DNA of 48,809 bases, taken from positions 1-48,809 of the IMG/VR virus record IMGVR_UViG_3300047170_000011; one strand, given 5' to 3'. The notes beneath the pieces are model-generated. The model had not been told where the DNA came from. It ran no database searches and saw only the letters and a program-made list of their open reading frames with translations. The DNA comes from a virus. This document shows, piece by piece, positions 1 through 48,809 of the stretch (position 1 is its first letter; every line of letters starts with the position of its first letter). The position numbers were made by a program, and so were the translations under genes.

Positions 1-630
1 CGCTTTATGCGCATCCGACAACGTTTTCCCGACGTTTGCCATCCTCAGTCTTTCGCGGGTCTCCTGTGTCGGCGATTTCCCCGTAAGCGCAATGCTCATG
101 GCTATCCGCGTTTCAGCGGAGTGAACGTGCCCCATCCTTGCCGCGCTTATTTTAGCCCGCGTCGCCTCTGTCTGCTTCGCCCCTAATGAGCTGCCGGCAA
201 TCGGGCACATATTGAACCCGGTTAGAGGATTGATCGCTCCAGCTACGTCGATCCACGATTGCTCTCGAATCATCAATTCCGCGACGTTTGGAACGTATTC
301 CAACACCTCAAAAACAAACGCGCTCTCGCCGTATTTTAACCAAGCCCGCTGCAAGTGTGCGGCGTGGTGTTTCCCTTGGCGTAGCTGCGTGCGGTGCGAT
401 TTCCAGCGGGCTTTGAGTGAGACCGATGAGCCAATATACACCCTCCCGCCGTCAACATCGTGGCGAATGCAGTAGATTCCAGACCGGCACGAACCCGCGA
501 TCTGCGCCATTTGCTGCGCTTGCTCGGGCGTCGGGTAGAGCCGGTATGTGTTGGCCTTGCGGACGCGGCCACACCGGTCGGCTCCAGGCCCTGCCGTACT
601 CGTGGCGGAGGAGGTCAAAGCGAGGTCCAC
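1..630 (-). CDS. GIY-YIG homing-type endonuclease with NUMOD3-like repeats (3' end cut off by window)
   Basis: The minus frame is open from 697 to the window edge without a stop. It carries the GIY motif (SGIYCIRHD) and the YIG motif (GRVYIGSS), followed by KARWKSH, then NUMOD3-like repeats (TRAKISAARMGH, then ETRIAMSIALTGKSP, then ETRERLRMANVGK). This is the domain order of free-standing GIY-YIG homing endonucleases, which nick or cut DNA and bind through the C-terminal repeats. The segment just before the GIY motif (TYRLYPTPEQAQQMAQIAG) resembles the N-terminal helical segment of IS605 OrfB/TnpB-type transposases. The start is uncertain: GTG at 630 keeps that segment, ATG at 510 leaves only the nuclease. 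The gene is last in the leftward operon behind the repressor. The nuclease call is firm; the mobility of the element is inferred. Confidence 0.85.
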   Translation of the reverse strand, partial: MDLALTSSATSTAGPGADRCGRVRKANTYRLYPTPEQAQQMAQIAGSCRSGIYCIRHDVDGGRVYIGSSVSLKARWKSHRTQLRQGKHHAAHLQRAWLKYGESAFVFEVLEYVPNVAELMIREQSWIDVAGAINPLTGFNMCPIAGSSLGAKQTEATRAKISAARMGHVHSAETRIAMSIALTGKSPTQETRERLRMANVGKTLSDAHKA

Positions 631-731
631 CGAGCCAGGCGCTTGCGCCACGCATCGCGCCGGTCGGCGGAGAAGTTGCCGACGCGGAGCCACCAGTCAG
701 CCATAAACCGGGCCAATGAGATCCCGATCAC
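615..731 (-). CDS. Small basic protein, unknown function
   Basis: A 38-residue frame whose GTG start overlaps the TGA of the frame before it (GTGA). It contains MADWWLRVGN, then SADRRDAW and a basic tail RKRLARW. Packing with its neighbours by overlapping start and stop codons is the style of this operon and is the main support. The short hydrophobic N-terminus (IGISLARFMADWW) could touch a membrane, but it is too short for a confident call. No family is recognised. Confidence 0.4.
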   Translation of the reverse strand: MIGISLARFMADWWLRVGNFSADRRDAWRKRLARWTSL

Positions 732-835
732 AACGGCGATGTCTCCGCGAGCCGGCGGCGTAGTTCCGCTGCCTTCGCGTCGTTCTGCTGGCACCATGCC
801 TCTAATTCCTCTGCGGCTTTCCGCCTTATGACGAG
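728..835 (-). CDS. Coding-like frame without a normal start codon
   Basis: Directly behind the TAA of the upstream gene (836-838), and in the same frame, an open frame reads as a charged helical peptide (RRKAAEELEAWCQQNDAK, then AAELRRRLAETSPL) before its TGA at 728-730. The composition looks coding, and the downstream gene starts with a GTG overlapping its stop. No ATG, GTG or TTG precedes the conserved-looking part, so it would need readthrough of the TAA or a rare start. Treated as tentative. Confidence 0.3.
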   Translation of the reverse strand, partial: LVIRRKAAEELEAWCQQNDAKAAELRRRLAETSPL

Positions 836-1015
836 TTATTCAAAAGCGGTTGGGTTCGGCACCTGATTGCGCAGGTAACTCACGACTTTCCGCTCGGTCA
901 GCCCGTAGGCACGCGCGACGATCGCCACGGCACGCTTGACACCCTCGTTGCGCCGGCGCTGGACGGCTGACGCGATGATGGAGTGCGCTTCGTAGGAGAT
1001 CGCTTCAGGTGACAT
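836..1015 (-). CDS. Small helical DNA-binding-like protein
   Basis: A 59-residue protein starting at ATG 1015, chosen because GAGG lies about 8 bases upstream. The middle reads RRNEGVKRAVAIVARAYGLTERKVVSYLRNQ, a helix-turn-helix-like pattern (VARAYGLTERKVVSYL) with a basic lead-in. It probably binds DNA and regulates phage or host genes. It lies in the leftward operon behind the repressor, overlapping the upstream small gene by 11 bases. No exact family is recognised; HTH is inferred from spacing only. Confidence 0.6.
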   Translation of the reverse strand: MSPEAISYEAHSIIASAVQRRRNEGVKRAVAIVARAYGLTERKVVSYLRNQVPNPTAFE

Positions 1016-1250
1016 AATCGTGTGCCTCATCGGAACAGATTTCTGTCTTTGTTCGGACGACACTTTGCTCGGCCCTTCTGCCAGTTTCCGTGTTGCAAGG
1101 ACGGAACTGGACAACAGACATGGAGCAGATGCGCGACGACGCGGCGATGCGCTCGCCGATGGGGGCGCCCCGAATCACAGGACCGCTCGGGGCAACACGG
1201 CACGCCGGGGCCGGGGAATCGACTGCACCTGTGTGGGAAACGGCGATCAC
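1005..1250 (-). CDS. Hypothetical protein between two HTH genes
   Basis: An 81-residue frame starting at GTG 1250, which overlaps the TGA of the LuxR-type gene (GTGA), and ending 11 bases inside the next gene. It contains GPVIRGAPIGERIAASSR and MSVVQFRPCN. No transmembrane helix or known motif is visible. The tight coupling at both ends supports translation. Function unknown. Confidence 0.45.
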   Translation of the reverse strand: MIAVSHTGAVDSPAPACRVAPSGPVIRGAPIGERIAASSRICSMSVVQFRPCNTETGRRAEQSVVRTKTEICSDEAHDYVT

Positions 1251-1717
1251 GACGCGGCAGCCTTCAACTCGGCCAACCGCCGCATCGCCGCCGCCGGGGA
1301 CACGCCCAGAACGGCACCGACATCGCGCCACCGCGTCCGAGCGGCCCGCATCTCGACCAGCGAGGCGTCCTTCTCGGCCGTCCAATGCAGGCGCTTCGGA
1401 TCGCGGCGCGGAGCCGGCGGGATGGTCCCGACATCGACCAGGAACGCATACCGCGCCAGCGCCGCGATGCTGCCGACGCCTAGCCGCGCGTAGAGACTGG
1501 CGCGATGGATCTCGACCGTGCGCGGGGAAACGCCGAGATGCCAAGCCACGGTTTTGTTGACCATGCCGCGCGCCAGAAGCCGCAGCACGTCCTGCTCACG
1601 CGGCGAGAGTTGCGCGACCTGGGCGGCGGCGTTGCCGATCTCGGACAGGAGGGCGATGGCGTGTGGGATGTGCGCCGGCGGGACTTTGGCGGCGGCGGCG
1701 ATGAGGGCTTCGTTCAC
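1247..1717 (-). CDS. LuxR-type HTH regulator without a sensor domain
   Basis: A 156-residue protein. Residues about 38-95 form a GerE/LuxR helix-turn-helix: LSPREQDVLRLLARGMVNK, then VAWHLGVSPRTVEIHRASL, then YARLGV. There is no receiver or autoinducer-binding domain; only about 35 alanine-rich residues precede the HTH. The C-terminal third (HWTAEKDASLVEMRAARTR, then WRDVGAVLGVSPAAAMRRL) looks like a second Myb/SANT-type DNA-binding module. It therefore probably binds DNA constitutively, with activity set by its level. It sits in the operon controlled by the immunity repressor and overlaps the upstream gene by ATGA. Confidence 0.8.
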   Translation of the reverse strand: MNEALIAAAAKVPPAHIPHAIALLSEIGNAAAQVAQLSPREQDVLRLLARGMVNKTVAWHLGVSPRTVEIHRASLYARLGVGSIAALARYAFLVDVGTIPPAPRRDPKRLHWTAEKDASLVEMRAARTRWRDVGAVLGVSPAAAMRRLAELKAAAS

Positions 1718-1992
1718 CCGAACGCACTCCCCTCAAGCACGGTCCCGGCCGTGATCGACGCCCAACTCAGTGCGTGCCCGGCAGGCAGCGGCTCGGCACC
1801 GCGTTCTGGCAGCTGCTCGACCACGACCTTTGCCGGCCCCAGCCGATGGGCGTTGATCTCCCTGGCGTGCGCGATCACGGCGAAACGCGACCGGCCGAGT
1901 TCGGCGGCGATCACGTCCCAGGAGACGCCCAAGATGCGCTGGCGCCGGATCAGGGCGTCTTGCTCGGGGGTGTATCGGGCTGGGCGCGGCAT
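1714..1992 (-). CDS. GcrA/SANT-like small DNA-binding protein
   Basis: A 92-residue protein from ATG 1992; the stop of the preceding small gene overlaps this start (TGATG). The N-terminal half reads YTPEQDALIRRQRILGVSW, then DVIAAELGRSRFAVIAHAR, a Myb/SANT-type three-helix pattern also found at the N-terminus of GcrA-family regulators of alphaproteobacteria. The C-terminal half is proline/alanine-rich with no motif. It likely binds DNA. It resembles the C-terminal module of the neighbouring LuxR-type protein, hinting at duplication. The GcrA link is an inference. Confidence 0.7.
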   Translation of the reverse strand: MPRPARYTPEQDALIRRQRILGVSWDVIAAELGRSRFAVIAHAREINAHRLGPAKVVVEQLPERGAEPLPAGHALSWASITAGTVLEGSAFG

Positions 1993-2075
1993 CAGTGCGA
2001 CGCCAACCAGATGAGCCATGTCGCCCAGGCGGCACCGATCAGCACCAGCGCGGCGGCGGTCGTGGCGCGGCTCAT
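1992..2075 (-). CDS. Tiny single-pass membrane protein
   Basis: A 27-residue protein starting at ATG 2075 inside the stop of the upstream small gene, and ending with a TGA that overlaps the next ATG. It is almost entirely one hydrophobic helix (AALVLIGAAWATWLIWLA) after a short MSRATT lead. It is probably inserted in the inner membrane. Overlapping start and stop codons on both sides support real translation. Confidence 0.5.
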   Translation of the reverse strand: MSRATTAAALVLIGAAWATWLIWLASH

Positions 2076-2218
2076 AACAGCCACCAAACGAACAACCCAA
2101 GTGCCGCCCAGCACGCCAGCGAAAACACCACCGCAAAGGCGAGCATCACGTATCCATCTCCGGAACGCGGGACGTGGCCGGACGGCGGTTGGTGGAAGCT
2201 TGAACCGTCTAGGGGCAT
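2072..2218 (-). CDS. Small membrane protein
   Basis: A 48-residue protein from ATG 2218 with a GGGGA ribosome-binding sequence upstream. A polar N-terminus (MPLDGSSFHQPPSG) is followed by one strong transmembrane helix (VMLAFAVVFSLACWAALGLF) ending in VWWLL. It lies in a run of tiny membrane proteins downstream of the repressor; its role is unknown. Superinfection exclusion by such proteins is a known prophage strategy, but nothing specific shows it here. Confidence 0.5.
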   Translation of the reverse strand: MPLDGSSFHQPPSGHVPRSGDGYVMLAFAVVFSLACWAALGLFVWWLL

Positions 2219-2310
2219 GCCGATCCCCAATCCAGAAACATCCAGGCGAGCGCGCTGCCCAGCGGGATGCCGATCGCGGCGGATAGGGCGATGGTGGTGA
2301 GGCAGCGCAT
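2209..2310 (-). CDS. Tiny membrane protein
   Basis: A 33-residue protein starting at ATG 2310, overlapping the TGA of the upstream gene (TGATG). It reads MRCLTTIALSAAIGIPLGSA followed by LAWMFLDWGSACP, a single hydrophobic helix with a charged head, either membrane-anchored or a signal peptide. It overlaps the next gene by 10 bases. Third of the small membrane proteins in this operon. Confidence 0.45.
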   Translation of the reverse strand: MRCLTTIALSAAIGIPLGSALAWMFLDWGSACP

Positions 2311-2528
2311 CACCCCACCCCACGAAACGGAGGCAGCGGATGCGCCGCGAGCCACGCCACCAGCGCCGGGCGGTCAAAGACGTTGACCCGCCGGCCGGGA
2401 GCTACCCCGCCTCCTCCCATGTCGGTGCGTTTGTTATGGGATCGGGGCGCCGGCCTTTCCGGAGCCGCGCTGTCCGGCGGCGTCGGTGTTCCCCTAGGCA
2501 TCGTGGGAAGTTGCAGGGGTTGGGGCAT
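2310..2528 (-). CDS. Hypothetical protein, proline-rich N-terminus
   Basis: A 72-residue protein starting at ATG 2528, which overlaps the stop of the repressor gene. The first 45 residues are proline- and arginine-rich and probably disordered. The end reads VFDRPALVAWLAAHPLPPF, a short ordered helix. It is co-transcribed and translationally coupled to the repressor. No known family. Confidence 0.55.
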   Translation of the reverse strand: MPQPLQLPTMPRGTPTPPDSAAPERPAPRSHNKRTDMGGGGVAPGRRVNVFDRPALVAWLAAHPLPPFRGVG

Positions 2529-2743
2529 CAGGCGGCCTCGGCCTCGGCCGACGCGCTCTTGCGCAGCACCTCCAGGGTGATGCCCTCAATTCCATCCTTC
2601 TCAGCAATCTCGATGAGGTCGGGCCACCGCCCCTTCGGGATGCCGGTCTGTAGCCAGTTGGATATAGCCGGCGCACCGCACCCCAGCTTTTCGGCCAGTT
2701 TGCTGCCGCCGCCCATGGCCTTGATGATCTCGCGAGGTGTCAT
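2528..2743 (-). CDS. Cro/CI-like repressor (YdaS-type HTH)
   Basis: A 71-residue helix-turn-helix protein: MTPREIIKAMGGGSKLAEKL, then GCGAPAISNWLQTGIPKGRW, typical of short phage Cro/YdaS-like regulators. The recognition helix is around GAPAISNWLQTG. It is the first gene of the leftward operon. The -10 element of its promoter ends 7 bases before ATG 2743 and no Shine-Dalgarno sequence is present, so the mRNA is probably leaderless, as for lambda cI from PRM. An operator lies in the promoter spacer, which predicts autoregulation. No cleavage domain is present, so SOS induction by self-cleavage is not expected. Confidence 0.85.
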   Translation of the reverse strand: MTPREIIKAMGGGSKLAEKLGCGAPAISNWLQTGIPKGRWPDLIEIAEKDGIEGITLEVLRKSASAEAEAA

Positions 2744-2750
2744 GCGCAGG

Positions 2751-2779
2751 ATAATTCACCAATGGTGAAAACCTGTCAA
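2751..2779 (-). promoter_or_regulatory. Repressor promoter, leftward
   Basis: On the minus strand a consensus -35 (TTGACA, 2774-2779), a 17-base spacer and a -10 (AATTAT, 2751-2756) point to the repressor gene. The -10 is followed by 7 bases and then the ATG, giving a leaderless or nearly leaderless transcript. The perfect operator TTCACCAATGGTGAA (2755-2769) overlaps the spacer and the -10. Confidence 0.75.
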
Positions 2780-2993
2780 CCGCCGTTTCGGGCTTCGTCG
2801 ATTTCACCGATGGTCGAGTGCGCCTTCAGCGGGCGTGAGGCACCGTAGGCGCATGAAGCCGGTCGAAGTGAACGAAACCCTTTGCACGCGACATCATACT
2901 GAACTACCCTTTGGTGAAGCGGCTTTTCACGCCGCGTGAAATTTCTTTGGGCGTCATGTCGATTTAGGCTTGCCAATCTTCACCGTTGGTGAA
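2755..2993. promoter_or_regulatory. Operator array TTCAC-N5-GTGAA (five sites)
   Basis: Five dyad sites of one pattern: 2755-2769 (TTCACCAATGGTGAA, perfect arms), 2803-2817 (left arm perfect, right arm GTCGA), 2904-2918 (right arm perfect, left arm CTACC), 2926-2940 (TTCACGCCGCGTGAA, perfect arms) and 2979-2993 (TTCACCGTTGGTGAA, perfect arms). The two outer perfect sites lie in the spacers of the divergent promoters. This is the layout of a lambda-type immunity region and the likely binding set of the repressor at 2528-2743. Nothing else in 2744-3029 looks coding. Confidence 0.75.
2893..2898 (-). promoter_or_regulatory. Possible third, leftward -10 element
   Basis: The minus strand reads TATGAT here, a good -10, but there is no matching -35 and the site at 2904-2918 covers the spacer. 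Transcription from it would run over the inner operators into the repressor gene, as an establishment promoter would. Weak evidence. Confidence 0.25.
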
Positions 2994-2998
2994 ATTCT
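2970..2998 (+). promoter_or_regulatory. Early promoter, rightward
   Basis: A -35 (TTGCCA, 2970-2975), a 17-base spacer and a weak -10 (AATTCT, 2993-2998) face the early operon. The perfect operator 2979-2993 fills the spacer, the same geometry as at the repressor promoter on the other side. Confidence 0.6.
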
Positions 2999-3029
2999 CC
3001 CCCTCGTCACCAACGACGAGGACCGGCAG

Positions 3030-3242
3030 ATGCCCAACCCCACCATCGCCCACCTGATCGAGCAGCTCGACCTGATCGACCGCACGGCCCGCGAGATCGC
3101 CCCCACGATCGGCACGCTCAACGGCGCCGGCGTGCTGGGCCATGGCTCCCTCGGTTCGCTGTCCTGCCTCCAGATGCACATCGACGCCCTGCGCCGCCAG
3201 GTGCGGGAGTCCGGCGCGCTGACCGTGGCGCGGGTGGCTTGA
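3030..3242 (+). CDS. First early gene, unknown function
   Basis: A 70-residue protein from ATG 3030, chosen for the GAGGA about 7 bases upstream; a TTG at 2970 would overlap the promoter. It contains TIAHLIEQLDLIDRTAREIA and LQMHIDALRRQVRESGAL, two amphipathic helices around a glycine-rich turn. As first gene behind the early promoter it may be regulatory or act against the host, but no family is recognised. Confidence 0.6.
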   Translation: MPNPTIAHLIEQLDLIDRTAREIAPTIGTLNGAGVLGHGSLGSLSCLQMHIDALRRQVRESGALTVARVA

Positions 3243-3245
3243 GCG

Positions 3246-4121
3246 ATGAGTGAAACCCCGACCACCTTCCACATTCGCAACCGCTGGACCGGCGCGATCC
3301 AGTTTTCCTGCGAACTGAGCGGCGACGTATCCGGACATAGATACGGGCTGAAACTCGGCTTTGCGGTCAAGAAGGCGCTTGAGGCCCGCGCGGACCTGAA
3401 CGGCGCGGCCCTGACCGGCGCGGCCCTGACCGGCGCGGCCCTGACCGGCGCGGACCTGACCGGCGCGGACCTGACCCGCGCGGACCTGACCCGCGCGGCC
3501 CTGACCGGCGCGGACCTGACCGGCGCGGACCTGACCGGCGCGGCGCTGACCGGCGCGGCCCTGACCGGCGCGGACCTGACCGGCGCGGCCCTGACCGGCG
3601 CGGACCTGACCGGCGCGGCGCTGACCGGCGCGGCGCTGACCGGCGCGGACCTGACCGGCGCGGACCTGACCGGCGCGGACCTGACCGGCGCGGCCCTGAC
3701 CGGCGCGGACCTGACCCGCGCGGCCCTGACCCGCGCGGCCCTGACCGGCGCGGACCTGACCGGCGTAAAGCAGGACTTCCTTGCCGAAGTGCTGCGGCTC
3801 CCGAATGAATTGGAGGCTCTCTGTGAGGCCTTGATCGCCGGAAAGGTAGACGGCAGCACTTATTCCGGTGAATGCGCTTGCCTCGCTGGCACCCTCGCGA
3901 AGGCTCACGGCATCGCGCACTACGCCGGTGATGACATCGAAATCGGCTCCGTCACTTTTCATGCCCGGTCTTATTCGCCGCGCGAGATGTTCTTTCGCGC
4001 CATTTGTCCGGGCAATACCCCCGACAACAGCGCGGCAGCCAAGATCGCGCTGGAATGGACCCAGGAAGCCATCGCGATCCGAGACATGATCCGGGCCACC
4101 GCGCCGACCGAGGCCGCCTAA
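3246..4121 (+). CDS. Pentapeptide-repeat protein with 25 near-identical units
   Basis: A 291-residue protein. Residues 1-48 are a unique head; residues 49-173 are 25 pentapeptides, almost all AALTG or ADLTG with a few ADLTR/AALTR and one ADLNG; the remaining residues form a mixed alpha/beta tail (SPREMFFRAICPGNTP). Pentapeptide repeats fold as a right-handed quadrilateral beta helix, and some (Qnr, MfpA) mimic DNA and bind gyrase. Alternating A/D at one face position gives a striped negative surface. The gene starts 4 bases after the upstream stop and is second in the early operon. The DNA-mimic role is inferred. Confidence 0.85.
   Translation: MSETPTTFHIRNRWTGAIQFSCELSGDVSGHRYGLKLGFAVKKALEARADLNGAALTGAALTGAALTGADLTGADLTRADLTRAALTGADLTGADLTGAALTGAALTGADLTGAALTGADLTGAALTGAALTGADLTGADLTGADLTGAALTGADLTRAALTRAALTGADLTGVKQDFLAEVLRLPNELEALCEALIAGKVDGSTYSGECACLAGTLAKAHGIAHYAGDDIEIGSVTFHARSYSPREMFFRAICPGNTPDNSAAAKIALEWTQEAIAIRDMIRATAPTEAA
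3390..3764 (+). repeat. Tandem 15-bp repeat array, 25 copies
   Basis: Twenty-five consecutive 15-base units close to GCGGCCCTGACCGGC / GCGGACCTGACCGGC code the pentapeptides of the host gene. Units differ mostly at one base that switches A to D at residue 2, and sometimes G to R at residue 5. Such DNA-level identity points to recent expansion and predicts copy-number variation between relatives. Confidence 0.95.
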
Positions 4122-4805
4122 ATGGCCCACAAATCCCCCCTGTCTGAAACGGTTTCTGTCAACCTTGATTGCGACAAACGTGACAGAGATATTTGCGGCT
4201 CGTCAACGGTTCGTGATACGGTATCCCAATACGCCGATCCGTCGCCGCCGCATCAAGACCCGCAGCCGACCGCCGTTTTTTCGACCTCGACCGGTAGCGA
4301 TACCGTTTCCAGCGATCCGATCAATTCTCGACCCCCAAAACCCACATCATTTCGTGAGGTCCGCGCCGATGACGAAAGCGCCAACGCCGCGCGGCCCATC
4401 GCGCATCGAGATTCTGAATGCGACGGACGAGGCCGAGCGGGTGCTGACCGAGATGATCGGGCGCTGGGAGGACCACATCCCTGCCCATGTGCGGGCGGAG
4501 TTGCATCGGGTGGCGGCCCCGCTGCTGGCGATCCTGATGCGGGCCGGGCGCCGCTAGTCTCCCGCTTCACCCGGCACCAGATCGACGCCGGTCTATACAC
4601 GCCGCTTCTGACCGGCCGCGCCGAGGCGCTGGAGGCTGCACTGCGCCAAGCGCGGGATTACATATCCGAGGATCGCGATTGCCTGATCGACCGCCACACC
4701 GTGGGCGGCGACCTCGCGACGCTGGATGATTTCGACAAGCAGTTCGTGGACGAGGCCGATCGGGTGCTGCGTGAGATCGACGCGGCGTTGGGGGTGCGGT
4801 CGTGA
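4122..4805 (+). CDS. Early protein; only its 3' third looks coding
   Basis: The frame opens with an ATG next to the stop of the pentapeptide gene and runs 227 residues. Only the end, from about 4557, looks like protein (RHQIDAGLYTPLLTGRAEAL, then LATLDDFDKQFVDEADRVLR). The first 435 bases read as proline/arginine-rich low complexity, contain a promoter and palindromes, and from 4369 overlap a better gene in another frame. No ATG, GTG or TTG lies between 4122 and 4557 in this frame. The true product may start at a rare codon or be made by a -1 frameshift from the 4369-4557 gene. The next gene overlaps its stop by GTGA, so translation does end here. Confidence 0.45.
   Translation: MAHKSPLSETVSVNLDCDKRDRDICGSSTVRDTVSQYADPSPPHQDPQPTAVFSTSTGSDTVSSDPINSRPPKPTSFREVRADDESANAARPIAHRDSECDGRGRAGADRDDRALGGPHPCPCAGGVASGGGPAAGDPDAGRAPLVSRFTRHQIDAGLYTPLLTGRAEALEAALRQARDYISEDRDCLIDRHTVGGDLATLDDFDKQFVDEADRVLREIDAALGVRS
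4146..4309. promoter_or_regulatory. Three palindromes of the form GAWAC-S-GTWTC
   Basis: GAAACGGTTTC (4146-4156), GATACGGTATC (4215-4225) and GATACCGTTTC (4299-4309) share one consensus: two perfect 11-base palindromes around a central base and one with a single arm mismatch. They surround a promoter-like sequence at 4165-4193, which is what operators for a second regulator would look like. The cognate protein is unknown; the LuxR-type, SANT-like and XRE proteins of this phage are candidates. Confidence 0.5.
4165..4193 (+). promoter_or_regulatory. Candidate internal early promoter
   Basis: A -35 (TTGATT, 4165-4170), a 17-base spacer and a -10 (GATATT, 4188-4193) face the downstream early genes. 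The local sequence is less GC-rich than its surroundings. It lies between the first two GAWACSGTWTC palindromes. Confidence 0.4.
4369..4557 (+). CDS. Small acidic helical protein
   Basis: A 62-residue protein from ATG 4369: a short MTKAPTPRG lead, then RIEILNATDEAERVLTEMIG and VRAELHRVAAPLLAILMRAG, two helices. Third codon positions are GC-rich here (about 80% in 4381-4440 by hand count), better than in the overlapping longer frame. It may fuse by -1 frameshift with the downstream coding stretch, which lacks its own start. Function unknown. Confidence 0.5.
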   Translation: MTKAPTPRGPSRIEILNATDEAERVLTEMIGRWEDHIPAHVRAELHRVAAPLLAILMRAGRR

Positions 4806-5197
4806 CAATCATCCCAAACCTGCCAACCGATTTGCCGAGCCGCTATCGGTATCAAATGCGGATAATTCGTCGCTTTGGTGAGTGGGAGTATTCGTACGAA
4901 CTGATGGGCGCCAAAGGCGGCTTGCAGCTTCATGTCTCAGGGCCGCACGTTTTTGACGGCGGCGAACATTGGAGTGCCGGCCTCGAATTGCACGGCCGCG
5001 CCCCGCTTTACGGCAACGATGCGCCGTCGCACGACAACTGCTGGCTTCTGAATTGTCCGTGCTGGCACGAAGGCACGAGCCTCCATGCGCAGGAACACTA
5101 TCTTCCGCATGTTCTGACTGGCGCACATGACTTCGTGTTCGCGAGCATGGTGCGTAGGGCTGATGAGCAATGGCCGTTTTCGGAGGGCAAACCATGA
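4802..5197 (+). CDS. Hypothetical early protein
   Basis: A 131-residue protein starting at GTG 4802 inside the upstream stop (GTGA). It is rich in aromatic residues and histidine: YRYQMRIIRRFGEWEYSYEL, then DNCWLLNCPCWHEGTSLHAQ. The CPCWH cluster could bind metal. There is no signal peptide or membrane segment. Looks like a phage-specific accessory protein; no family recognised. Confidence 0.75.
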   Translation: MTIIPNLPTDLPSRYRYQMRIIRRFGEWEYSYELMGAKGGLQLHVSGPHVFDGGEHWSAGLELHGRAPLYGNDAPSHDNCWLLNCPCWHEGTSLHAQEHYLPHVLTGAHDFVFASMVRRADEQWPFSEGKP

Positions 5198-5256
5198 GCG
5201 ATCGTCAGTTCACCAATCCCAATTTAGGGCGCGAAGTGGTCATGAGACGGAGGTGA
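5194..5256 (+). CDS. Very short coupled peptide
   Basis: A 20-residue frame starting at ATG 5194 inside the stop of the upstream gene (ATGA) and ending in MRRR. Its last codons (CGGAGG) supply the ribosome-binding site for the next gene's GTG at 5261, so its translation may mainly couple the two neighbours. Confidence 0.35.
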   Translation: MSDRQFTNPNLGREVVMRRR

Positions 5257-5260
5257 AGCT

Positions 5261-5656
5261 GTGAGCGAAACCCTTACCCGCACCGAGGCCCCGCAAGTCT
5301 CAGCATGGGCCTCAATGCGTCGCGACCGCACGCGCGCCACGTCACTCATCAGCGACTGTTGGATCGAGACGCCGGAACTGATCGAACGACCGGACGGCGA
5401 CGACACGATGCGCCTGCCGGTCATCATCTTCTTCAACGCGACGCAGACCGTGCCGCACTGGGAACCGACGAACGACGATCCCGGCAGCGATGCCGAATAC
5501 GAGTTCGAGATCGTCGGCTTCGCGTTCGATCTGTCGCCGGGCGAGCGCGAGCCGGCGCCGTTGACCGAGCGGGAAATCGCTGGGATGCGGGCGTGGTTCG
5601 ATGGGCATTGCCCGGAGGTTTCTGTGGCGGCTGATGAGTATTGGGAGAATAGATGA
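5261..5656 (+). CDS. Hypothetical early protein
   Basis: A 131-residue acidic protein from GTG 5261, with CGGAGG 6-11 bases upstream. It includes LPVIIFFNATQTVPHW and EYEFEIVGFAFDLSPGERE, a beta-rich core, and an acidic C-terminus. Overlaps the next start. No family recognised. Confidence 0.7.
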   Translation: MSETLTRTEAPQVSAWASMRRDRTRATSLISDCWIETPELIERPDGDDTMRLPVIIFFNATQTVPHWEPTNDDPGSDAEYEFEIVGFAFDLSPGEREPAPLTEREIAGMRAWFDGHCPEVSVAADEYWENR

Positions 5657-6120
5657 TGACCGACACAATCGAACTGCCCGTAGCAGACGCGATGACCGCT
5701 TCCGACCTCGTGCAGCACGCGCGCCAGATCGCCGTTCTGATCGGCACGAAGAATGCCGAATGCTTCGTTTCAGCCAGCGGCCACAAGGATAACGAAGCGC
5801 GGGTCTCTTGTTACACCAACTGGCTCACCACCGGCGCCGACAGCGGGCATGAGAGTTTTTCCGGCCGCACCTGGGCCGAAGCCCTAGCCCAAGCCTACGC
5901 CTGGGCACGCACGATCAAAATTGTGGCCCGCGACAAACGCATCCGCGAACTCGCACTCGCCATCGTGGATCTGACCGACCAGCACGGCTCGTGCCGCGTT
6001 GAGCATCTGCGGGCGCGGCGGTTCAGCGATGCCGAGATTGCGGAGTTGCGCGATGCGGCGCTGACGCGGGCGAACGAGATGGCGGGTGGGGCGCCTTTTG
6101 AGATTGTGGGGGTGGTCTGA
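5653..6120 (+). CDS. Hypothetical early protein
   Basis: A 155-residue protein with two possible starts, ATG 5653 and ATG 5656. The N-terminal half (AECFVSASGHKDNEARVSCY, then SGRTWAEALAQAYAWARTIK) resembles small phage proteins that score as single-domain alpha/beta folds; the C-terminal half is helical (RRFSDAEIAELRDAALTRAN). The next gene starts at its last base. Function unknown. Confidence 0.7.
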   Translation: MMTDTIELPVADAMTASDLVQHARQIAVLIGTKNAECFVSASGHKDNEARVSCYTNWLTTGADSGHESFSGRTWAEALAQAYAWARTIKIVARDKRIRELALAIVDLTDQHGSCRVEHLRARRFSDAEIAELRDAALTRANEMAGGAPFEIVGVV

Positions 6121-6710
6121 TGGCCAGCGCATCTGTGCTGTCAGGTTCGCCCTACATCAAAGCTGGCGCTGTCATCTCTGCCTGCGGCACCTACCGCTAT
6201 CATCTGTGGCGTGAATGGCGCGGCCATTATGTGCGCGAGAACTGGATTCCACTCGGCGCGAAAGATGGCGCCGGCCATGAATTGGAAGAACCCAAGCCCG
6301 TTGTGTTCGTCATGCTCAATCCGTCAACCGCTGATGGCTCAAAGGATGATGCCACGATTCGCAAATGCGTTAAGTTCGCCATGCGATGGGGCTACAATCG
6401 GTTGGAGGTGGTCAACCTGTTCGCCTATCGCGCGACCGATCCGCAGGCGTTGCTGAAACTGACGCACGACCGCGACCCGGTTGGGGATCAGAACCAACGA
6501 TATTTCGACCGCGCCTTGAACGAGAGCGGTGATCCACTGGTTATCTGCGCCTGGGGCCAGCACGGCGCGCATCTTGGGCAGGATCAAACTGCACTTGGCT
6601 GGATGATCCCGTATCTGAAAAAGTGGTGTTTCGGGCTGACGAAGGTCGGTCAACCACTGCACCCGCTCTATCAGCGTGACGACGCCGATCTTGTGGAGTT
6701 TCGCCCATGA
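6120..6710 (+). CDS. DUF1643 family protein
   Basis: A 196-residue protein with the DUF1643 hallmarks: PVVFVMLNPSTADGSKDDAT, then IRKCVKFAMRWGYNRLEVVN, then LFAYRATDP, and later VICAWGQHG. The family is common in phages and bacteria and its biochemical function is not established. Cytosolic, no membrane segment. Overlaps both neighbours by a few bases. Confidence 0.9.
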   Translation: MASASVLSGSPYIKAGAVISACGTYRYHLWREWRGHYVRENWIPLGAKDGAGHELEEPKPVVFVMLNPSTADGSKDDATIRKCVKFAMRWGYNRLEVVNLFAYRATDPQALLKLTHDRDPVGDQNQRYFDRALNESGDPLVICAWGQHGAHLGQDQTALGWMIPYLKKWCFGLTKVGQPLHPLYQRDDADLVEFRP

Positions 6711-7030
6711 CCCGCGTCCTCGACATCCTGATCCGCGCCCGCAAGCTGATTGAGGCGCCGGAGCGGTGGACGAAAGGAGCGATGGCCCGGAACTCGGTGG
6801 GCGCTCGGGTTTCGGCATACGCTCCAGATGCGATCTGCTTCTGCGCGCAGGGTGCGCTCAAAAAAGCATCCGATTGGGATGATCACCTTTCGCAAGCGGC
6901 TTTAAGATTGAATCGGGCAATAACAATACCTGTTGGGTATATCACCTACAACGACGAACCCGAAACCACCCACGCGGACATTCTGGCCCTCTTCGACCGC
7001 GCCATCGAAGCGGAGCGCGGTTGTGGATAA
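6707..7030 (+). CDS. DUF6197-like protein
   Basis: A 107-residue protein starting at ATG 6707 (ATGA overlap). It carries LIEAPERWTKGAMARNSVGA, then CFCAQGALKKA and YITYNDEPETTHADILALFD, the pattern of DUF6197, a family of small phage and bacterial proteins of unknown function. The DUF number is from memory of the motif pattern, not from a search. Confidence 0.75.
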   Translation: MTRVLDILIRARKLIEAPERWTKGAMARNSVGARVSAYAPDAICFCAQGALKKASDWDDHLSQAALRLNRAITIPVGYITYNDEPETTHADILALFDRAIEAERGCG

Positions 7031-7259
7031 CCCAGCAAAGCAAATCCGCGCCACGGTCACGGTCGCGGTGCTGTCCCAGGACGACCTGTGCGCCGCACTT
7101 TATGCCCTGTATCTTGCGAGCGAGCGCGAAGACTGTTCGGCAGAGACCAATGCAAAGCTGAATCGGGTAATGGACGCGCTTGGCGACATCACCAATCACA
7201 CTGGCATAGACGCCATCGCTTCCGACGCGATGGCCCGGTATTTCAAGGTGGCGTCATGA
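7023..7259 (+). CDS. Hypothetical early protein
   Basis: A 78-residue protein from GTG 7023, which overlaps the upstream gene by 8 bases. It reads DLCAALYALYLASERED, then NAKLNRVMDALGDITNH, a helical protein with a beta N-terminus. Overlaps the next start by ATGA. No family. Confidence 0.55.
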   Translation: MDNPAKQIRATVTVAVLSQDDLCAALYALYLASEREDCSAETNAKLNRVMDALGDITNHTGIDAIASDAMARYFKVAS

Positions 7260-7423
7260 AACCCGAATTCGACGCCGTAATCCGCGCCTGCGTCGCTGTG
7301 CAGGTCGCCACCTACGAACTGCACGAAGAGGATGTTGCCACCAATCGCGCGCTGCCCGACTTGGAAACATGCGTCAAAGAACTGGGCTTGCGGGTGAAAG
7401 CACTGAAGAAAGCGATCACATGA
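7256..7423 (+). CDS. Short helical protein
   Basis: A 55-residue protein from ATG 7256 (ATGA overlap): FDAVIRACVAVQVATYELHE, then LETCVKELGLRVKALKKAIT. Probably a helical bundle or coiled-coil subunit. No family recognised. Confidence 0.55.
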   Translation: MKPEFDAVIRACVAVQVATYELHEEDVATNRALPDLETCVKELGLRVKALKKAIT

Positions 7424-7686
7424 CCAGCGTCCCCCTCTCCCAATCCCTCCGAGCCGCCGCCCAGCAAGGCTGCGCCATGGCGATAGCCGGCGAACTCGAC
7501 GCGCTGCCCGACGACACGCGCCAGTGCATCGTGGCCCTGTTCCGCTGGCTGAATCTCGATGCCGCGCGCCAGGCCGAGGTGATGGAGGCGATTGCGGCCG
7601 AGCGGTTGCCAGATCTGGGCGAGCGGTTTCGGTCTGTGGGGGATGTGGTGCTGGAGGCTGTGGTGGGGTTGGGGGAACGGCGGTGA
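7420..7686 (+). CDS. Hypothetical early protein
   Basis: An 88-residue protein from ATG 7420 (ATGA overlap) with CAMAIAGELDALPDDTRQCI and LNLDAARQAEVMEAIAAERL. Alpha-helical and acidic. It sits directly before the Gp157/RecT pair and may belong to the same recombination block, judged by position only. Confidence 0.6.
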   Translation: MTSVPLSQSLRAAAQQGCAMAIAGELDALPDDTRQCIVALFRWLNLDAARQAEVMEAIAAERLPDLGERFRSVGDVVLEAVVGLGERR

Positions 7687-8216
7687 GCGCCACAATCAAG
7701 GCGCCGTCCGGCTGGACCATCGAAACGGTGATGGCGATTGCCAACTCGGCGCTGTCCCGGCTTGAAGCGTCCGACATCGACATGGCGATGGACGACGACG
7801 CGCTGCTGGAAATCTTGCGCGGCGAAGGCGCTGACGTGGACATGGTTTTGCGCCGCCTGATTCTCGCCAGCCTTGAAGCAAAGTCGCTGGCCGATGGTGT
7901 CAAAGCCCGTATGGACGATTTGCGCGCGCGCAAGGAGCGCTTCGAGAAGCGGGCCGAAGCATGGCGCGGCGCGGCGTTCGGCGTGATGGACGCGCTTGGG
8001 GTCACAAAGCACGTCACAGCCGAGTATACCGCCTCCCTTTCATCGCCCAGGCCGGGTCTCGTGATTACTGACGAGATGGCGTTGCCGGCCGAGTATGTCG
8101 TCGTCACCCGCGCGCCGGACAAGGCAAAAATCAAAGCCGCCATGGCCGAAGGCGTCGTGATTGACGGCGCGGAAATGCAGAACGGCAGTCCCGTTCTCAC
8201 AGTCAGGAGCAAGTAG
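7683..8216 (+). CDS. Siphovirus Gp157 family protein
   Basis: A 177-residue protein from GTG 7683. It shows the Gp157 pattern: an acidic N-terminal half, then SLADGVKARMDDLRARKERF in the middle coiled coil and the C-terminal beta segment (PGLVITDEMALPAEYVVVTR, then PDKAKIKAAMAEG, VIDGAEM). Gp157 proteins commonly lie beside single-strand annealing proteins and are thought to act in phage recombination or resistance. Here it precedes RecT, which fits. Confidence 0.85.
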   Translation: MSATIKAPSGWTIETVMAIANSALSRLEASDIDMAMDDDALLEILRGEGADVDMVLRRLILASLEAKSLADGVKARMDDLRARKERFEKRAEAWRGAAFGVMDALGVTKHVTAEYTASLSSPRPGLVITDEMALPAEYVVVTRAPDKAKIKAAMAEGVVIDGAEMQNGSPVLTVRSK

Positions 8217-8217
8217 C

Positions 8218-9030
8218 ATGAGCGTCACTGTCACCACTAGCACAGCATCGTTGGTGCCACAGACCATGGATCAAGCCGTGCGGCTGGCCGAGATCATGTC
8301 GCGTGGCAAACTGATCCCCGAACATATTCGCAATCCGGCCGATGCGCTCATGGTGATCGAACAGGCAATGCGGTGGAATATGTCACCTTTTGCCGTCGCC
8401 CAAGCCACATCCAGCATTCACGGGAAGCTGATGTTCGAAGGCAAGCTAGTCGCCGCCGCGCTGCATTCGTCGGGCGCGCTCGCGACGCGACTTGCCTACG
8501 ACTACGAAGGCGCGGGCGACAACCGGACGGTCAAAGTGTCCGCCACACTAGCCGGCGAGACGGCGCCCCGTGAACTGACGATCCGCTACGGCGACGTGAA
8601 AACGTCGAACGAATGGTGGAAGAAGCAACCCGATCAGCAACTCGCCTATTCCGGCGCTCGCAACTGGGCGCGGCGGTTCGCGCCCGAGGTCATGCTGGGC
8701 GTCTACAGCCCCGAGGAAATGGAACCCGTCGCGCAGGACTCCTACGCTGGCACCACAATTGAGGCCAAGGCAGAGCCGACACCCTCTACCGACACACCTA
8801 AGACTCGCACGGTTCGGGAATGGCTTGACGAGATCGAGGTTGCTTTCGAGGCCGCCACAACCGGCGCCGAGGTCGACAGCATCGTGGGTCGCCCCGAAGT
8901 TCAGAAGGCACTCGACACTTTCAAGAACGGTGCCCGCGAACGACTGAACGCAGCAATGAACAAGGCCCTGTCCCGCACGGCACCGTTTTATGACGACGGC
9001 TCTGGCGCCGCAGAACCCGCCGCCGCCTAA
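8218..9030 (+). CDS. recT: RecT-family single-strand DNA annealing protein
   Basis: A 270-residue protein with RecT-type sequence: AVRLAEIMSRGKLIPEHIRN, then MVIEQAMRWNMSPFAVAQAT, then HGKLMFEGKLVAAAL, NEWWKKQPDQQLAYSGARNW and ARRFAPEVMLGVYSPEEM. RecT anneals complementary strands during phage recombination and replication. No adjacent exonuclease (RecE or lambda Exo type) is visible. The C-terminal 70 residues are variable and acidic. It starts 2 bases after the Gp157 stop. Confidence 0.9.
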   Translation: MSVTVTTSTASLVPQTMDQAVRLAEIMSRGKLIPEHIRNPADALMVIEQAMRWNMSPFAVAQATSSIHGKLMFEGKLVAAALHSSGALATRLAYDYEGAGDNRTVKVSATLAGETAPRELTIRYGDVKTSNEWWKKQPDQQLAYSGARNWARRFAPEVMLGVYSPEEMEPVAQDSYAGTTIEAKAEPTPSTDTPKTRTVREWLDEIEVAFEAATTGAEVDSIVGRPEVQKALDTFKNGARERLNAAMNKALSRTAPFYDDGSGAAEPAAA

Positions 9031-9055
9031 CCCCACGCCCCGCGAAAGCAAGCCC

Positions 9056-9913
9056 ATGACCAACGCCGCAATCACCTACGTCTACAACGAGTCCGTGAAC
9101 CTGCCGATCTGGGTGCGGCACTACGGAGGCGCGTTCGGGCACGAGAACCTGTTTGTCATCGACCGCTGCTCCACGGACGGTAGCACTGCCAACATCGGCG
9201 CCAACATCATCCAAGTCCCCCGCACGGCGTTCGACGACCACAAGAAATCCGCCGCAATCAGCCACCTCCACGCCGCACTGCTGCAATCGTATGACTGCGT
9301 GGTGGTCAGCGACTGCGACGAAATTCTGGTTCCCGACCCTGCCAAATACACAGACCTGGCCGAATACATCGACAAGATGCCGGGTGCCTACGCGACCGCC
9401 ATGGGATTCAACGTTACCCACATCATTGACCGCGAACCCGCGCTCGATCTGCGGCGCCCGATCCTGGACCAGCGCGGCTACCTTTCGTTCAATTCGACCA
9501 TGTGTAAGCCGCTGATCAGCAAAATTCCGCAGACCTGGGCGCCGGGGTTGCACGCGGTCAGGATGCCACCTGCGTTGGATCCCGACCTGCTGGTGTTCCA
9601 TCTGAAAACGATGGATATGGGCATCGCCCAGGCGCGGCAGCGGATCAACAACGAAACCGAATGGTCCGAGGCGTCGATCGCCGCCAACCATGGCAACCAC
9701 CATCGGCAGCACTTCACCAAATTCATGCGTGACGTGTTCTTCTCGGCCGCCGAGCGGGTGAATACCGGGCCGGTGCATGAGTTTGATGGGTTCGAGAAGA
9801 TCATTGCCGACCTCGTGGCGCGGACGCATGTCGGCGCCGAGGGGTTTCATCATGTGCCGTTCGGCGTGAACGCGATGTTTCGTTTGCCTGAGCGGTTTTG
9901 GGGGCGTTTGTGA
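9056..9913 (+). CDS. Glycosyltransferase, GT2-like fold
   Basis: A 285-residue protein from ATG 9056. N-terminal Rossmann-like nucleotide-sugar part: AAITYVYNESVNLPIWVRHY, then LFVIDRCSTDGST; the metal-binding DXD-type motif is CVVVSDCDEILVPDP. Histidine-rich C-terminus (NHGNHHRQHF). Related to GT2-like proteins of the Glyco_tranf_2_4 type that use activated sugars. In a phage it could modify DNA bases, virion proteins or host surface sugars; its place between RecT and a radical-SAM gene favours nucleic-acid modification, an inference. Confidence 0.85.
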   Translation: MTNAAITYVYNESVNLPIWVRHYGGAFGHENLFVIDRCSTDGSTANIGANIIQVPRTAFDDHKKSAAISHLHAALLQSYDCVVVSDCDEILVPDPAKYTDLAEYIDKMPGAYATAMGFNVTHIIDREPALDLRRPILDQRGYLSFNSTMCKPLISKIPQTWAPGLHAVRMPPALDPDLLVFHLKTMDMGIAQARQRINNETEWSEASIAANHGNHHRQHFTKFMRDVFFSAAERVNTGPVHEFDGFEKIIADLVARTHVGAEGFHHVPFGVNAMFRLPERFWGRL

Positions 9914-10104
9914 TGAACGACCGAGACGCCAGCTACGCCGAGATCGACGCCAGCGTCCTGCGCGTTGCCGCGGCTCGGGATGCGGTGGTGAAGGCGGCGA
10001 GGCGGATGGTGTTGGATGGCTTCAGCGATCAGGCGTGGCGTCGGCTGGCGGCGAAGGTTCTTGCGTTGGATGCGCTTTCGGTTGGTGGTGGGAGCGAAGT
10101 GTGA
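9913..10104 (+). CDS. Small helical protein
   Basis: A 63-residue protein starting at ATG 9913 on the last base of the glycosyltransferase stop. Two helices: EIDASVLRVAAARDAVVKAA and AWRRLAAKVLALDALSVGG. The radical-SAM gene overlaps its end by GTGA. Function unknown. Confidence 0.6.
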   Translation: MNDRDASYAEIDASVLRVAAARDAVVKAARRMVLDGFSDQAWRRLAAKVLALDALSVGGGSEV

Positions 10105-10931
10105 GCCGACTCATTCGCGTGTTCCCTCGAAAGACCAAGGCATCGCCAGATGATGCGTTGGCATACTTCGGTCCGCCTGATCTATTTGCCGAGGCTGACG
10201 AGGTTCACATCTCGGTTGCGTTCACCCAGGACAAGGCACGCGCCGAACGGCTGGCAGAAGAATGGAAGTATGTCGCTTCGGTCAAAGTCGGCGGCGTCGC
10301 CTATGGAGATTCCAGCCTTGAGTTCATTCCTGGCCGCTACATCAAACCCGGATACACGATCACGTCACGCGGTTGTCCGCGGCGATGCTGGTTCTGCGGC
10401 GTATGGAAGAAGTGGCCCGCGCCGAACGTGCTACCGATCCACGAAGGCTGGAACATCCTCGACGACAACCTGCTAGCCTGCCCGCGCGATCACGTCGAGG
10501 CGGTGTTTGCCATGCTGCGGCGGCAGAACCGGCGCGTGGAGTTCACCGGCGGCCTCGAAGCCCTCGCCCTTCAAGACTATCAGGTTGACTTGCTCGCCAG
10601 CCTGACGCCACGCCCGAATATGTTTTGGGCGTACGATCCTGGCGACGCCTTCGAGACGCTGGAAAGTGCAGCCAAGCGAATGCTCGAAGCCGGGTTCACC
10701 AGGGCTTCGCACAGGCTGCGCTGCTACGTGATGATCGGATACCCGAAGGATACATTCGACCTTGCCGAACACCGCCTGCGCGAGATGGTGCGGATCGGGC
10801 TGACGCCCCATGCGATGCTGTGGGCACCGTCCTTGCCGTCCGAGGAGAAATGGCGACCTGGGCCAGAGTGGCGCCCGTTTCAGCGTCGGTGGGCGCGACC
10901 GGCGATCATCCATGCACAGGTGACACCATGA
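10101..10931 (+). CDS. Radical-SAM domain protein
   Basis: A 276-residue protein from GTG 10101. The cluster-binding motif CX3CX2C is present in GYTITSRGCPRRCWFCGVWK. Further along are NILDDNLLACPRDHVEAV and EFTGGLEALALQDYQVDLLA, then CYVMIGYPKDTFDLAEHRLR, the usual strand and helix pattern of a partial TIM barrel. It would bind a 4Fe-4S cluster and split S-adenosylmethionine. The substrate is unknown. It is in one operon with a glycosyltransferase, a DUF5131 remnant and a DNA methyltransferase. Confidence 0.88.
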   Translation: MSRLIRVFPRKTKASPDDALAYFGPPDLFAEADEVHISVAFTQDKARAERLAEEWKYVASVKVGGVAYGDSSLEFIPGRYIKPGYTITSRGCPRRCWFCGVWKKWPAPNVLPIHEGWNILDDNLLACPRDHVEAVFAMLRRQNRRVEFTGGLEALALQDYQVDLLASLTPRPNMFWAYDPGDAFETLESAAKRMLEAGFTRASHRLRCYVMIGYPKDTFDLAEHRLREMVRIGLTPHAMLWAPSLPSEEKWRPGPEWRPFQRRWARPAIIHAQVTP

Positions 10932-11113
10932 CCGCCCCAACGGCACCGCCCCGACCCCCGATCCACACGCCGATCCCGAAGCGCGCGCTGTTTCGAAAGC
11001 CGTCCTGCGCGCGCTGGAACGGCTATTCAGCGCGGAGATATGCGGCCTTCTGCCGTGTTTCGACGCCTGCGGCTGTGCTTGCAATGGAATTGGAGGATCG
11101 TGCAGGTGACTGA
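10928..11113 (+). CDS. Short basic protein, frame uncertain
   Basis: A 61-residue frame from ATG 10928 (ATGA overlap with the radical-SAM stop): proline-rich start, then RALFRKPSCARWNGYSARRY. A second frame over the same bases, without a start codon, also looks protein-like (SKAVLRALERLFSAEICGLL, then a cysteine-rich end). Overlapping coding or a frameshift cannot be excluded. Confidence 0.45.
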   Translation: MTAPTAPPRPPIHTPIPKRALFRKPSCARWNGYSARRYAAFCRVSTPAAVLAMELEDRAGD

Positions 11114-11336
11114 TCCAGTTTCGCCGAGTTTGTGGCGACCGAAGCTCCCATGGAGCGTCCATGATTTTTCTGACCGCACAGAAATCAGGGACGACGAAAG
11201 GAAGACGGTGGCGATTTTTTACGTGGATCACCGTGAAAAGGCGCGTTTCATCGTTAAGGCCGCTAATGGCCACTACACCCCAGCCTCGCTCCTGCGGTCA
11301 ATGAAGGGAGGGGATGATGTATCTGCTGCTTTCTAA
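11106..11336 (+). CDS. Hypothetical early protein
   Basis: A 76-residue protein from GTG 11106: LPWSVHDFSDRTEIRDDERK, then IFYVDHREKARFIVKAANGH, a small beta/alpha fold similar in style to short phage proteins. Overlaps the DUF5131 frame by 23 bases. No family recognised. Confidence 0.6.
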   Translation: MTDPVSPSLWRPKLPWSVHDFSDRTEIRDDERKTVAIFYVDHREKARFIVKAANGHYTPASLLRSMKGGDDVSAAF

Positions 11337-11808
11337 GCGCATCGGCAACGCGATCAAAATGTGCGACCCATTCAAGGGTTTGCCTCGGCTCCCACCGAAT
11401 GCCGCGCTGGGGGCAACGATGGTCAACCAAGAAGAATGGGACCGTGACATCGGGAAGCTGCGGCAAGCTGGTGAGCGTCTTGGGGCACAGTTCACTTTTG
11501 CCAGCGTCGAGCCAATGCTCGAACCCATAGACCCCCGCGGCAACTTTCCGGACTGGGTGATTGTCGGCGGCGAGACTGGCGCGCAGCCACGGCATCTTGA
11601 TCCTGAGTGGGCACGATCTCTGCGCGTGGCCGAGCGGCGCCGCGAGCTTCGCGTCTGGCACAGCCAAGGCATTCGCCGGCCCGGTCTTCACTGGTGGTTC
11701 CTGCCGCCAGAGAACGCGATCTATTCGGTGGTTTATGGACCGGGTGGGTGCTTCGAGGAATGTCGCTACTGCGGTAAGAAGCGTCCGCTCGTGGGGCCAG
11801 CAGAGTGA
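11314..11808 (+). CDS. Truncated DUF5131 (phage Gp37/Gp68) protein
   Basis: A 164-residue protein matching the C-terminal half of DUF5131: LLLSKRIGNAIKMCDPFKGL, then NAALGATMVNQEEWDRDIGK, FASVEPMLEPID, DWVIVGGETGAQPRHLDPEW. The usual N-terminal half, with its radical-SAM-like cysteines, is missing and is not found in the upstream gene. Unusually, a CX3CX2C motif appears near the C-terminus (GGCFEECRYCGKK). Start ATG 11314 or 11317, behind GGGAGGGG. It may work with the radical-SAM protein upstream or be a decaying copy. Confidence 0.75.
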   Translation: MMYLLLSKRIGNAIKMCDPFKGLPRLPPNAALGATMVNQEEWDRDIGKLRQAGERLGAQFTFASVEPMLEPIDPRGNFPDWVIVGGETGAQPRHLDPEWARSLRVAERRRELRVWHSQGIRRPGLHWWFLPPENAIYSVVYGPGGCFEECRYCGKKRPLVGPAE

Positions 11809-12827
11809 GCGTGCATATTCTTGAGGGCGACTGCCGCGACGTTCTGCGCAAGCTGCCTGATGCGTCGGTGCATTGCTGCGTGACTTCTCCGCCGTATTAC
11901 GGGCTGCGTGATTATGGCGTCGATGGGCAGATCGGCCTGGAGGCGACGCTCGCCGGATACATCAAGGAAATGGTGTCGGTGTTCGGGGAGATACGGCGCG
12001 TCCTGCGGGACGATGCGACGGTCTGGCTGAACCTGGGGGACACCTACGTCAACGATACGAAGTGGGGCGGCTCGACCAGCGGAAAGCATGTCCGTAAACT
12101 GCACGGCGACACCGGGATAGGTCGCCGCCGACAGAATGCGGGGATGAAGCCCAAAGACTTAATGATGGTGCCGGCCCGTGTGGCACTGGCGCTTCAAGAT
12201 GATGGCTGGTGGCTACGCAGCAATATAGTTTGGGCCAAACCGAACGGTATGCCAGGGAGTCAGAAAAACCGACCCACGTCATCGCATGAGGCGGTCTTTT
12301 TGGTCACCAAAAGCGCGTCCTACTGGTCAGATTTTGACGCCATCAAGACGCCGCCCCGCGAGTCAACGCTAGTCCGGTTGGCGCAGGACGTTCAGGCCCA
12401 AGTCGGTAGCCACCGGGCCAACGGGGGCGCCAAAAAGAATGGCCCCATGAAGGCTGTCAGCGGAGGCAAGCAGCGCGGGCACTCACGTCGCCACGCAGGC
12501 TTCAATGACAGATGGGATGTGATGAAGAAGTCGGAACAGCAATCCCGGCCCGCCATGATGCGCGATGTTTGGTTTGTGCCGACCGGAGGGTATTCAGGAG
12601 GAGGGCACTTTGCCGTCATGCCGGAAGAAATCGCGCGTCGGTGCATATTGGCCGGATGTCCGGTTGGTGGATTGGTTCTGGACCCTTTCGGTGGCTCTGG
12701 CACGGTCGGCCTTGTTGCTGATCGTTTGCAGCGCAATGCCATCCTGATTGAATTGAACCCAGCCTATGCAGCGATGGCGCGGGCGCGCGTTGCTCGCGAC
12801 GCCGGCCTGTTTGCGGAGGTCGTATGA
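11805..12827 (+). CDS. DNA (N4-cytosine or N6-adenine) methyltransferase, beta class
   Basis: A 340-residue protein from GTG 11805. The catalytic motif IV is SPPY (CCVTSPPYYGLRD) near residue 30, and the SAM-binding motif I is near the C-terminus (VLDPFGGSGTVGLVADRL). That order defines the beta group of amino-methyltransferases; SPPY is more usual for N4-cytosine enzymes but also occurs in N6-adenine ones. The middle 200-260 region is a variable target-recognition segment. No restriction endonuclease lies beside it, so it probably protects phage DNA or regulates genes. Confidence 0.92.
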   Translation: MSVHILEGDCRDVLRKLPDASVHCCVTSPPYYGLRDYGVDGQIGLEATLAGYIKEMVSVFGEIRRVLRDDATVWLNLGDTYVNDTKWGGSTSGKHVRKLHGDTGIGRRRQNAGMKPKDLMMVPARVALALQDDGWWLRSNIVWAKPNGMPGSQKNRPTSSHEAVFLVTKSASYWSDFDAIKTPPRESTLVRLAQDVQAQVGSHRANGGAKKNGPMKAVSGGKQRGHSRRHAGFNDRWDVMKKSEQQSRPAMMRDVWFVPTGGYSGGGHFAVMPEEIARRCILAGCPVGGLVLDPFGGSGTVGLVADRLQRNAILIELNPAYAAMARARVARDAGLFAEVV

Positions 12828-12982
12828 GCGTGCGCATCCCCGGCTTGGTGTGTCAGGGCTGCGGCTCGGACGGGGCGGAAATAAGCTACGTCTGCTACGG
12901 GGCGCTAACAACCCGGACTGTCGCGAATTTCGGTAAGCACCGGCAGCGGCACCTGTATCAGCACCGAGATCGGACCAGATAG
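12824..12982 (+). CDS. Short zinc-ribbon-like protein
   Basis: A 52-residue frame from ATG 12824 (ATGA overlap with the methyltransferase): GLVCQGCGSDGAEISYVCYG holds CX2C plus one more cysteine. The end is basic and overlaps the convergent XRE gene by 78 bases, so the true end may differ. It would be the last gene of the early operon. Confidence 0.4.
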   Translation: MSVRIPGLVCQGCGSDGAEISYVCYGALTTRTVANFGKHRQRHLYQHRDRTR

Positions 12983-13120
12983 CGGCCCCGGCCCTTTGCG
13001 GCCCTGCTCGATCGTCTCAAGCGTCCGGCGACTCATTCCAAGCAGATTGGCGGCGTCCTGGCGGGTGAGGCCGTGCGTCTCCCGCCAGGCGCGCAGGGTT
13101 GCGGGGGTCATCTCAGGCAT
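12905..13120 (-). CDS. XRE-family HTH repressor
   Basis: A 71-residue protein from ATG 13120: TLRAWRETHGLTRQDAANLL, then GMSRRTLETIEQGRKGP, a textbook XRE helix-turn-helix, followed by a short hydrophobic tail (GPISVLIQVPLPVLTEI). It is the last gene of a small leftward unit headed by a strong promoter with operator-like dyads, so it probably controls that promoter. Confidence 0.8.
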   Translation of the reverse strand: MPEMTPATLRAWRETHGLTRQDAANLLGMSRRTLETIEQGRKGPGPLSGPISVLIQVPLPVLTEIRDSPGC

Positions 13121-13307
13121 CGTCTGCCGTCTCCACCGTGTAGTGATGTCCGCGCACGCCATGGGACGCATTGCCGCGCATGTGGGCCGTCACGAGCGTG
13201 ACCCTGCCGGTCGGCAGCAAGCGCAGATGCGCGCGGACAGGGTGCAGGGCATTTGGCCGGTGCCCGTCGCGCGCTTGGCCTTGATCGCTCGTAGTAGGAC
13301 CGGAGGA
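13113..13307 (-). CDS. Coding-like frame, start uncertain
   Basis: This frame follows the TGA of the upstream gene in phase and ends 8 bases inside the XRE start. From about 13220 it reads LLPTGRVTLVTAHMRGNASH, then GVRGHHYTVETADDA, with GC-rich third positions. The only ordinary start is TTG 13220; a longer product would need readthrough of the TGA at 13308-13310. A competing GTG frame (13311) looks less protein-like. Confidence 0.35.
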   Translation of the reverse strand, partial: SSGPTTSDQGQARDGHRPNALHPVRAHLRLLPTGRVTLVTAHMRGNASHGVRGHHYTVETADDA

Positions 13308-13586
13308 TCACTCGACTTCCTCGGCTACGGCGGCCGAGATAACGTCGCGGAACGCATCAGCAAGGTCGGCGGCACTGTAATCGTGCCGATCCATATGCGA
13401 CGGCATAGCCTCTCCGTAGCTCTCGCCCGGCTGGTCAAGGCCCATGGCTTCGATGCAGTCGGCAGCAAGCTGGTCGGCATTTGCTGCGTCGTATTCCTCC
13501 GGCGAATTGCCGAGGTCGGCCTCGGCAATCGCGCGGAGCATTTCGCGGCAGTTGCGATACAGGCTGGCCTGAAATTCGTAGGACAT
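13308..13586 (-). CDS. Acidic helical protein, first gene of the XRE unit
   Basis: A 92-residue protein from ATG 13586 with CAGGAG 8 bases upstream. It reads YRNCREMLRAIAEADLGNSP, then ANADQLAADCIEAMGLDQPG, strongly acidic and helical. It could be an antirepressor or inhibitor partner of the XRE protein, but no family is recognised. Confidence 0.7.
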   Translation of the reverse strand: MSYEFQASLYRNCREMLRAIAEADLGNSPEEYDAANADQLAADCIEAMGLDQPGESYGEAMPSHMDRHDYSAADLADAFRDVISAAVAEEVE

Positions 13587-13634
13587 TTATCGTCTCCTGT
13601 TCCCCGAGCCGCTCAATCGCAGCCCGATGACGAG

Positions 13635-13686
13635 AACTTACGTCCTGGACGTATCGCTGTCAACAGGAAAATACGTCCCTGGCGTA
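13635..13686 (-). promoter_or_regulatory. Strong leftward promoter with two operator-like dyads
   Basis: On the minus strand a consensus -35 (TTGACA, 13658-13663), a 17-base spacer and a -10 (TAAGTT, 13635-13640). A perfect dyad TACGTCC-T-GGACGTA (13639-13653) fills the spacer. A related site with ATACG/CGTAT arms (13671-13687) lies just upstream of the -35. The centres are 33 bases apart, about three helical turns, which suits cooperative binding by a dimeric repressor such as the XRE protein downstream. The rest of 13587-13765 shows no convincing gene. Confidence 0.7.
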
Positions 13687-13765
13687 TTATTTTGCAGGAT
13701 GCTCAGACGGCCCCGCTCACCGACTCCCTCCCGGCCTCCACGCTCTCCGCCCTGGTCCCCAGCGA

Positions 13766-14167
13766 CTACGACGCCGCACGCACAACCGTATTCGGCTTAA
13801 CCGTTACGGCCGGCGCCCCCGTCAACGTCAGGGTCTGTGCCTGGGCCTCGATCGTCGTCACGAGCGCCTCGATCGCATTGGCGTCGCTGGTCCCGGCGTT
13901 CAGGATTGACTGCGCCTGGGCCAGCACCGGGGTGGCGACGCCCTGCGCGGCGGCGACAACGGGCGCCAGGCCGGGTTCCGCCATGGTCGCCACCTGGGCG
14001 ATGCCGAGCGCGATGCCGTAGGCGGTGATCGCCTTTTGCAGGTCGGCCTGGGCGGTGCTGACCGTAGTGGACGCAGCTGTCGTCGCTGCGGTCACGGTCG
14101 GGAGGTTGCCGCACGCCCCTAGGGAGAGCGCGGCGAGCAATGAAAGGTAGGCTATAACATGGCGCAT
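13766..14167 (-). CDS. Alanine-rich lipoprotein
   Basis: A 133-residue protein from ATG 14167, with AAGGAG upstream. An N-terminal lipoprotein signal (MRHVIAYLSLLAALSLGACG) has the lipobox LGAC at the end of the hydrophobic stretch. The mature part is alanine/threonine/valine-rich and helical. It lies at the end of the late operon beside lysis genes, so it may be the outer-membrane spanin subunit, although it lacks the proline-rich character of Rz1; alternatively it is a lysogenic-conversion lipoprotein. Confidence 0.7.
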   Translation of the reverse strand: MRHVIAYLSLLAALSLGACGNLPTVTAATTAASTTVSTAQADLQKAITAYGIALGIAQVATMAEPGLAPVVAAAQGVATPVLAQAQSILNAGTSDANAIEALVTTIEAQAQTLTLTGAPAVTVKPNTVVRAAS

Positions 14168-14189
14168 GGTGGTCTCCTTATTAAAGGCT

Positions 14190-14225
14190 GGCTGGTGGAG
14201 TGTGAACGACTCCACCGGTCCAGCC
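14190..14225 (-). terminator. Stem-loop between late genes
   Basis: Arms GGTGGAGT (14194-14201) and ACTCCACC (14209-14216) pair perfectly around a 7-base loop, with an outer GGCT/AGCC extension. On the minus strand it is followed by CCTTTAATAAGG, a poor U-tract, then the ribosome-binding site of the lipoprotein gene. Either a weak terminator or an RNA-processing site. The rest of 14168-14326 shows no gene. Confidence 0.4.
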
Positions 14226-14326
14226 AAGCGACGCCCCGTTCCCCGCGGCCACCTCACCACGCCAGAACCGGCCGAGGCCTGACTGACCGGGTGAAAACCC
14301 CAAACGGGCGTGGGAGGTCGCGGGGG

Positions 14327-14701
14327 TCACATCATCGTCCCCGGCAAAAAGCAGAAAATGACCGGGAAGTTTGAGTCGAACAGCGTGTACCAAACCACGG
14401 CCTTGCCCGTGGGGTTTGGGCCGCCCGCCGGATCGACCTTTCCGCGCGCAGGCACATCGACCCAGTTGCCATTGATCCTGACTTGGTAGTGATCGCCCGA
14501 TTCGCGCCACTCGTCGTCGTCAAGCGTGTGGCCGTCACCCAGGCCGCAACAGCTCATGCCGCTGGTTAGTTGATGCTGGCTCTGGAACCACTTCGCGACC
14601 GGGCTATCCATATCCGTCCCCGGCGGAGGCGCCCCATGCGCCCGCACCGTGGCGGCGACGACGCCGACGACGATGAAGGCGGGGATAGCCGCGCGAATCA
14701 C
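14327..14701 (-). CDS. Secreted protein with an SCC motif
   Basis: A 124-residue protein with an N-terminal signal sequence (MIRAAIPAFIVVGVVAATVR, cleavage near AHG-AP). The mature domain holds SGMSCCGLGDGHTLDDDEWR, then RINGNWVDVP and TGKAVVWYTLF. Similar small secreted proteins are common in alphaproteobacteria and their phages, function unknown. Probably periplasmic, with the adjacent cysteines likely bonded or metal-binding. It sits in the lysis region but has no lytic motif. Confidence 0.7.
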   Translation of the reverse strand: MIRAAIPAFIVVGVVAATVRAHGAPPPGTDMDSPVAKWFQSQHQLTSGMSCCGLGDGHTLDDDEWRESGDHYQVRINGNWVDVPARGKVDPAGGPNPTGKAVVWYTLFDSNFPVIFCFLPGTMM

Positions 14702-15051
14702 GATGCGGGGTCCGGCTCGCTGGAGTACCCGAGGTTCTCCATTACGCGCTCTTCGGCATAGCCCTCAATGACTGTCGAAAGAAGCACGTTCCGCACGAAG
14801 TCCGGAGCGACAAGACTGGGGATGCGGCTATTCGGCCCAATCCATGACCGATCCGTGCAATAATTCTTCTCGTCCCACGCGACGAAAACATAGCCTGCGA
14901 TCCGTTGCTCGGGGCGCATCTCACTGAGTGCCCTTGAAACCACGCGATGAGCGCGTGCCCGACCGTCATCAAGAACGGGCTGACGCAGCAACCTAACATC
15001 GGCGCCCCCCTTCATCTTGATTCGACCGATGCGTGTGCGGGCCGCGTCCAT
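14698..15051 (-). CDS. Hypothetical late protein
   Basis: A 117-residue protein from ATG 15051 (TGATG overlap). It includes MRPEQRIAGYVFVAWDEKNY and LVAPDFVRNVLLSTVIEGYA, a small alpha/beta fold. It overlaps the next gene by ATGA. No family recognised. Confidence 0.65.
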   Translation of the reverse strand: MDAARTRIGRIKMKGGADVRLLRQPVLDDGRARAHRVVSRALSEMRPEQRIAGYVFVAWDEKNYCTDRSWIGPNSRIPSLVAPDFVRNVLLSTVIEGYAEERVMENLGYSSEPDPAS

Positions 15052-15335
15052 CAGACAACCGGCTCCCCATCGTGCGCGACGCGATACAGAACGCCGTCAA
15101 ACACCGACTGCTTCTGGCCATCGCTTGCGGTGTCGTCGCAGGTTCGGTGCGTGCGGTAGAAATAGCTTCGCGTCGGACGCTCGACCGCCATCATTGAGTG
15201 CGCGCGAACATCGCCCGCGATCAGCGCGTTGCCGCAGTAAGGGCACGGCGCGTCATGCGGCGGATCGTAGGTTGGTGCGTCCGACGCTTGGTCGGCCCGC
15301 TCATACCAGCCGTAGAGGTCGTTCACGGCGGCCAT
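15051..15335 (-). CDS. Small protein with zinc-ribbon-like cysteines
   Basis: A 94-residue protein from ATG 15335, chosen over an upstream start that overlaps the next gene. It has CPYCGNALIAGDVRAHSMM, then YFYRTHRTCDD, giving CX2C plus a later H/C pair that could bind zinc. Translationally coupled to both neighbours. Function unknown. Confidence 0.6.
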   Translation of the reverse strand: MAAVNDLYGWYERADQASDAPTYDPPHDAPCPYCGNALIAGDVRAHSMMAVERPTRSYFYRTHRTCDDTASDGQKQSVFDGVLYRVAHDGEPVV

Positions 15336-15547
15336 CACAGGATCATCCGGTGATAACCCAGCCCAAACCCGCCGAACAGAAACAGCAGGATCAGCACGAC
15401 CAGCACGATCCACAGCAGGTTGCTGCCGCCGGCCGGACCCGGCGCCGCGCTCGGTCCAGCGCCGCCGAAGTAGCCGCCTCGGTAGCCCCAATAGCCACCG
15501 CCGCCGCAGAAGATCAGGATCAGGACGATAATCAGGATTAGGGACAT
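15335..15547 (-). CDS. Small two-helix membrane protein
   Basis: A 70-residue protein with two hydrophobic helices, MSLILIIVLILIFCGGGGYW and LLWIVLVVLILLFLFGGFGL, joined by a glycine/proline-rich loop (about residues 21-44). It is next to the holin-like and endolysin genes, so it could be a holin or antiholin, but a glycine-rich membrane protein of other function is equally possible. Confidence 0.6.
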   Translation of the reverse strand: MSLILIIVLILIFCGGGGYWGYRGGYFGGAGPSAAPGPAGGSNLLWIVLVVLILLFLFGGFGLGYHRMIL

Positions 15548-15550
15548 GGT

Positions 15551-16048
15551 TCAGGTTCCTGCGGGAGCGAGGGAGAGCGCGGAGCCGGTGGCGGAAACAA
15601 GAACCGGCTCGGGTTGCGGCGTGGGTGCCGGAGCGCCCCCGGACTTTACTTCCGCCACCACCACTGGCGCTGCGGTAGGGGGCACCGTCTCGGGGATCGG
15701 CGTCGCCAGCGACAGCGCCTTCGCCACCGCGCCCTCGACCTTCGTCGCGATATCTGCCGGCGACTGCCCGAAATGGGCCATTGCGGCAGGCGCTTGATCC
15801 GCCACGTAGGCGGCAGCGGCGGCAAGTGCTGCGTTCTTGATCGTGCCGTTCTGGAGGAACTGGTCACCGCGCGCCTGCCCGTAGGCCAACGCGATGCCGG
15901 ATGCGTTCGTGAGCGCGCCTTGGATGGCGGCTCGGGCGTCGGCGTTCTTGATGTATTTCTGCGCAGCAGCGGCGGCGAGGCCGAGGATGACCGTGACCAT
16001 GATGCCGAGAAGGCTGTTGAACAGGGGGATCAGGACGGCGGTGTTCAT
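15551..16048 (-). CDS. Holin-like protein (LLH-type)
   Basis: A 165-residue protein with one N-terminal transmembrane helix (LLGIMVTVILGLAAAAAQKY) followed by amphipathic alanine-rich helices (ARAAIQGALTNASGIALAYG) and a disordered proline-rich tail. This is the layout of the LLH holin superfamily. It overlaps the endolysin gene by ATGA, supporting a role in releasing it. Called from architecture and position. Confidence 0.6.
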   Translation of the reverse strand: MNTAVLIPLFNSLLGIMVTVILGLAAAAAQKYIKNADARAAIQGALTNASGIALAYGQARGDQFLQNGTIKNAALAAAAAYVADQAPAAMAHFGQSPADIATKVEGAVAKALSLATPIPETVPPTAAPVVVAEVKSGGAPAPTPQPEPVLVSATGSALSLAPAGT

Positions 16049-16695
16049 GAGGTATCCTTCGCGAGTTCGGTGGCATTGAGATTGTCGGCGCTGTTGTCCG
16101 GATCGGCCGCAATCGCATCAATCGCGGCCGAAAGCGGCGGTATAGGCGCGGCGGGAACTGGAGGCACCTTGAGCCACGACTGCGCCAAAGCCGCCCGCCG
16201 TGAGGTCCGCGCGCGCCACCCCGCATCAAACTCGGCCGCGCCGGCGAGCGACCCGTAATACACATCCTGCATCACCGACAGCGACACGATAAGCGCCGAG
16301 GCCGGTCGCGCCTTGGTCAGCGCCATCGTCTGCGGCCCTACCCAGCCGTCAATCTCGGCCCCCGACAGGCCGAGTGCCTTTTGCAGCATCCGGGCGCTGG
16401 TGCGCGGGCCGGTCGTGACGCCGAAATCGAACACCATGAGGTCCACGCCGAGCGGCAGATCGTCGCAACGCGGCGGGGTCCAGTAGCCGGTCGCATAGAT
16501 GGCCTGGATGGTGCCCTGCGTCATGGCCGCGAGGTCGTGGGGTGTGCATGGCTTGCCGAGGTAGCCCGTGAGCGTGGCAAGGGTGATGCCGTAGGCGGTC
16601 GCGCCCCCTTCGTCGCCGGGCGTCACATGCAGCGGTTGGCCGTCTTGGGCGGGGGACAGCGTGAACGCGAGGCAGTCCGGGAAGTTGTTGTTCAT
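16045..16695 (-). CDS. Endolysin, glycosyl hydrolase 108 type
   Basis: A 216-residue protein. Residues about 1-100 match GH108 N-acetylmuramidases: HVTPGDEGGATAYGITLATL, then YWTPPRCDDLPLGVDLMVFD, FGVTTGPRTSARMLQKALG, and the peptidoglycan-binding-like DGWVGPQTMALTKA. The family's usual EGG catalytic segment is replaced by AQDGQ, while a Glu appears in DEGG. A long Ala/Pro tail (from about 165) is atypical. It would cut peptidoglycan glycan strands at lysis. Confidence 0.85.
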   Translation of the reverse strand: MNNNFPDCLAFTLSPAQDGQPLHVTPGDEGGATAYGITLATLTGYLGKPCTPHDLAAMTQGTIQAIYATGYWTPPRCDDLPLGVDLMVFDFGVTTGPRTSARMLQKALGLSGAEIDGWVGPQTMALTKARPASALIVSLSVMQDVYYGSLAGAAEFDAGWRARTSRRAALAQSWLKVPPVPAAPIPPLSAAIDAIAADPDNSADNLNATELAKDTS

Positions 16696-17123
16696 CTCGC
16701 GCCCTTCGCCCTCTGATCGGTCGTATCAATCAGCCGCTGCGTCCGCGCGTCGGCCGCGCTCGCCCTGATCTCATCCGCCGTCATTCGGTCCCCCAGCGCG
16801 CTGATCTCGGCGTCCAGGCGGGACAGGTGATTGTCCTGGGCGACGTAATCGCTCTGGCGCGGCATCAAGCTGATCTTGTCGTTGACCGCCGTGAGTGTGC
16901 GCTGAAGGTCGGAAACCTGGCGCGCCATTTCGACGTTTTGCCGGCTCAGCTCCTCGTATTGCGTCTGCGTCTGCGGATGAATGCCGCCCGTGAGCCACAC
17001 CAGCGCGACGCACGCGATCACCAGCCATTGACCGGCCGTTTGCGCCCAGGTCAGGAAGATCTTTACCCCATCCCGGATTTCGTCCGTCACGCTACGTGAC
17101 CACACCGAAGCGTATGACATCAT
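16692..17123 (-). CDS. Membrane-anchored coiled-coil protein (i-spanin-like)
   Basis: A 143-residue protein from ATG 17123. One N-terminal transmembrane helix (AGQWLVIACVALVWLTGG) is followed by a long periplasmic coiled coil (QYEELSRQNVEMARQVSDLQ, then LSRLDAEISALGDRMTADEI). This is the form of an inner-membrane spanin or of the small accessory protein often found next to GH108 endolysins. It overlaps the endolysin start by ATGA. Confidence 0.65.
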   Translation of the reverse strand: MMSYASVWSRSVTDEIRDGVKIFLTWAQTAGQWLVIACVALVWLTGGIHPQTQTQYEELSRQNVEMARQVSDLQRTLTAVNDKISLMPRQSDYVAQDNHLSRLDAEISALGDRMTADEIRASAADARTQRLIDTTDQRAKGAR

Positions 17124-17220
17124 ACATACCCATTTTTGACGATACCCTTCAAATGTCAGCCCGGTATCACGGTTGCTTTTGCAACTCGGTTCGTGATGGT
17201 CGCCGAATGCGATTGCCGGC
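17124..17220 (-). other. Short intergenic segment with a small hairpin
   Basis: No gene. It contains a perfect GTTGC-TTTT-GCAAC hairpin (17172-17185) and half-sites GATACC and GGTATC around 17143-17168 that recall the GATACSGTATC palindromes of the early region. No convincing promoter. Confidence 0.3.
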
Positions 17221-17661
17221 TCATCCGACCAAATCCCCGCGACCAACGGAGACGGCCCACGCGCGGAGAGCAGCCCACTGCGCTACGGGGACGCTGATCA
17301 TTTCCGGTTCCTTGTAGTCGTGGAAGCGGTATCCTGTGTTCGGCACAAGCTCGATCGAGCAATCAATGCCGGAGTCGACCATCCGTTCGCGAAAATTGCG
17401 GATCAGGTTTCGGACGCACGTATTCGCGCTGAGGCGACCGCCATCGTCGTCTGGATAAGCCGCGCTCAGAAGCTCCGTCATTCGCACGACCTTGCCGTGC
17501 TTCTGCATCAAACAAGCGAGTATGCGCGAGAGGACGCTGTTGGTGCGTTTCAGCCGCAGGGCTACGCCGCGTCCGTCAATGATCCGGCGCGTTTCCAGGT
17601 CCAGCGTCACGGAGCCAGCCGAAATTATAGATGCGGTCACGGCGGCCGGCCCCTTACCCAT
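17221..17661 (-). CDS. OmpR/PhoB-type winged-helix protein
   Basis: A 146-residue protein with only the effector domain of response regulators: VTLDLETRRIIDGRGVALRL, then RILACLMQKHGKVVRMTELL, then ANTCVRNLIRNFRERMVDSG and VPNTGYRFHDYK. The PNTGYRF hairpin is the hallmark of the winged helix. No receiver domain. The C-terminal 30 residues (VAQWAALRAWAVSVGR) form an extra helix. It lies inside the late operon between tailspike and lysis genes, so it may regulate late or host genes. Confidence 0.8.
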   Translation of the reverse strand: MGKGPAAVTASIISAGSVTLDLETRRIIDGRGVALRLKRTNSVLSRILACLMQKHGKVVRMTELLSAAYPDDDGGRLSANTCVRNLIRNFRERMVDSGIDCSIELVPNTGYRFHDYKEPEMISVPVAQWAALRAWAVSVGRGDLVG

Positions 17662-20509
17662 ACCAATATCCAGTGCGCGCGCAGTAGAAAGTCTTGGTGG
17701 ATGGAGTGCTGCTCAACGCGACGGGATTCGTGCCATTGAGACCGTTCACGAATTCGGTAAGGGAAAACGCGAAGTAATTTAGTGAGTTTGACCCTGCGTT
17801 TGTAAGAACGCACATTTCCCCTGGAACAGCAGTGGGCAATTTAACACTATCTCCTGCCGTGGCAACGGTCTGAACTAAATTAATCCCATAGACAAGCTGT
17901 GTCGCGCTCGCGTAGCCGCCGCCAGCATGTGCCACAACACCGGGATTTGCCGCCGGCAGCGGGACTGATGCGGATGATAAAACGAACGTGGGTGCTGCGA
18001 CGGTAACGGCGGCGCCAGACACGGTGGTGCCGCAAGAGTTTGATGTCGTGAAAGATGTGCCGCTCACATAGAGCAACCGCGTTACCAAGGCAGCGCCGCC
18101 CGCTCCAGCGCCAGCAATCGACACCCACAGACCGGGGCGCCAAGTTGGATCGGCTGCGCTCAAGGTTCCGCTCTTGGCGCCGCTTGTCATAGACGCCGTG
18201 GCGGCGCCCAGCGTGGCATAACTGCCCGCCGCCGCGCATAGCTGGTCGTTTCCGAAGTTGCTGGTGCTCAGCCAGCGGTCGCCAACGTCGAAGTCCATGT
18301 TGGTGGGCGTGGTTCCTTCATAGAGTTTGTGTCCACCAAGGATTATTTGAGCGTTTTGGTAGTTGGTTGTCTGTGTGAGTGGGACTACCGAAACGCTGTC
18401 GATGACGATCTGTCCGCCAACCTTCTCGCCAGACCAGTAGATATGGGCCTGAGCAAGCGACGTAGGCGGCACGATGAAAGGCACCTGTGCCTCATACCAC
18501 CCGGCCGTGTCACCGATGACCGGCGATAGCTGCACGTCGAACTGGTCGGCGCCGGTGCTAGAGTTATAGGCCCCGACAGGCCGAGTGCAGAAATGCCAGT
18601 TTGGATCGCCGGTTGGGCAGGAGTAGCGGATGCGCGCCACATAGGCGCCGGGCAAGATGTATTTGGTGTCGATTATTCCCACAGATGCGCTTGCAGCAGA
18701 CGCGGCAGCAGTGTTGGTCAGGAGCACGGCGTTGCCCGAGATATCCCCGCCCCCTGTGTAGCCAGCCACCGTGCAGCTTGTCGCGGTCCACAGCGGAGGC
18801 TGCGTTGCGGCCGAGGGCAGGTTAACCTGCAAGCTTCCTATCTGAATGCCTGTGAGCCAACTGTCGGCGAGCTTCGGGACATAGGAGCCGCTGATTATCG
18901 TGCTGGTTTCAAAGACGCCTAGGCATTCCCAGGTGATCCCGCCGTCAGTCTCGGTCCCGTTGAGCGTGGTCCCGTGGGGACCGCCGGCTGTGCCCGACGT
19001 TGCCGTGCCAGTCGTCGGCGCCACAAAACGGTAGGCATAGCCATTGTTTGTGCGAACGTCATTGAGCGTGTACGCCGTGGCCTGCGCCCAGGAAGCGCCC
19101 GGCTGGTTCTGGTCTGCCAGAACACTGGTCGATGTCCACACGACCGAACCGTCGTTGACCGATTGTCCGGTGGCGGTCGCGGTCGGACCCACCGACCCCA
19201 CTGCCGCCGTCGTGCCCGCCGTCGTGCAGGTGAACAGGTAGCCACCGTTGTTCCGCGTGGAATTTACCGTGATGGCGGACGCGGGCTGCCAAGACGCACC
19301 GTTGATATTGATCGAGTAAGCGTAGGGGTTGGCCGGCTGACACGTCATGCGCCAGCTTGGTGCGTCGTCGCTGTCAAGAACGACCAGCGTGGGCTGCGAT
19401 GCCGTCTGCGTCGGATAGCTGACATAGGGATCGGCAGCCAAGCGCAGGTGCATCGGATAGGCGTTTGCCGGGTTCGGTGTGACACGGGGGTTGAAGAAAT
19501 AGAGCTTCTGAACAACACCCTCGATGATCGTGCGGGAACTGGCCGGCGTGAAACTAGACGTATACCAGGAGCCGCGAGAAAACGAGATTTCAGCAATGGA
19601 CGAGGAATTTGCCGTGTTGTTGTTGCGCGAAACTAGGTTGGTGAAGCGGATTTCACCATTCCAGCCAAATCCGCTGATGCCACCGCCATAGTTGTTCTCG
19701 ACCATGCAGCCATCGACATCAATGTCGTCGGTCCATTCGAAGTTCGCGCCCGCGCCGAGGCCAACGCCGGACGAGCCACAGTTCGCGCCATAGTAATTAA
19801 CAAGCCGGCACTTGCGCGCGCCATAGAACGTGACGCCCTGCCAAGCCATGTTGATGCCGGCGCAGTTGATGACGATGCACTGCGACACAAGGCCGGTGCC
19901 AGGGTTCGCCAGTTCAACGGCCATGTCGCCGTTGAGAGAAATGCCCGTTCCATAGCCGTTTTGGCAGAGGACATTATCATATAGTTGCCCGGTCGATTGG
20001 TGCCCGCTGGCGATGCAAAAAGTCTCGGTGGAGTAACTTCCCACTTGGTTCTGAAAGATCAGATCGCGGAACACGTTGTTGCTGGCGGTCTGGGAAGCAT
20101 ACTCGACGAAGGACATCGCGTAGGGCGTTGCCGCACCGCCGTTTACCTTTGATCGCTGTGAGTCGAATACCAGCCCGCAGATCGAGCAGCCCGTATTGTA
20201 TTTGATGAACACAAGCTGCTGGCCGGATGTCAGGCCAACGAAACTGGACGGGTCAATATAGAGCGTGGTCCCTGTGCCGGGCAGGCCGTAGATCGCCATG
20301 CCGGCTGGCAGCACGATGGGTGACCCATAGGGCACGATGAAATTGTAGCCGAGAGGGTGCGGCGGAAAGAAGATGCGCACGTCGGGGATGGCCGAAACGG
20401 ACGCAACCGCGCGCACGAAAGCCGGGAAATTATCGGTCACGCCATCGGGCACAAAGCCAAGATCGGTGACCGCATTGAGCGGCGTGCTGGGAGGGATCGT
20501 TACGGGCAT
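17654..20509 (-). CDS. Tailspike with pectate-lyase-like beta helix
   Basis: A 951-residue protein. The start LGFVPDGVTDNFPAFVRAV is the classic pectate-lyase/beta-helix entry. Residues about 60-310 hold repeated N/G-rich rungs (ISGFGWNGEIRFTNLVSRNN). About 405-530 contain two copies of a small sandwich module that ends in DG-x3-W (NDGSVVWTS, TDGGITWEC). Further beta domains follow, ending in a C-terminal part similar to the fibre proteins nearby. It probably binds and may cut host surface polysaccharide. No signal peptide, unlike its neighbours. Overlaps the winged-helix gene by 8 bases. Confidence 0.85.
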   Translation of the reverse strand: MPVTIPPSTPLNAVTDLGFVPDGVTDNFPAFVRAVASVSAIPDVRIFFPPHPLGYNFIVPYGSPIVLPAGMAIYGLPGTGTTLYIDPSSFVGLTSGQQLVFIKYNTGCSICGLVFDSQRSKVNGGAATPYAMSFVEYASQTASNNVFRDLIFQNQVGSYSTETFCIASGHQSTGQLYDNVLCQNGYGTGISLNGDMAVELANPGTGLVSQCIVINCAGINMAWQGVTFYGARKCRLVNYYGANCGSSGVGLGAGANFEWTDDIDVDGCMVENNYGGGISGFGWNGEIRFTNLVSRNNNTANSSSIAEISFSRGSWYTSSFTPASSRTIIEGVVQKLYFFNPRVTPNPANAYPMHLRLAADPYVSYPTQTASQPTLVVLDSDDAPSWRMTCQPANPYAYSININGASWQPASAITVNSTRNNGGYLFTCTTAGTTAAVGSVGPTATATGQSVNDGSVVWTSTSVLADQNQPGASWAQATAYTLNDVRTNNGYAYRFVAPTTGTATSGTAGGPHGTTLNGTETDGGITWECLGVFETSTIISGSYVPKLADSWLTGIQIGSLQVNLPSAATQPPLWTATSCTVAGYTGGGDISGNAVLLTNTAAASAASASVGIIDTKYILPGAYVARIRYSCPTGDPNWHFCTRPVGAYNSSTGADQFDVQLSPVIGDTAGWYEAQVPFIVPPTSLAQAHIYWSGEKVGGQIVIDSVSVVPLTQTTNYQNAQIILGGHKLYEGTTPTNMDFDVGDRWLSTSNFGNDQLCAAAGSYATLGAATASMTSGAKSGTLSAADPTWRPGLWVSIAGAGAGGAALVTRLLYVSGTSFTTSNSCGTTVSGAAVTVAAPTFVLSSASVPLPAANPGVVAHAGGGYASATQLVYGINLVQTVATAGDSVKLPTAVPGEMCVLTNAGSNSLNYFAFSLTEFVNGLNGTNPVALSSTPSTKTFYCARTGYWYG

Positions 20510-21147
20510 TACCAGACGCTCACAATGTAGGGAGTTCCAGAAAGGCTGGACGTGATCTGTAGGTTGTTGCCCGACGGTTTCTCATAAGTCTCGGTGGCGT
20601 ATTGGCCACCGTTGCCAAACACGCGAAACGAGGTCGCGCCATTAACGCTGGGCGTTGTGCCGTCATCGGTGACCCAGAGATCGGTCGCCGTCGGTGAGTT
20701 TACCTTCCACCCATTCACGGGCGCGGTTCCGATAGTAACAGGCAAAGAATTCCACGCTGTCGCCGTTAGCGTGACGGCGCCCGCGCAAGTGCTGCTGATG
20801 AACGAGGTGCTAAGAGGGCTTGTCGGGTAAGCCGAATAACTGCCTCCGGTATTTAGAACGATCCCTGTGATGCGCCCCGTGCCATCCACGCTGTTGATGT
20901 GGAAAACCGCCTGCACCGTGTAGGTGCCTCCCGAAACTCCCAGCGTGTCTCCGACCGTGCATCCCGTGGTGGTGTTGGTGTAGGTGTTTGCGCCAGCCAG
21001 CGTCGCCAGAACAACGCCAGTAATACGGGTTGAGGTAAATCCGCCATTGCCGCCTGCACCCGGCTGTATCCAGGTAGCATCAGCCGGCACGGAAAGAACC
21101 AATAAAGCCCCAGCTATAAGTGCAACGCGACGAACCGGCGACATCAT
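20509..21147 (-). CDS. Fibre-like protein with signal peptide
   Basis: A 212-residue protein. A Sec-type signal (MMSPVRRVALIAGALLVLSV, ending PADA-TW) precedes a beta-rich Gly/Thr/Ser body with ITGVVLATLAGANTYTNTTT and GRITGIVLNTGGSYSAYPT, an internal duplication typical of fibre or adhesin-like repeats. It overlaps the tailspike start by TGATG. An exported, fibre-like protein is unusual for a virion gene block. Confidence 0.7.
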   Translation of the reverse strand: MMSPVRRVALIAGALLVLSVPADATWIQPGAGGNGGFTSTRITGVVLATLAGANTYTNTTTGCTVGDTLGVSGGTYTVQAVFHINSVDGTGRITGIVLNTGGSYSAYPTSPLSTSFISSTCAGAVTLTATAWNSLPVTIGTAPVNGWKVNSPTATDLWVTDDGTTPSVNGATSFRVFGNGGQYATETYEKPSGNNLQITSSLSGTPYIVSVW

Positions 21148-21157
21148 TTCAAAACCC

Positions 21158-21661
21158 TCAGTTAATCACAATGTATGTTGAGTTCACGGCGTTCCACGCG
21201 ACATTCAAGACCGACCCTGAAGGAAGCTGAATTGGAACCGAGGGGGTTCCATCAAGCGAAGAAAGTGTGACGGTGGCCGTTCCTGCACCAATGTTGGGTA
21301 TGGCGATGCTGTGCCCATCTACCGTTCCATTTGCCAGCCTCATCGCCAGCGACGAGGCCGAGTTTAGCAGTGACGTAGTATCCGTCACTGCTATGGCTCC
21401 AGAGGACGTGTAGGTGTTTGTGACGACGTAGGTAGGTGCGCCGCCCGTTGCGGACAGCGTTCCCCCGCTGCTTGAAAGCCCGCTGCCGATGGTCAGGCCA
21501 CCGAACGCGCCGCCGTTGTTGTACTGGATCTGGCCGTTGGTGCCACCGGGGGTGCCCCCGCCTCCACCGCCGCCAGACGACGGCCCACTCAACACCTGCT
21601 GCGCCTGCGCCGAGCCGCACAGCGACAGGGCCGCAATGAGGATTCCGAGAGCGCGCCTCAC
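21158..21661 (-). CDS. Fibre-like protein with signal peptide
   Basis: A 167-residue protein from GTG 21661 (GTGA overlap). Signal peptide MRRALGILIAALSLCGSAQA, then a glycine run and the fibre motif GGTNGQIQYNNGGAFGGLT, followed by a beta-rich tail (VTNTYTSSGAIAVTDTTSLL). The NGQIQYNNGGAFGG element recurs in phage tail fibres, so this is a fibre segment behind an export signal. Confidence 0.7.
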   Translation of the reverse strand: MRRALGILIAALSLCGSAQAQQVLSGPSSGGGGGGGTPGGTNGQIQYNNGGAFGGLTIGSGLSSSGGTLSATGGAPTYVVTNTYTSSGAIAVTDTTSLLNSASSLAMRLANGTVDGHSIAIPNIGAGTATVTLSSLDGTPSVPIQLPSGSVLNVAWNAVNSTYIVIN

Positions 21662-22083
21662 TGCACGGACCCCGAAATGAACCCGGTAATGGTCCCGGTG
21701 GTTTTCGTGAAGCACGTTGCCCCCGACGAAAGCACCGCAACGATGCCGGTGTTGAAATACCCCGGCGGTCCCGGATTGTAGTTGATGGAAATGTAACTGC
21801 TCGCCGCCAACGGCACACATCCGGCCGGCGTCACCGCCCCATCCGCCGGCACCGTCGCCGCATTGAACAGCAGCAGGAACCCAGCCGTGGCGGTGAGGTT
21901 GGTCGCGTATACGCCGTAGACGTTGCCGCCGGAGGCTTTCAGGACGTGGCTGGATTCGGCCGATGTGGAGACGGTGGGGGTTATGCCGGCGGCGGCCGAG
22001 ATGTTTCCCGCTACCGAAGTCACCGGCTGCTGTGCCAGCGCCGGCGACGCGATCAACAACAGGGCGAGGATGATGCGTTTCAT
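21658..22083 (-). CDS. Small beta protein with signal peptide
   Basis: A 141-residue protein with signal MKRIILALLLIASPALAQQ and a compact beta domain (LKASGGNVYGVYATNLTATA, then FLLLFNAATVPADGAVTPAG). It resembles small phage proteins in fibre clusters that may form trimeric caps or decorations. The signal ends at ALA-QQ. Coupled by GTGA to the next gene. Confidence 0.65.
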   Translation of the reverse strand: MKRIILALLLIASPALAQQPVTSVAGNISAAAGITPTVSTSAESSHVLKASGGNVYGVYATNLTATAGFLLLFNAATVPADGAVTPAGCVPLAASSYISINYNPGPPGYFNTGIVAVLSSGATCFTKTTGTITGFISGSVQ

Positions 22084-22091
22084 GGGCGTGC

Positions 22092-24317
22092 CTATTGGAT
22101 GCAGTGATAGGTGAACTTCGCGCCGGTCAGTGCGGCGTTGACGACGGTGAGCGTGCCGGTCGCGGGCGTGTAGCTGGTCAGCGCCGATCCGGTGGGGCTA
22201 GTCACCACGCAATCCGGCGCCGTCGCGTACGCGGACTGGAACGTCACCACGAATCCGGTGGCGGCGGTGCCTTCGGTGGCGGTGCCTTTGGCGTCGGTAG
22301 CCTGGGCGTTGAGCGTCGTGGAGCCTGTGCCGCCTGACTGCGCGACGGTCGGCGCTGTGCCCTGCACGCTGATCTGATGGCCGGAAATCTGCACGTTTCC
22401 ATTGCCAAAGATGGTCATGGCCTCGGTCGTGGAGCGAACGCCGCTGTTGTTGACGCCGAAGAACCACAGGCCGCCGGTCGCGTTGAAAGTGATGTCGTTG
22501 TCGCCGTTCAACTCAATCTGGCGTCCGAATGTGAGACCAGAGGCGCTGTAGCCAGTGGTGCCGGATAGCGTCGCCGTAGAGCCGCTGGCGAGGACATTGA
22601 CGCCCGGCGCATCAACCTCGCCCGACGACTTCAACTGGAAATCATACGACCCCGGCGTGACGACGCCGCTGCTGTTGGTGTGGTAGAACTGCGTCCCGTA
22701 TTGGTTGCCGATGAAGTCGACATAGGCATCGGAATTAAGGCTGATGCCGAGTTCCCAGCCGGTCGCGCTGAATGAGGTCAGGCTCGCCATGCTTGCGGCC
22801 GCCCCTCCCCACAAGATTCCTTGCTCCTGGAAGCCGCCATCGTTGCGCCAGCGCGTGGACACCGCGCCTGAGATGATGAACTCCACACCGCCATCGGTAC
22901 CGCTGTAGCCAAGAATGCGGGCATTCTTGCCGCCAGCCGTGTTGTTTCCGGTGAAGTCGATGAACTGGTTCGCGGCCAGCCTGATCGCCGCAGCGTTCAC
23001 GCCCGATGCCAGGGTTGCGGCGGAGAAGTCCAAGAACGCATTGTTCACCGTCGCTGTCGATGCGATCAGCGTGTTGTAGCCAGCAACCCCACCGAATTCG
23101 ATGCCGGTGCCGACCGTGCTAGCGAACGTCGTGCCGGTCAGCCACGTCACCGTTCCATCCGTGACGGTCGAGCCGGCGGTCCCGTTCCAGGTCGGCGGCG
23201 TATTGGCGACAGCGGTTCCGGTTGAGCCAGTGACGACGAGGCCCGAAGCGCCCGCCGTGGTGTTTAGCTGAAAAGCGGTGCCGCTCAGGCCGCTGGTCTG
23301 GACGTAATATTGCGTGTTGATCGTGAACGGTGCCGGCGGCGATCCACTAAGCTGAACCAACTGGCCAGCGATCAGCGTGTTGGTCCCCGCGATGCTGGCC
23401 GAGCCATTGGTAAATGTTGCGGCGATCTGCTGGCCACCGGTGGTGCCGGCGTTCTGCGCGACGAAAACGGTCAGGACGCCCCCCACAGGTATTGCGCTGA
23501 CCAAGGCGCCGGTTGCCACCGCCGAATTGCTGGCGTAGGTTCCGGTCGGATTATTCTTCGATGCCAGCAACATAAAGATGCGGTTGGACGAGTTCGGGCT
23601 ATACAGGCTGGCTGCCACGTCGGGTCCGTTCGCCAGGATGTCCCACTCGCTCCCGTACGTGTTGCCCAGTGGCGCAATGCCAGAATTATCCTGCGTCTGG
23701 TGTGCCAACCCCCAGGTCCAGATGCTGCCGGTCTTGACTACGTTGCTGTCGAAAGCAATGTCGGCATATTGATAGCCGCCCTGGCTGTTGCTGATGAGGT
23801 TCGCGTACACAGCCGCCGAGGAACCGCGCGAGGCAGCCGTAGATGTCGCCTGACCCATGAAAGCCGACGCCACGCCATTGGTGCCGAAGGTCGGGTCGTT
23901 GTTGGTCAGGTAGGACCGGACGCCGGCGTAAGGATAGCCCCCGGATGTTAGCTCGCGCTGGAAATTGAATGTGTTGCCGAGCGCATCAAACGTCACGATA
24001 TTGTTCGTCGAAGGGGGCGCGGTCGAACCGGTCGAAGTGGACGACAGCAAGCCAAGAAACTGCGTCGTCCCTACGATTGGTATGTAGTTGTTGTCGACAT
24101 ACTGTTTCGTCGCCGCCTGGAGAGCGGACGTTGGGTTGGCGGCTAGTGTGAGTGCGCCGGTCATCGTGCCGCCGGTGATCGGCAAACCGCCCAAGTTGGC
24201 AAGGGCTGTCGATGCGTTTGGCACGTCGGCAAGGTTGCTGGGCGCCTGCAATGCTTGGCCGAAAGCTGGACCACACAAGCCGAAAAACGCCGCAAGGGTG
24301 AGGGCGTCGCGGCGCAT
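22092..24317 (-). CDS. Large tail fibre with signal peptide
   Basis: A 741-residue protein from ATG 24317 (TGATG overlap). Signal MRRDALTLAAFFGLCGPAFG, then the typical fibre start SNLADVPNASTALANLGGLP and ITGGTMTGALTLAANPTSAL. The middle is beta-rich with a repeated fibre module, and the end (from about residue 640) is a trimeric tail-fibre type domain (FVVTFQSAYATAPDCVVTSP). The fibre call is firm; the signal peptide on it is striking. A further upstream in-frame start would not restore a normal cytoplasmic N-terminus. Confidence 0.8.
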   Translation of the reverse strand: MRRDALTLAAFFGLCGPAFGQALQAPSNLADVPNASTALANLGGLPITGGTMTGALTLAANPTSALQAATKQYVDNNYIPIVGTTQFLGLLSSTSTGSTAPPSTNNIVTFDALGNTFNFQRELTSGGYPYAGVRSYLTNNDPTFGTNGVASAFMGQATSTAASRGSSAAVYANLISNSQGGYQYADIAFDSNVVKTGSIWTWGLAHQTQDNSGIAPLGNTYGSEWDILANGPDVAASLYSPNSSNRIFMLLASKNNPTGTYASNSAVATGALVSAIPVGGVLTVFVAQNAGTTGGQQIAATFTNGSASIAGTNTLIAGQLVQLSGSPPAPFTINTQYYVQTSGLSGTAFQLNTTAGASGLVVTGSTGTAVANTPPTWNGTAGSTVTDGTVTWLTGTTFASTVGTGIEFGGVAGYNTLIASTATVNNAFLDFSAATLASGVNAAAIRLAANQFIDFTGNNTAGGKNARILGYSGTDGGVEFIISGAVSTRWRNDGGFQEQGILWGGAAASMASLTSFSATGWELGISLNSDAYVDFIGNQYGTQFYHTNSSGVVTPGSYDFQLKSSGEVDAPGVNVLASGSTATLSGTTGYSASGLTFGRQIELNGDNDITFNATGGLWFFGVNNSGVRSTTEAMTIFGNGNVQISGHQISVQGTAPTVAQSGGTGSTTLNAQATDAKGTATEGTAATGFVVTFQSAYATAPDCVVTSPTGSALTSYTPATGTLTVVNAALTGAKFTYHCIQ

Positions 24318-24844
24318 CAGTTGATTCTCACGATGCCGGTGGCGTCCACGCCGCAGTTTGCGGTCGCTCCGTTCGCCAGTGGGATTCCGGCGTTCGTCGC
24401 GTTGGCTTCGATCTTGTCGCCAGGGTAGGGATAGAGCGTGATTCCTGCGCCGGTAGCATTCCGAACCGAGATGACGTTGTTGGCGAAGGTTGAGGCTGGG
24501 GGCAGTTTCACGCCACCGGTTCCGGTCAGGACGTAGTTTCTGGCGAGCGTGAGTTGAGTCGCCGTTGCTTGGTTCGTGCCGGCTGCGGCGACATTGGCGG
24601 CGGCGAGCGTGGTCCCGCTGACCGTCCCCGGCATCCAAGTCGTCCCGTTCCATTGCAGCACCTGGCCGGTCGTCGCGCCGTCCTGCGGCAGATCGCTGAT
24701 CTGAAACAGGGCTATCAGCATCGCGAAGGTGTAAAGCAGCCCGTTCGCGTCGGCTGAAACCATCAGCGACGTACGCGTGGGCGTCCCATCCGGCAGGAAG
24801 CCGAGCGGTATCGTCCCATTGCCAGCGTACGGCGATCCGGACAT
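24317..24844 (-). CDS. Tail fibre or tail-attachment protein
   Basis: A 175-residue protein from ATG 24844: GNGTIPLGFLPDGTPTRTSL, then QDGATTGQVLQWNGTTWMPG (the common phage fibre GQVLxWNGTxW repeat) and a beta tail (ITLYPYPGDKIEANATNAGI). No signal peptide. The start lies one base after a stem-loop and has no Shine-Dalgarno sequence. Confidence 0.75.
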   Translation of the reverse strand: MSGSPYAGNGTIPLGFLPDGTPTRTSLMVSADANGLLYTFAMLIALFQISDLPQDGATTGQVLQWNGTTWMPGTVSGTTLAAANVAAAGTNQATATQLTLARNYVLTGTGGVKLPPASTFANNVISVRNATGAGITLYPYPGDKIEANATNAGIPLANGATANCGVDATGIVRIN

Positions 24845-24845
24845 G

Positions 24846-24879
24846 GAGGCTCGCTGCGATGCGAGTCCTCGGGAGCCTC
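24846..24879 (-). promoter_or_regulatory. Stem-loop directly before a start codon
   Basis: GAGGCTC (24846-24852) and GAGCCTC (24873-24879) pair perfectly; inside, CTCGC/GCGAG (24850-24854, 24861-24865) can form an alternative short hairpin. On the minus strand the stem ends one base before ATG 24844. No ribosome-binding sequence is present, so folding probably controls translation. The rest of the 110-base gap (24845-24954) holds no gene. Confidence 0.5.
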
Positions 24880-24954
24880 GGACTGAAGGATAGGGAGCGG
24901 CGGAGCGCCGTGGGGGTGTTTTAGGCTATTTGGGGGCCTGGGGGCAATCGGAAC

Positions 24955-27900
24955 CTAGCGCGTGGTGCCGATGGCCCCAGCAACGGCCGCTTGCCCTATC
25001 CTGCGCTGCAACCGGCCCATGGCGCTTTCCAGGTTCTCGGGGGTCGCGTGAGCCAGCAGCGCTCGCATCTCGGCCGGGTCTTCCATGGCGCCCTGCACGA
25101 GGTCCAGCACCTTTTCCTGGCGCGCCGAGCGCATCGAACTGACGAGCTTTTCGAGCTTGTCCTCACCCAACAGGCCGCCGATCGCGCCTTCCATGCCGCC
25201 GAAATGCGCGCCGGCCAACGTCGTGCCGAGCTTGACGCCACCCTTGAGCAGATAGCTCATCACGGTCTGGCCGCTGTTTCCAAACCGCGACTGCTGCGTC
25301 ACGTCCCGCGCTGTGCCAGGCCCAATGGGCGCCTTCGAGCCACTGATTGACCGATCCGCCACCATGAGATCGTCCGCAACCCGCGTGAGATGGTCCAGTG
25401 CGTTGCGTCCGAGAATGACCTGAAGTGCCGGCTTGTTGTTCTCGATCAGGTCTCGCATCGTCTGGTTTTTCAGCCACTTGGTATCTGTCTGGCCGGCCTC
25501 CTTGCCGGACTGGCCCTTGGACATGAGCCAATCGACGGTTGCGCGGCGGATACCGGCCTCTCCGTCAGGGTCGCCCTTTGCCAGCGCCATGAGGTCACGC
25601 GCGTTCTTCACGGGATCGTTGTTCAAGCCCGGCCTGAGCGCGGCCCCGATGCCGACCGCAGGATCGCCATCTGGCGTGTGCAGGAAGAACCTGGCGACGC
25701 CCTTCTGGTATTCCTGGATGCGCTGATTTTTCTCCGCCAGCGCGTCTTCGACCACCTTCTGTGCGCCGGCTGCGTTTTTCATACGCGCGGCGAGATCCGG
25801 CATCCGGCCGAGCGCCGCTTCGTAGGTCTTGGCGAACCGGCTGTAGGAGGCAGGATTGACCACGCTATCCTGCGCGACAGCACGTATCATCTTGCCGACG
25901 ATGTGGTCTTCCATCGCCTTCGTGGCCTCTGGCGTTCCGCCGGTCTCGTGCATGTAGGCGTCAATCCCGTCCGCGCCCTTGGCGCCAGGGCGGAGATACT
26001 TGTCCATGACCGTGGCATCGCTGTCGCCCATGGCGCCCAGAAACTGCTTTTCCAGGGCGCCCCGGTCCTGGGCGATCTTGTCCACCGACTGTTGTGCGTC
26101 CGCCATGCGCCCAAAACTCTGGCGCAAGTCGGGGTAGACCGACAGCACGCCCCGGTGCTTGTCCATCCACCGCTGGTGTGCGCCGATGTTTACCCGCCCG
26201 GTGGTTGGATCAACGGCGGCGGATTTCAGGTCATAGGCCAGGAAGTCCTTCAGCGTGTCCACCGCCTCGGGCCGGCCGCCGACGAACTTCTCGAAGTTGC
26301 GCACCTCCGTCGTGTCGGGGCCGGTGCGGGCGATCAGTCCGGGGATTTTGGCCGAGGGCGTGGCATCGGGGCGCCCATAGTCTCCGCGCTCCAAAACCTT
26401 GCCGATGGCTGTGTCGTCCTTCATCCCGTAGTAGTTTCGGGTAAAGGCGCGGGCGGCGGCATAGCGCTCGGACGGGGAGCCTTGGGGGTTTACTTCCCCT
26501 TCTGCCGGCGCCACTTCCGGACTGCTGCTGCTTGGCGTTGCAGCAGTTCGTCGTCCCGTCTGTGCTTGGCTTGCTGTTCTAGGTAAGCCATCCACATCAC
26601 CTGCTCGCGCGGGGTTAGTGGCTGTAGCTCCCTGTCCAGAATCGCCCAATCCGGTATTCGGTCGTTGGCTGCTACCGGTAGCGCGCCATTGATCCCGACT
26701 TGCGGCCAGCGCTGTTCCAAATGCGTCCTCGGGTGAAAGCTGACCGGCTCGAACAGCCGCCTGATCGGCCGCGTCAATCGCGTTCGTGCCGCCCTCAATA
26801 GCCGAATCTATGCCGCTGCGCACCACCTTTAGCCGCGCGCCTGCCCGACTATCGCCGCCGCGATAGGCGGTATTCATCGCGTCCCCCACGTTGGTGCGCA
26901 TCGCCATCAGGTCGAGCGGGTCAACCGGGCCGGTCCAGCCGCCGATGGTGTCGTGAATGGCCGCCTCGGCCGGGGTCAGCTTGTCACCGCCCGCCGGCCG
27001 GATCATGCCCTGCGCCTCGGCCACGGCCTGGCGCACCGGCGTCGGGTCCATCTGCACGTCGCCGTTATCTCGGGCGCGCGCCCAGATCGCCGCATGTTCC
27101 TTCGCCAGCGAGTCATCGGCTTCTTGCACGTAGCCGCGAAGCTGTGCCCCGTATTGCTCGTGGAGCGTGTCGTAATCGCCAGACAGGGGGCGGTTGCCAC
27201 CAGCCGCCTGGATGGCCTGCTGGGCCTGCTGGGCACCCGCCTGCTGGGCCTGGTCGATCTCGGACATTGGCCCGGCGTAATTCTGGGCGATCTGGCCTCC
27301 CGCGGTGGCGCCGATGTCTTCCTGCGCGGGCGGCGTCCCCAGGCTATCCCGCAACCGCGTCGCCGCGGTGTTGGCCTGGTCGATCACCGCTTGGTGCGCT
27401 GCGTCGAGATCGTTCAACCGGGCGACGACGATCTGCCCGGGCGTCATCTGCGCCTCGGGAACCGCGCTGTTCACGAATTCCACCCGCGCCGCGTTGTTGG
27501 TCGCGCGCCGCTGATCGAACGGCACCTGATTGCGGGTTTGTGCCCAGTTCTGGGTTTGCAACAGGCCGGGGTCGTTCAGGGCCTCGGCCGCCGTGGGTTC
27601 CGAGCCGGGGACGAGAGGTTCGGCCGCTGTGCCGGCCCATGATTTCAGCGCCGCCGGATCGGTTGCGGCGCCCAGCACCGTATCGGCCGCGCTGCGCTGC
27701 ACCGAGCGGTCGGCCAGCGCCTTCTGGAAGGCCGCCTCGCCAGCGCCGGGAACCAGACCGCCGACGAGGGAGCCGATGAAGCCGCCCAAGGGCTTGTAGC
27801 CGTCTGGGGCCACCGTCTCGCCCACATATTGCCCCGCACCGGCACCGGCGCCGATCGCCGCATTCTTGGCCGCCGTTGTGGCTGTGGCGCCCAGCGTGGC

Positions 27901-28413
27901 CGGCGCATCTGGCGAGCCGCGCAGGCTTTCAAGGGCGCCGGTCGCGACGGGACCGAGCGCTTGGCCTGCTTTGGTGGCGAGAAGGGCCTCGGAACCTATA
28001 CCGGGAGCCACCATGGAGCCGACGCCTTGGCCGACCGATCGAGCCACACCCTCGGGTCCACTCTGAACGGGCACGTTCTGCGGATTGGCACCGACAACGC
28101 CCATGGCGCGCTCAATGCTGGCTGATCCTCCGACTGGGTTTTCAATCGGCTGGTAGGCGGCTCCCGTCATCGCGTGAACGCCGCGTCCCACCAGGTTTGC
28201 GGCCCCTGTCATCAGATCTACAGGGGCGCCGAACACGCCGGCCATTCCCTCGTTCAATCCGGCGCCGAGGTTCGCGACCACGCCAGTTGGGCCGGATGAC
28301 GCCGAGGGCGCCGGTTTGGCTTCAGACTCCAGCGCAGCAAAGTCAATCGTCGGCGCCTCGGCCTTTGTGGGCGACGCGTTCTCTAGGGCCTCGAAGTTGA
28401 TTGCGTCCGTCAC
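24955..28413 (-). CDS. Giant internal virion / ejection-type protein
   Basis: A 1152-residue alanine/glycine-rich protein. The N-terminus repeats a short motif (INFEALENAS, IDFAALESEA), then come hydrophobic glycine-rich helices (to about 250) and long amphipathic helices with many Q, A and E. This matches the size, place and composition of podoviral internal core or ejection proteins, which leave the capsid with DNA and line a channel through the envelope. Between about residues 550 and 640 the sequence turns low-complexity and a different frame is better coded. Overlaps the lysozyme-bearing partner by ATGA. Confidence 0.7.
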   Translation of the reverse strand: MTDAINFEALENASPTKAEAPTIDFAALESEAKPAPSASSGPTGVVANLGAGLNEGMAGVFGAPVDLMTGAANLVGRGVHAMTGAAYQPIENPVGGSASIERAMGVVGANPQNVPVQSGPEGVARSVGQGVGSMVAPGIGSEALLATKAGQALGPVATGALESLRGSPDAPATLGATATTAAKNAAIGAGAGAGQYVGETVAPDGYKPLGGFIGSLVGGLVPGAGEAAFQKALADRSVQRSAADTVLGAATDPAALKSWAGTAAEPLVPGSEPTAAEALNDPGLLQTQNWAQTRNQVPFDQRRATNNAARVEFVNSAVPEAQMTPGQIVVARLNDLDAAHQAVIDQANTAATRLRDSLGTPPAQEDIGATAGGQIAQNYAGPMSEIDQAQQAGAQQAQQAIQAAGGNRPLSGDYDTLHEQYGAQLRGYVQEADDSLAKEHAAIWARARDNGDVQMDPTPVRQAVAEAQGMIRPAGGDKLTPAEAAIHDTIGGWTGPVDPLDLMAMRTNVGDAMNTAYRGGDSRAGARLKVVRSGIDSAIEGGTNAIDAADQAAVRAGQLSPEDAFGTALAASRDQWRATGSSQRPNTGLGDSGQGATATNPARAGDVDGLPRTASQAQTGRRTAATPSSSSPEVAPAEGEVNPQGSPSERYAAARAFTRNYYGMKDDTAIGKVLERGDYGRPDATPSAKIPGLIARTGPDTTEVRNFEKFVGGRPEAVDTLKDFLAYDLKSAAVDPTTGRVNIGAHQRWMDKHRGVLSVYPDLRQSFGRMADAQQSVDKIAQDRGALEKQFLGAMGDSDATVMDKYLRPGAKGADGIDAYMHETGGTPEATKAMEDHIVGKMIRAVAQDSVVNPASYSRFAKTYEAALGRMPDLAARMKNAAGAQKVVEDALAEKNQRIQEYQKGVARFFLHTPDGDPAVGIGAALRPGLNNDPVKNARDLMALAKGDPDGEAGIRRATVDWLMSKGQSGKEAGQTDTKWLKNQTMRDLIENNKPALQVILGRNALDHLTRVADDLMVADRSISGSKAPIGPGTARDVTQQSRFGNSGQTVMSYLLKGGVKLGTTLAGAHFGGMEGAIGGLLGEDKLEKLVSSMRSARQEKVLDLVQGAMEDPAEMRALLAHATPENLESAMGRLQRRIGQAAVAGAIGTTR
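26490..26798 (-). CDS. Nested frame inside the ejection protein gene
   Basis: A 102-residue frame within the giant gene on the same strand. It reads NDRIPDWAILDRELQPLTPR, then MWMAYLEQQAKHRRDDELLQ and RQAAAVRKWRRQKGK, clearly protein-like, while the host frame there is Ser/Thr/Pro-rich. By hand count the host frame's third-position GC falls from about 85% (26401-26460) to 35-45% (26521-26760), while this frame reaches 75-90% in 26581-26760. It may be an overprinted gene or a segment once read in this frame. The start is uncertain. Confidence 0.4.
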   Translation of the reverse strand: MRAARTRLTRPIRRLFEPVSFHPRTHLEQRWPQVGINGALPVAANDRIPDWAILDRELQPLTPREQVMWMAYLEQQAKHRRDDELLQRQAAAVRKWRRQKGK

Positions 28414-31400
28414 TGGCCCAGCAGCGTGCCGGCGGTCCCGTCGCCGTACCGCTTATCGAACGCCGCCCGATTGGCGGGCGTCGGCGCGGCCTTGAGCGCC
28501 GCCACGGATTGCGGATAGGCCTCGGCCGTCGCGGACGCCATCGCCCCGGTGATGTACTTGCTCGGCGGGTTCACCGCATCGAACGCCTTACCGGCCTGTT
28601 CCGGGTCGGCGCCGCGCTGCGCCTGCTCGTAGACATACTGCGACCGGTCGATCTGATGTGTGTTGAGCTGCATCAGCATGTGGTTGACCACGATGTTGCC
28701 GAACGGCGTGTTGCCCATGTTCGGCACCGCTTTGTTCGACTGAAGCACCTCTCCCAGCGCTACGCGGCTGCTGACCGAGCGCGCCAGGGTGAACGCCGCC
28801 AGCGTACTATCTTTGGACAACACCTCGTTGTTGGCAATGTCGGTCGGGCTGAATAGCGGTTTGGCACCCACCGCGGCGAGCGCGCCATTGACACCCTTCG
28901 CCAGATCCTGCCGGAACTCGGCGCCGGCCCCCGACTGATACCAGCCCGGAGAGTTGGCGTTGTGCAGCACCGCGTCATGCAGCCCGACCAAGAGGGCTTG
29001 GCTGCTGTTCAGTTCGGTCAGCTTCTGCGGGATTTCCGCGATCTCCTTTTTCTGAGCGTCGAGTGCGGCGAGCGGCAGCGGGTTCTGCACGGAAACCATC
29101 GAGCCGTCCGGTTGGCGCTGCAAGGTCGGCGCCGAGGCAGCGCCCGCCTGCGAAGGCGGCAAGTCGGGCGGCGGCCGCGTGACTTGGATCATGCTGCCAG
29201 TGGGGACGGGCGACGGCGTGAAACTGCTGTTGCCCTGCGCACTAGCATCGGTCTGGATGTTGCCGGCCTGCGCGTATTGCGTGCCTTGCTGCCCCGGCAT
29301 CGGAAGCGGTGCGGTGCCGAATCGTTGGGCGACGTTGCGCACGACCATGCCGGCGGTCTGACCGGACAGGCCGTTGTTGCGAGCAGCATCCGCGCCGATG
29401 ATGTTTTCGATTGGCGTCGTGGCGGGAGCCGTCGCCACTTTCACCGCGCCGTCTGGGCCGAACCAATGAGCGAGCTTGAGCGACGCGGTATTGACCGGCA
29501 GCCCGGCTTGCTGAAGAACCGGCGCATTCTGCTGCGCGTATATTTTCGTCATGGTCTGAGACACGTCGGGATCGGCGCGCAACGAAAGCACCTGATCGTC
29601 CGGCATGGACTGCGTTCCGGGGATGGCTTTGTGCATCACCGACAGCCATGTGTCGTTGGTGAACTGGCCGTTGCCCGTAGCGGACGAATTGGGATTGCGC
29701 GCTGAGGGGTTGCCTGTGGGATTTTCGGACCCGTTGATGACCGAGGCTGCGGTGTCCCATGCGTCTGGCGCGGCCGAGGATTGGGTTGAACCGCCAGCAC
29801 CCCCGCTGCCCAAGACGCCCTTCACGACACCCTGCAACTCGGGCGGCAGCGTGTTGAAGCCGCTGGTGACATTCTCGCCCGGCTTGACCACAACGGGGCG
29901 CCCGGCGTTGCGCGCCAGCGATGTGGCTACCTCGTAGGGCGCCTTTGCCTGGGCGATCAGTCCCGCCTGCCGCGCCGCCGTCTCGCCCGCGCCGCTGATC
30001 GGCATGACACCGCCGCCTGCCGTGGGCAAAAAACCCTCTTTCATCATCGTGGTCAGGCTTTCCATAAGAGCCTTCCCGCTCTCGGCATAGCCAGGCACGC
30101 CAGACGCAATGAGGGTCTGTGCGCGATTCCACGCATCCCCGATGTTGAACAGCGGCGCGCCCGATTGCGATACGACGGTCTGTCCGCTCCCGCCTTGTCC
30201 ACCACCGCCGCCAATGCCGCCGCCCGGCATCGTGCGGGCCGCGCCGGGGGTGCCCCCGGTAATGCCCAACTGGCCCCTGATCTGGCGCACCGCGTCAAGG
30301 TTTTCCTGCGCGGCCTCCGACGACGTAAGCGCCTGCCGCTCCTGCGGGATTTCCTCCAGCGCCTGGATGCCCTGTTCGGCACCGCGCCCGATGTTCACAC
30401 CAGCCTGCGGCGACGTGCCGGCCGCCATGCCGAACCCGGCGCGTGCCAGTGCCAGCCAAGGGGATGTGATCAGCTTGTTGGTGGTGGATTCGCCGCTGTC
30501 GGCGCCGACTGGCGCGTTGTAGCTGACCGGCTGGGCCACGATGCCCTGTTGCGGACTGTCCACCGTGCGCATTGAGGGCGACATCCGCCGCGCGTCGACG
30601 CCGGTCCCGACATCGGTGTTGCCGCCGGTCAGGAAGATGCCGGCCGAGGTCGGGGCGACGCGCGACGATGAGCCGCCTGTTGGCGCGGCTACGATGCCGG
30701 GCTGCGGTGGGGAGCTGGTCGCGGCCGTGGCGTCGGCAGGGTCGCTGTAGCCCTCGCCGTTCGGGGAGGTCGGCGACTGCGGGGGCGCCACTACGTCAAT
30801 CGTGGCGCCGGGTGCGTCCGGCCCATCGCCGTGCGGGACCAAGCCGGCGACCGGCGATGGCGCCTGCGACGGCCGCGCGGAACCATTCCACCAGTTTGCC
30901 AGCGCAGCGCCCACAGGAAGGTCGGTCATTGCCTGCGACAAATCGGGGCCGTCTGGCGCCCCACCATCCGCAAACCCCACGATCCCGCCGCCGCGAGCCT
31001 GGCCGCCGCTGCCAGGATCGCGACCTGGGTCCGGATCGAACATGAACGTCGGCACCTGATAGGACTGACCGTTCGCGCCCGTCGCGGTGAAGCTCGCCTG
31101 CCCGGCCGCGCGCGCCTGGGCCGCCAGCGGCACGTTGGTTGCGGTGTCGCCAATGCCCTGAGACTGGAAGTTGCCGATAGACCCGATCTCGGGCGCGGCA
31201 GCAGCCCCCGTGCCCGACGATGCGGCAGCGAGAGCCGGTGGTGTGTAGGTCTGCGGCATGGCGTGCGATGCGCCGGCGGCCGCGTTGGCGAGATAGGAAC
31301 TGACCGACGTGGGTGATGACTGTGCCACGATGCCGTTGCCGGTGCCCAACTGCGGGATCGACACACCGTTGCCACCCAGGATGCCGGCGCTGTTCGTCGG

Positions 31401-32588
31401 CAGAACCGGCATTGCGATGCCGCCATAAGCGCGGTGCGGGATCGGTGCTTCGGGCCAGTTATCGTTGGACAGGATGCCGCCGCCAGTCGCGCGAGGGCGG
31501 AATGGGACGACGATGCCGCGCTGGGGGATGGAACCGCCTCGGGCAATCCCCGCCAATCCAGCTATCGTGTCCAAGGTCTCTCCAGCGGCGGCGCCATCAG
31601 CCGCGCCGCCGGCAGCAGCCGTCGCGTCCATTACCCCCTCTGAAGTTGCCGCCGTTGCGGCAGAGCCGCCGAACAGCCCTGCGTTGTAACCCGCGAGACC
31701 GAGCGCGCCAGTTCCTAGTGCTAGGCCGCCATACTGCGAGATCGGGTTTGCGGCTGGTGAGGAGGTCGTCCCAGTCCCGCCGGCCGAAGACCCCAGGTTC
31801 GTCTCCAGCCCCTGAAGCCACGAATCCTGCTGATACGGATACGCCAGCGCCGCCTGATACTGCTCGTAAGGGACGTTCAGTTCCGCCTGCGCTTGGCCCT
31901 GCTCCAAAGAGCCGGTGGACAGCAGTGCGTTCGCCCCGGTCAGTTCGGTGCTTTCCGCCTCATTGCCGAGGCCGGCCAGCGTGTTGGCGCCCTGCGATGC
32001 CAGCCACGAATTGGCCTCGTTCGCCCCAAGTTGCGAAGTCTGCTCGGTGTTGAACTCGTTCTGCGCACTCGTGAAGCCGGCCTGCTCAATGTTGGCGTTG
32101 GTCGCGTTGTTGGCGATGGCCTGCTGACCGGCCGTGATGCCCTGCGCTACCGCCGAACGATCGCCGCCCCAGGCGCCGGCAGAGATCGCGTTGCCGACGA
32201 TACCCTGCTGCTGGATTGCGTCCTGGTTGTTTTCCGCCGCCTCGGTCGTGTTCAGGACCGATTGCGTATAGGGGCTTTCGTACTGCTCAATGGCCGAGGG
32301 CGAATACTGCTGCGTATTGCCCCATAGGTCTTGCGTGGACTGACCGACTTCCTGCGCCGCCGCGTTGATGTAGGGATTGGCCGCGCCCTGCGCGTTCTCG
32401 ACCGCCGATATCCCGGATTCCTGATCGGGCGAGAGGCCCGCGACAAGCTGGCCGGTGTATTGCTGATACGGCGTCGATGCCGCGTTCTGGGCCTGGCCGA
32501 GAAGTTGGGTGTACGCGTCGGTGAACTGGCTCGGCGGGGTAGACGAAGTTGAGACCGTGTTCGTACCGCCGCTGGAACCGCCGGACAT
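28410..32588 (-). CDS. Giant internal virion protein with lysozyme-like domain
   Basis: A 1392-residue protein. Residues about 1-280 are Q/N/A-rich helices; about 290-360 a hydrophobic Gly/Ala patch (GLALGTGALGLAGYNAGLFG); a long disordered Pro/Gly linker follows. Near residues 940-1060 lies a lytic transglycosylase/lysozyme-like domain: INGSENPTGNPSARNPNSSA, then TGNGQFTNDTWLSVM, with the SEN glutamate as likely catalytic residue and LKLAHWFGPDGA later. This parallels T7 gp16-type core proteins that open peptidoglycan at DNA entry. The C-terminus is helical. Confidence 0.8.
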   Translation of the reverse strand: MSGGSSGGTNTVSTSSTPPSQFTDAYTQLLGQAQNAASTPYQQYTGQLVAGLSPDQESGISAVENAQGAANPYINAAAQEVGQSTQDLWGNTQQYSPSAIEQYESPYTQSVLNTTEAAENNQDAIQQQGIVGNAISAGAWGGDRSAVAQGITAGQQAIANNATNANIEQAGFTSAQNEFNTEQTSQLGANEANSWLASQGANTLAGLGNEAESTELTGANALLSTGSLEQGQAQAELNVPYEQYQAALAYPYQQDSWLQGLETNLGSSAGGTGTTSSPAANPISQYGGLALGTGALGLAGYNAGLFGGSAATAATSEGVMDATAAAGGAADGAAAGETLDTIAGLAGIARGGSIPQRGIVVPFRPRATGGGILSNDNWPEAPIPHRAYGGIAMPVLPTNSAGILGGNGVSIPQLGTGNGIVAQSSPTSVSSYLANAAAGASHAMPQTYTPPALAAASSGTGAAAAPEIGSIGNFQSQGIGDTATNVPLAAQARAAGQASFTATGANGQSYQVPTFMFDPDPGRDPGSGGQARGGGIVGFADGGAPDGPDLSQAMTDLPVGAALANWWNGSARPSQAPSPVAGLVPHGDGPDAPGATIDVVAPPQSPTSPNGEGYSDPADATAATSSPPQPGIVAAPTGGSSSRVAPTSAGIFLTGGNTDVGTGVDARRMSPSMRTVDSPQQGIVAQPVSYNAPVGADSGESTTNKLITSPWLALARAGFGMAAGTSPQAGVNIGRGAEQGIQALEEIPQERQALTSSEAAQENLDAVRQIRGQLGITGGTPGAARTMPGGGIGGGGGQGGSGQTVVSQSGAPLFNIGDAWNRAQTLIASGVPGYAESGKALMESLTTMMKEGFLPTAGGGVMPISGAGETAARQAGLIAQAKAPYEVATSLARNAGRPVVVKPGENVTSGFNTLPPELQGVVKGVLGSGGAGGSTQSSAAPDAWDTAASVINGSENPTGNPSARNPNSSATGNGQFTNDTWLSVMHKAIPGTQSMPDDQVLSLRADPDVSQTMTKIYAQQNAPVLQQAGLPVNTASLKLAHWFGPDGAVKVATAPATTPIENIIGADAARNNGLSGQTAGMVVRNVAQRFGTAPLPMPGQQGTQYAQAGNIQTDASAQGNSSFTPSPVPTGSMIQVTRPPPDLPPSQAGAASAPTLQRQPDGSMVSVQNPLPLAALDAQKKEIAEIPQKLTELNSSQALLVGLHDAVLHNANSPGWYQSGAGAEFRQDLAKGVNGALAAVGAKPLFSPTDIANNEVLSKDSTLAAFTLARSVSSRVALGEVLQSNKAVPNMGNTPFGNIVVNHMLMQLNTHQIDRSQYVYEQAQRGADPEQAGKAFDAVNPPSKYITGAMASATAEAYPQSVAALKAAPTPANRAAFDKRYGDGTAGTLLGQ

Positions 32589-32591
32589 AGA

Positions 32592-33272
32592 TCAGTCCTC
32601 CGCGCGAAACGGATCGGGGAAGATGCAGAAAATGCCCGCCTGCCGAAACTTGCGCTTGAACAGCAAGATCTTCTCAGGCAACCGCCTGGTGCCCAGAACT
32701 CCGCACAGCAGATACACAGTGAAACCGAAGTTCTCGGTCCAGCGGCGCTGTATCCACTTCTCCCACGCGATCAGGTCGTCGATGTGATGCGACTTCCTGT
32801 GGTCTGGATGCACGTAGTTCGTGATTTCCTGAATGTGGTACTGCTTCGACCACCACCACTTCTGCGCCACCAGGATCGTCACGGCGATGGGTTTGCCGTT
32901 CTCGTCGTCGATTACACCGGCGATGCCGCCGCGCTTGCGGGTGCATGCCTGGATGTTGTCCATCACGCTTTGGCGGTCGATCGGCGCGACGTGGGCCGCG
33001 TTTTCTTCCAGGTCGATCAGCAATAGGTCCAGCAGTGCGGTTTCGTCGCTGATCCGTGCGGGGCGGACGTTGGCGGGCGCCGCCTTGGGCGCGTCGGCAA
33101 CGACGTGATGGCGCTCGGTCGCCAGCATGAGCCGCAGTTCGCGCCGCCCTCGCTTTTCGTCGCCGCCGCCGAGGCGTGCAAGCTGCTCCGGGGTGACGAT
33201 CATGGAGCCGTCGCCCAGGAGGTCTTCGGGGGAGAGGGAGGATTTGGGGCGCGGGCGGAGGGATGCGCTCAC
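32592..33272 (-). CDS. GNAT-family acetyltransferase-like protein
   Basis: A 226-residue protein. After a 60-residue basic lead it has RPARISDETALLDLLLID, then GKPIAVTILVAQKWWWSKQY, then EITNYVHPDHRKSHHIDDLI and a C-terminal alpha/beta part (YLLCGVLGTRRLPEKILLFK). The strand/helix order and HPDHRKS at the acetyl-CoA site fit GNAT N-acetyltransferases. GNAT-like genes lie in the virion block of several podoviruses; the target is unknown. Confidence 0.7.
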   Translation of the reverse strand: MSASLRPRPKSSLSPEDLLGDGSMIVTPEQLARLGGGDEKRGRRELRLMLATERHHVVADAPKAAPANVRPARISDETALLDLLLIDLEENAAHVAPIDRQSVMDNIQACTRKRGGIAGVIDDENGKPIAVTILVAQKWWWSKQYHIQEITNYVHPDHRKSHHIDDLIAWEKWIQRRWTENFGFTVYLLCGVLGTRRLPEKILLFKRKFRQAGIFCIFPDPFRAED

Positions 33273-33457
33273 CGGCAGAAGCCTACGGGCTGACGATCTG
33301 ACTGGCGATAGATCTTGTGCCCATCCGCGCTGACCAAGCCGGTATCGACCGGCGTATCTTTTTGCACGATGACATCCATGGTTGCCGGGAAGTCGCTGAA
33401 AGGAACGTCCAGATCCTCAGCAAGCGTGGCCCGGGGGCGGGTGAAATATCGGCTCAT
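33269..33457 (-). CDS. Small late protein
   Basis: A 62-residue protein from ATG 33457 with FSDFPATMDVIVQKDTPVDT and DGHKIYRQSDRQPVGFC. Overlaps both neighbours by four bases. Probably a small virion-associated or assembly protein. No family recognised. Confidence 0.6.
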   Translation of the reverse strand: MSRYFTRPRATLAEDLDVPFSDFPATMDVIVQKDTPVDTGLVSADGHKIYRQSDRQPVGFCR

Positions 33458-34326
33458 GTCTTCACTGGCCCCGGTAGGCGCATGAGTTTCTTGATGTGAG
33501 CCTTGCGCACGTCCAGCACGAACTTATCCAGCATCCGGTGGCCTTTTTTGATATCGCCGCCGCCTATGCGGGCAACGTCCGGGACAGCCACCACATACTC
33601 CCCATCCGACAACATCACCGGCGTAATGCTTGGCGCATGCGGCGTGGCGCCGCCCTTCGCCTGCCCAATGGGATAAGCCTGCGGCGCGCGCGGCGGACCC
33701 GAACCCCGCGACCCGCGCGAGATCGGAATGCCGCCCGGCCCGGTCGAAAGCGCCTGATCCATGACCTTGGCACCGGCAATACTGTTGCCTTCCCCGAGCG
33801 CGGAAATCACGTCCGCCGGCAGGATGTAGCTGCCGCCCGGCGCCGTGGTCTGCACCGCGTCCGCCCGCCCCATCGTGGCGCCGTTCAGAAACCCTTGGCC
33901 CGGCGTGCCGCCGCCATCCGCCCGGCGCACTGGGCCGCCACGACGCACCATCTGCGGCACGGTCTGCGGCTGTGTCTGCATGCCGGGCTGCTGTGCTTGC
34001 GGCTGCTGTGCCTGCGGCTGACCCGCCAACTGCTTTTGCCGCAGCACCTGCTGAATGATCTGCCCCTGCTGGGTGCCTCCCATCATGGACGCCATCTCTT
34101 GCAGCTTCTCGGTCGGTAGGGACGAATACCGCTGGATCATGCCCTGCATGACTGGGTTCATCGTCTGTGAAGTCGGAGTCGCGCCGCCAATCCCGTTCTG
34201 TAGCGGGTTCGCCCCTACCGAGCCGCCGTCGTCGCGCATCAGCATGTGCGGTGGTCGGCCGCCGATTCCCATGCCGTGAGGATGGCCCAGACGGAGTGCC
34301 GAGCCTATGGAGGCGATGCCTGACAT
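33454..34326 (-). CDS. Low-complexity virion-block protein
   Basis: A 290-residue protein from ATG 34326. The N-terminal half is Gly/Met/Gln-rich (MASMMGGTQQGQIIQQVLRQ), then a QPQAQQPQAQQPG run; the C-terminal part is more ordered: GGSYILPADVISALGEGNSI, then TPVMLSDGEYVVAVPDVARI and GHRMLDKFVLDVRKAHIKKL. The LSDGEYV segment occurs in proteins next to podoviral core genes. Likely structural or assembly. Confidence 0.65.
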   Translation of the reverse strand: MSGIASIGSALRLGHPHGMGIGGRPPHMLMRDDGGSVGANPLQNGIGGATPTSQTMNPVMQGMIQRYSSLPTEKLQEMASMMGGTQQGQIIQQVLRQKQLAGQPQAQQPQAQQPGMQTQPQTVPQMVRRGGPVRRADGGGTPGQGFLNGATMGRADAVQTTAPGGSYILPADVISALGEGNSIAGAKVMDQALSTGPGGIPISRGSRGSGPPRAPQAYPIGQAKGGATPHAPSITPVMLSDGEYVVAVPDVARIGGGDIKKGHRMLDKFVLDVRKAHIKKLMRLPGPVKT

Positions 34327-35039
34327 CAGTTCACAAACCGCACCAGAAAACAGTTTCCTACCACATCGTTGGCCGCGCCGGTAGTTGGACTTGCGCCGGT
34401 TACCTTTACAACTATCGTGGCGGTATCGGTCTCCGTTCCAGCCAACGGCACGGGCACCGGAAACGCGGTCGAGCCGCCCTGCCCCCATCCGGTCGCTATC
34501 TGGGCGCCCGAGGCGGTTTTCATCACCAGAAGGCGCATCCACCAGCCCTGATTGCTCAGGGTTTGGGCCGTCGAGGTGAAGACGACCGAACCGCCGAACC
34601 ACAGCTTCACGGTCTTGTTGTTGCCGTTCGTGGCGAACTTTCCAAACGCATCCACCACCAGGGATCGCCCTAGCGTGTCGAACGAATTGGCCGGCAGCGT
34701 GTAGCTGAACAGCGGATCGTCGGTCGTGTCGGCTCCGTTGCCTACTGCGCCATACTGTTTGGACAACGCGCCCTCTGGTTGGAATAGCCCAAGCCCGTTG
34801 CCGGCCTCAAACTGAGGGGATGGTGTGAAGGTGTTGTTGCCGGTGAAGGTGAAGCTGCCCGAAGGCGATGGAACGCCCGGAGAGCCGGGAGCGCCGGTCG
34901 CGCCCGTGGCACCCGTAGGGCCGGGCGGACCCGCTACGGATACCGACTGCAACTGACTGAACAGCGCCGAGATCGTCTTCTGGATATTCGTCAATTGCGT
35001 GACGACATCGCCAACCTGCTGAACAGTGACCGAGGGCAT
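34326..35039 (-). CDS. Collagen-like fibre/knob protein
   Basis: A 237-residue protein from ATG 35039. A helical lead (VTQLTNIQKTISALFSQLQS) is followed by a collagen-like Gly-X-Y run (GPPGPTGATGATGAPGSPG), then a jelly-roll-like C-terminal domain (LFSYTLPANSFDTLGRSLVV, KLWFGGSVVFTS). Such trimeric collagen-stalk proteins form virion fibres or tail tips. Overlaps both neighbours. Confidence 0.75.
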   Translation of the reverse strand: MPSVTVQQVGDVVTQLTNIQKTISALFSQLQSVSVAGPPGPTGATGATGAPGSPGVPSPSGSFTFTGNNTFTPSPQFEAGNGLGLFQPEGALSKQYGAVGNGADTTDDPLFSYTLPANSFDTLGRSLVVDAFGKFATNGNNKTVKLWFGGSVVFTSTAQTLSNQGWWMRLLVMKTASGAQIATGWGQGGSTAFPVPVPLAGTETDTATIVVKVTGASPTTGAANDVVGNCFLVRFVN

Positions 35040-36484
35040 TACAGCGGCCTTCCATCGGGCGCGATCTGCGCCATGGGTCGGCCATATTTCCAGAACACGC
35101 CGGCGACGCCGGAACCCTCGATTTTGAACCGCATCAGCATTCCGCTGGCGTCTACGGTGAACCACTGCGTCGTCGGCGTGACGGTATAGGGACCATAGGT
35201 GATCGGTGCCGGGTCTTGGGGATTTTGCGCGACATAGACCGTGATATTCAGGCTTGGATTGGTGCCCTGCCACACGAAGTCGGGCCAGATGCGGTCAAGG
35301 TGGATCTGTTCCTCGCCAGCCTGAATCGCAAACCAGCCAGTCAGAAAGAAGTCGTCCAGCACCGCGCCGTCGAAATCCACGGCGGTCTCGAACTGCTGAA
35401 GCAGGCCGGCATAATCGGCGCCCACGGGTGGCCCAAACTCTGACTGATCCGCCCAGGCCCCGATGTTCGGCAGTCCGGACCCTTTGAACCAGATATTCGC
35501 CCCGCGATTCCACATCACGTAGGCGTTGCAGACCCCGTTCGAGCCTGTCGTCGGGAAACGCCAGACGATCTCGTCGTACCATGAGTTTGCGCAGGCCACG
35601 ATGCGGGAAACCTGCGTTCGGTCGAGCGAGCCGAACACGAAGTCATGCACCGAACAAGGAAGCTCCGTGACGCCGGACCCGTCGAACACGAAGAAGGCAT
35701 TCTGCGACATCCAGGGCACCACGTTGCCCAGAATGGCGAACGCATGGCGCGCGATCAGACCGCAGTTGCGCGAGATTTGGTTGAACCCATAAACGAGCGG
35801 GAAATCCACATAGGACTGCGCCCACAGGTCAAGATCGGTCCAGACCAGGCCCGAGATGCCGAACCACGTCCCGCCCATGATCTTGTTGCCCGAGGCGAGG
35901 CGGAACGTCCCGGCCTGGTTCGTGGCCGAAGCCGTCCAGTCGTTCAAATTGGCGACATCGCACCAACCCAGCAGCATGGGGTCGATTTCGCCCAGAGACG
36001 CCGAGTAGATGCCCCAGCCGATTAGCTGCTGTTCGGGCGAGGCGATTAAGATTCCGGTGAAGTTGGTCGGTGCGCCCGTGACTGCGACTGCGACGTTTCC
36101 GCCCGCAACGGGAGGCACCCACTGATAGAGCGTGCTGGCCGGAAATACGGCGACGACGTTCTCGCCCCACTTGTCGATCGACCATTCCGTTGCCGCGGTG
36201 AAGCCGGCCGGAGTGATGTCGGTGACAGCCGTTCCAGTCAGCACCTCAAGATGCGTCGTGGTGCCGACCGTGATGTGACTTACGCCGTTGTTCTCGGCCC
36301 CGGCAAACAGCGCCAGCGGCGCGCCGAGGAACGGGTTTGCGTTGAGATGCTGACAGCCGCCCAGCTTTGTGATCGCGCCCTCGTGGTAGCGCACGAGGTT
36401 GCTGTCGGTCATGCCCTGGCCCACGGCGAGCGGGCTGCGGCTAGTGTCCACTCCCGGCTTCACGTCCAGGTAGGTCGGTTGCAT
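35039..36484 (-). CDS. Packaged DNA stabilisation / tail nozzle-type protein
   Basis: A 481-residue protein with a WD-like beta-propeller pattern: GVDTSRSPLAVGQGMTDSNL, ITKLGGCQHLNANPFLGAPL, EWSIDKWGENVVAVFP and GWCDVANLNDWTASATNQAG. It resembles P22 gp10 / podoviral nozzle proteins that plug the portal and contact the tail. Position next to adaptor-like genes supports this. Confidence 0.75.
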   Translation of the reverse strand: MQPTYLDVKPGVDTSRSPLAVGQGMTDSNLVRYHEGAITKLGGCQHLNANPFLGAPLALFAGAENNGVSHITVGTTTHLEVLTGTAVTDITPAGFTAATEWSIDKWGENVVAVFPASTLYQWVPPVAGGNVAVAVTGAPTNFTGILIASPEQQLIGWGIYSASLGEIDPMLLGWCDVANLNDWTASATNQAGTFRLASGNKIMGGTWFGISGLVWTDLDLWAQSYVDFPLVYGFNQISRNCGLIARHAFAILGNVVPWMSQNAFFVFDGSGVTELPCSVHDFVFGSLDRTQVSRIVACANSWYDEIVWRFPTTGSNGVCNAYVMWNRGANIWFKGSGLPNIGAWADQSEFGPPVGADYAGLLQQFETAVDFDGAVLDDFFLTGWFAIQAGEEQIHLDRIWPDFVWQGTNPSLNITVYVAQNPQDPAPITYGPYTVTPTTQWFTVDASGMLMRFKIEGSGVAGVFWKYGRPMAQIAPDGRPL

Positions 36485-37215
36485 CAGGCTGTCTGCGGTA
36501 ACGGCTGACGCGGCAGGTTTGGCGTCATGCCGCGGCGGCGCATTTCCTCAAGCAGCGCGCCGTCCTTGAGCGCGGCATACTGGCTTTCATAGCTGACAGC
36601 CATCTTGGGGTCTTCGGACTGCGCCCCGTAGTTCTTCTTCACCCACCCCGAGAGATAGATCATCGTGGCCGTTGTCATCAGTTCGGGATACTCAGCCGTG
36701 AGGTAGGTCGTCGGGTTAGATGCGCTCAGTTCCTCCGGTTGGAAAAGCCCCGTGATGACGGCAGTGTAGGCCGCATCCGGCGTGGGCGCGACGACGATGG
36801 TGTCCGCGTCCAGGAGCGCCCACCAGCGCCCCAGATTGTCGGCCGCGCTCGGGGCCAAGGTGACGGACTGCTCGGGCCAGAGAATGTCGATCATGTCGAG
36901 CGAACATTCTTCGTAAGGGTAGAAGGTGCCCGTGGCCGTTGTGCTGCCTGTGGGCGAACACAGCCCAAAGCCTTCCGCGACAACCAGGGGAAGCGCGGTC
37001 ATGTTGATCGTCCGAGAGCCGGCAGTCGTTGCCAGCGTCGTGTTGGACTGCCGCGTTGCCAACAGCATGAGGTCGCTGTAGATGCGGTTCTCTGCATAGG
37101 AAATCGCAAGCGGAAAGATCGCCGCGAAAGCCGGGGGCACCACCGTATAGGGCGATGCCGCTTGGCTGGTCGCGACCAAGCACGCCGTCTGAAGCGTGGG
37201 GTAATCGAGTGCCAT
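36484..37215 (-). CDS. Head-tail adaptor-like protein
   Basis: A 243-residue protein: MALDYPTLQTACLVATSQAA, then FPLAISYAENRIYSDLMLLA, and a C-terminal helix bundle (YPELMTTATMIYLSGWVKKN, then YAALKDGALLEEMRRRGM). This fits phage adaptor/connector proteins between portal and nozzle. Overlaps the stabilisation gene. Confidence 0.7.
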   Translation of the reverse strand: MALDYPTLQTACLVATSQAASPYTVVPPAFAAIFPLAISYAENRIYSDLMLLATRQSNTTLATTAGSRTINMTALPLVVAEGFGLCSPTGSTTATGTFYPYEECSLDMIDILWPEQSVTLAPSAADNLGRWWALLDADTIVVAPTPDAAYTAVITGLFQPEELSASNPTTYLTAEYPELMTTATMIYLSGWVKKNYGAQSEDPKMAVSYESQYAALKDGALLEEMRRRGMTPNLPRQPLPQTA

Positions 37216-37458
37216 TTATTTGGTCGGCGCGGCGGGTTTCAGCGCCGCAATCTGCTTTTCGAGGTCCGCGATCTTGGTCTGCGCTTGGCTCAGGTCGAAC
37301 TGGGCCTTCATGGCCGCCGCGTTGGACTGCGTTTCCCGCCCGGTGCAGGCGACGAGATTGTTGCCGAGCGCGATCTTGTCGAAGTCGGGCGGCGCGCTGG
37401 GCTGCTGCGCGGCGGCCGGAAAAGCGATCAAAGCGGCAAGGATGGCAAGTTTCTTCAT
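37216..37458 (-). CDS. Small exported coiled-coil protein
   Basis: An 80-residue protein from ATG 37458: signal MKKLAILAALIAFPAAAQQ, one cysteine (LVACTG), then a coiled coil (FDLSQAQTKIADLEKQIAAL). Probably periplasmic. It lies between virion genes with only a short gap and could anchor or chaperone exported fibre proteins; unproven. Confidence 0.6.
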   Translation of the reverse strand: MKKLAILAALIAFPAAAQQPSAPPDFDKIALGNNLVACTGRETQSNAAAMKAQFDLSQAQTKIADLEKQIAALKPAAPTK

Positions 37459-37475
37459 TTGGTCCTCGGGTTTGT

Positions 37476-39584
37476 CTAGTGAGCAATCCAGTTGACGCCG
37501 TTGCAGAACGCCAGAACGCGGGATGAGCCGCCTCCGGTCAGCGTATTGTTCCATGTCGGGCTGTAGGCATCAGTTACCGCCGTCAAAGTCTGCACGTTCG
37601 TGACGCCAGAACACGTCGGCAGCGTCGCCACCGTATAGGTCGCGGTCAGGCTGATGGGTTTTGCGAAAGTCGCGGTGTCCCCAACAATCAAGGCGCTTGG
37701 CGTGTAGATGCCCGCATCAACCTCAAGAAGCTTCCCGGTCAGTTCGATGTACGGCGCCGTATACAACAAGTACGCGCCACCAGAGCCGGTAAAGCCCAGC
37801 GCCGGAACCGTCAGCGTCGCGCCCATCGGCTGCGTGATCGCTACAGTGCCAGTAAAATTTGCCGGCCCTGTCACATCGTCGATTCCGGCGAATGTTGCAG
37901 ATCCACCCACCACAAGCGTGTTCGGTGTGTAAATGCCTCCGTCTACCTCAAGCTGCTTGGCGCCGATCTCGACATATGGCGAGTTGTAGCGGATCGAACC
38001 AGTGCTGCCGTCCGCAGCCCCCAAGTTAAGTTGAGGCACCGTTAGCGCGCCCGTGAACATTTCGCCCGCCGATCCGTCGCTCCGCAAAGAAGCCGTCCCA
38101 GCGGCATTAAAAGCGATATCGCACCACGGCGCGGTCGCGCTTCCAGAACAGAGCCAGATGCTATGGTTGTTCGGATAGATCACGGCCGCATGTGCCGCAT
38201 CGGCCGCCAAAATATTCGCGGTGAAGTAGACCGTTCCTGCCGTCGATCCTGCGCCTGAGAGGGTAACGCCGGCCACGAGGTAGTTGTTGCCGTTGATCGT
38301 GACCGCCTTGCGTCCTGGCGAAAACAGCAACTGATCGCCGGCCGAAATCGTAACCGGGTTAGACAGCGTGATCGTGTTGCCCGCCACATTGGTGATGCGG
38401 GTTCCGTCCGTGACCGTGCCGCCCGTCAGGTCATAGAAGAAATATGGGTAAACGATGTAGCTGGCGTTGCTGACAACGATGGTTGTTGATGCCGTGGCCG
38501 AAGCGGCGGCGGTCGTGATCTGAGCCGCCGTCGAAACCGGCGGAAAGTCCGGGCCACCGCTGTTGCCGCCGCTTTCGACAGGCAAGATGTTGTCCACCGT
38601 GACCGACCGCGCCGGACTTCCAGGCGTCGCGCTGGTCACGTTCGCCACGTTGGACGACAGGTAAAACAGGTCTATGCCGGCGTGGGAAAACCCGCCGCCC
38701 AGACTCACTTGGTCGTGCGCCCAAATATTCGGGTCATTGCTTTCTACCTGGAATCCCTCGGCATAGCTACCTACGTAACCTCCGCTGCCGATCGGTGTCT
38801 GGGCGTAGACGTTTATCTGAAAAAGCGGACGGCCACCTATATCGTCAAGGCCATTTATGCCGGTATCCATCTCGGCCTGAACAACATCCCCACCCACGGA
38901 ACTGCCTGAAACATTTGCGCCGATATAGGTCGAATACCAGTTCCATGTGTCGCGCATCCTGCGACCCGCCGGCACGCCGTTGGTCGGAAGGGATTGGTGG
39001 ACAAAACTTGAAACATTGGTGTCCTGCGACAGGTCGGGGGTCGAGTTCAAATTCCGCAGCGCGTTTTCGTTCAAGTAGAACTGGTAGACATAGAAGTCGC
39101 CGTCCGGCCCGGTGCCATCTGTAGAGTTGCCGTTGATCGTCGTGGTGAGCGATAGGTTTGTCCCCAGCAACTTGAGGTTGTCGCCGCCCCAGTTGACCGT
39201 ATAGTTGTCCGACAGCAACCCGGCGCTATAGCTGGCGGTCGTGTTGCTTTCGGTGCGCGTCAGGCTCGCCATGGACGCGAATGGACCGGCACCGATCTGC
39301 GACGCCGTGAGACTGGCCACGGTCAAGGCGCCAAAGCTGGCCGGCAGTCCACCGCTAAGGATTTGCGAAATCTGGCACGCGCGGGTCGCATATGACTGTC
39401 CGGGCTGCCAGCACAGCAGAATATCAGTCGGCACGGGGGCAACCGCCTGCGCCTGACATCCCACGGCCGAAAGCGGATCGCCCGTGCGGCACGCGCCCGG
39501 CCATGGATTGTAGGGCGGGCTGGCGGCATGAGCGTGCGCGGCCCAGCAGCAGAGAAGCCCGAGAACGGTGAGGATGCGCTTCAT
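37476..39584 (-). CDS. Large fibre-like protein with signal peptide
   Basis: A 702-residue protein from ATG 39584. Signal MKRILTVLGLLCCWAAHAHA, a cysteine-bearing lead (WPGACRTGDPLSAVGCQAQA), then beta-rich Thr/Asn/Ser repeats (ASLTASQIGAGPFASMASLT), duplicated late modules (LEVDGGIYTPNTLVVGGSAT and LEVDAGIYTPSALIVGDTAT) and a C-terminal fibre-type end. Another fibre-like protein with an export signal; the earlier in-frame start at 39893 would remove the signal but overlaps the upstream gene. Confidence 0.75.
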   Translation of the reverse strand: MKRILTVLGLLCCWAAHAHAASPPYNPWPGACRTGDPLSAVGCQAQAVAPVPTDILLCWQPGQSYATRACQISQILSGGLPASFGALTVASLTASQIGAGPFASMASLTRTESNTTASYSAGLLSDNYTVNWGGDNLKLLGTNLSLTTTINGNSTDGTGPDGDFYVYQFYLNENALRNLNSTPDLSQDTNVSSFVHQSLPTNGVPAGRRMRDTWNWYSTYIGANVSGSSVGGDVVQAEMDTGINGLDDIGGRPLFQINVYAQTPIGSGGYVGSYAEGFQVESNDPNIWAHDQVSLGGGFSHAGIDLFYLSSNVANVTSATPGSPARSVTVDNILPVESGGNSGGPDFPPVSTAAQITTAAASATASTTIVVSNASYIVYPYFFYDLTGGTVTDGTRITNVAGNTITLSNPVTISAGDQLLFSPGRKAVTINGNNYLVAGVTLSGAGSTAGTVYFTANILAADAAHAAVIYPNNHSIWLCSGSATAPWCDIAFNAAGTASLRSDGSAGEMFTGALTVPQLNLGAADGSTGSIRYNSPYVEIGAKQLEVDGGIYTPNTLVVGGSATFAGIDDVTGPANFTGTVAITQPMGATLTVPALGFTGSGGAYLLYTAPYIELTGKLLEVDAGIYTPSALIVGDTATFAKPISLTATYTVATLPTCSGVTNVQTLTAVTDAYSPTWNNTLTGGGSSRVLAFCNGVNWIAH

Positions 39585-40474
39585 ACGAGTGGAATCGCCC
39601 TTCCCGCGTCGTCGGTGATCAGGTTGCCGTAATCGTCGGTCAGCCAGAGCGTGTCGCCGCCGCTCTCCCATGCCCAGAACGGCACACCGCCCAGCAGGCC
39701 GATGACGTTGATCGAACCCTGATACGCCGCGCCCAGGCCCTGATCGGTGGACCAGAAATACGCCTCTCCCGGCCCGAGAATCAGGTTCGTCGTCACGCCC
39801 CAAAAGGCCGGCCCGCTCAGCGATATCTGGATCTGCGTCTGCGTCGGATTGTAAAGCACGATCCAGTTCCGCGCCGGCTGCTCCAGCATGCACGCCATGG
39901 TCTTGTTGGGAACAATGTCGAGGGAACGATCAAACACCTGCGTCGGCGTGGGAATGTCGGCCACAGCCGCAATCGAGGCAAGCACGCCGGCCTTCGTGGT
40001 CGGATAGATGCGGTCGGCCGCTGCGCCTGGTTGCGCCGTGGCGGTACCGATCTGCACGTAGATGCGCCGCCAGCGGCCATCGGCTAGCTGGTCACGGTAA
40101 TTGTCCACCAGGAACGCATTGATCGGCGCATCGGCCGGACTTTCCACCAGACCGAGCGTGTATTGCGAGAAGCCGTAGGTGGTGGGTGATGTCGGCACCC
40201 CCGGAGGCCCGAACGACCATGGCGTCGTCCAGAAGTCAGAACGCGGGTTCATGCGCGGCACGGGGTCTTGCGGCAGGATCAGCGTGCGGAACTGATCCTG
40301 GGGCACATCAAGGCACCGGCGACATACAAGGTAGCCGGTGTCGCGCAGCGCCGGGCCGGCCCACTCGAACTGTGGCTGCAATTCGTCCAGAAGATATCGC
40401 TCCTCGCAACGGTCGCACACCGCCTGGGCCAGCGGTCGCCGCAGACTGACCCGTGCGCGCCCGTTATAGCTCAT
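39581..40474 (-). CDS. Structural protein with zinc-ribbon N-terminus
   Basis: A 297-residue protein. CDRCEERYLLDE and YLVCRRCLDVPQDQF give two CX2C pairs, a zinc ribbon, near the N-terminus. The rest is beta-rich (MLEQPARNWIVLYNPTQTQI, then LGPGEAYFWSTDQGLGAAYQ), like a virion surface domain. Overlaps both neighbours. Confidence 0.7.
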   Translation of the reverse strand: MSYNGRARVSLRRPLAQAVCDRCEERYLLDELQPQFEWAGPALRDTGYLVCRRCLDVPQDQFRTLILPQDPVPRMNPRSDFWTTPWSFGPPGVPTSPTTYGFSQYTLGLVESPADAPINAFLVDNYRDQLADGRWRRIYVQIGTATAQPGAAADRIYPTTKAGVLASIAAVADIPTPTQVFDRSLDIVPNKTMACMLEQPARNWIVLYNPTQTQIQISLSGPAFWGVTTNLILGPGEAYFWSTDQGLGAAYQGSINVIGLLGGVPFWAWESGGDTLWLTDDYGNLITDDAGRAIPLV

Positions 40475-41214
40475 CGCAGCCGCCCATAGACCGACACGTT
40501 GGGCGTCATCATGAACGGACCCGTCTCCTGGTCATTCGTGATGAAATACTCCCAATCCTCGGCCGCCTGCGCCTTCTTGTCCTTGAACATTTCCGGCGCG
40601 AACTTCTCGGCAAAGCGAGCCGTGATTCCGCTGCACAGCGCGTCAAGGCCGCGATACACCACATCCGGCGTTTCGCCCGATCCAAGGTTCGCGTCGAAGA
40701 TGCGCTGGAGATAGAAGTAGTTCAGCGTGGCGTAGGGCGCCCCATAGGCCGGAACCTGCCACAGCGTCAGCTGCGGCGCGGCCAACCGCTCGAACCAGTA
40801 TTGCGTTGGAATCCCCGTCTGTGTCTTGTTCGGGATCATCGCATACTCGGTGCGCGTCAGCGGCGCCATGAACCGATCGGTCGTGATGCCGGGGCTTGGC
40901 GGCGGCGGCACGGGCAGCACCGGGCCGTTCTGCGTCGAGTACCAAAGCTCGGTGAGCGTCACGAGATCGCTGGGTAGAGCGTAGGTCGCCTGTCCGGCCA
41001 CCAGCGTAATAGTGGCTTCGACGACCTTCCACAGATTCACGCCGCGCAATGACCACCTGACAAGTTCCAAGTTGAGCGAGCGTCGCAATGAGATCATGTG
41101 ATTGCGCGTGATCTCGGCGGGGTTCTTGCCGCACCGCTCCGCCGCCTCAAACAGGATTTCGCCATTCGAGAGCGTGAAGGCGGTTGTGCCCGAGGATGTG
41201 CCCGGCGTCGCCAT
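40471..41214 (-). CDS. Head-completion / adaptor-like protein
   Basis: A 247-residue protein: FTLSNGEILFEAAERCGKNP, then YALPSDLVTLTELWYSTQNG, YWFERLAAPQLTLWQVPAYG and LCSGITARFAEKFAPEMFKD. This is the pattern of podoviral adaptor or P22 gp4-like proteins at the portal. Preceded by a 68-base gap. Called from family-like sequence plus position. Confidence 0.7.
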   Translation of the reverse strand: MATPGTSSGTTAFTLSNGEILFEAAERCGKNPAEITRNHMISLRRSLNLELVRWSLRGVNLWKVVEATITLVAGQATYALPSDLVTLTELWYSTQNGPVLPVPPPPSPGITTDRFMAPLTRTEYAMIPNKTQTGIPTQYWFERLAAPQLTLWQVPAYGAPYATLNYFYLQRIFDANLGSGETPDVVYRGLDALCSGITARFAEKFAPEMFKDKKAQAAEDWEYFITNDQETGPFMMTPNVSVYGRLR

Positions 41215-41282
41215 GGCCTTATCCTTTGTTACAGCAGCGCAGATACATCCGCACGCGAGGCGTAGGGATCATACCCTATTTC

Positions 41283-41555
41283 CTACGCCATTGAATTCTT
41301 GATCTTCATGCCGGGATATTTGGCATGAACCCTGTGTCGAATTTCGGCCTGTTCAGCCAAGCTGGCGTTTGCCGACCCTCGCGCTAGTGCTGATCTCGCC
41401 CTTGCTTCCGTATTGATCGGATACCGGCCACCAGGCAAAGCAAATTCCTTTGACGGAAGCGCGTCGCGTTCCTTCGCCGTCAGACGACCGCCATCGGCTC
41501 GGGCTTCGACGGAGGCGCCCGGCCGCCGATCAGCGAGATTCGTAGGCCGGCTTGC
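41283..41555 (-). CDS. Conserved short phage protein frame without a normal start
   Basis: The minus frame, open back to a TGA at 41556-41558, reads LTAKERDALPSKEFALPGGR, then INTEARARSALARGSANASL and IRHRVHAKYPGMKIKNSMA. This ALPxxxFALPGxRYPI type of short protein is common beside phage structural genes. The frame has no ATG or GTG before the conserved part; CTG 41483 and TTG 41438 are the only alternatives. It overlaps the end of the 41530-41730 gene in another frame, so a frameshifted fusion is possible. Confidence 0.5.
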   Translation of the reverse strand, partial: ASRPTNLADRRPGASVEARADGGRLTAKERDALPSKEFALPGGRYPINTEARARSALARGSANASLAEQAEIRHRVHAKYPGMKIKNSMA

Positions 41556-41730
41556 TCATTTCGCCCGCGCTGGACAGCGGGTTGCGATCCGAGGTCGCGC
41601 CGCCGCGCGCGCGCTTGTCGGGGCGCATCTCGGCCGACTTGCCGGGGACCATGCCGCCCTTGCGGCGCTTGGGCATGTCTTCCTTGATTTCCTTCTCGGC
41701 CTCGCCGGCCGTGGTCTCGATCTTCTTCAT
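41530..41730 (-). CDS. Small basic protein
   Basis: A 66-residue protein from ATG 41730 (ATGA overlap): MKKIETTAGEAEKEIKEDMP, then KRRKGGMVPGKSAEMRPDKR. Highly charged and probably disordered. Could be the N-terminal part of a frameshifted product with the short conserved frame that follows. Confidence 0.55.
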   Translation of the reverse strand: MKKIETTAGEAEKEIKEDMPKRRKGGMVPGKSAEMRPDKRARGGATSDRNPLSSAGEMSKPAYESR

Positions 41731-42425
41731 CTGGCTGCTCCGATACCCGCTTGAATGGACTGCATCACGACCATCATGGTGCCAGCGGTCACCGTGAGGC
41801 GATGGGCGAAGATGGGCTGGTTCGCGTAGTTGGCCTCGCAGTTGATCGACTTTGCGGTCAGCGACGCTAGGCTCCACAGCAGCGGAGGCGAATAGCTGGC
41901 GTCTTCGATGCTGAATTGCTCCATGCGAGGCGTCAGCGAAGGCCCCTGCTTGTTGGGGTCGTCATAGGTATGCTCGACCGTGAACGTCGGCGTGGTGCCG
42001 GTGCCGGTGATCGAGCATGCGACCGAGAGGTGCCAGCTTGTGCCGAAGTCATCGAACACCCACGGCGTCGAAGCGGTGCCATTGGTCCCCGCCGTGATAT
42101 TGCCGGCAGTGGCACCCGAAACGCTGATCCTCGTGACGGTCGCATAGTCGTAGACCGAGGCGACGGTGGTGGACGCCACGCCGGTGATCGTCTCACTGAT
42201 CGGCGCGCCGCTTCCGTTGGTGCCATACAGCCCAAAGACCACCGCGCCATCGGCACCGTTCGACGTGATGATCACCCGCCGAGGCGGCGTCAGGGTCGCC
42301 ACGCCGGCGGCGGTCAACGAGCCATTGATCGTCAGGTTGCCGGCGCCAGATGGAGTCTGCGAAGCGGCGATGCCGTTCGCGACCCCGGCGGTTAGCTGCA
42401 ATGTGACGACAGTCGGGTTGGACAT
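41727..42425 (-). CDS. Virion structural protein
   Basis: A 232-residue beta-rich protein: GNLTINGSLTAAGVATLTPP, then VVFGLYGTNGSGAPISETIT and MEQFSIEDASYSPPLLWSLA. Part of the structural block between capsid and adaptor genes, likely a head or tail decoration protein. It shares its style with the next gene to the right. No family recognised. Confidence 0.65.
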   Translation of the reverse strand: MSNPTVVTLQLTAGVANGIAASQTPSGAGNLTINGSLTAAGVATLTPPRRVIITSNGADGAVVFGLYGTNGSGAPISETITGVASTTVASVYDYATVTRISVSGATAGNITAGTNGTASTPWVFDDFGTSWHLSVACSITGTGTTPTFTVEHTYDDPNKQGPSLTPRMEQFSIEDASYSPPLLWSLASLTAKSINCEANYANQPIFAHRLTVTAGTMMVVMQSIQAGIGAAR

Positions 42426-42428
42426 GAA

Positions 42429-43706
42429 TCAGGTCTGCGGATAGCCGAACATCGAGAAGTTGCTCTGCACCCCGGCCGATATCAGGCCGTTCGCGTTGAC
42501 CTCGTTGCTCAGCACAAGGCGGTTGCCGGTCAGCACTAGGCCGGACAGTGCGCCGTTGGAGGCGGTCGAGCCGATGCCCGTGCCGGCGCCGCCCGTGCCG
42601 GTCTGGATCGTGCCGCGCACATCGCCGCTGGTCAGCGTCGGCGGATTGGTCCCGTCCCACGCGGTCCAGCCCGTTGCGCTGGTCATCTGCGCACCGGCCC
42701 AGAACACCAGCGTGTTTTCCCATCGTTTCGAGCGGAACGCGAAACTGAACACGTCCGATGTGCCCACCGAATAGTTGTGCGCGTCGGTGAACTGCGGCAC
42801 GACCGAGATCACGTATTTGCCGGTCTTGAGGCCGTAGCTGGTGGAAGCACCGGCCGCAACGGTGATGGTCTCGGTCAGCACCTGGCCGTAGACATCCATC
42901 ATCGTGACCTTGAACGCGCCGCCAGCGGCCGAGGCCGAGCCGACGATGCGGATCTGGCGCATCAGGGCCTGACGGTCATCCAGGAACATGCCAGGCCCAG
43001 CGGCCACGAATGGATATGCGGCCTGCGGCGTCGGAAAGCCGACCTCGCTCGGTCCCCACAGGTCGCCGGTACCGATCGGCGTGGCCGTGATGGCCGACAG
43101 CGCGGGATTGGCGATCGTGATCGTGGTGGCCGTGGGCGTGCCGGTCACGATGGTCAGCAGCGCGGCGGTGCCGGCCGAATTGCCCGCACCGGCAATGACC
43201 AGCGGCATGCCGATGGTGTATGCGTTGCTGGCCGTGACCGTGACCGTGGTGGCCGAGGCGCCGGTCGTGGTGGTGCCGAAGTCGAAACCGAAATCCAGCG
43301 CAACGGGAGCAATGATCGGCATATTGGCGTTCAGCCACGGCGCGAAAACGCGGACCGGAATATTGACCGTGACGCCGCCGGTGGACGCGGAAGCCAGCGT
43401 CATGGCGGTCCCGCTGGTGACATTCTGCGCCGCCGCGATATTGGCCGCCGCGAGCGCGAACGGAATGCCGTCGTAGGTGCGCATCAACTGGATCGGGATG
43501 AACGCAGGAATGACGCCCGTGTAGCCAGTCACCTTGTCTTTCGGGAAGGTGATGCGCGGGTCAAGGAGAGCGTAGCCCTGAAACAGCCCGCAGGGGCCGG
43601 CGTTCAGGTTCGGATCAGGCTCCGCTGGTGTGCCGTACGGCGGCGCATACATCGCCGCCATGTTGCCGTAACTGAACAGCGGGCCGTCGAAGTTCGTAGC
43701 CGCCAT
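42429..43706 (-). CDS. Virion structural protein
   Basis: A 425-residue protein with NFDGPLFSYGNMAAMYAPPY at the start and repeated beta/Ig-like stretches (VTVTASNAYTIGMPLVIAGA, then ITIANPALSAITATPIGTG). The C-terminus is beta-rich (FSFAFRSKRWENTLVFWAGA). Next to the capsid gene, so probably a head or neck structural protein. No family recognised. Confidence 0.65.
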   Translation of the reverse strand: MAATNFDGPLFSYGNMAAMYAPPYGTPAEPDPNLNAGPCGLFQGYALLDPRITFPKDKVTGYTGVIPAFIPIQLMRTYDGIPFALAAANIAAAQNVTSGTAMTLASASTGGVTVNIPVRVFAPWLNANMPIIAPVALDFGFDFGTTTTGASATTVTVTASNAYTIGMPLVIAGAGNSAGTAALLTIVTGTPTATTITIANPALSAITATPIGTGDLWGPSEVGFPTPQAAYPFVAAGPGMFLDDRQALMRQIRIVGSASAAGGAFKVTMMDVYGQVLTETITVAAGASTSYGLKTGKYVISVVPQFTDAHNYSVGTSDVFSFAFRSKRWENTLVFWAGAQMTSATGWTAWDGTNPPTLTSGDVRGTIQTGTGGAGTGIGSTASNGALSGLVLTGNRLVLSNEVNANGLISAGVQSNFSMFGYPQT

Positions 43707-43732
43707 CTAAAGGCGCTCCTTTGCTGACGGCC

Positions 43733-44641
43733 TCAGTTGGTCGGGAAGACGCCTACGCCGAGGCGAAAATCGTCCGATCCGAAATAGTAACGTTCGTACG
43801 CCTTCACCATCAGGTTGTCGGTGGTGAAGTCCGTCTGCATCGAGGTCTCGAACGGCTTGCGCTCCAGGTAGATCAGGCCGCCAGCGTCGGACAACACGAA
43901 CCAAGCGTAGTCGCTGGTAAGGAAGTCCAGCACGACGTAGCTGTCGGCCAGATCTCCGCTTTCCCGCAGCGACGCCGCATCGCGGTTCGCCGTGCCGGGC
44001 CGCGCCTCGGTCTCCATCAGGCGCTTGGCGACGTGCCGCTGCGCGACAGGCACCACCAGTTTGCGACCCTGGAACAGCGCCAGCAGACCTTCGTTGGTGC
44101 GGAAGCGGCGCACCATGTTGTTGGCCTGCGCCAGCGTGTTTTCGTTCAGGCCGGTCTGCACCGTGGGCGTGTTCGGCACGAGATAGCCGTCCACCGGATG
44201 CTGCGTCGAGAACAGGGGAAGGTTGTCGCCGCCGAGCGTGGGGTTCAACACGTTGCCGTTGTTCAGCGTGGAGGCGCCCATCACCTCCTTCATCTGGCGG
44301 AACGAGCGCGCCAGGCCGAGGTTGGCCGCGTCGAAAGCCGACTTGTAGAGGTTGTCGTCCAGCGCCTCGCGGGTGAACGCATAACCGAGGCCGAAGGCAA
44401 CGTGGATGTGGTTGTAGACGAACCGCTGGCCGGACAGATTGTCCATCTGGACCGGCTGGCCGGTGCCCTTGAGCTGCGGCAGCGGCACGTATCGGACATG
44501 GACGGTCTTTTCCGCCTCCATGTTCGACTGGCCCTTCTCGTAGATCGACGCCCACTGCGTCTTGATCTCCGGATACTCGCCCTTGAGCTTGCGCACGCCG
44601 GGCAGCAGCATCGCCGGGATTTGGGAGGTTGTGATTGCCAT
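43733..44641 (-). CDS. Major capsid protein (Mu gpT-like)
   Basis: A 302-residue protein similar to Mu-type head subunit gpT and related HK97-fold capsids: VAFGLGYAFTREALDDNLYK, then ARSFRQMKEVMGASTLNNGN, DNLPLFSTQHPVDGYLVPNT, FRTNEGLLALFQGRKLVVPV. It forms the icosahedral shell. It lies in the usual scaffold-to-structural order. TGAGGGAG upstream provides the ribosome-binding site. Confidence 0.88.
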   Translation of the reverse strand: MAITTSQIPAMLLPGVRKLKGEYPEIKTQWASIYEKGQSNMEAEKTVHVRYVPLPQLKGTGQPVQMDNLSGQRFVYNHIHVAFGLGYAFTREALDDNLYKSAFDAANLGLARSFRQMKEVMGASTLNNGNVLNPTLGGDNLPLFSTQHPVDGYLVPNTPTVQTGLNENTLAQANNMVRRFRTNEGLLALFQGRKLVVPVAQRHVAKRLMETEARPGTANRDAASLRESGDLADSYVVLDFLTSDYAWFVLSDAGGLIYLERKPFETSMQTDFTTDNLMVKAYERYYFGSDDFRLGVGVFPTN

Positions 44642-44653
44642 GTCTGCGCTCCC

Positions 44654-45262
44654 TCAGATGCCGGTAGCCGACAGGGCTTCAGCGATGTTGAGTCGGACCT
44701 CAATCCACGGATTGGTGTTCGCCGGGTCTTGCGGTCCACCGGTAACACCCACGGTGCCGACGATGCGGAATGGCAGCGTGGCCGTGGTCGCGACGGTCGA
44801 GCCGTCGAGTGCCAACGTGCTGCTGCCCGCGCTGTTGGGAGCGCCGTTGGTGCCGGTCAGGAAATTGATGTTCTGGCCGCGCCAGGACGGCAGATACGGG
44901 CCGCCGGAAACCTGCGCGATAAAGGTGGCGAAAGGATCGGACACCACCAGCGCCGGGATGTCGGCGCTTGGATTCGCGGTGGACGGATACGACCCGTTGA
45001 GGCCGTGCATCGTCTGCATCGCTGTCTGATCGTAATAGGGCAGCACGCCGATGAAAACGCCAAGGATGGCGGTTTCCGACGTGGTTGCGAGGCCGATGTA
45101 GCCTTGGCTGCCTCCGGTCAGCGTCTTGACCAGATCGCCCTTGCCGATGGACGAAGCGTATCCTGATTTGATCAGGAACGGGTTCGCCTGAAAGGTGTTG
45201 GCGCCGCTGATGAAGCTGCGGGAGAAGCTAAGCCCGATCGGGGCCAGGAGATTGGTCGCCAT
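44654..45262 (-). CDS. Head decoration-type structural protein
   Basis: A 202-residue protein: LLAPIGLSFSRSFISGANTF, then YASSIGKGDLVKTLTGGSQG and FIGVLPYYDQTAMQTMHGLN. Resembles the small structural proteins beside Mu-type capsid genes. Start ATG 45262 sits one base after a GNRA-tetraloop stem and lacks a Shine-Dalgarno sequence. Confidence 0.7.
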   Translation of the reverse strand: MATNLLAPIGLSFSRSFISGANTFQANPFLIKSGYASSIGKGDLVKTLTGGSQGYIGLATTSETAILGVFIGVLPYYDQTAMQTMHGLNGSYPSTANPSADIPALVVSDPFATFIAQVSGGPYLPSWRGQNINFLTGTNGAPNSAGSSTLALDGSTVATTATLPFRIVGTVGVTGGPQDPANTNPWIEVRLNIAEALSATGI

Positions 45263-45263
45263 T

Positions 45264-45288
45264 GGTCTGTAAGCTCGCGCTTAGGACC
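45264..45288 (-). promoter_or_regulatory. GNRA-tetraloop stem directly before a start codon
   Basis: On the minus strand GGTC, C, TAAGC, loop GCGA, GCTTA, CA, GACC fold into a stem closed by a GCGA tetraloop. One base later comes ATG 45262. No ribosome-binding sequence precedes the ATG. Translation of the structural gene is likely structure-dependent or initiates without SD pairing. Confidence 0.55.
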
Positions 45289-45344
45289 AGCGATCTCCGG
45301 AGCGGAAGGGCTGAGGCCAGGTTGTCCCGAGCGGAGCGCCCAGG

Positions 45345-45375
45345 CCATGACGCGACTATCTAATGCGCGTCATGG
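45345..45375 (-). other. Perfect 10-bp inverted repeat in the gap before the head genes
   Basis: CCATGACGCG (45345-45354) and CGCGTCATGG (45366-45375) pair perfectly around an 11-base loop. It lies in the 133-base gap (45263-45395), one of the longest in the late operon. No U-tract follows on the minus strand, so an RNA-processing or protein-binding site is more likely than a terminator. Confidence 0.5.
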
Positions 45376-45395
45376 ATGGTTTGCAACGGATATTT

Positions 45396-46028
45396 TTAGC
45401 GGTAGACGCCAGCCTCGCCCTCAATCTGAATCTCCAGCGGCACAGCCCGAACGCCCCGGACTCCCGCAACGCCATCGCCGCCCTCGGTGTGACCCTCGGC
45501 AGCGGCGCGCATGCGATCGCGCTGTTGTTCCTGCGCGGCGCCGTATTCTTCCTGCCGCGCCTCCTGCGTCAGCCGCATTGGCCGCGTGAACAGGCGCTGC
45601 CCATACCGCTCGATCGGCGCGTTCGGATCGGCGCCGGGCGTCATCAGCTTGGGCATCGTGTTGCCCAGCACGGGGCGCCAGCCGCCATCGTGCGCTTCTA
45701 GGATGGACGATCCATCCACCTGAAGCCCCAGAACCGAGACCGTCCACCACTGGTAATCCCAGCCGGGCTTGCGCCATGCCTGCGGGATGTCGAAGCGATT
45801 GGTGGAGCGGTCGGCGCGAGAGACGCGGACCACCGGCTCAAGGTCCACTTCCTCGCGGAACGGCTCGGCGCGGTCGCCGGTCGCGGCCCCCATTACGCCG
45901 ACGCCGACGATGCCGGGCTGCGGCTGCGGCGCGGACTGTTTCCGCGCCGTGCGCGGTGTCTCGGTGCGGCGGTGGTATTTGCGCTTGCTCGCCGCGATGG
46001 CGGCCGGCTGTGTCTCGGTGTCGCTCAT
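45396..46028 (-). CDS. Hypothetical head-region protein
   Basis: A 210-residue protein: basic N-terminus (KRKYHRRTETPRTARKQ), a middle W-rich domain (WRKPGWDYQWWTVSVLGLQV, then GSSILEAHDGGWRPVLGNTM) and a charged C-terminus (LTQEARQEEYGAAQEQQRDR). Between scaffold-like and capsid genes; overlaps the scaffold gene by ATGA. May bind DNA or capsid. No family. Confidence 0.6.
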   Translation of the reverse strand: MSDTETQPAAIAASKRKYHRRTETPRTARKQSAPQPQPGIVGVGVMGAATGDRAEPFREEVDLEPVVRVSRADRSTNRFDIPQAWRKPGWDYQWWTVSVLGLQVDGSSILEAHDGGWRPVLGNTMPKLMTPGADPNAPIERYGQRLFTRPMRLTQEARQEEYGAAQEQQRDRMRAAAEGHTEGGDGVAGVRGVRAVPLEIQIEGEAGVYR

Positions 46029-47035
46029 TTGTAGGTCCGCCCTTCGCCAGTAATCAGACCGCCCGTCCCGCCGGCAGCGATCTCCCGGCCGGCGGCGATC
46101 TGTTCTTTTACATAGTCGCCCAGCGGCATGCGGTTGATCGCCGCAGCCTCCTTCCAGTCCTCCATGCGTCCCGGTGGAATGCGCACGGTTTGGGTGTTGC
46201 CCTGCCGGGAGACGATCAGTTCCCCGAACGGGGTGTTGACGCGCTCGCCATGCGTGCTGCTTTCGCCGCCGCCAGAACCGCCGCCGCGCGAGGGTGACAA
46301 GCCCGTATCGTTGCCGCGATTGGGGGTATCCACCTTGGGCGCCTCCTTGAAGTGACGATCCAGCGTCCCGTTGATGTGGTCGAAGTATGACTTCGAACCT
46401 TCCTGCATCCCGCGCTCTATGGCCTCGAAATGCGCGCCCTCGGCCACGCCCTTATACACGCGGTCGGAGTGAAAGCGGGGATGTTCGTCCATCCACTTCT
46501 GGACCTCGGGGGACGTTCCGCCACCCTGCCGCGCGTTCGGATCGGGCTGGCGAGGCCGCGTCGCCTTCATCGTTTCCAACGTTGATGTGGCGTTGTGGAA
46601 GCGATAACTGGCCGCATTCAGTTCGGTCTGCGCGGTGACAATCGCCTGCGGATCGTTGGCCTCGTAGGCCGACCGAAGCGCGGCCTGGGCCGAGGTCATC
46701 TCCGACTTCGAGCTTTCGACCAGCGCGGCGGCGGTCGTCAACTGATCGGCGTGGCGAGCGGTGGTCGCTGTCGCGGCATGGCCGCGCGCGCGCGCGGCTT
46801 CGGCCTCAGCGTTCGATGCCCTGGCGCGCAACGCCTCGCGTTCGGTGTCGGCCTCCTTGAGCGCGCGTGTGGTGGCCGCGAGCGTGTCCTCGAAAGACGA
46901 TGTGGCGCCCTCCTCGACACTGATCGCCGGGCCGCGCGTTTCGATGCCCAGCTTCTCTCGCGCTCGGTCGCCCTCACTCTTGCGCTCGGGGATCGTCTGC
47001 GCGGTGGCGTCGTCAATCGTGATCGTGTCGCTCAT
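46025..47035 (-). CDS. Scaffolding-type protein
   Basis: A 336-residue charged, coiled-coil protein: LAATTRALKEADTEREALRA, then EAEAARARGHAATATTARHA in the middle, and VQKWMDEHPRFHSDRVYKGV later. High Glu/Ala/Arg content and helicity with a disordered C-terminus match scaffolding proteins that guide capsid assembly; it is two genes before the head genes. Confidence 0.7.
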   Translation of the reverse strand: MSDTITIDDATAQTIPERKSEGDRAREKLGIETRGPAISVEEGATSSFEDTLAATTRALKEADTEREALRARASNAEAEAARARGHAATATTARHADQLTTAAALVESSKSEMTSAQAALRSAYEANDPQAIVTAQTELNAASYRFHNATSTLETMKATRPRQPDPNARQGGGTSPEVQKWMDEHPRFHSDRVYKGVAEGAHFEAIERGMQEGSKSYFDHINGTLDRHFKEAPKVDTPNRGNDTGLSPSRGGGSGGGESSTHGERVNTPFGELIVSRQGNTQTVRIPPGRMEDWKEAAAINRMPLGDYVKEQIAAGREIAAGGTGGLITGEGRTYK

Positions 47036-47274
47036 GCCTGTGCCTCATACTGGGACAACATCCGCTGCGCGCATCGCAGCCGGACCCGCGATTCATGATC
47101 GCGCTTGAGAATGCCGTTTTCTTCGTTTTTCAGCGACGCGATGATGGTTTTTGCCTGCGTCACCAAGTCGGGGTCGGCGCGGAATGCGGCCAGGAAGTCG
47201 GTGTGCGCCGGGTCAGCGCGCAGACCGATGGATTTGCGGTGAAAGGCTGTTAGGTAGGGTTGGAGATCGCTCAT
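47032..47274 (-). CDS. Hypothetical small late protein
   Basis: An 80-residue protein from ATG 47274: YLTAFHRKSIGLRADPAHTD, then LVTQAKTIIASLKNEENGIL and RDHESRVRLRCAQRMLSQYE. Helical. Overlaps the scaffold start. Function unknown. Confidence 0.65.
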   Translation of the reverse strand: MSDLQPYLTAFHRKSIGLRADPAHTDFLAAFRADPDLVTQAKTIIASLKNEENGILKRDHESRVRLRCAQRMLSQYEAQA

Positions 47275-47276
47275 AG

Positions 47277-47600
47277 TCAAAAACCAACACCCGGGGGCAG
47301 CGGCAGATAGCGCACGTTGCATTCCGGATAAATCGCGCCACCCTTCTTCGGTCCAACTGCGAACCGACAACGGCCCTCGTAAAAGACAATATCGCGCATG
47401 AAGTCCTTGTGCTGACCACCGCCGGGTGACGCTCGGACAATATGCTCGCGGTCGCCTACGCATTTCTCCATGAACTGCGTAACGATCTGCATGGCTTCGT
47501 CAGGATCAGTCGAATAAACGAGGCAGTATCCATGCTTCCACCCACCCGAATCTTCCATGGCGTCGAATGAACATTTCCAGCCAAGGATCATCGGCCCCAC
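47277..47600 (-). CDS. Hypothetical late protein
   Basis: A 107-residue protein starting at ATG 47600 or 47591: ILGWKCSFDAMEDSGGWKHG, then YCLVYSTDPDEAMQIVTQFM and IVFYEGRCRFAVGPKKGG. Mixed alpha/beta with several cysteines. No family recognised. Confidence 0.65.
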   Translation of the reverse strand: MGPMILGWKCSFDAMEDSGGWKHGYCLVYSTDPDEAMQIVTQFMEKCVGDREHIVRASPGGGQHKDFMRDIVFYEGRCRFAVGPKKGGAIYPECNVRYLPLPPGVGF

Positions 47601-47779
47601 CCCCTATCTTCGATCACCCAGTCCGGCATTCTACCGCTGGTGAAAACTTCGTGCGGCGACGGCGGCGGAAAATCGCCCGGCACAAACCGCCAGTCCTTGC
47701 GCGCCTGCGAGATGCGCCGTGCCTCGGCAATCGCCAATTCCTCGGCCTCAAGCGCGTTGAGCTTCGGCTTGGTCATCAA
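47588..47779 (-). CDS. Hypothetical small late protein
   Basis: A 63-residue protein from ATG 47779: LNALEAEELAIAEARRISQA, then WRFVPGDFPPPSPHEVF and MPDWVIEDRGWG. A helix followed by a proline-rich extended part. Overlaps neighbours on both sides. Contains by chance a right half-site GGTGAA (47639-47644). Confidence 0.55.
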   Translation of the reverse strand: MMTKPKLNALEAEELAIAEARRISQARKDWRFVPGDFPPPSPHEVFTSGRMPDWVIEDRGWGR

Positions 47780-48270
47780 ATCACCGCATGCGGCTTATCG
47801 CACGCCCCGATGATCTGGTCGTCCATCAGGAACCGGCACGGCCAGCCGTCCCACTCGTAAACATCGCAGTCCTCGTCGCGATGATCCTTGAACTTCACGC
47901 GAGCCGCACCGTCGCCGGAAATGCTAGTGGAAAGGCCCACGGTCTGGTTCGCGAACACCCAATCACCGACCTTGGGCGGCTTGCCGTCAGGGAACGTCGC
48001 TTTCAGATAGCTGTGGTCACCGTCGAATGCGGTGGGACCGCACTTCAGGATCAGGACCGTCTTGCCCTGATAGAAATCTTCCTTCTGATCCTTCAGAGAC
48101 GTGAACAGCTTGGTGCGGGAATTGTAGATTGGGCGCACGTAGACCGCGACCAACACCTGCCGGCCGTAAATCTTGATCTCAGAAATGTCGCCCAGCATGT
48201 GGTGAATGTGGGCCTTGGCGAGATCGTCGGTTTCGTGCTTCCAGCTATGGAGGCGGGAATAGTCGCTCAT
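47776..48270 (-). CDS. GroES-like co-chaperonin
   Basis: A 164-residue protein with a Cpn10-type pattern: SEIKIYGRQVLVAVYVRPIY, then YQGKTVLILKCGPTAFDGD, then PPKVGDWVFANQTVGLSTSI and CRFLMDDQIIGACDKPHAVI. Phage-coded GroES relatives can redirect host GroEL to fold capsid proteins, as T4 gp31 does. It sits upstream of the scaffold and capsid genes in the late operon, which suits that role. Length and the K-rich insertion around the loop exceed a typical GroES. Confidence 0.7.
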   Translation of the reverse strand: MSDYSRLHSWKHETDDLAKAHIHHMLGDISEIKIYGRQVLVAVYVRPIYNSRTKLFTSLKDQKEDFYQGKTVLILKCGPTAFDGDHSYLKATFPDGKPPKVGDWVFANQTVGLSTSISGDGAARVKFKDHRDEDCDVYEWDGWPCRFLMDDQIIGACDKPHAVI

Positions 48271-48455
48271 CCGTGCAGATCCTTGAACGATTCGTCGAGA
48301 ATGGTCGTGCAGTCATTGAGCGCCAGCAACCGGCCTTGCGACAGACGCATCTGATCGAGCGTCAGGCCGATGCCGGTTTGCAGCGCGTGCGTGTCGCGCT
48401 CCACGAGTTTGGCGATCTCGGCCCGCACCGTGTCGCGCAGTTGCCAAGCGGACAT
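48267..48455 (-). CDS. Small helical protein
   Basis: A 62-residue protein: WQLRDTVRAEIAKLVERDTH, then GIGLTLDQMRLSQGRLLALN and LDESFKDLHG. All-helical. Overlaps the GroES-like gene by ATGA. Function unknown. Confidence 0.6.
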   Translation of the reverse strand: MSAWQLRDTVRAEIAKLVERDTHALQTGIGLTLDQMRLSQGRLLALNDCTTILDESFKDLHG

Positions 48456-48778
48456 CAGGCGACCGGATCGCCCGATGCGTGATCGTTCGCCGGCTCGCCG
48501 CCCGAGATGCTTTCCGGGCGCGGATTCGGCATCGGGTCAGATTCCACGGCGCCGGCATGCTCGCCGGCATGCCACTCGCCGTCGGCGTGAACGGCCGGCA
48601 TCGGCCGATCCTGCTCCGGATAGAACGCCTTCTTGAACTCGTCGTGCGCCATGGCGAGCGCGGCCTCGGCGGTCTCGGCCACGGGGCTGTAGACCGAGTG
48701 ATAGAACCCGTCGTGCAAGTCCACGATCCAGCCACCCTCGGCGTCGCCGGATACGTGTTCGCGTAGAAAATCGGTCAT
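48455..48778 (-). CDS. Hypothetical protein
   Basis: A 107-residue protein from ATG 48778, with GGAG about 7 bases upstream: HVSGDAEGGWIVDLHDGFYH, then AEAALAMAHDEFKKAFYPEQ and an acidic Pro/Gly-rich tail. First late gene visible in the window; the operon probably continues beyond the right edge. Function unknown. Confidence 0.6.
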   Translation of the reverse strand: MTDFLREHVSGDAEGGWIVDLHDGFYHSVYSPVAETAEAALAMAHDEFKKAFYPEQDRPMPAVHADGEWHAGEHAGAVESDPMPNPRPESISGGEPANDHASGDPVA

Positions 48779-48809
48779 GGTTGGTCTCCGGTTGACTGTT
48801 CATCCAAAT

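Follow-up and report, generated by a model that had tools for sequence, protein, structure and literature searches.

The divergent region at positions 2744-3029 of the virus record IMGVR_UViG_3300047170_000011 raises the question of what a small DNA-binding protein does when it seems to stand alone at a phage switch: whether it holds the lytic genes off in a lysogen, as a sequence-only reading of this DNA had proposed, or acts as a Cro that also limits its own synthesis. The term "window" refers here to the whole record of 48,809 bases, and the features of the region are collected in Table 1. We propose that the leftward gene encodes a dimeric Cro-type repressor which is made from a leaderless message, binds to TTCAC-N5-GTGAA, and would block both facing promoters, including its own; we put the probability of this reading at roughly 0.78.

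Table 1. Predicted features of the divergent control region and its two flanking genes (positions in the window)
Feature	Positions	Strand	Remarks	Basis
Cro-type repressor gene, 71 residues, P22_Cro/YdaS-like	2528-2743	-		HMM profiles, AlphaFold model
Putative leftward promoter	2751-2779	-	TTGACA (2779-2774), 17 bp, AATTAT (2756-2751)	Consensus and promoter scans
Predicted operator 1, TTCACCAATGGTGAA	2755-2769		Spacer, reaching 2 bases into leftward -10	Pattern scan; same place in SNW relatives
Degenerate site, TTCACCGATGGTCGA	2803-2817		2 mismatches, perfect left half	Pattern scan
Very weak site, TTCAGCGGGCGTGAG	2825-2839		2 mismatches	Pattern scan
Half-site, CTACCCTTTGGTGAA	2904-2918		Right half GGTGAA perfect	Pattern scan
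Predicted operator 2, TTCACGCCGCGTGAA	2926-2940		Inner base G/C instead of C/G; form as in the site of relative L325	
Putative rightward promoter	2970-2998	+	TTGCCA (2970-2975), 17 bp, AATTCT (2993-2998)	Sequence; promoter scoring
Predicted operator 3, TTCACCGTTGGTGAA	2979-2993		Spacer, reaching 1 base into rightward -10	Pattern scan
First rightward gene, 70 residues	3030-3242	+	GAGGA at 3018-3022, 7 nt before ATG 3030; normal leader	

A pattern scan finds TTCAC-N5-GTGAA in three exact copies in all 48,809 bases, and every one of them lies inside the 239 bases from 2755 to 2993. Between 2744 and 2999, the three exact copies compare with 0.0004 in shuffled sequences, and the five sites with up to two mismatches compare with 0.14. 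At the latter threshold the window as a whole contains 14 matches, which is the chance level (13.3), so that significance is limited to the 2744-2999 cluster. To speak of five sites of one pattern, as had been done, was generous, because two of the five are degenerate, with two mismatches each, and the one at 2825-2839 may be a chance match. Likewise, the best two sites were said to lie exactly within the 17-base spacers of two promoters; they are indeed found at both promoters, but run two bases into the -10 element on the left and one base on the right, which makes steric repression more plausible. Operator 2 is located outside any recognised promoter. A terminator-like hairpin at 2925-2941 was not accepted as a terminator, as it consists of this operator palindrome and a T-rich stretch.

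The leftward promoter, which had been noticed before, matches 10 of 12 consensus positions and is the sole consensus promoter in 2300-3300. Promoter scoring likewise ranks TTGACA-17-AATTAT as the best promoter ahead of the repressor ATG at 2743 (14.6 bits, on a scale of E. coli sigma-70 preferences, which may not be those of the GC-rich host). The -10 element ends 7 nt before this ATG, and no Shine-Dalgarno sequence precedes it; here the coordinates agree with the earlier description, and the geometry recurs across the family. The accompanying comparison with lambda cI transcribed from PRM fits as far as the leaderless start goes, but the homologues sit in the cro position, and the leaderless cro of phage PY54 is the better parallel. 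The rightward promoter is a less secure prediction. Of the promoters no more than 60 nt from ATG 3030, the likely start of the rightward gene, TTGCCA-17-AATTCT has the top score, but its -10 is weak (3/6 consensus matches) and was missed by the consensus scan; given this weak -10, the promoter may be misplaced or may need another factor.

Relatives were needed to judge the leaderless geometry. Direct protein searches of viral and genome contigs with the window repressor found none, tblastn gave two weak matches, and blastn against phages matched only in the DUF1643 region. Family searches across Alpha- and Gammaproteobacteria were used instead to gather relatives, and two of the relatives served as queries in IMG/VR. 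In a blind procedure, candidate in-frame starts near the domain were taken, and the best sigma-70 promoter position within 60 nt was then recorded. Among genome loci, the promoter ends 6-7 nt before the ATG in 17 of 37, compared to a mean of 1.6 and a maximum of 7 (of 37) with shuffled upstream sequences and to 5 of 118 other ORFs at the same loci. A gap of 5-8 nt was found at 7 of the 13 scored loci in a further set, and in 60 of 68 distinct viral relatives, which mostly belong to one subfamily and are not independent; control ORFs have this gap in 26 of 343 cases. Almost none of these 60 viral relatives has a Shine-Dalgarno sequence. An operator within the promoter and a message likely starting at the start codon are seen again in dozens of phage repressor genes related to this one, and, as far as this geometry can tell, a leaderless transcript is probably characteristic of the family. 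A test for palindromes in the spacer at 21 leaderless loci, including one (L075) that was set on a wrong ATG, gave a modest difference, with a mean score of 4.3 versus 2.8. No description of the family-wide spacing was found in the literature searched, a body of text to which most subscription journals do not belong.

It is very unlikely that the repressor message starts at a promoter further upstream and carries a normal leader, leaving TTGACA/AATTAT idle. A consensus match is not proof of use, and a minority of relatives (e.g., loci L117, L166 and L311) keep a clear leader with a Shine-Dalgarno sequence; against this, the window has neither a Shine-Dalgarno before 2743 nor another consensus promoter within 1 kb, and most viral relatives share its spacing.

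The top matches to the NCBIfam carphisopro profile were rejected as phage repressors, because there the profile hits a domain of long proteins, mitofilin-like by reading; at genome loci L039-L068 the domain likewise occurs in long alphaproteobacterial proteins of this look. As it stands, this NCBI family lumps Cro-type proteins of phages together with a domain of cellular proteins.

The 71-residue protein itself scores 45.1 against carphisopro, over the cut-off of 38, and matches PHROG 409 with 3e-8. Its matches to Pfam YdaS_toxin (E 5e-7, 29.8 bits) and P22_Cro (E 9e-5, 22.7 bits) are, respectively, just under the curated cut-off of 30 and under that of 30.2. A single-sequence AlphaFold model (pLDDT 85) has a Cro-like helical HTH fold; the nearest PDB folds are Xfaso-1 Cro and N15 Cro, with Foldseek probabilities of 0.91-1.00 but weak E-values (0.05 and worse), and identity to solved structures is only about 30%. 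The gene adjoins a divergent control region in which predicted palindromic operators lie. By HMM matches and modelled fold, then, the protein is a Cro of the P22-Cro/YdaS type, in accord with its first description as small and YdaS-like.

The recognition helix of this protein is predicted to be GAPAISNW, and the residue before its tryptophan appears to be informative. Where this residue is asparagine, the promoter spacer carries TTCA-N7-TGAA at 7 of 9 distinct loci, the window included, versus 1 of 112 others (Fisher 4e-9, a value which, like the counts, overstates significance, since the sequences are related and not independent). In particular, five distinct viral relatives, L324-L328, have PSAVSNW where the window has PAISNW, the genome locus L214 has SISNW, and all six carry TTCA-N7-TGAA in the spacer, e.g., TTGACGaaacTTCAAGCAGCATGAAtattgcgtcgtATG in L070/L324 and TTGACGcgcgTTCACGGAGCGTGAAtactgccgccccATG in L325. 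The latter carries exact TTCAC-N5-GTGAA three times; exact copies are also found about 420-450 bases upstream, beyond a CI-like gene. L328, the closest relative found (40% identity over 63 residues, E 2e-15), has the site TTGACTaacgcgTTCACCTCAAATGAActagcgggtATG. Helices of the SEW and similar types go with TAGG- or TTAG-type sites in the same place of the spacer; in the SEW-type Cro subfamily, viral loci L246-L320, the spacer palindromes are TTAGCTAGTCCTAA or TAGG-type, and nearly all loci are leaderless by geometry. The pairing of SNW with TTCA-N7-TGAA was derived in the present analysis from IMG/VR and genome loci; a related rule linking recognition helix and half-site in Cro proteins was proposed by Hall et al. 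2005, as cited in PMC4488713. A scan of viral contigs with the stricter pattern TTGNCA-N4-TTCACC-N3-GGTGAA gave chance matches only, none of them upstream of a small HTH gene; seven genome matches were kept only as genome handles.

The helix/operator pairing is, in our view, the strongest argument for the window protein itself as the reader of these sites, and we regard the earlier assignment of TTCAC-N5-GTGAA as its predicted operator as well supported by this comparison of sequences. That the sites are bound mainly by another protein, for instance a CI-like repressor, lost or distant, or the LuxR/GerE-type product of 1247-1717, and that the Cro-type protein binds elsewhere, is distinctly unlikely. 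Sites of this type are not confined to the Cro subfamily, since TTCACGATTCGTGAA is found at L180 upstream of an XRE gene of another family, and CI and Cro of lambda use common sites; on the other hand, the operator type varies with the helix residue that the Cro-type gene itself encodes, and the record yielded no CI-like protein. The XRE protein in question (L180:4237-4521) has leaderless geometry, with TTCACGATTCGTGAA at the same spacer position, and it is encoded on a temperate-phage contig, on which one ORF reads like an integrase and a CI-like gene faces the XRE gene.

Judging from translations, the gene opposite the Cro-type one is a CI-like XRE gene in the majority of the relatives inspected, which places the 71-residue gene in the cro position. 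In the window, profile search of the facing gene (3030-3242) detected no HTH, only DUF5955 with E 0.0075; it is not a CI-like repressor, and the second repressor that such switches usually have is absent from that position. Neither a Peptidase_S24 repressor nor a tyrosine or serine integrase (PF00589, PF00239) was found in the record, but the latter probably represents a fragment: neither terminase nor portal was recognised, and its left end cuts an open frame (1-693, minus strand) that reads like a GIY-YIG endonuclease. Such absences are, for this reason, weak evidence either way.

The same observations bear on the proposal that the locus is an immunity switch run by one protein, with the Cro-type repressor by itself keeping the lytic promoter shut during lysogeny. 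No other HTH gene lies at the divergent region, no S24 repressor was found, and the early operon's promoter is overlapped by a predicted operator; but no integrase was found either, relatives with this type of protein mostly face a CI-like gene, and with a Cro-type protein that shuts down its own promoter there is no obvious stable state or induction signal. We consider this proposal unlikely. Of the suggestion that the protein does the work of cI or Cro, the second half is favoured, given the place of its homologues, and the label of immunity switch is not borne out, though an immunity function is possible.

In the reading that we prefer, of a self-limiting Cro, the repressor message would begin at the AUG or within about 2 nt of it and would be translated without a leader. 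The protein made from it would form dimers and fill the sites at 2755 and 2979, which overlap the spacer and the -10 of both promoters, so that RNA polymerase would be excluded, repressor synthesis would be capped, and the rightward early operon would be turned down. The site at 2926, in its L325-like form, may be an auxiliary one.

The rightward early operon includes genes for a pentapeptide-repeat protein, a DUF1643 protein, a Gp157/Gam-like protein and, after it, RecT, the latter two being early recombination genes at 7524-9030. The pentapeptide-repeat gene (3246-4121) lies directly downstream of the rightward promoter and contains, at 3388-3765, 25 near-identical 15-bp units with 93% matches, which by the look of it were recently expanded. 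Downstream of the repressor gene, 1247-1717 (minus strand) encodes a small protein with a LuxR-type GerE domain and a DUF6362/AsnC-like HTH segment, a candidate for a second regulator.

Leaderless phage repressors are already known, and are usually told as single cases, i.e., lambda cI, cI and cro of PY54, and PaaR2. Here the spacing characterises, in statistical terms, an entire family of small Cro-type proteins, in IMG/VR contigs as well as in Alpha- and Gammaproteobacteria, and this is a more general result than the window, which adds a switch with an empty CI place. It offers an inexpensive way to locate the true start codons, promoters and operators of small Cro-type repressors, and the family is a test set for why a repressor would be made without a leader. 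A bolder statement would be that an orphan Cro, whose CI partner was lost or never present, runs the window's switch alone from a leaderless message, and that most of the P22-Cro/YdaS-like family is leaderless, with a spacer operator readable from the helix; we offer it tentatively, and find it somewhat doubtful as a whole.

In lambda, the operators of OR overlap facing promoters, and cI is transcribed from PRM without a leader; CI and Cro act on the same three sites, and CI activates a promoter. The window shares with it the overlap of operators with facing promoters and, judging from geometry, the leaderless repressor message, but nothing like two proteins on the same sites or promoter activation is seen, and, in contrast to a CI/Cro immunity region of the lambda type, no CI-like gene faces the cro-like one. 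The distant sites of L325, beyond its CI-like gene, are placed as OL is in lambda. With Xfaso-1 and N15 Cro, the nearest folds to our model, the shared idea is that the recognition helix predicts the half-site. In the telomere phage PY54, cI and cro transcripts start at the AUG, as determined by RACE (PMC4488713). There, too, a small Cro with a leaderless gene is found at divergent promoters, and binds a palindrome at the switch; however, a CI gene faces cro, and PY54 Cro has a single binding site, which lies upstream of cI (PMC4488713), whereas in the window there is no facing CI-like gene and exact predicted sites cover both promoters. In CP-933P, PaaR2 is leaderless and YdaS binds at both divergent promoters like Cro (PMC8630535). 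This system has in common with the window the YdaS family, divergent promoters, and one leaderless repressor, of two in its case; but the gene shown to be leaderless there is the CI analogue (PMC8630535), whereas in the window it would be the YdaS/Cro-type gene, and the operator of CP-933P is of the GTTTAGTAA type, as opposed to TTCAC in the window.

Follow-up and report, generated by a model that had tools for sequence, protein, structure and literature searches.

Probable accessory genes behind RecT in a viral genome include a conserved radical-SAM enzyme

Do the enzyme genes that lie directly behind RecT in the viral record IMGVR_UViG_3300047170_000011 act together to build a new DNA base? 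Glycosylated and hypermodified bases are well documented in phages, and radical-SAM enzymes are known in phage base-hypermodification pathways. The window analyzed here is the whole record of 48,809 nucleotides. Within it, a RecT-like single-strand annealing protein (8212-9030, plus strand, with the ORF open from 8161; PF03837, E 2.5e-11; phrog_561, E 1.1e-59) is followed by head-to-tail ORFs on the same strand. The first-pass annotation had described four enzyme genes at this place as one overlapping run. The genes for a family-2 glycosyltransferase (GT), a radical-SAM enzyme (rSAM) and a DNA methyltransferase (MTase) are confirmed and intact, and overlaps are present from position 9913 onward; the fourth gene, assigned to DUF5131, is a broken piece.

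The likeness of the DUF5131 ORF (11314-11808, plus strand) to DUF5131 (Gp37/Gp68) proteins is limited to some 104 residues in the centre (profile positions 105-209 of 243 in PF07505) and ends at about 11625, whereas the N-terminal iron-sulphur half and the C-terminal end of these proteins are missing. Residues 126-230 of a 272-aa DUF5131 homologue match at 72% identity over positions 11311-11625. The N-terminal half with its three iron-sulphur cysteines (GCxxxSxxCxxCYA) has no match in any of the six frames of the window, and for this reason a frameshift was rejected as an explanation of the short protein. The fragment is thus not a full-length PF07505 protein with the N-terminal GCx(6)Cx(2)CYA motif, and it scores 17.7 bits against TIGR04471 (Radical SAM mobile pair protein A), for which the curated cut-off is 355. 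The last 60 or so codons of the ORF are unrelated to DUF5131, and the first 20 residues of this tail have their match in a small, unrelated ORF from a different phage (L174). When searched with defence-library models, the fragment matched the candidate families PDC-M41B and PDC-M30B, and neither the GT nor the rSAM had a match. The remnant would be inactive as an iron-sulphur enzyme.

It could be proposed that the fragment supplies its function in trans, as one half of a split pair with the intact rSAM next to it. The fragment appears to be under constraint (dN/dS of 0.124, a low value, against its nearest relative L061), and DUF5131 genes recur beside rSAM relatives elsewhere (8 near, 8 far, p 0.01; 'near' meaning within 1 kb), both of which are compatible with such a role. 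However, the DUF5131 proteins of the neighboring loci that were inspected (L123 and L090) carry their own N-terminal cysteine motif, and the fragment here has a foreign C-terminus. We therefore regard a split partnership as extremely improbable.

The gene set as a whole is not conserved. Outside this record, no locus examined among relatives of the rSAM, RecT and the MTase holds GT, rSAM, DUF5131 and MTase together: no relative of the GT is present in any of the 59 viral rSAM loci, DUF5131 occurs in a single one of them at a distance of about 5 kb, the MTase occurs in few, and the set is missing from all 16 RecT loci and all 21 MTase loci. Other viruses conserve the Gp157-RecT pair but not the genes that come after RecT, and a conserved cassette behind RecT was rejected.

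The GT (9056-9913, plus strand, 285 aa) matches PF13704 (E 6.8e-7; 30.1 bits against a cut-off of 27.5) and has a GT-A domain with a D-x-D motif (SDCDE), of which D86, D88 and E89 are invariant in four homologues. Its relatives are GT2 proteins of Paracoccus plasmids (37-43% identity), and the best homologue lies in a polysaccharide-like plasmid cluster of three GTs, beside two further glycosyltransferases. No relatives were found in viral contigs by single-sequence or alignment search, nor among isolate phages, and one weak match was seen among 199 genomes from the order of one locus. These plasmid relatives suggest that the GT may act on a non-DNA acceptor such as host polysaccharide.

The orphan MTase (11805-12827, plus strand, 340 aa) is of the N4-cytosine/N6-adenine type and full length, matching PF01555 over positions 1-219 of 221 (E 4.7e-44, 151 bits) and phrog_67 (E 1e-69). 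Its motifs stand in the beta order (motif IV TSPPY, then motif I DPFGGSG), and CcrM and N4-cytosine MTases are among its solved relatives. In motif order and length it resembles other orphan phage methyltransferases of the PF01555/phrog_67 type, with 37-54% identity to full-length phage copies, and differs from them in nothing notable. Its predicted role is to methylate phage DNA at a short motif, on either cytosine N4 or adenine N6, which would protect the DNA against some host restriction. The first-pass annotation had suggested that the set could make a new modified base or an anti-restriction mark; the orphan MTase alone can plausibly supply such a mark.

In phage DNA hypermodification systems, 5hmC or 5hmU is made by thymidylate-synthase-type or TET/JBP enzymes and is then glycosylated or otherwise modified. 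The locus is similar to these systems in its phage-borne glycosyltransferase and radical-SAM genes, but here no hydroxylating or thymidylate-synthase-type enzyme was found, the GT is unrelated to phage GTs by search and the set is unconserved. Specifically, a thymidylate-synthase-type gene (PF00303) is absent from the record, which may be a fragment, by a search in which the controls worked; a TET/JBP dioxygenase (PF12851) search gave no match in the record and none in the control genomes either; and this possibly incomplete record yielded no enzyme that would equip a base with a hydroxyl group able to accept a sugar. C5-methyltransferases were likewise not found in the record.

The proposal of the first-pass annotation, that GT, rSAM, DUF5131 and MTase form one pathway to a glycosylated or otherwise hypermodified DNA base, draws on the single overlapping gene run and on the phage precedents named at the outset. 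The claim is not supported: DUF5131 has no catalytic motif, the set is not shared, and the GT has its relatives on plasmids, the best one next to other GTs. We consider such a four-enzyme pathway highly improbable, and given an unconserved set, a GT for which no viral relative was found, and no thymidylate-synthase-type gene or C5-methyltransferase in a record that may be incomplete, any joint route to a new glycosylated base is unlikely. As described, the cassette is ordinary and does not merit pursuit as a four-gene base-synthesis pathway. Instead, the run probably represents accessory genes that a tailed phage acquired separately in its early arm, each intact enzyme having its own role and DUF5131 being a remnant; three separately acquired intact genes and one broken piece would probably not build a new DNA base jointly. 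Some observations sit less well with separate acquisition. The genes overlap in one apparent operon, the pairing of DUF5131 with rSAM is recurrent elsewhere, the low dN/dS of the fragment is as compatible with a domain still in use as with a recent truncation, and no homologue of the GT, either solved or from a phage, was found that would fix its acceptor.

The rSAM (10101-10931, plus strand, 276 aa, GTG start) matches PF04055 at E 1.1e-5, which is below Pfam's cut-off, and phrog_9298 at E 7e-15. Cysteines C92, C96 and C99, which form the CX3CX2C motif (CPRRCWFC), are invariant in 57 sequences; no other cysteine is invariant and one more is nearly so. The predicted model (pLDDT 88.9) has the radical-SAM barrel fold, with MgmA (VIA Z 15.1), MiaB (14.7) and AprD4 (14.6) among the close folds. 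Likeness to these B12-type and MiaB-like enzymes (MgmA, AprD4, MiaB and RimO) extends over the whole length, with VIA Z of 14-15 over 253-265 residues, and includes the CX3CX2C motif, whereas the protein is only 276 aa long, shares about 10-15% identity with them and has no second invariant cysteine set for an auxiliary cluster. MiaB and RimO carry three additional conserved cysteines that serve a second cluster, and as the family has no such set, it is not a methylthiotransferase of the MiaB kind; the rSAM is a compact, one-cluster enzyme. No NCBIfam match, no convincing solved relative by sequence and no match at E 0.001 or below in a BFVD fold search were found. Purifying selection is strong (dN/dS 0.06-0.11). 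The enzyme would reduce SAM at a single [4Fe-4S] cluster to yield a 5'-deoxyadenosyl radical, and the genes that recur beside the family suggest that this radical attacks a nucleic acid or a nucleotide.

Relatives of the rSAM were identified in 59 viral contigs (metagenomic or prophage) and at least 80 bacterial-genome loci. Among isolate phages, it was found in 2 of 50,697 records, both of one virus and with a weak match. No paper describing this family was found; a radical-SAM module with DUF483 is on record from Thermus (PMC11437467). Enrichment of neighboring genes was computed across deduplicated rSAM loci, comparing genes within 1 kb ('near') with those further away ('far'). In the wider family, C5-cytosine MTase genes are 9.3-fold enriched near the rSAM (20 near, 8 far, p 1.6e-8) and PAPS-reductase-like genes 7.5-fold. 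N4/N6 MTases (0.9-fold) and MT-A70 genes (1.1-fold), which served as internal controls, show no enrichment. Integrases show no such clustering. For the family as a whole, the genomic association with C5-methyltransferase and PAPS-reductase-like genes is real, and the rSAM and C5-MTase genes overlap or abut at a number of loci (L129, L117 and L077 among them). Among viral loci only, the C5-MTase association is weak (6 near, 5 far, p 0.034, counts that contain one duplicate pair), as it is in the window's own viral clade, and most viral rSAM loci have no MTase within 1.5 kb. The Dnd, BREX and Ssp PP-loop (PAPS-reductase-like) DNA-modification modules (PMC10853773) offer a parallel in that rSAM relatives often lie beside PAPS-reductase-like and C5-methylase genes, whereas the window has neither; for PAPS-reductase-like genes, local HMMs found none in the record.

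We tentatively hypothesize, while holding it to be rather doubtful, that the rSAM represents an uncharacterised family of nucleic-acid-modifying enzymes of phages and mobile elements in many bacterial phyla, which would work with C5-MTases and PAPS-reductase-like ATP pyrophosphatases on a novel DNA mark, the window holding a stand-alone copy. Alternatively, the rSAM may modify an RNA or small molecule (a tRNA, peptide or metabolite) in host takeover instead of DNA, its neighbors being simply a phage accessory-gene zone. This would fit the close folds, which include a tRNA enzyme (MiaB) and a protein methylase (MgmA), and the many viral loci with no MTase nearby. However, MT-A70 genes, N4/N6 MTases and integrases are not clustered in the way the C5-MTase and PAPS-reductase-like genes are, which makes the enrichment hard to account for by an accessory zone in general, and we find this reading unlikely. 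The rSAM and the adjacent MTase could also be partners on phage DNA: the rSAM would modify a methylated base further, and the GT would be unrelated. The tight C5-MTase link of the wider family speaks for such a partnership, but the MTase of the window belongs to the N4/N6 type that is not enriched near the rSAM, and the C5 link is itself weak in viral loci; this too seems improbable, slightly more so than an RNA or small-molecule substrate. Being strongly conserved and recurring beside C5-methyltransferase and PAPS-reductase-like genes, the nucleic-acid-modifying candidate family is worth attention and testing on its own. If its substrate is indeed DNA, a radical enzyme would be added to the chemistry by which phages mark their genomes.

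Three small plus-strand ORFs of the run were omitted from the list of the first-pass annotation, and their proteins have no match in any other locus examined. The ORF at 10928-11113 (61 aa) overlaps the rSAM stop through ATGA; as it has no counterpart in those loci, a RiPP-type precursor after the rSAM was rejected. It is followed by an ORF of 76 aa (11106-11336). The third (9913-10104, 63 aa) overlaps both of its neighbors and has a codon third-position GC of 0.75.

The run of genes behind RecT lies on the plus strand of a 48,809-base IMG/VR virus record and comprises a glycosyltransferase (9056-9913), a 63-aa ORF (9913-10104), a radical-SAM (rSAM) gene (10101-10931), a 61-aa ORF (10928-11113), a 76-aa ORF (11106-11336), a DUF5131 fragment (11314-11808) and a DNA methyltransferase (11805-12827). 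As described in the first-pass annotation, the genes overlap, with adjoining ORFs doing so from 9913 onward. Its reading of the four enzymes as a joint cassette is not supported by comparison with other viruses, where the set is not a unit. rSAM relatives (49-85% identity) are encoded by 59 viral contigs, none of which carries a glycosyltransferase relative; a methyltransferase is close by in few of them and DUF5131 occurs in one, about 5 kb from rSAM. Glycosyltransferase or rSAM relatives were likewise absent from all 16 viral loci with RecT relatives, seven of which have a detectable Gp157 next to RecT, and from all 21 methyltransferase loci, one of which has DUF5131.

DUF5131, proposed as one of the cassette enzymes, is broken. 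The ORF matches profile positions 105-209 of 243. When it is aligned to complete homologues that other viruses encode, its start corresponds to residue ~126 of the closest, C-terminal to the GCxxxSxxCxxCYA iron-sulphur motif, which the fragment thus lacks; homology ends at about base 11625. When these homologues were used in a translated search, no part of the window matched the absent half, which rules out a reading-frame error and indicates a real deletion or replacement. The surviving part shows a dN/dS of 0.124 against the nearest homologue, which is consistent with recent truncation. The domain may still be in use, but this is unsupported. The tail (11626-11808) is foreign: a small ORF on an unrelated phage contig matches its first 20 residues. 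The tail also carries CFEECRYCGKK, whose CX3CX2C-like spacing resembles a zinc knuckle more than a radical-SAM motif.

The glycosyltransferase is of the GT2 type and has a D-x-D motif. No relatives were found in viral contigs or isolate phages, and the closest ones found are Paracoccus plasmid-borne, the best (37% identity over the whole length) lying in a gene cluster with two other glycosyltransferases. A surface sugar would be the likelier acceptor. Of the chemistry that a sugar-bearing base would require, neither a thymidylate-synthase-type gene nor a C5-methyltransferase was present in the record, with controls working, and no base-modification enzyme turned up when most of the remaining larger ORFs were scanned with Pfam or PHROG. 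A TET/JBP search gave no match, in the control genomes as well. Such genes may lie outside the record. A search for end repeats of 11-200 bases detected none, and the record may be incomplete.

The invariant cysteines of rSAM are those of CX3CX2C only, so a single [4Fe-4S] cluster would be expected. Its confident AlphaFold2 model (pLDDT 88.9) matches MgmA, MiaB and AprD4 along its entire length (Z 14.6-15.1, rmsd about 4 Å). rSAM is under strong purifying selection (dN/dS 0.06-0.11, an approximate ratio since synonymous sites are near saturation). An alignment scan retained 80 loci from bacterial genomes of many phyla, at least some of which appear to sit on mobile elements, as their neighbours include integrases and a DNA topoisomerase, named from sequence. 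Six rSAM relatives in Firmicutes contigs (L099, L100, L101, L103, L105 and L110) have a DNA topoisomerase and several other neighbours in common and are probably one family of integrative elements.

Across 140 loci, C5-cytosine methyltransferase (C5-MTase) gene density drops steeply with distance from rSAM. Comparing neighbours within 1 kb with those at 2 kb or more, and counting loci as independent after deduplication at 88% rSAM identity, C5-MTases were found near in 20 loci versus far in 8 (9.3-fold, p 1.6e-8), PAPS-reductase-like genes in 12 versus 6 (7.5-fold, p 4e-5) and DUF5131 in 8 versus 8 (3.7-fold, p 0.01). No such enrichment was seen in the deduplicated loci for N4/N6 methyltransferases (0.9-fold), MT-A70 (1.1-fold) or integrases (1.4-fold); the window methyltransferase is of the N4/N6 type, which shows no link to rSAM. 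Neighbour families were defined with HMMs derived from these loci, with representatives checked in Pfam, and control anchors were RecT and DUF1643, with few loci. Because the tested families were chosen after inspection, all clusters were also ranked, and two separate C5-MTase clusters came out on top (p 2.7e-5 and 2.9e-5). Genes overlap or abut in the orders PAPS-reductase, C5-MTase, rSAM (L129) and PAPS-reductase, rSAM, C5-MTase (L117). The 20 C5-positive rows require at least 15 changes on the rSAM tree, which means that the pairing does not go back to a single inherited event. Both signals come from bacterial-genome loci (C5-MTase 15 near, 3 far, p 9e-9; PAPS-reductase-like 11 near, 1 far, p 1.4e-7). 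In viral loci, the window's group, the C5-MTase signal is weak (6 near, 5 far, p 0.034, one duplicate pair included) and PAPS-reductase-like genes are not enriched.

The most economical account is that the run consists of separately acquired accessory genes. The orphan methyltransferase would provide an anti-restriction mark, rSAM would act on a probably nucleic-acid-related substrate, the sugar transferase would serve an acceptor other than a DNA base and the DUF5131 remnant would be dead. Dnd and BREX modules include PAPS-reductase-like proteins, and some Dnd-related loci also contain cytosine methylases (PMC10853773; PMC11437467), which makes the company kept by the rSAM family suggestive, not proof, of a DNA substrate.

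On the same arm as the run, a DUF1643 protein (6120-6710; PF07799, E 5.5e-36) has four relatives in viral contigs named with IMG genome ids; at one of these loci (L165), DUF5131 and a PAPS-reductase-like gene both lie no more than about 1 kb away. Among the ORFs scanned in 12905-48809, Pfam recognised no terminase or portal, and one end of the record may be missing. Two proteins (36484-37215 and 40471-41214) match the SU10_adaptor family, and 43733-44641 encodes a Mu gpT-like head protein. The pentapeptide-repeat fold occurs in DNA-mimicking gyrase-protection proteins; a pentapeptide-repeat protein at 3246-4121 (PF00805, E 1.3e-37) scores far under curated Qnr cut-offs.
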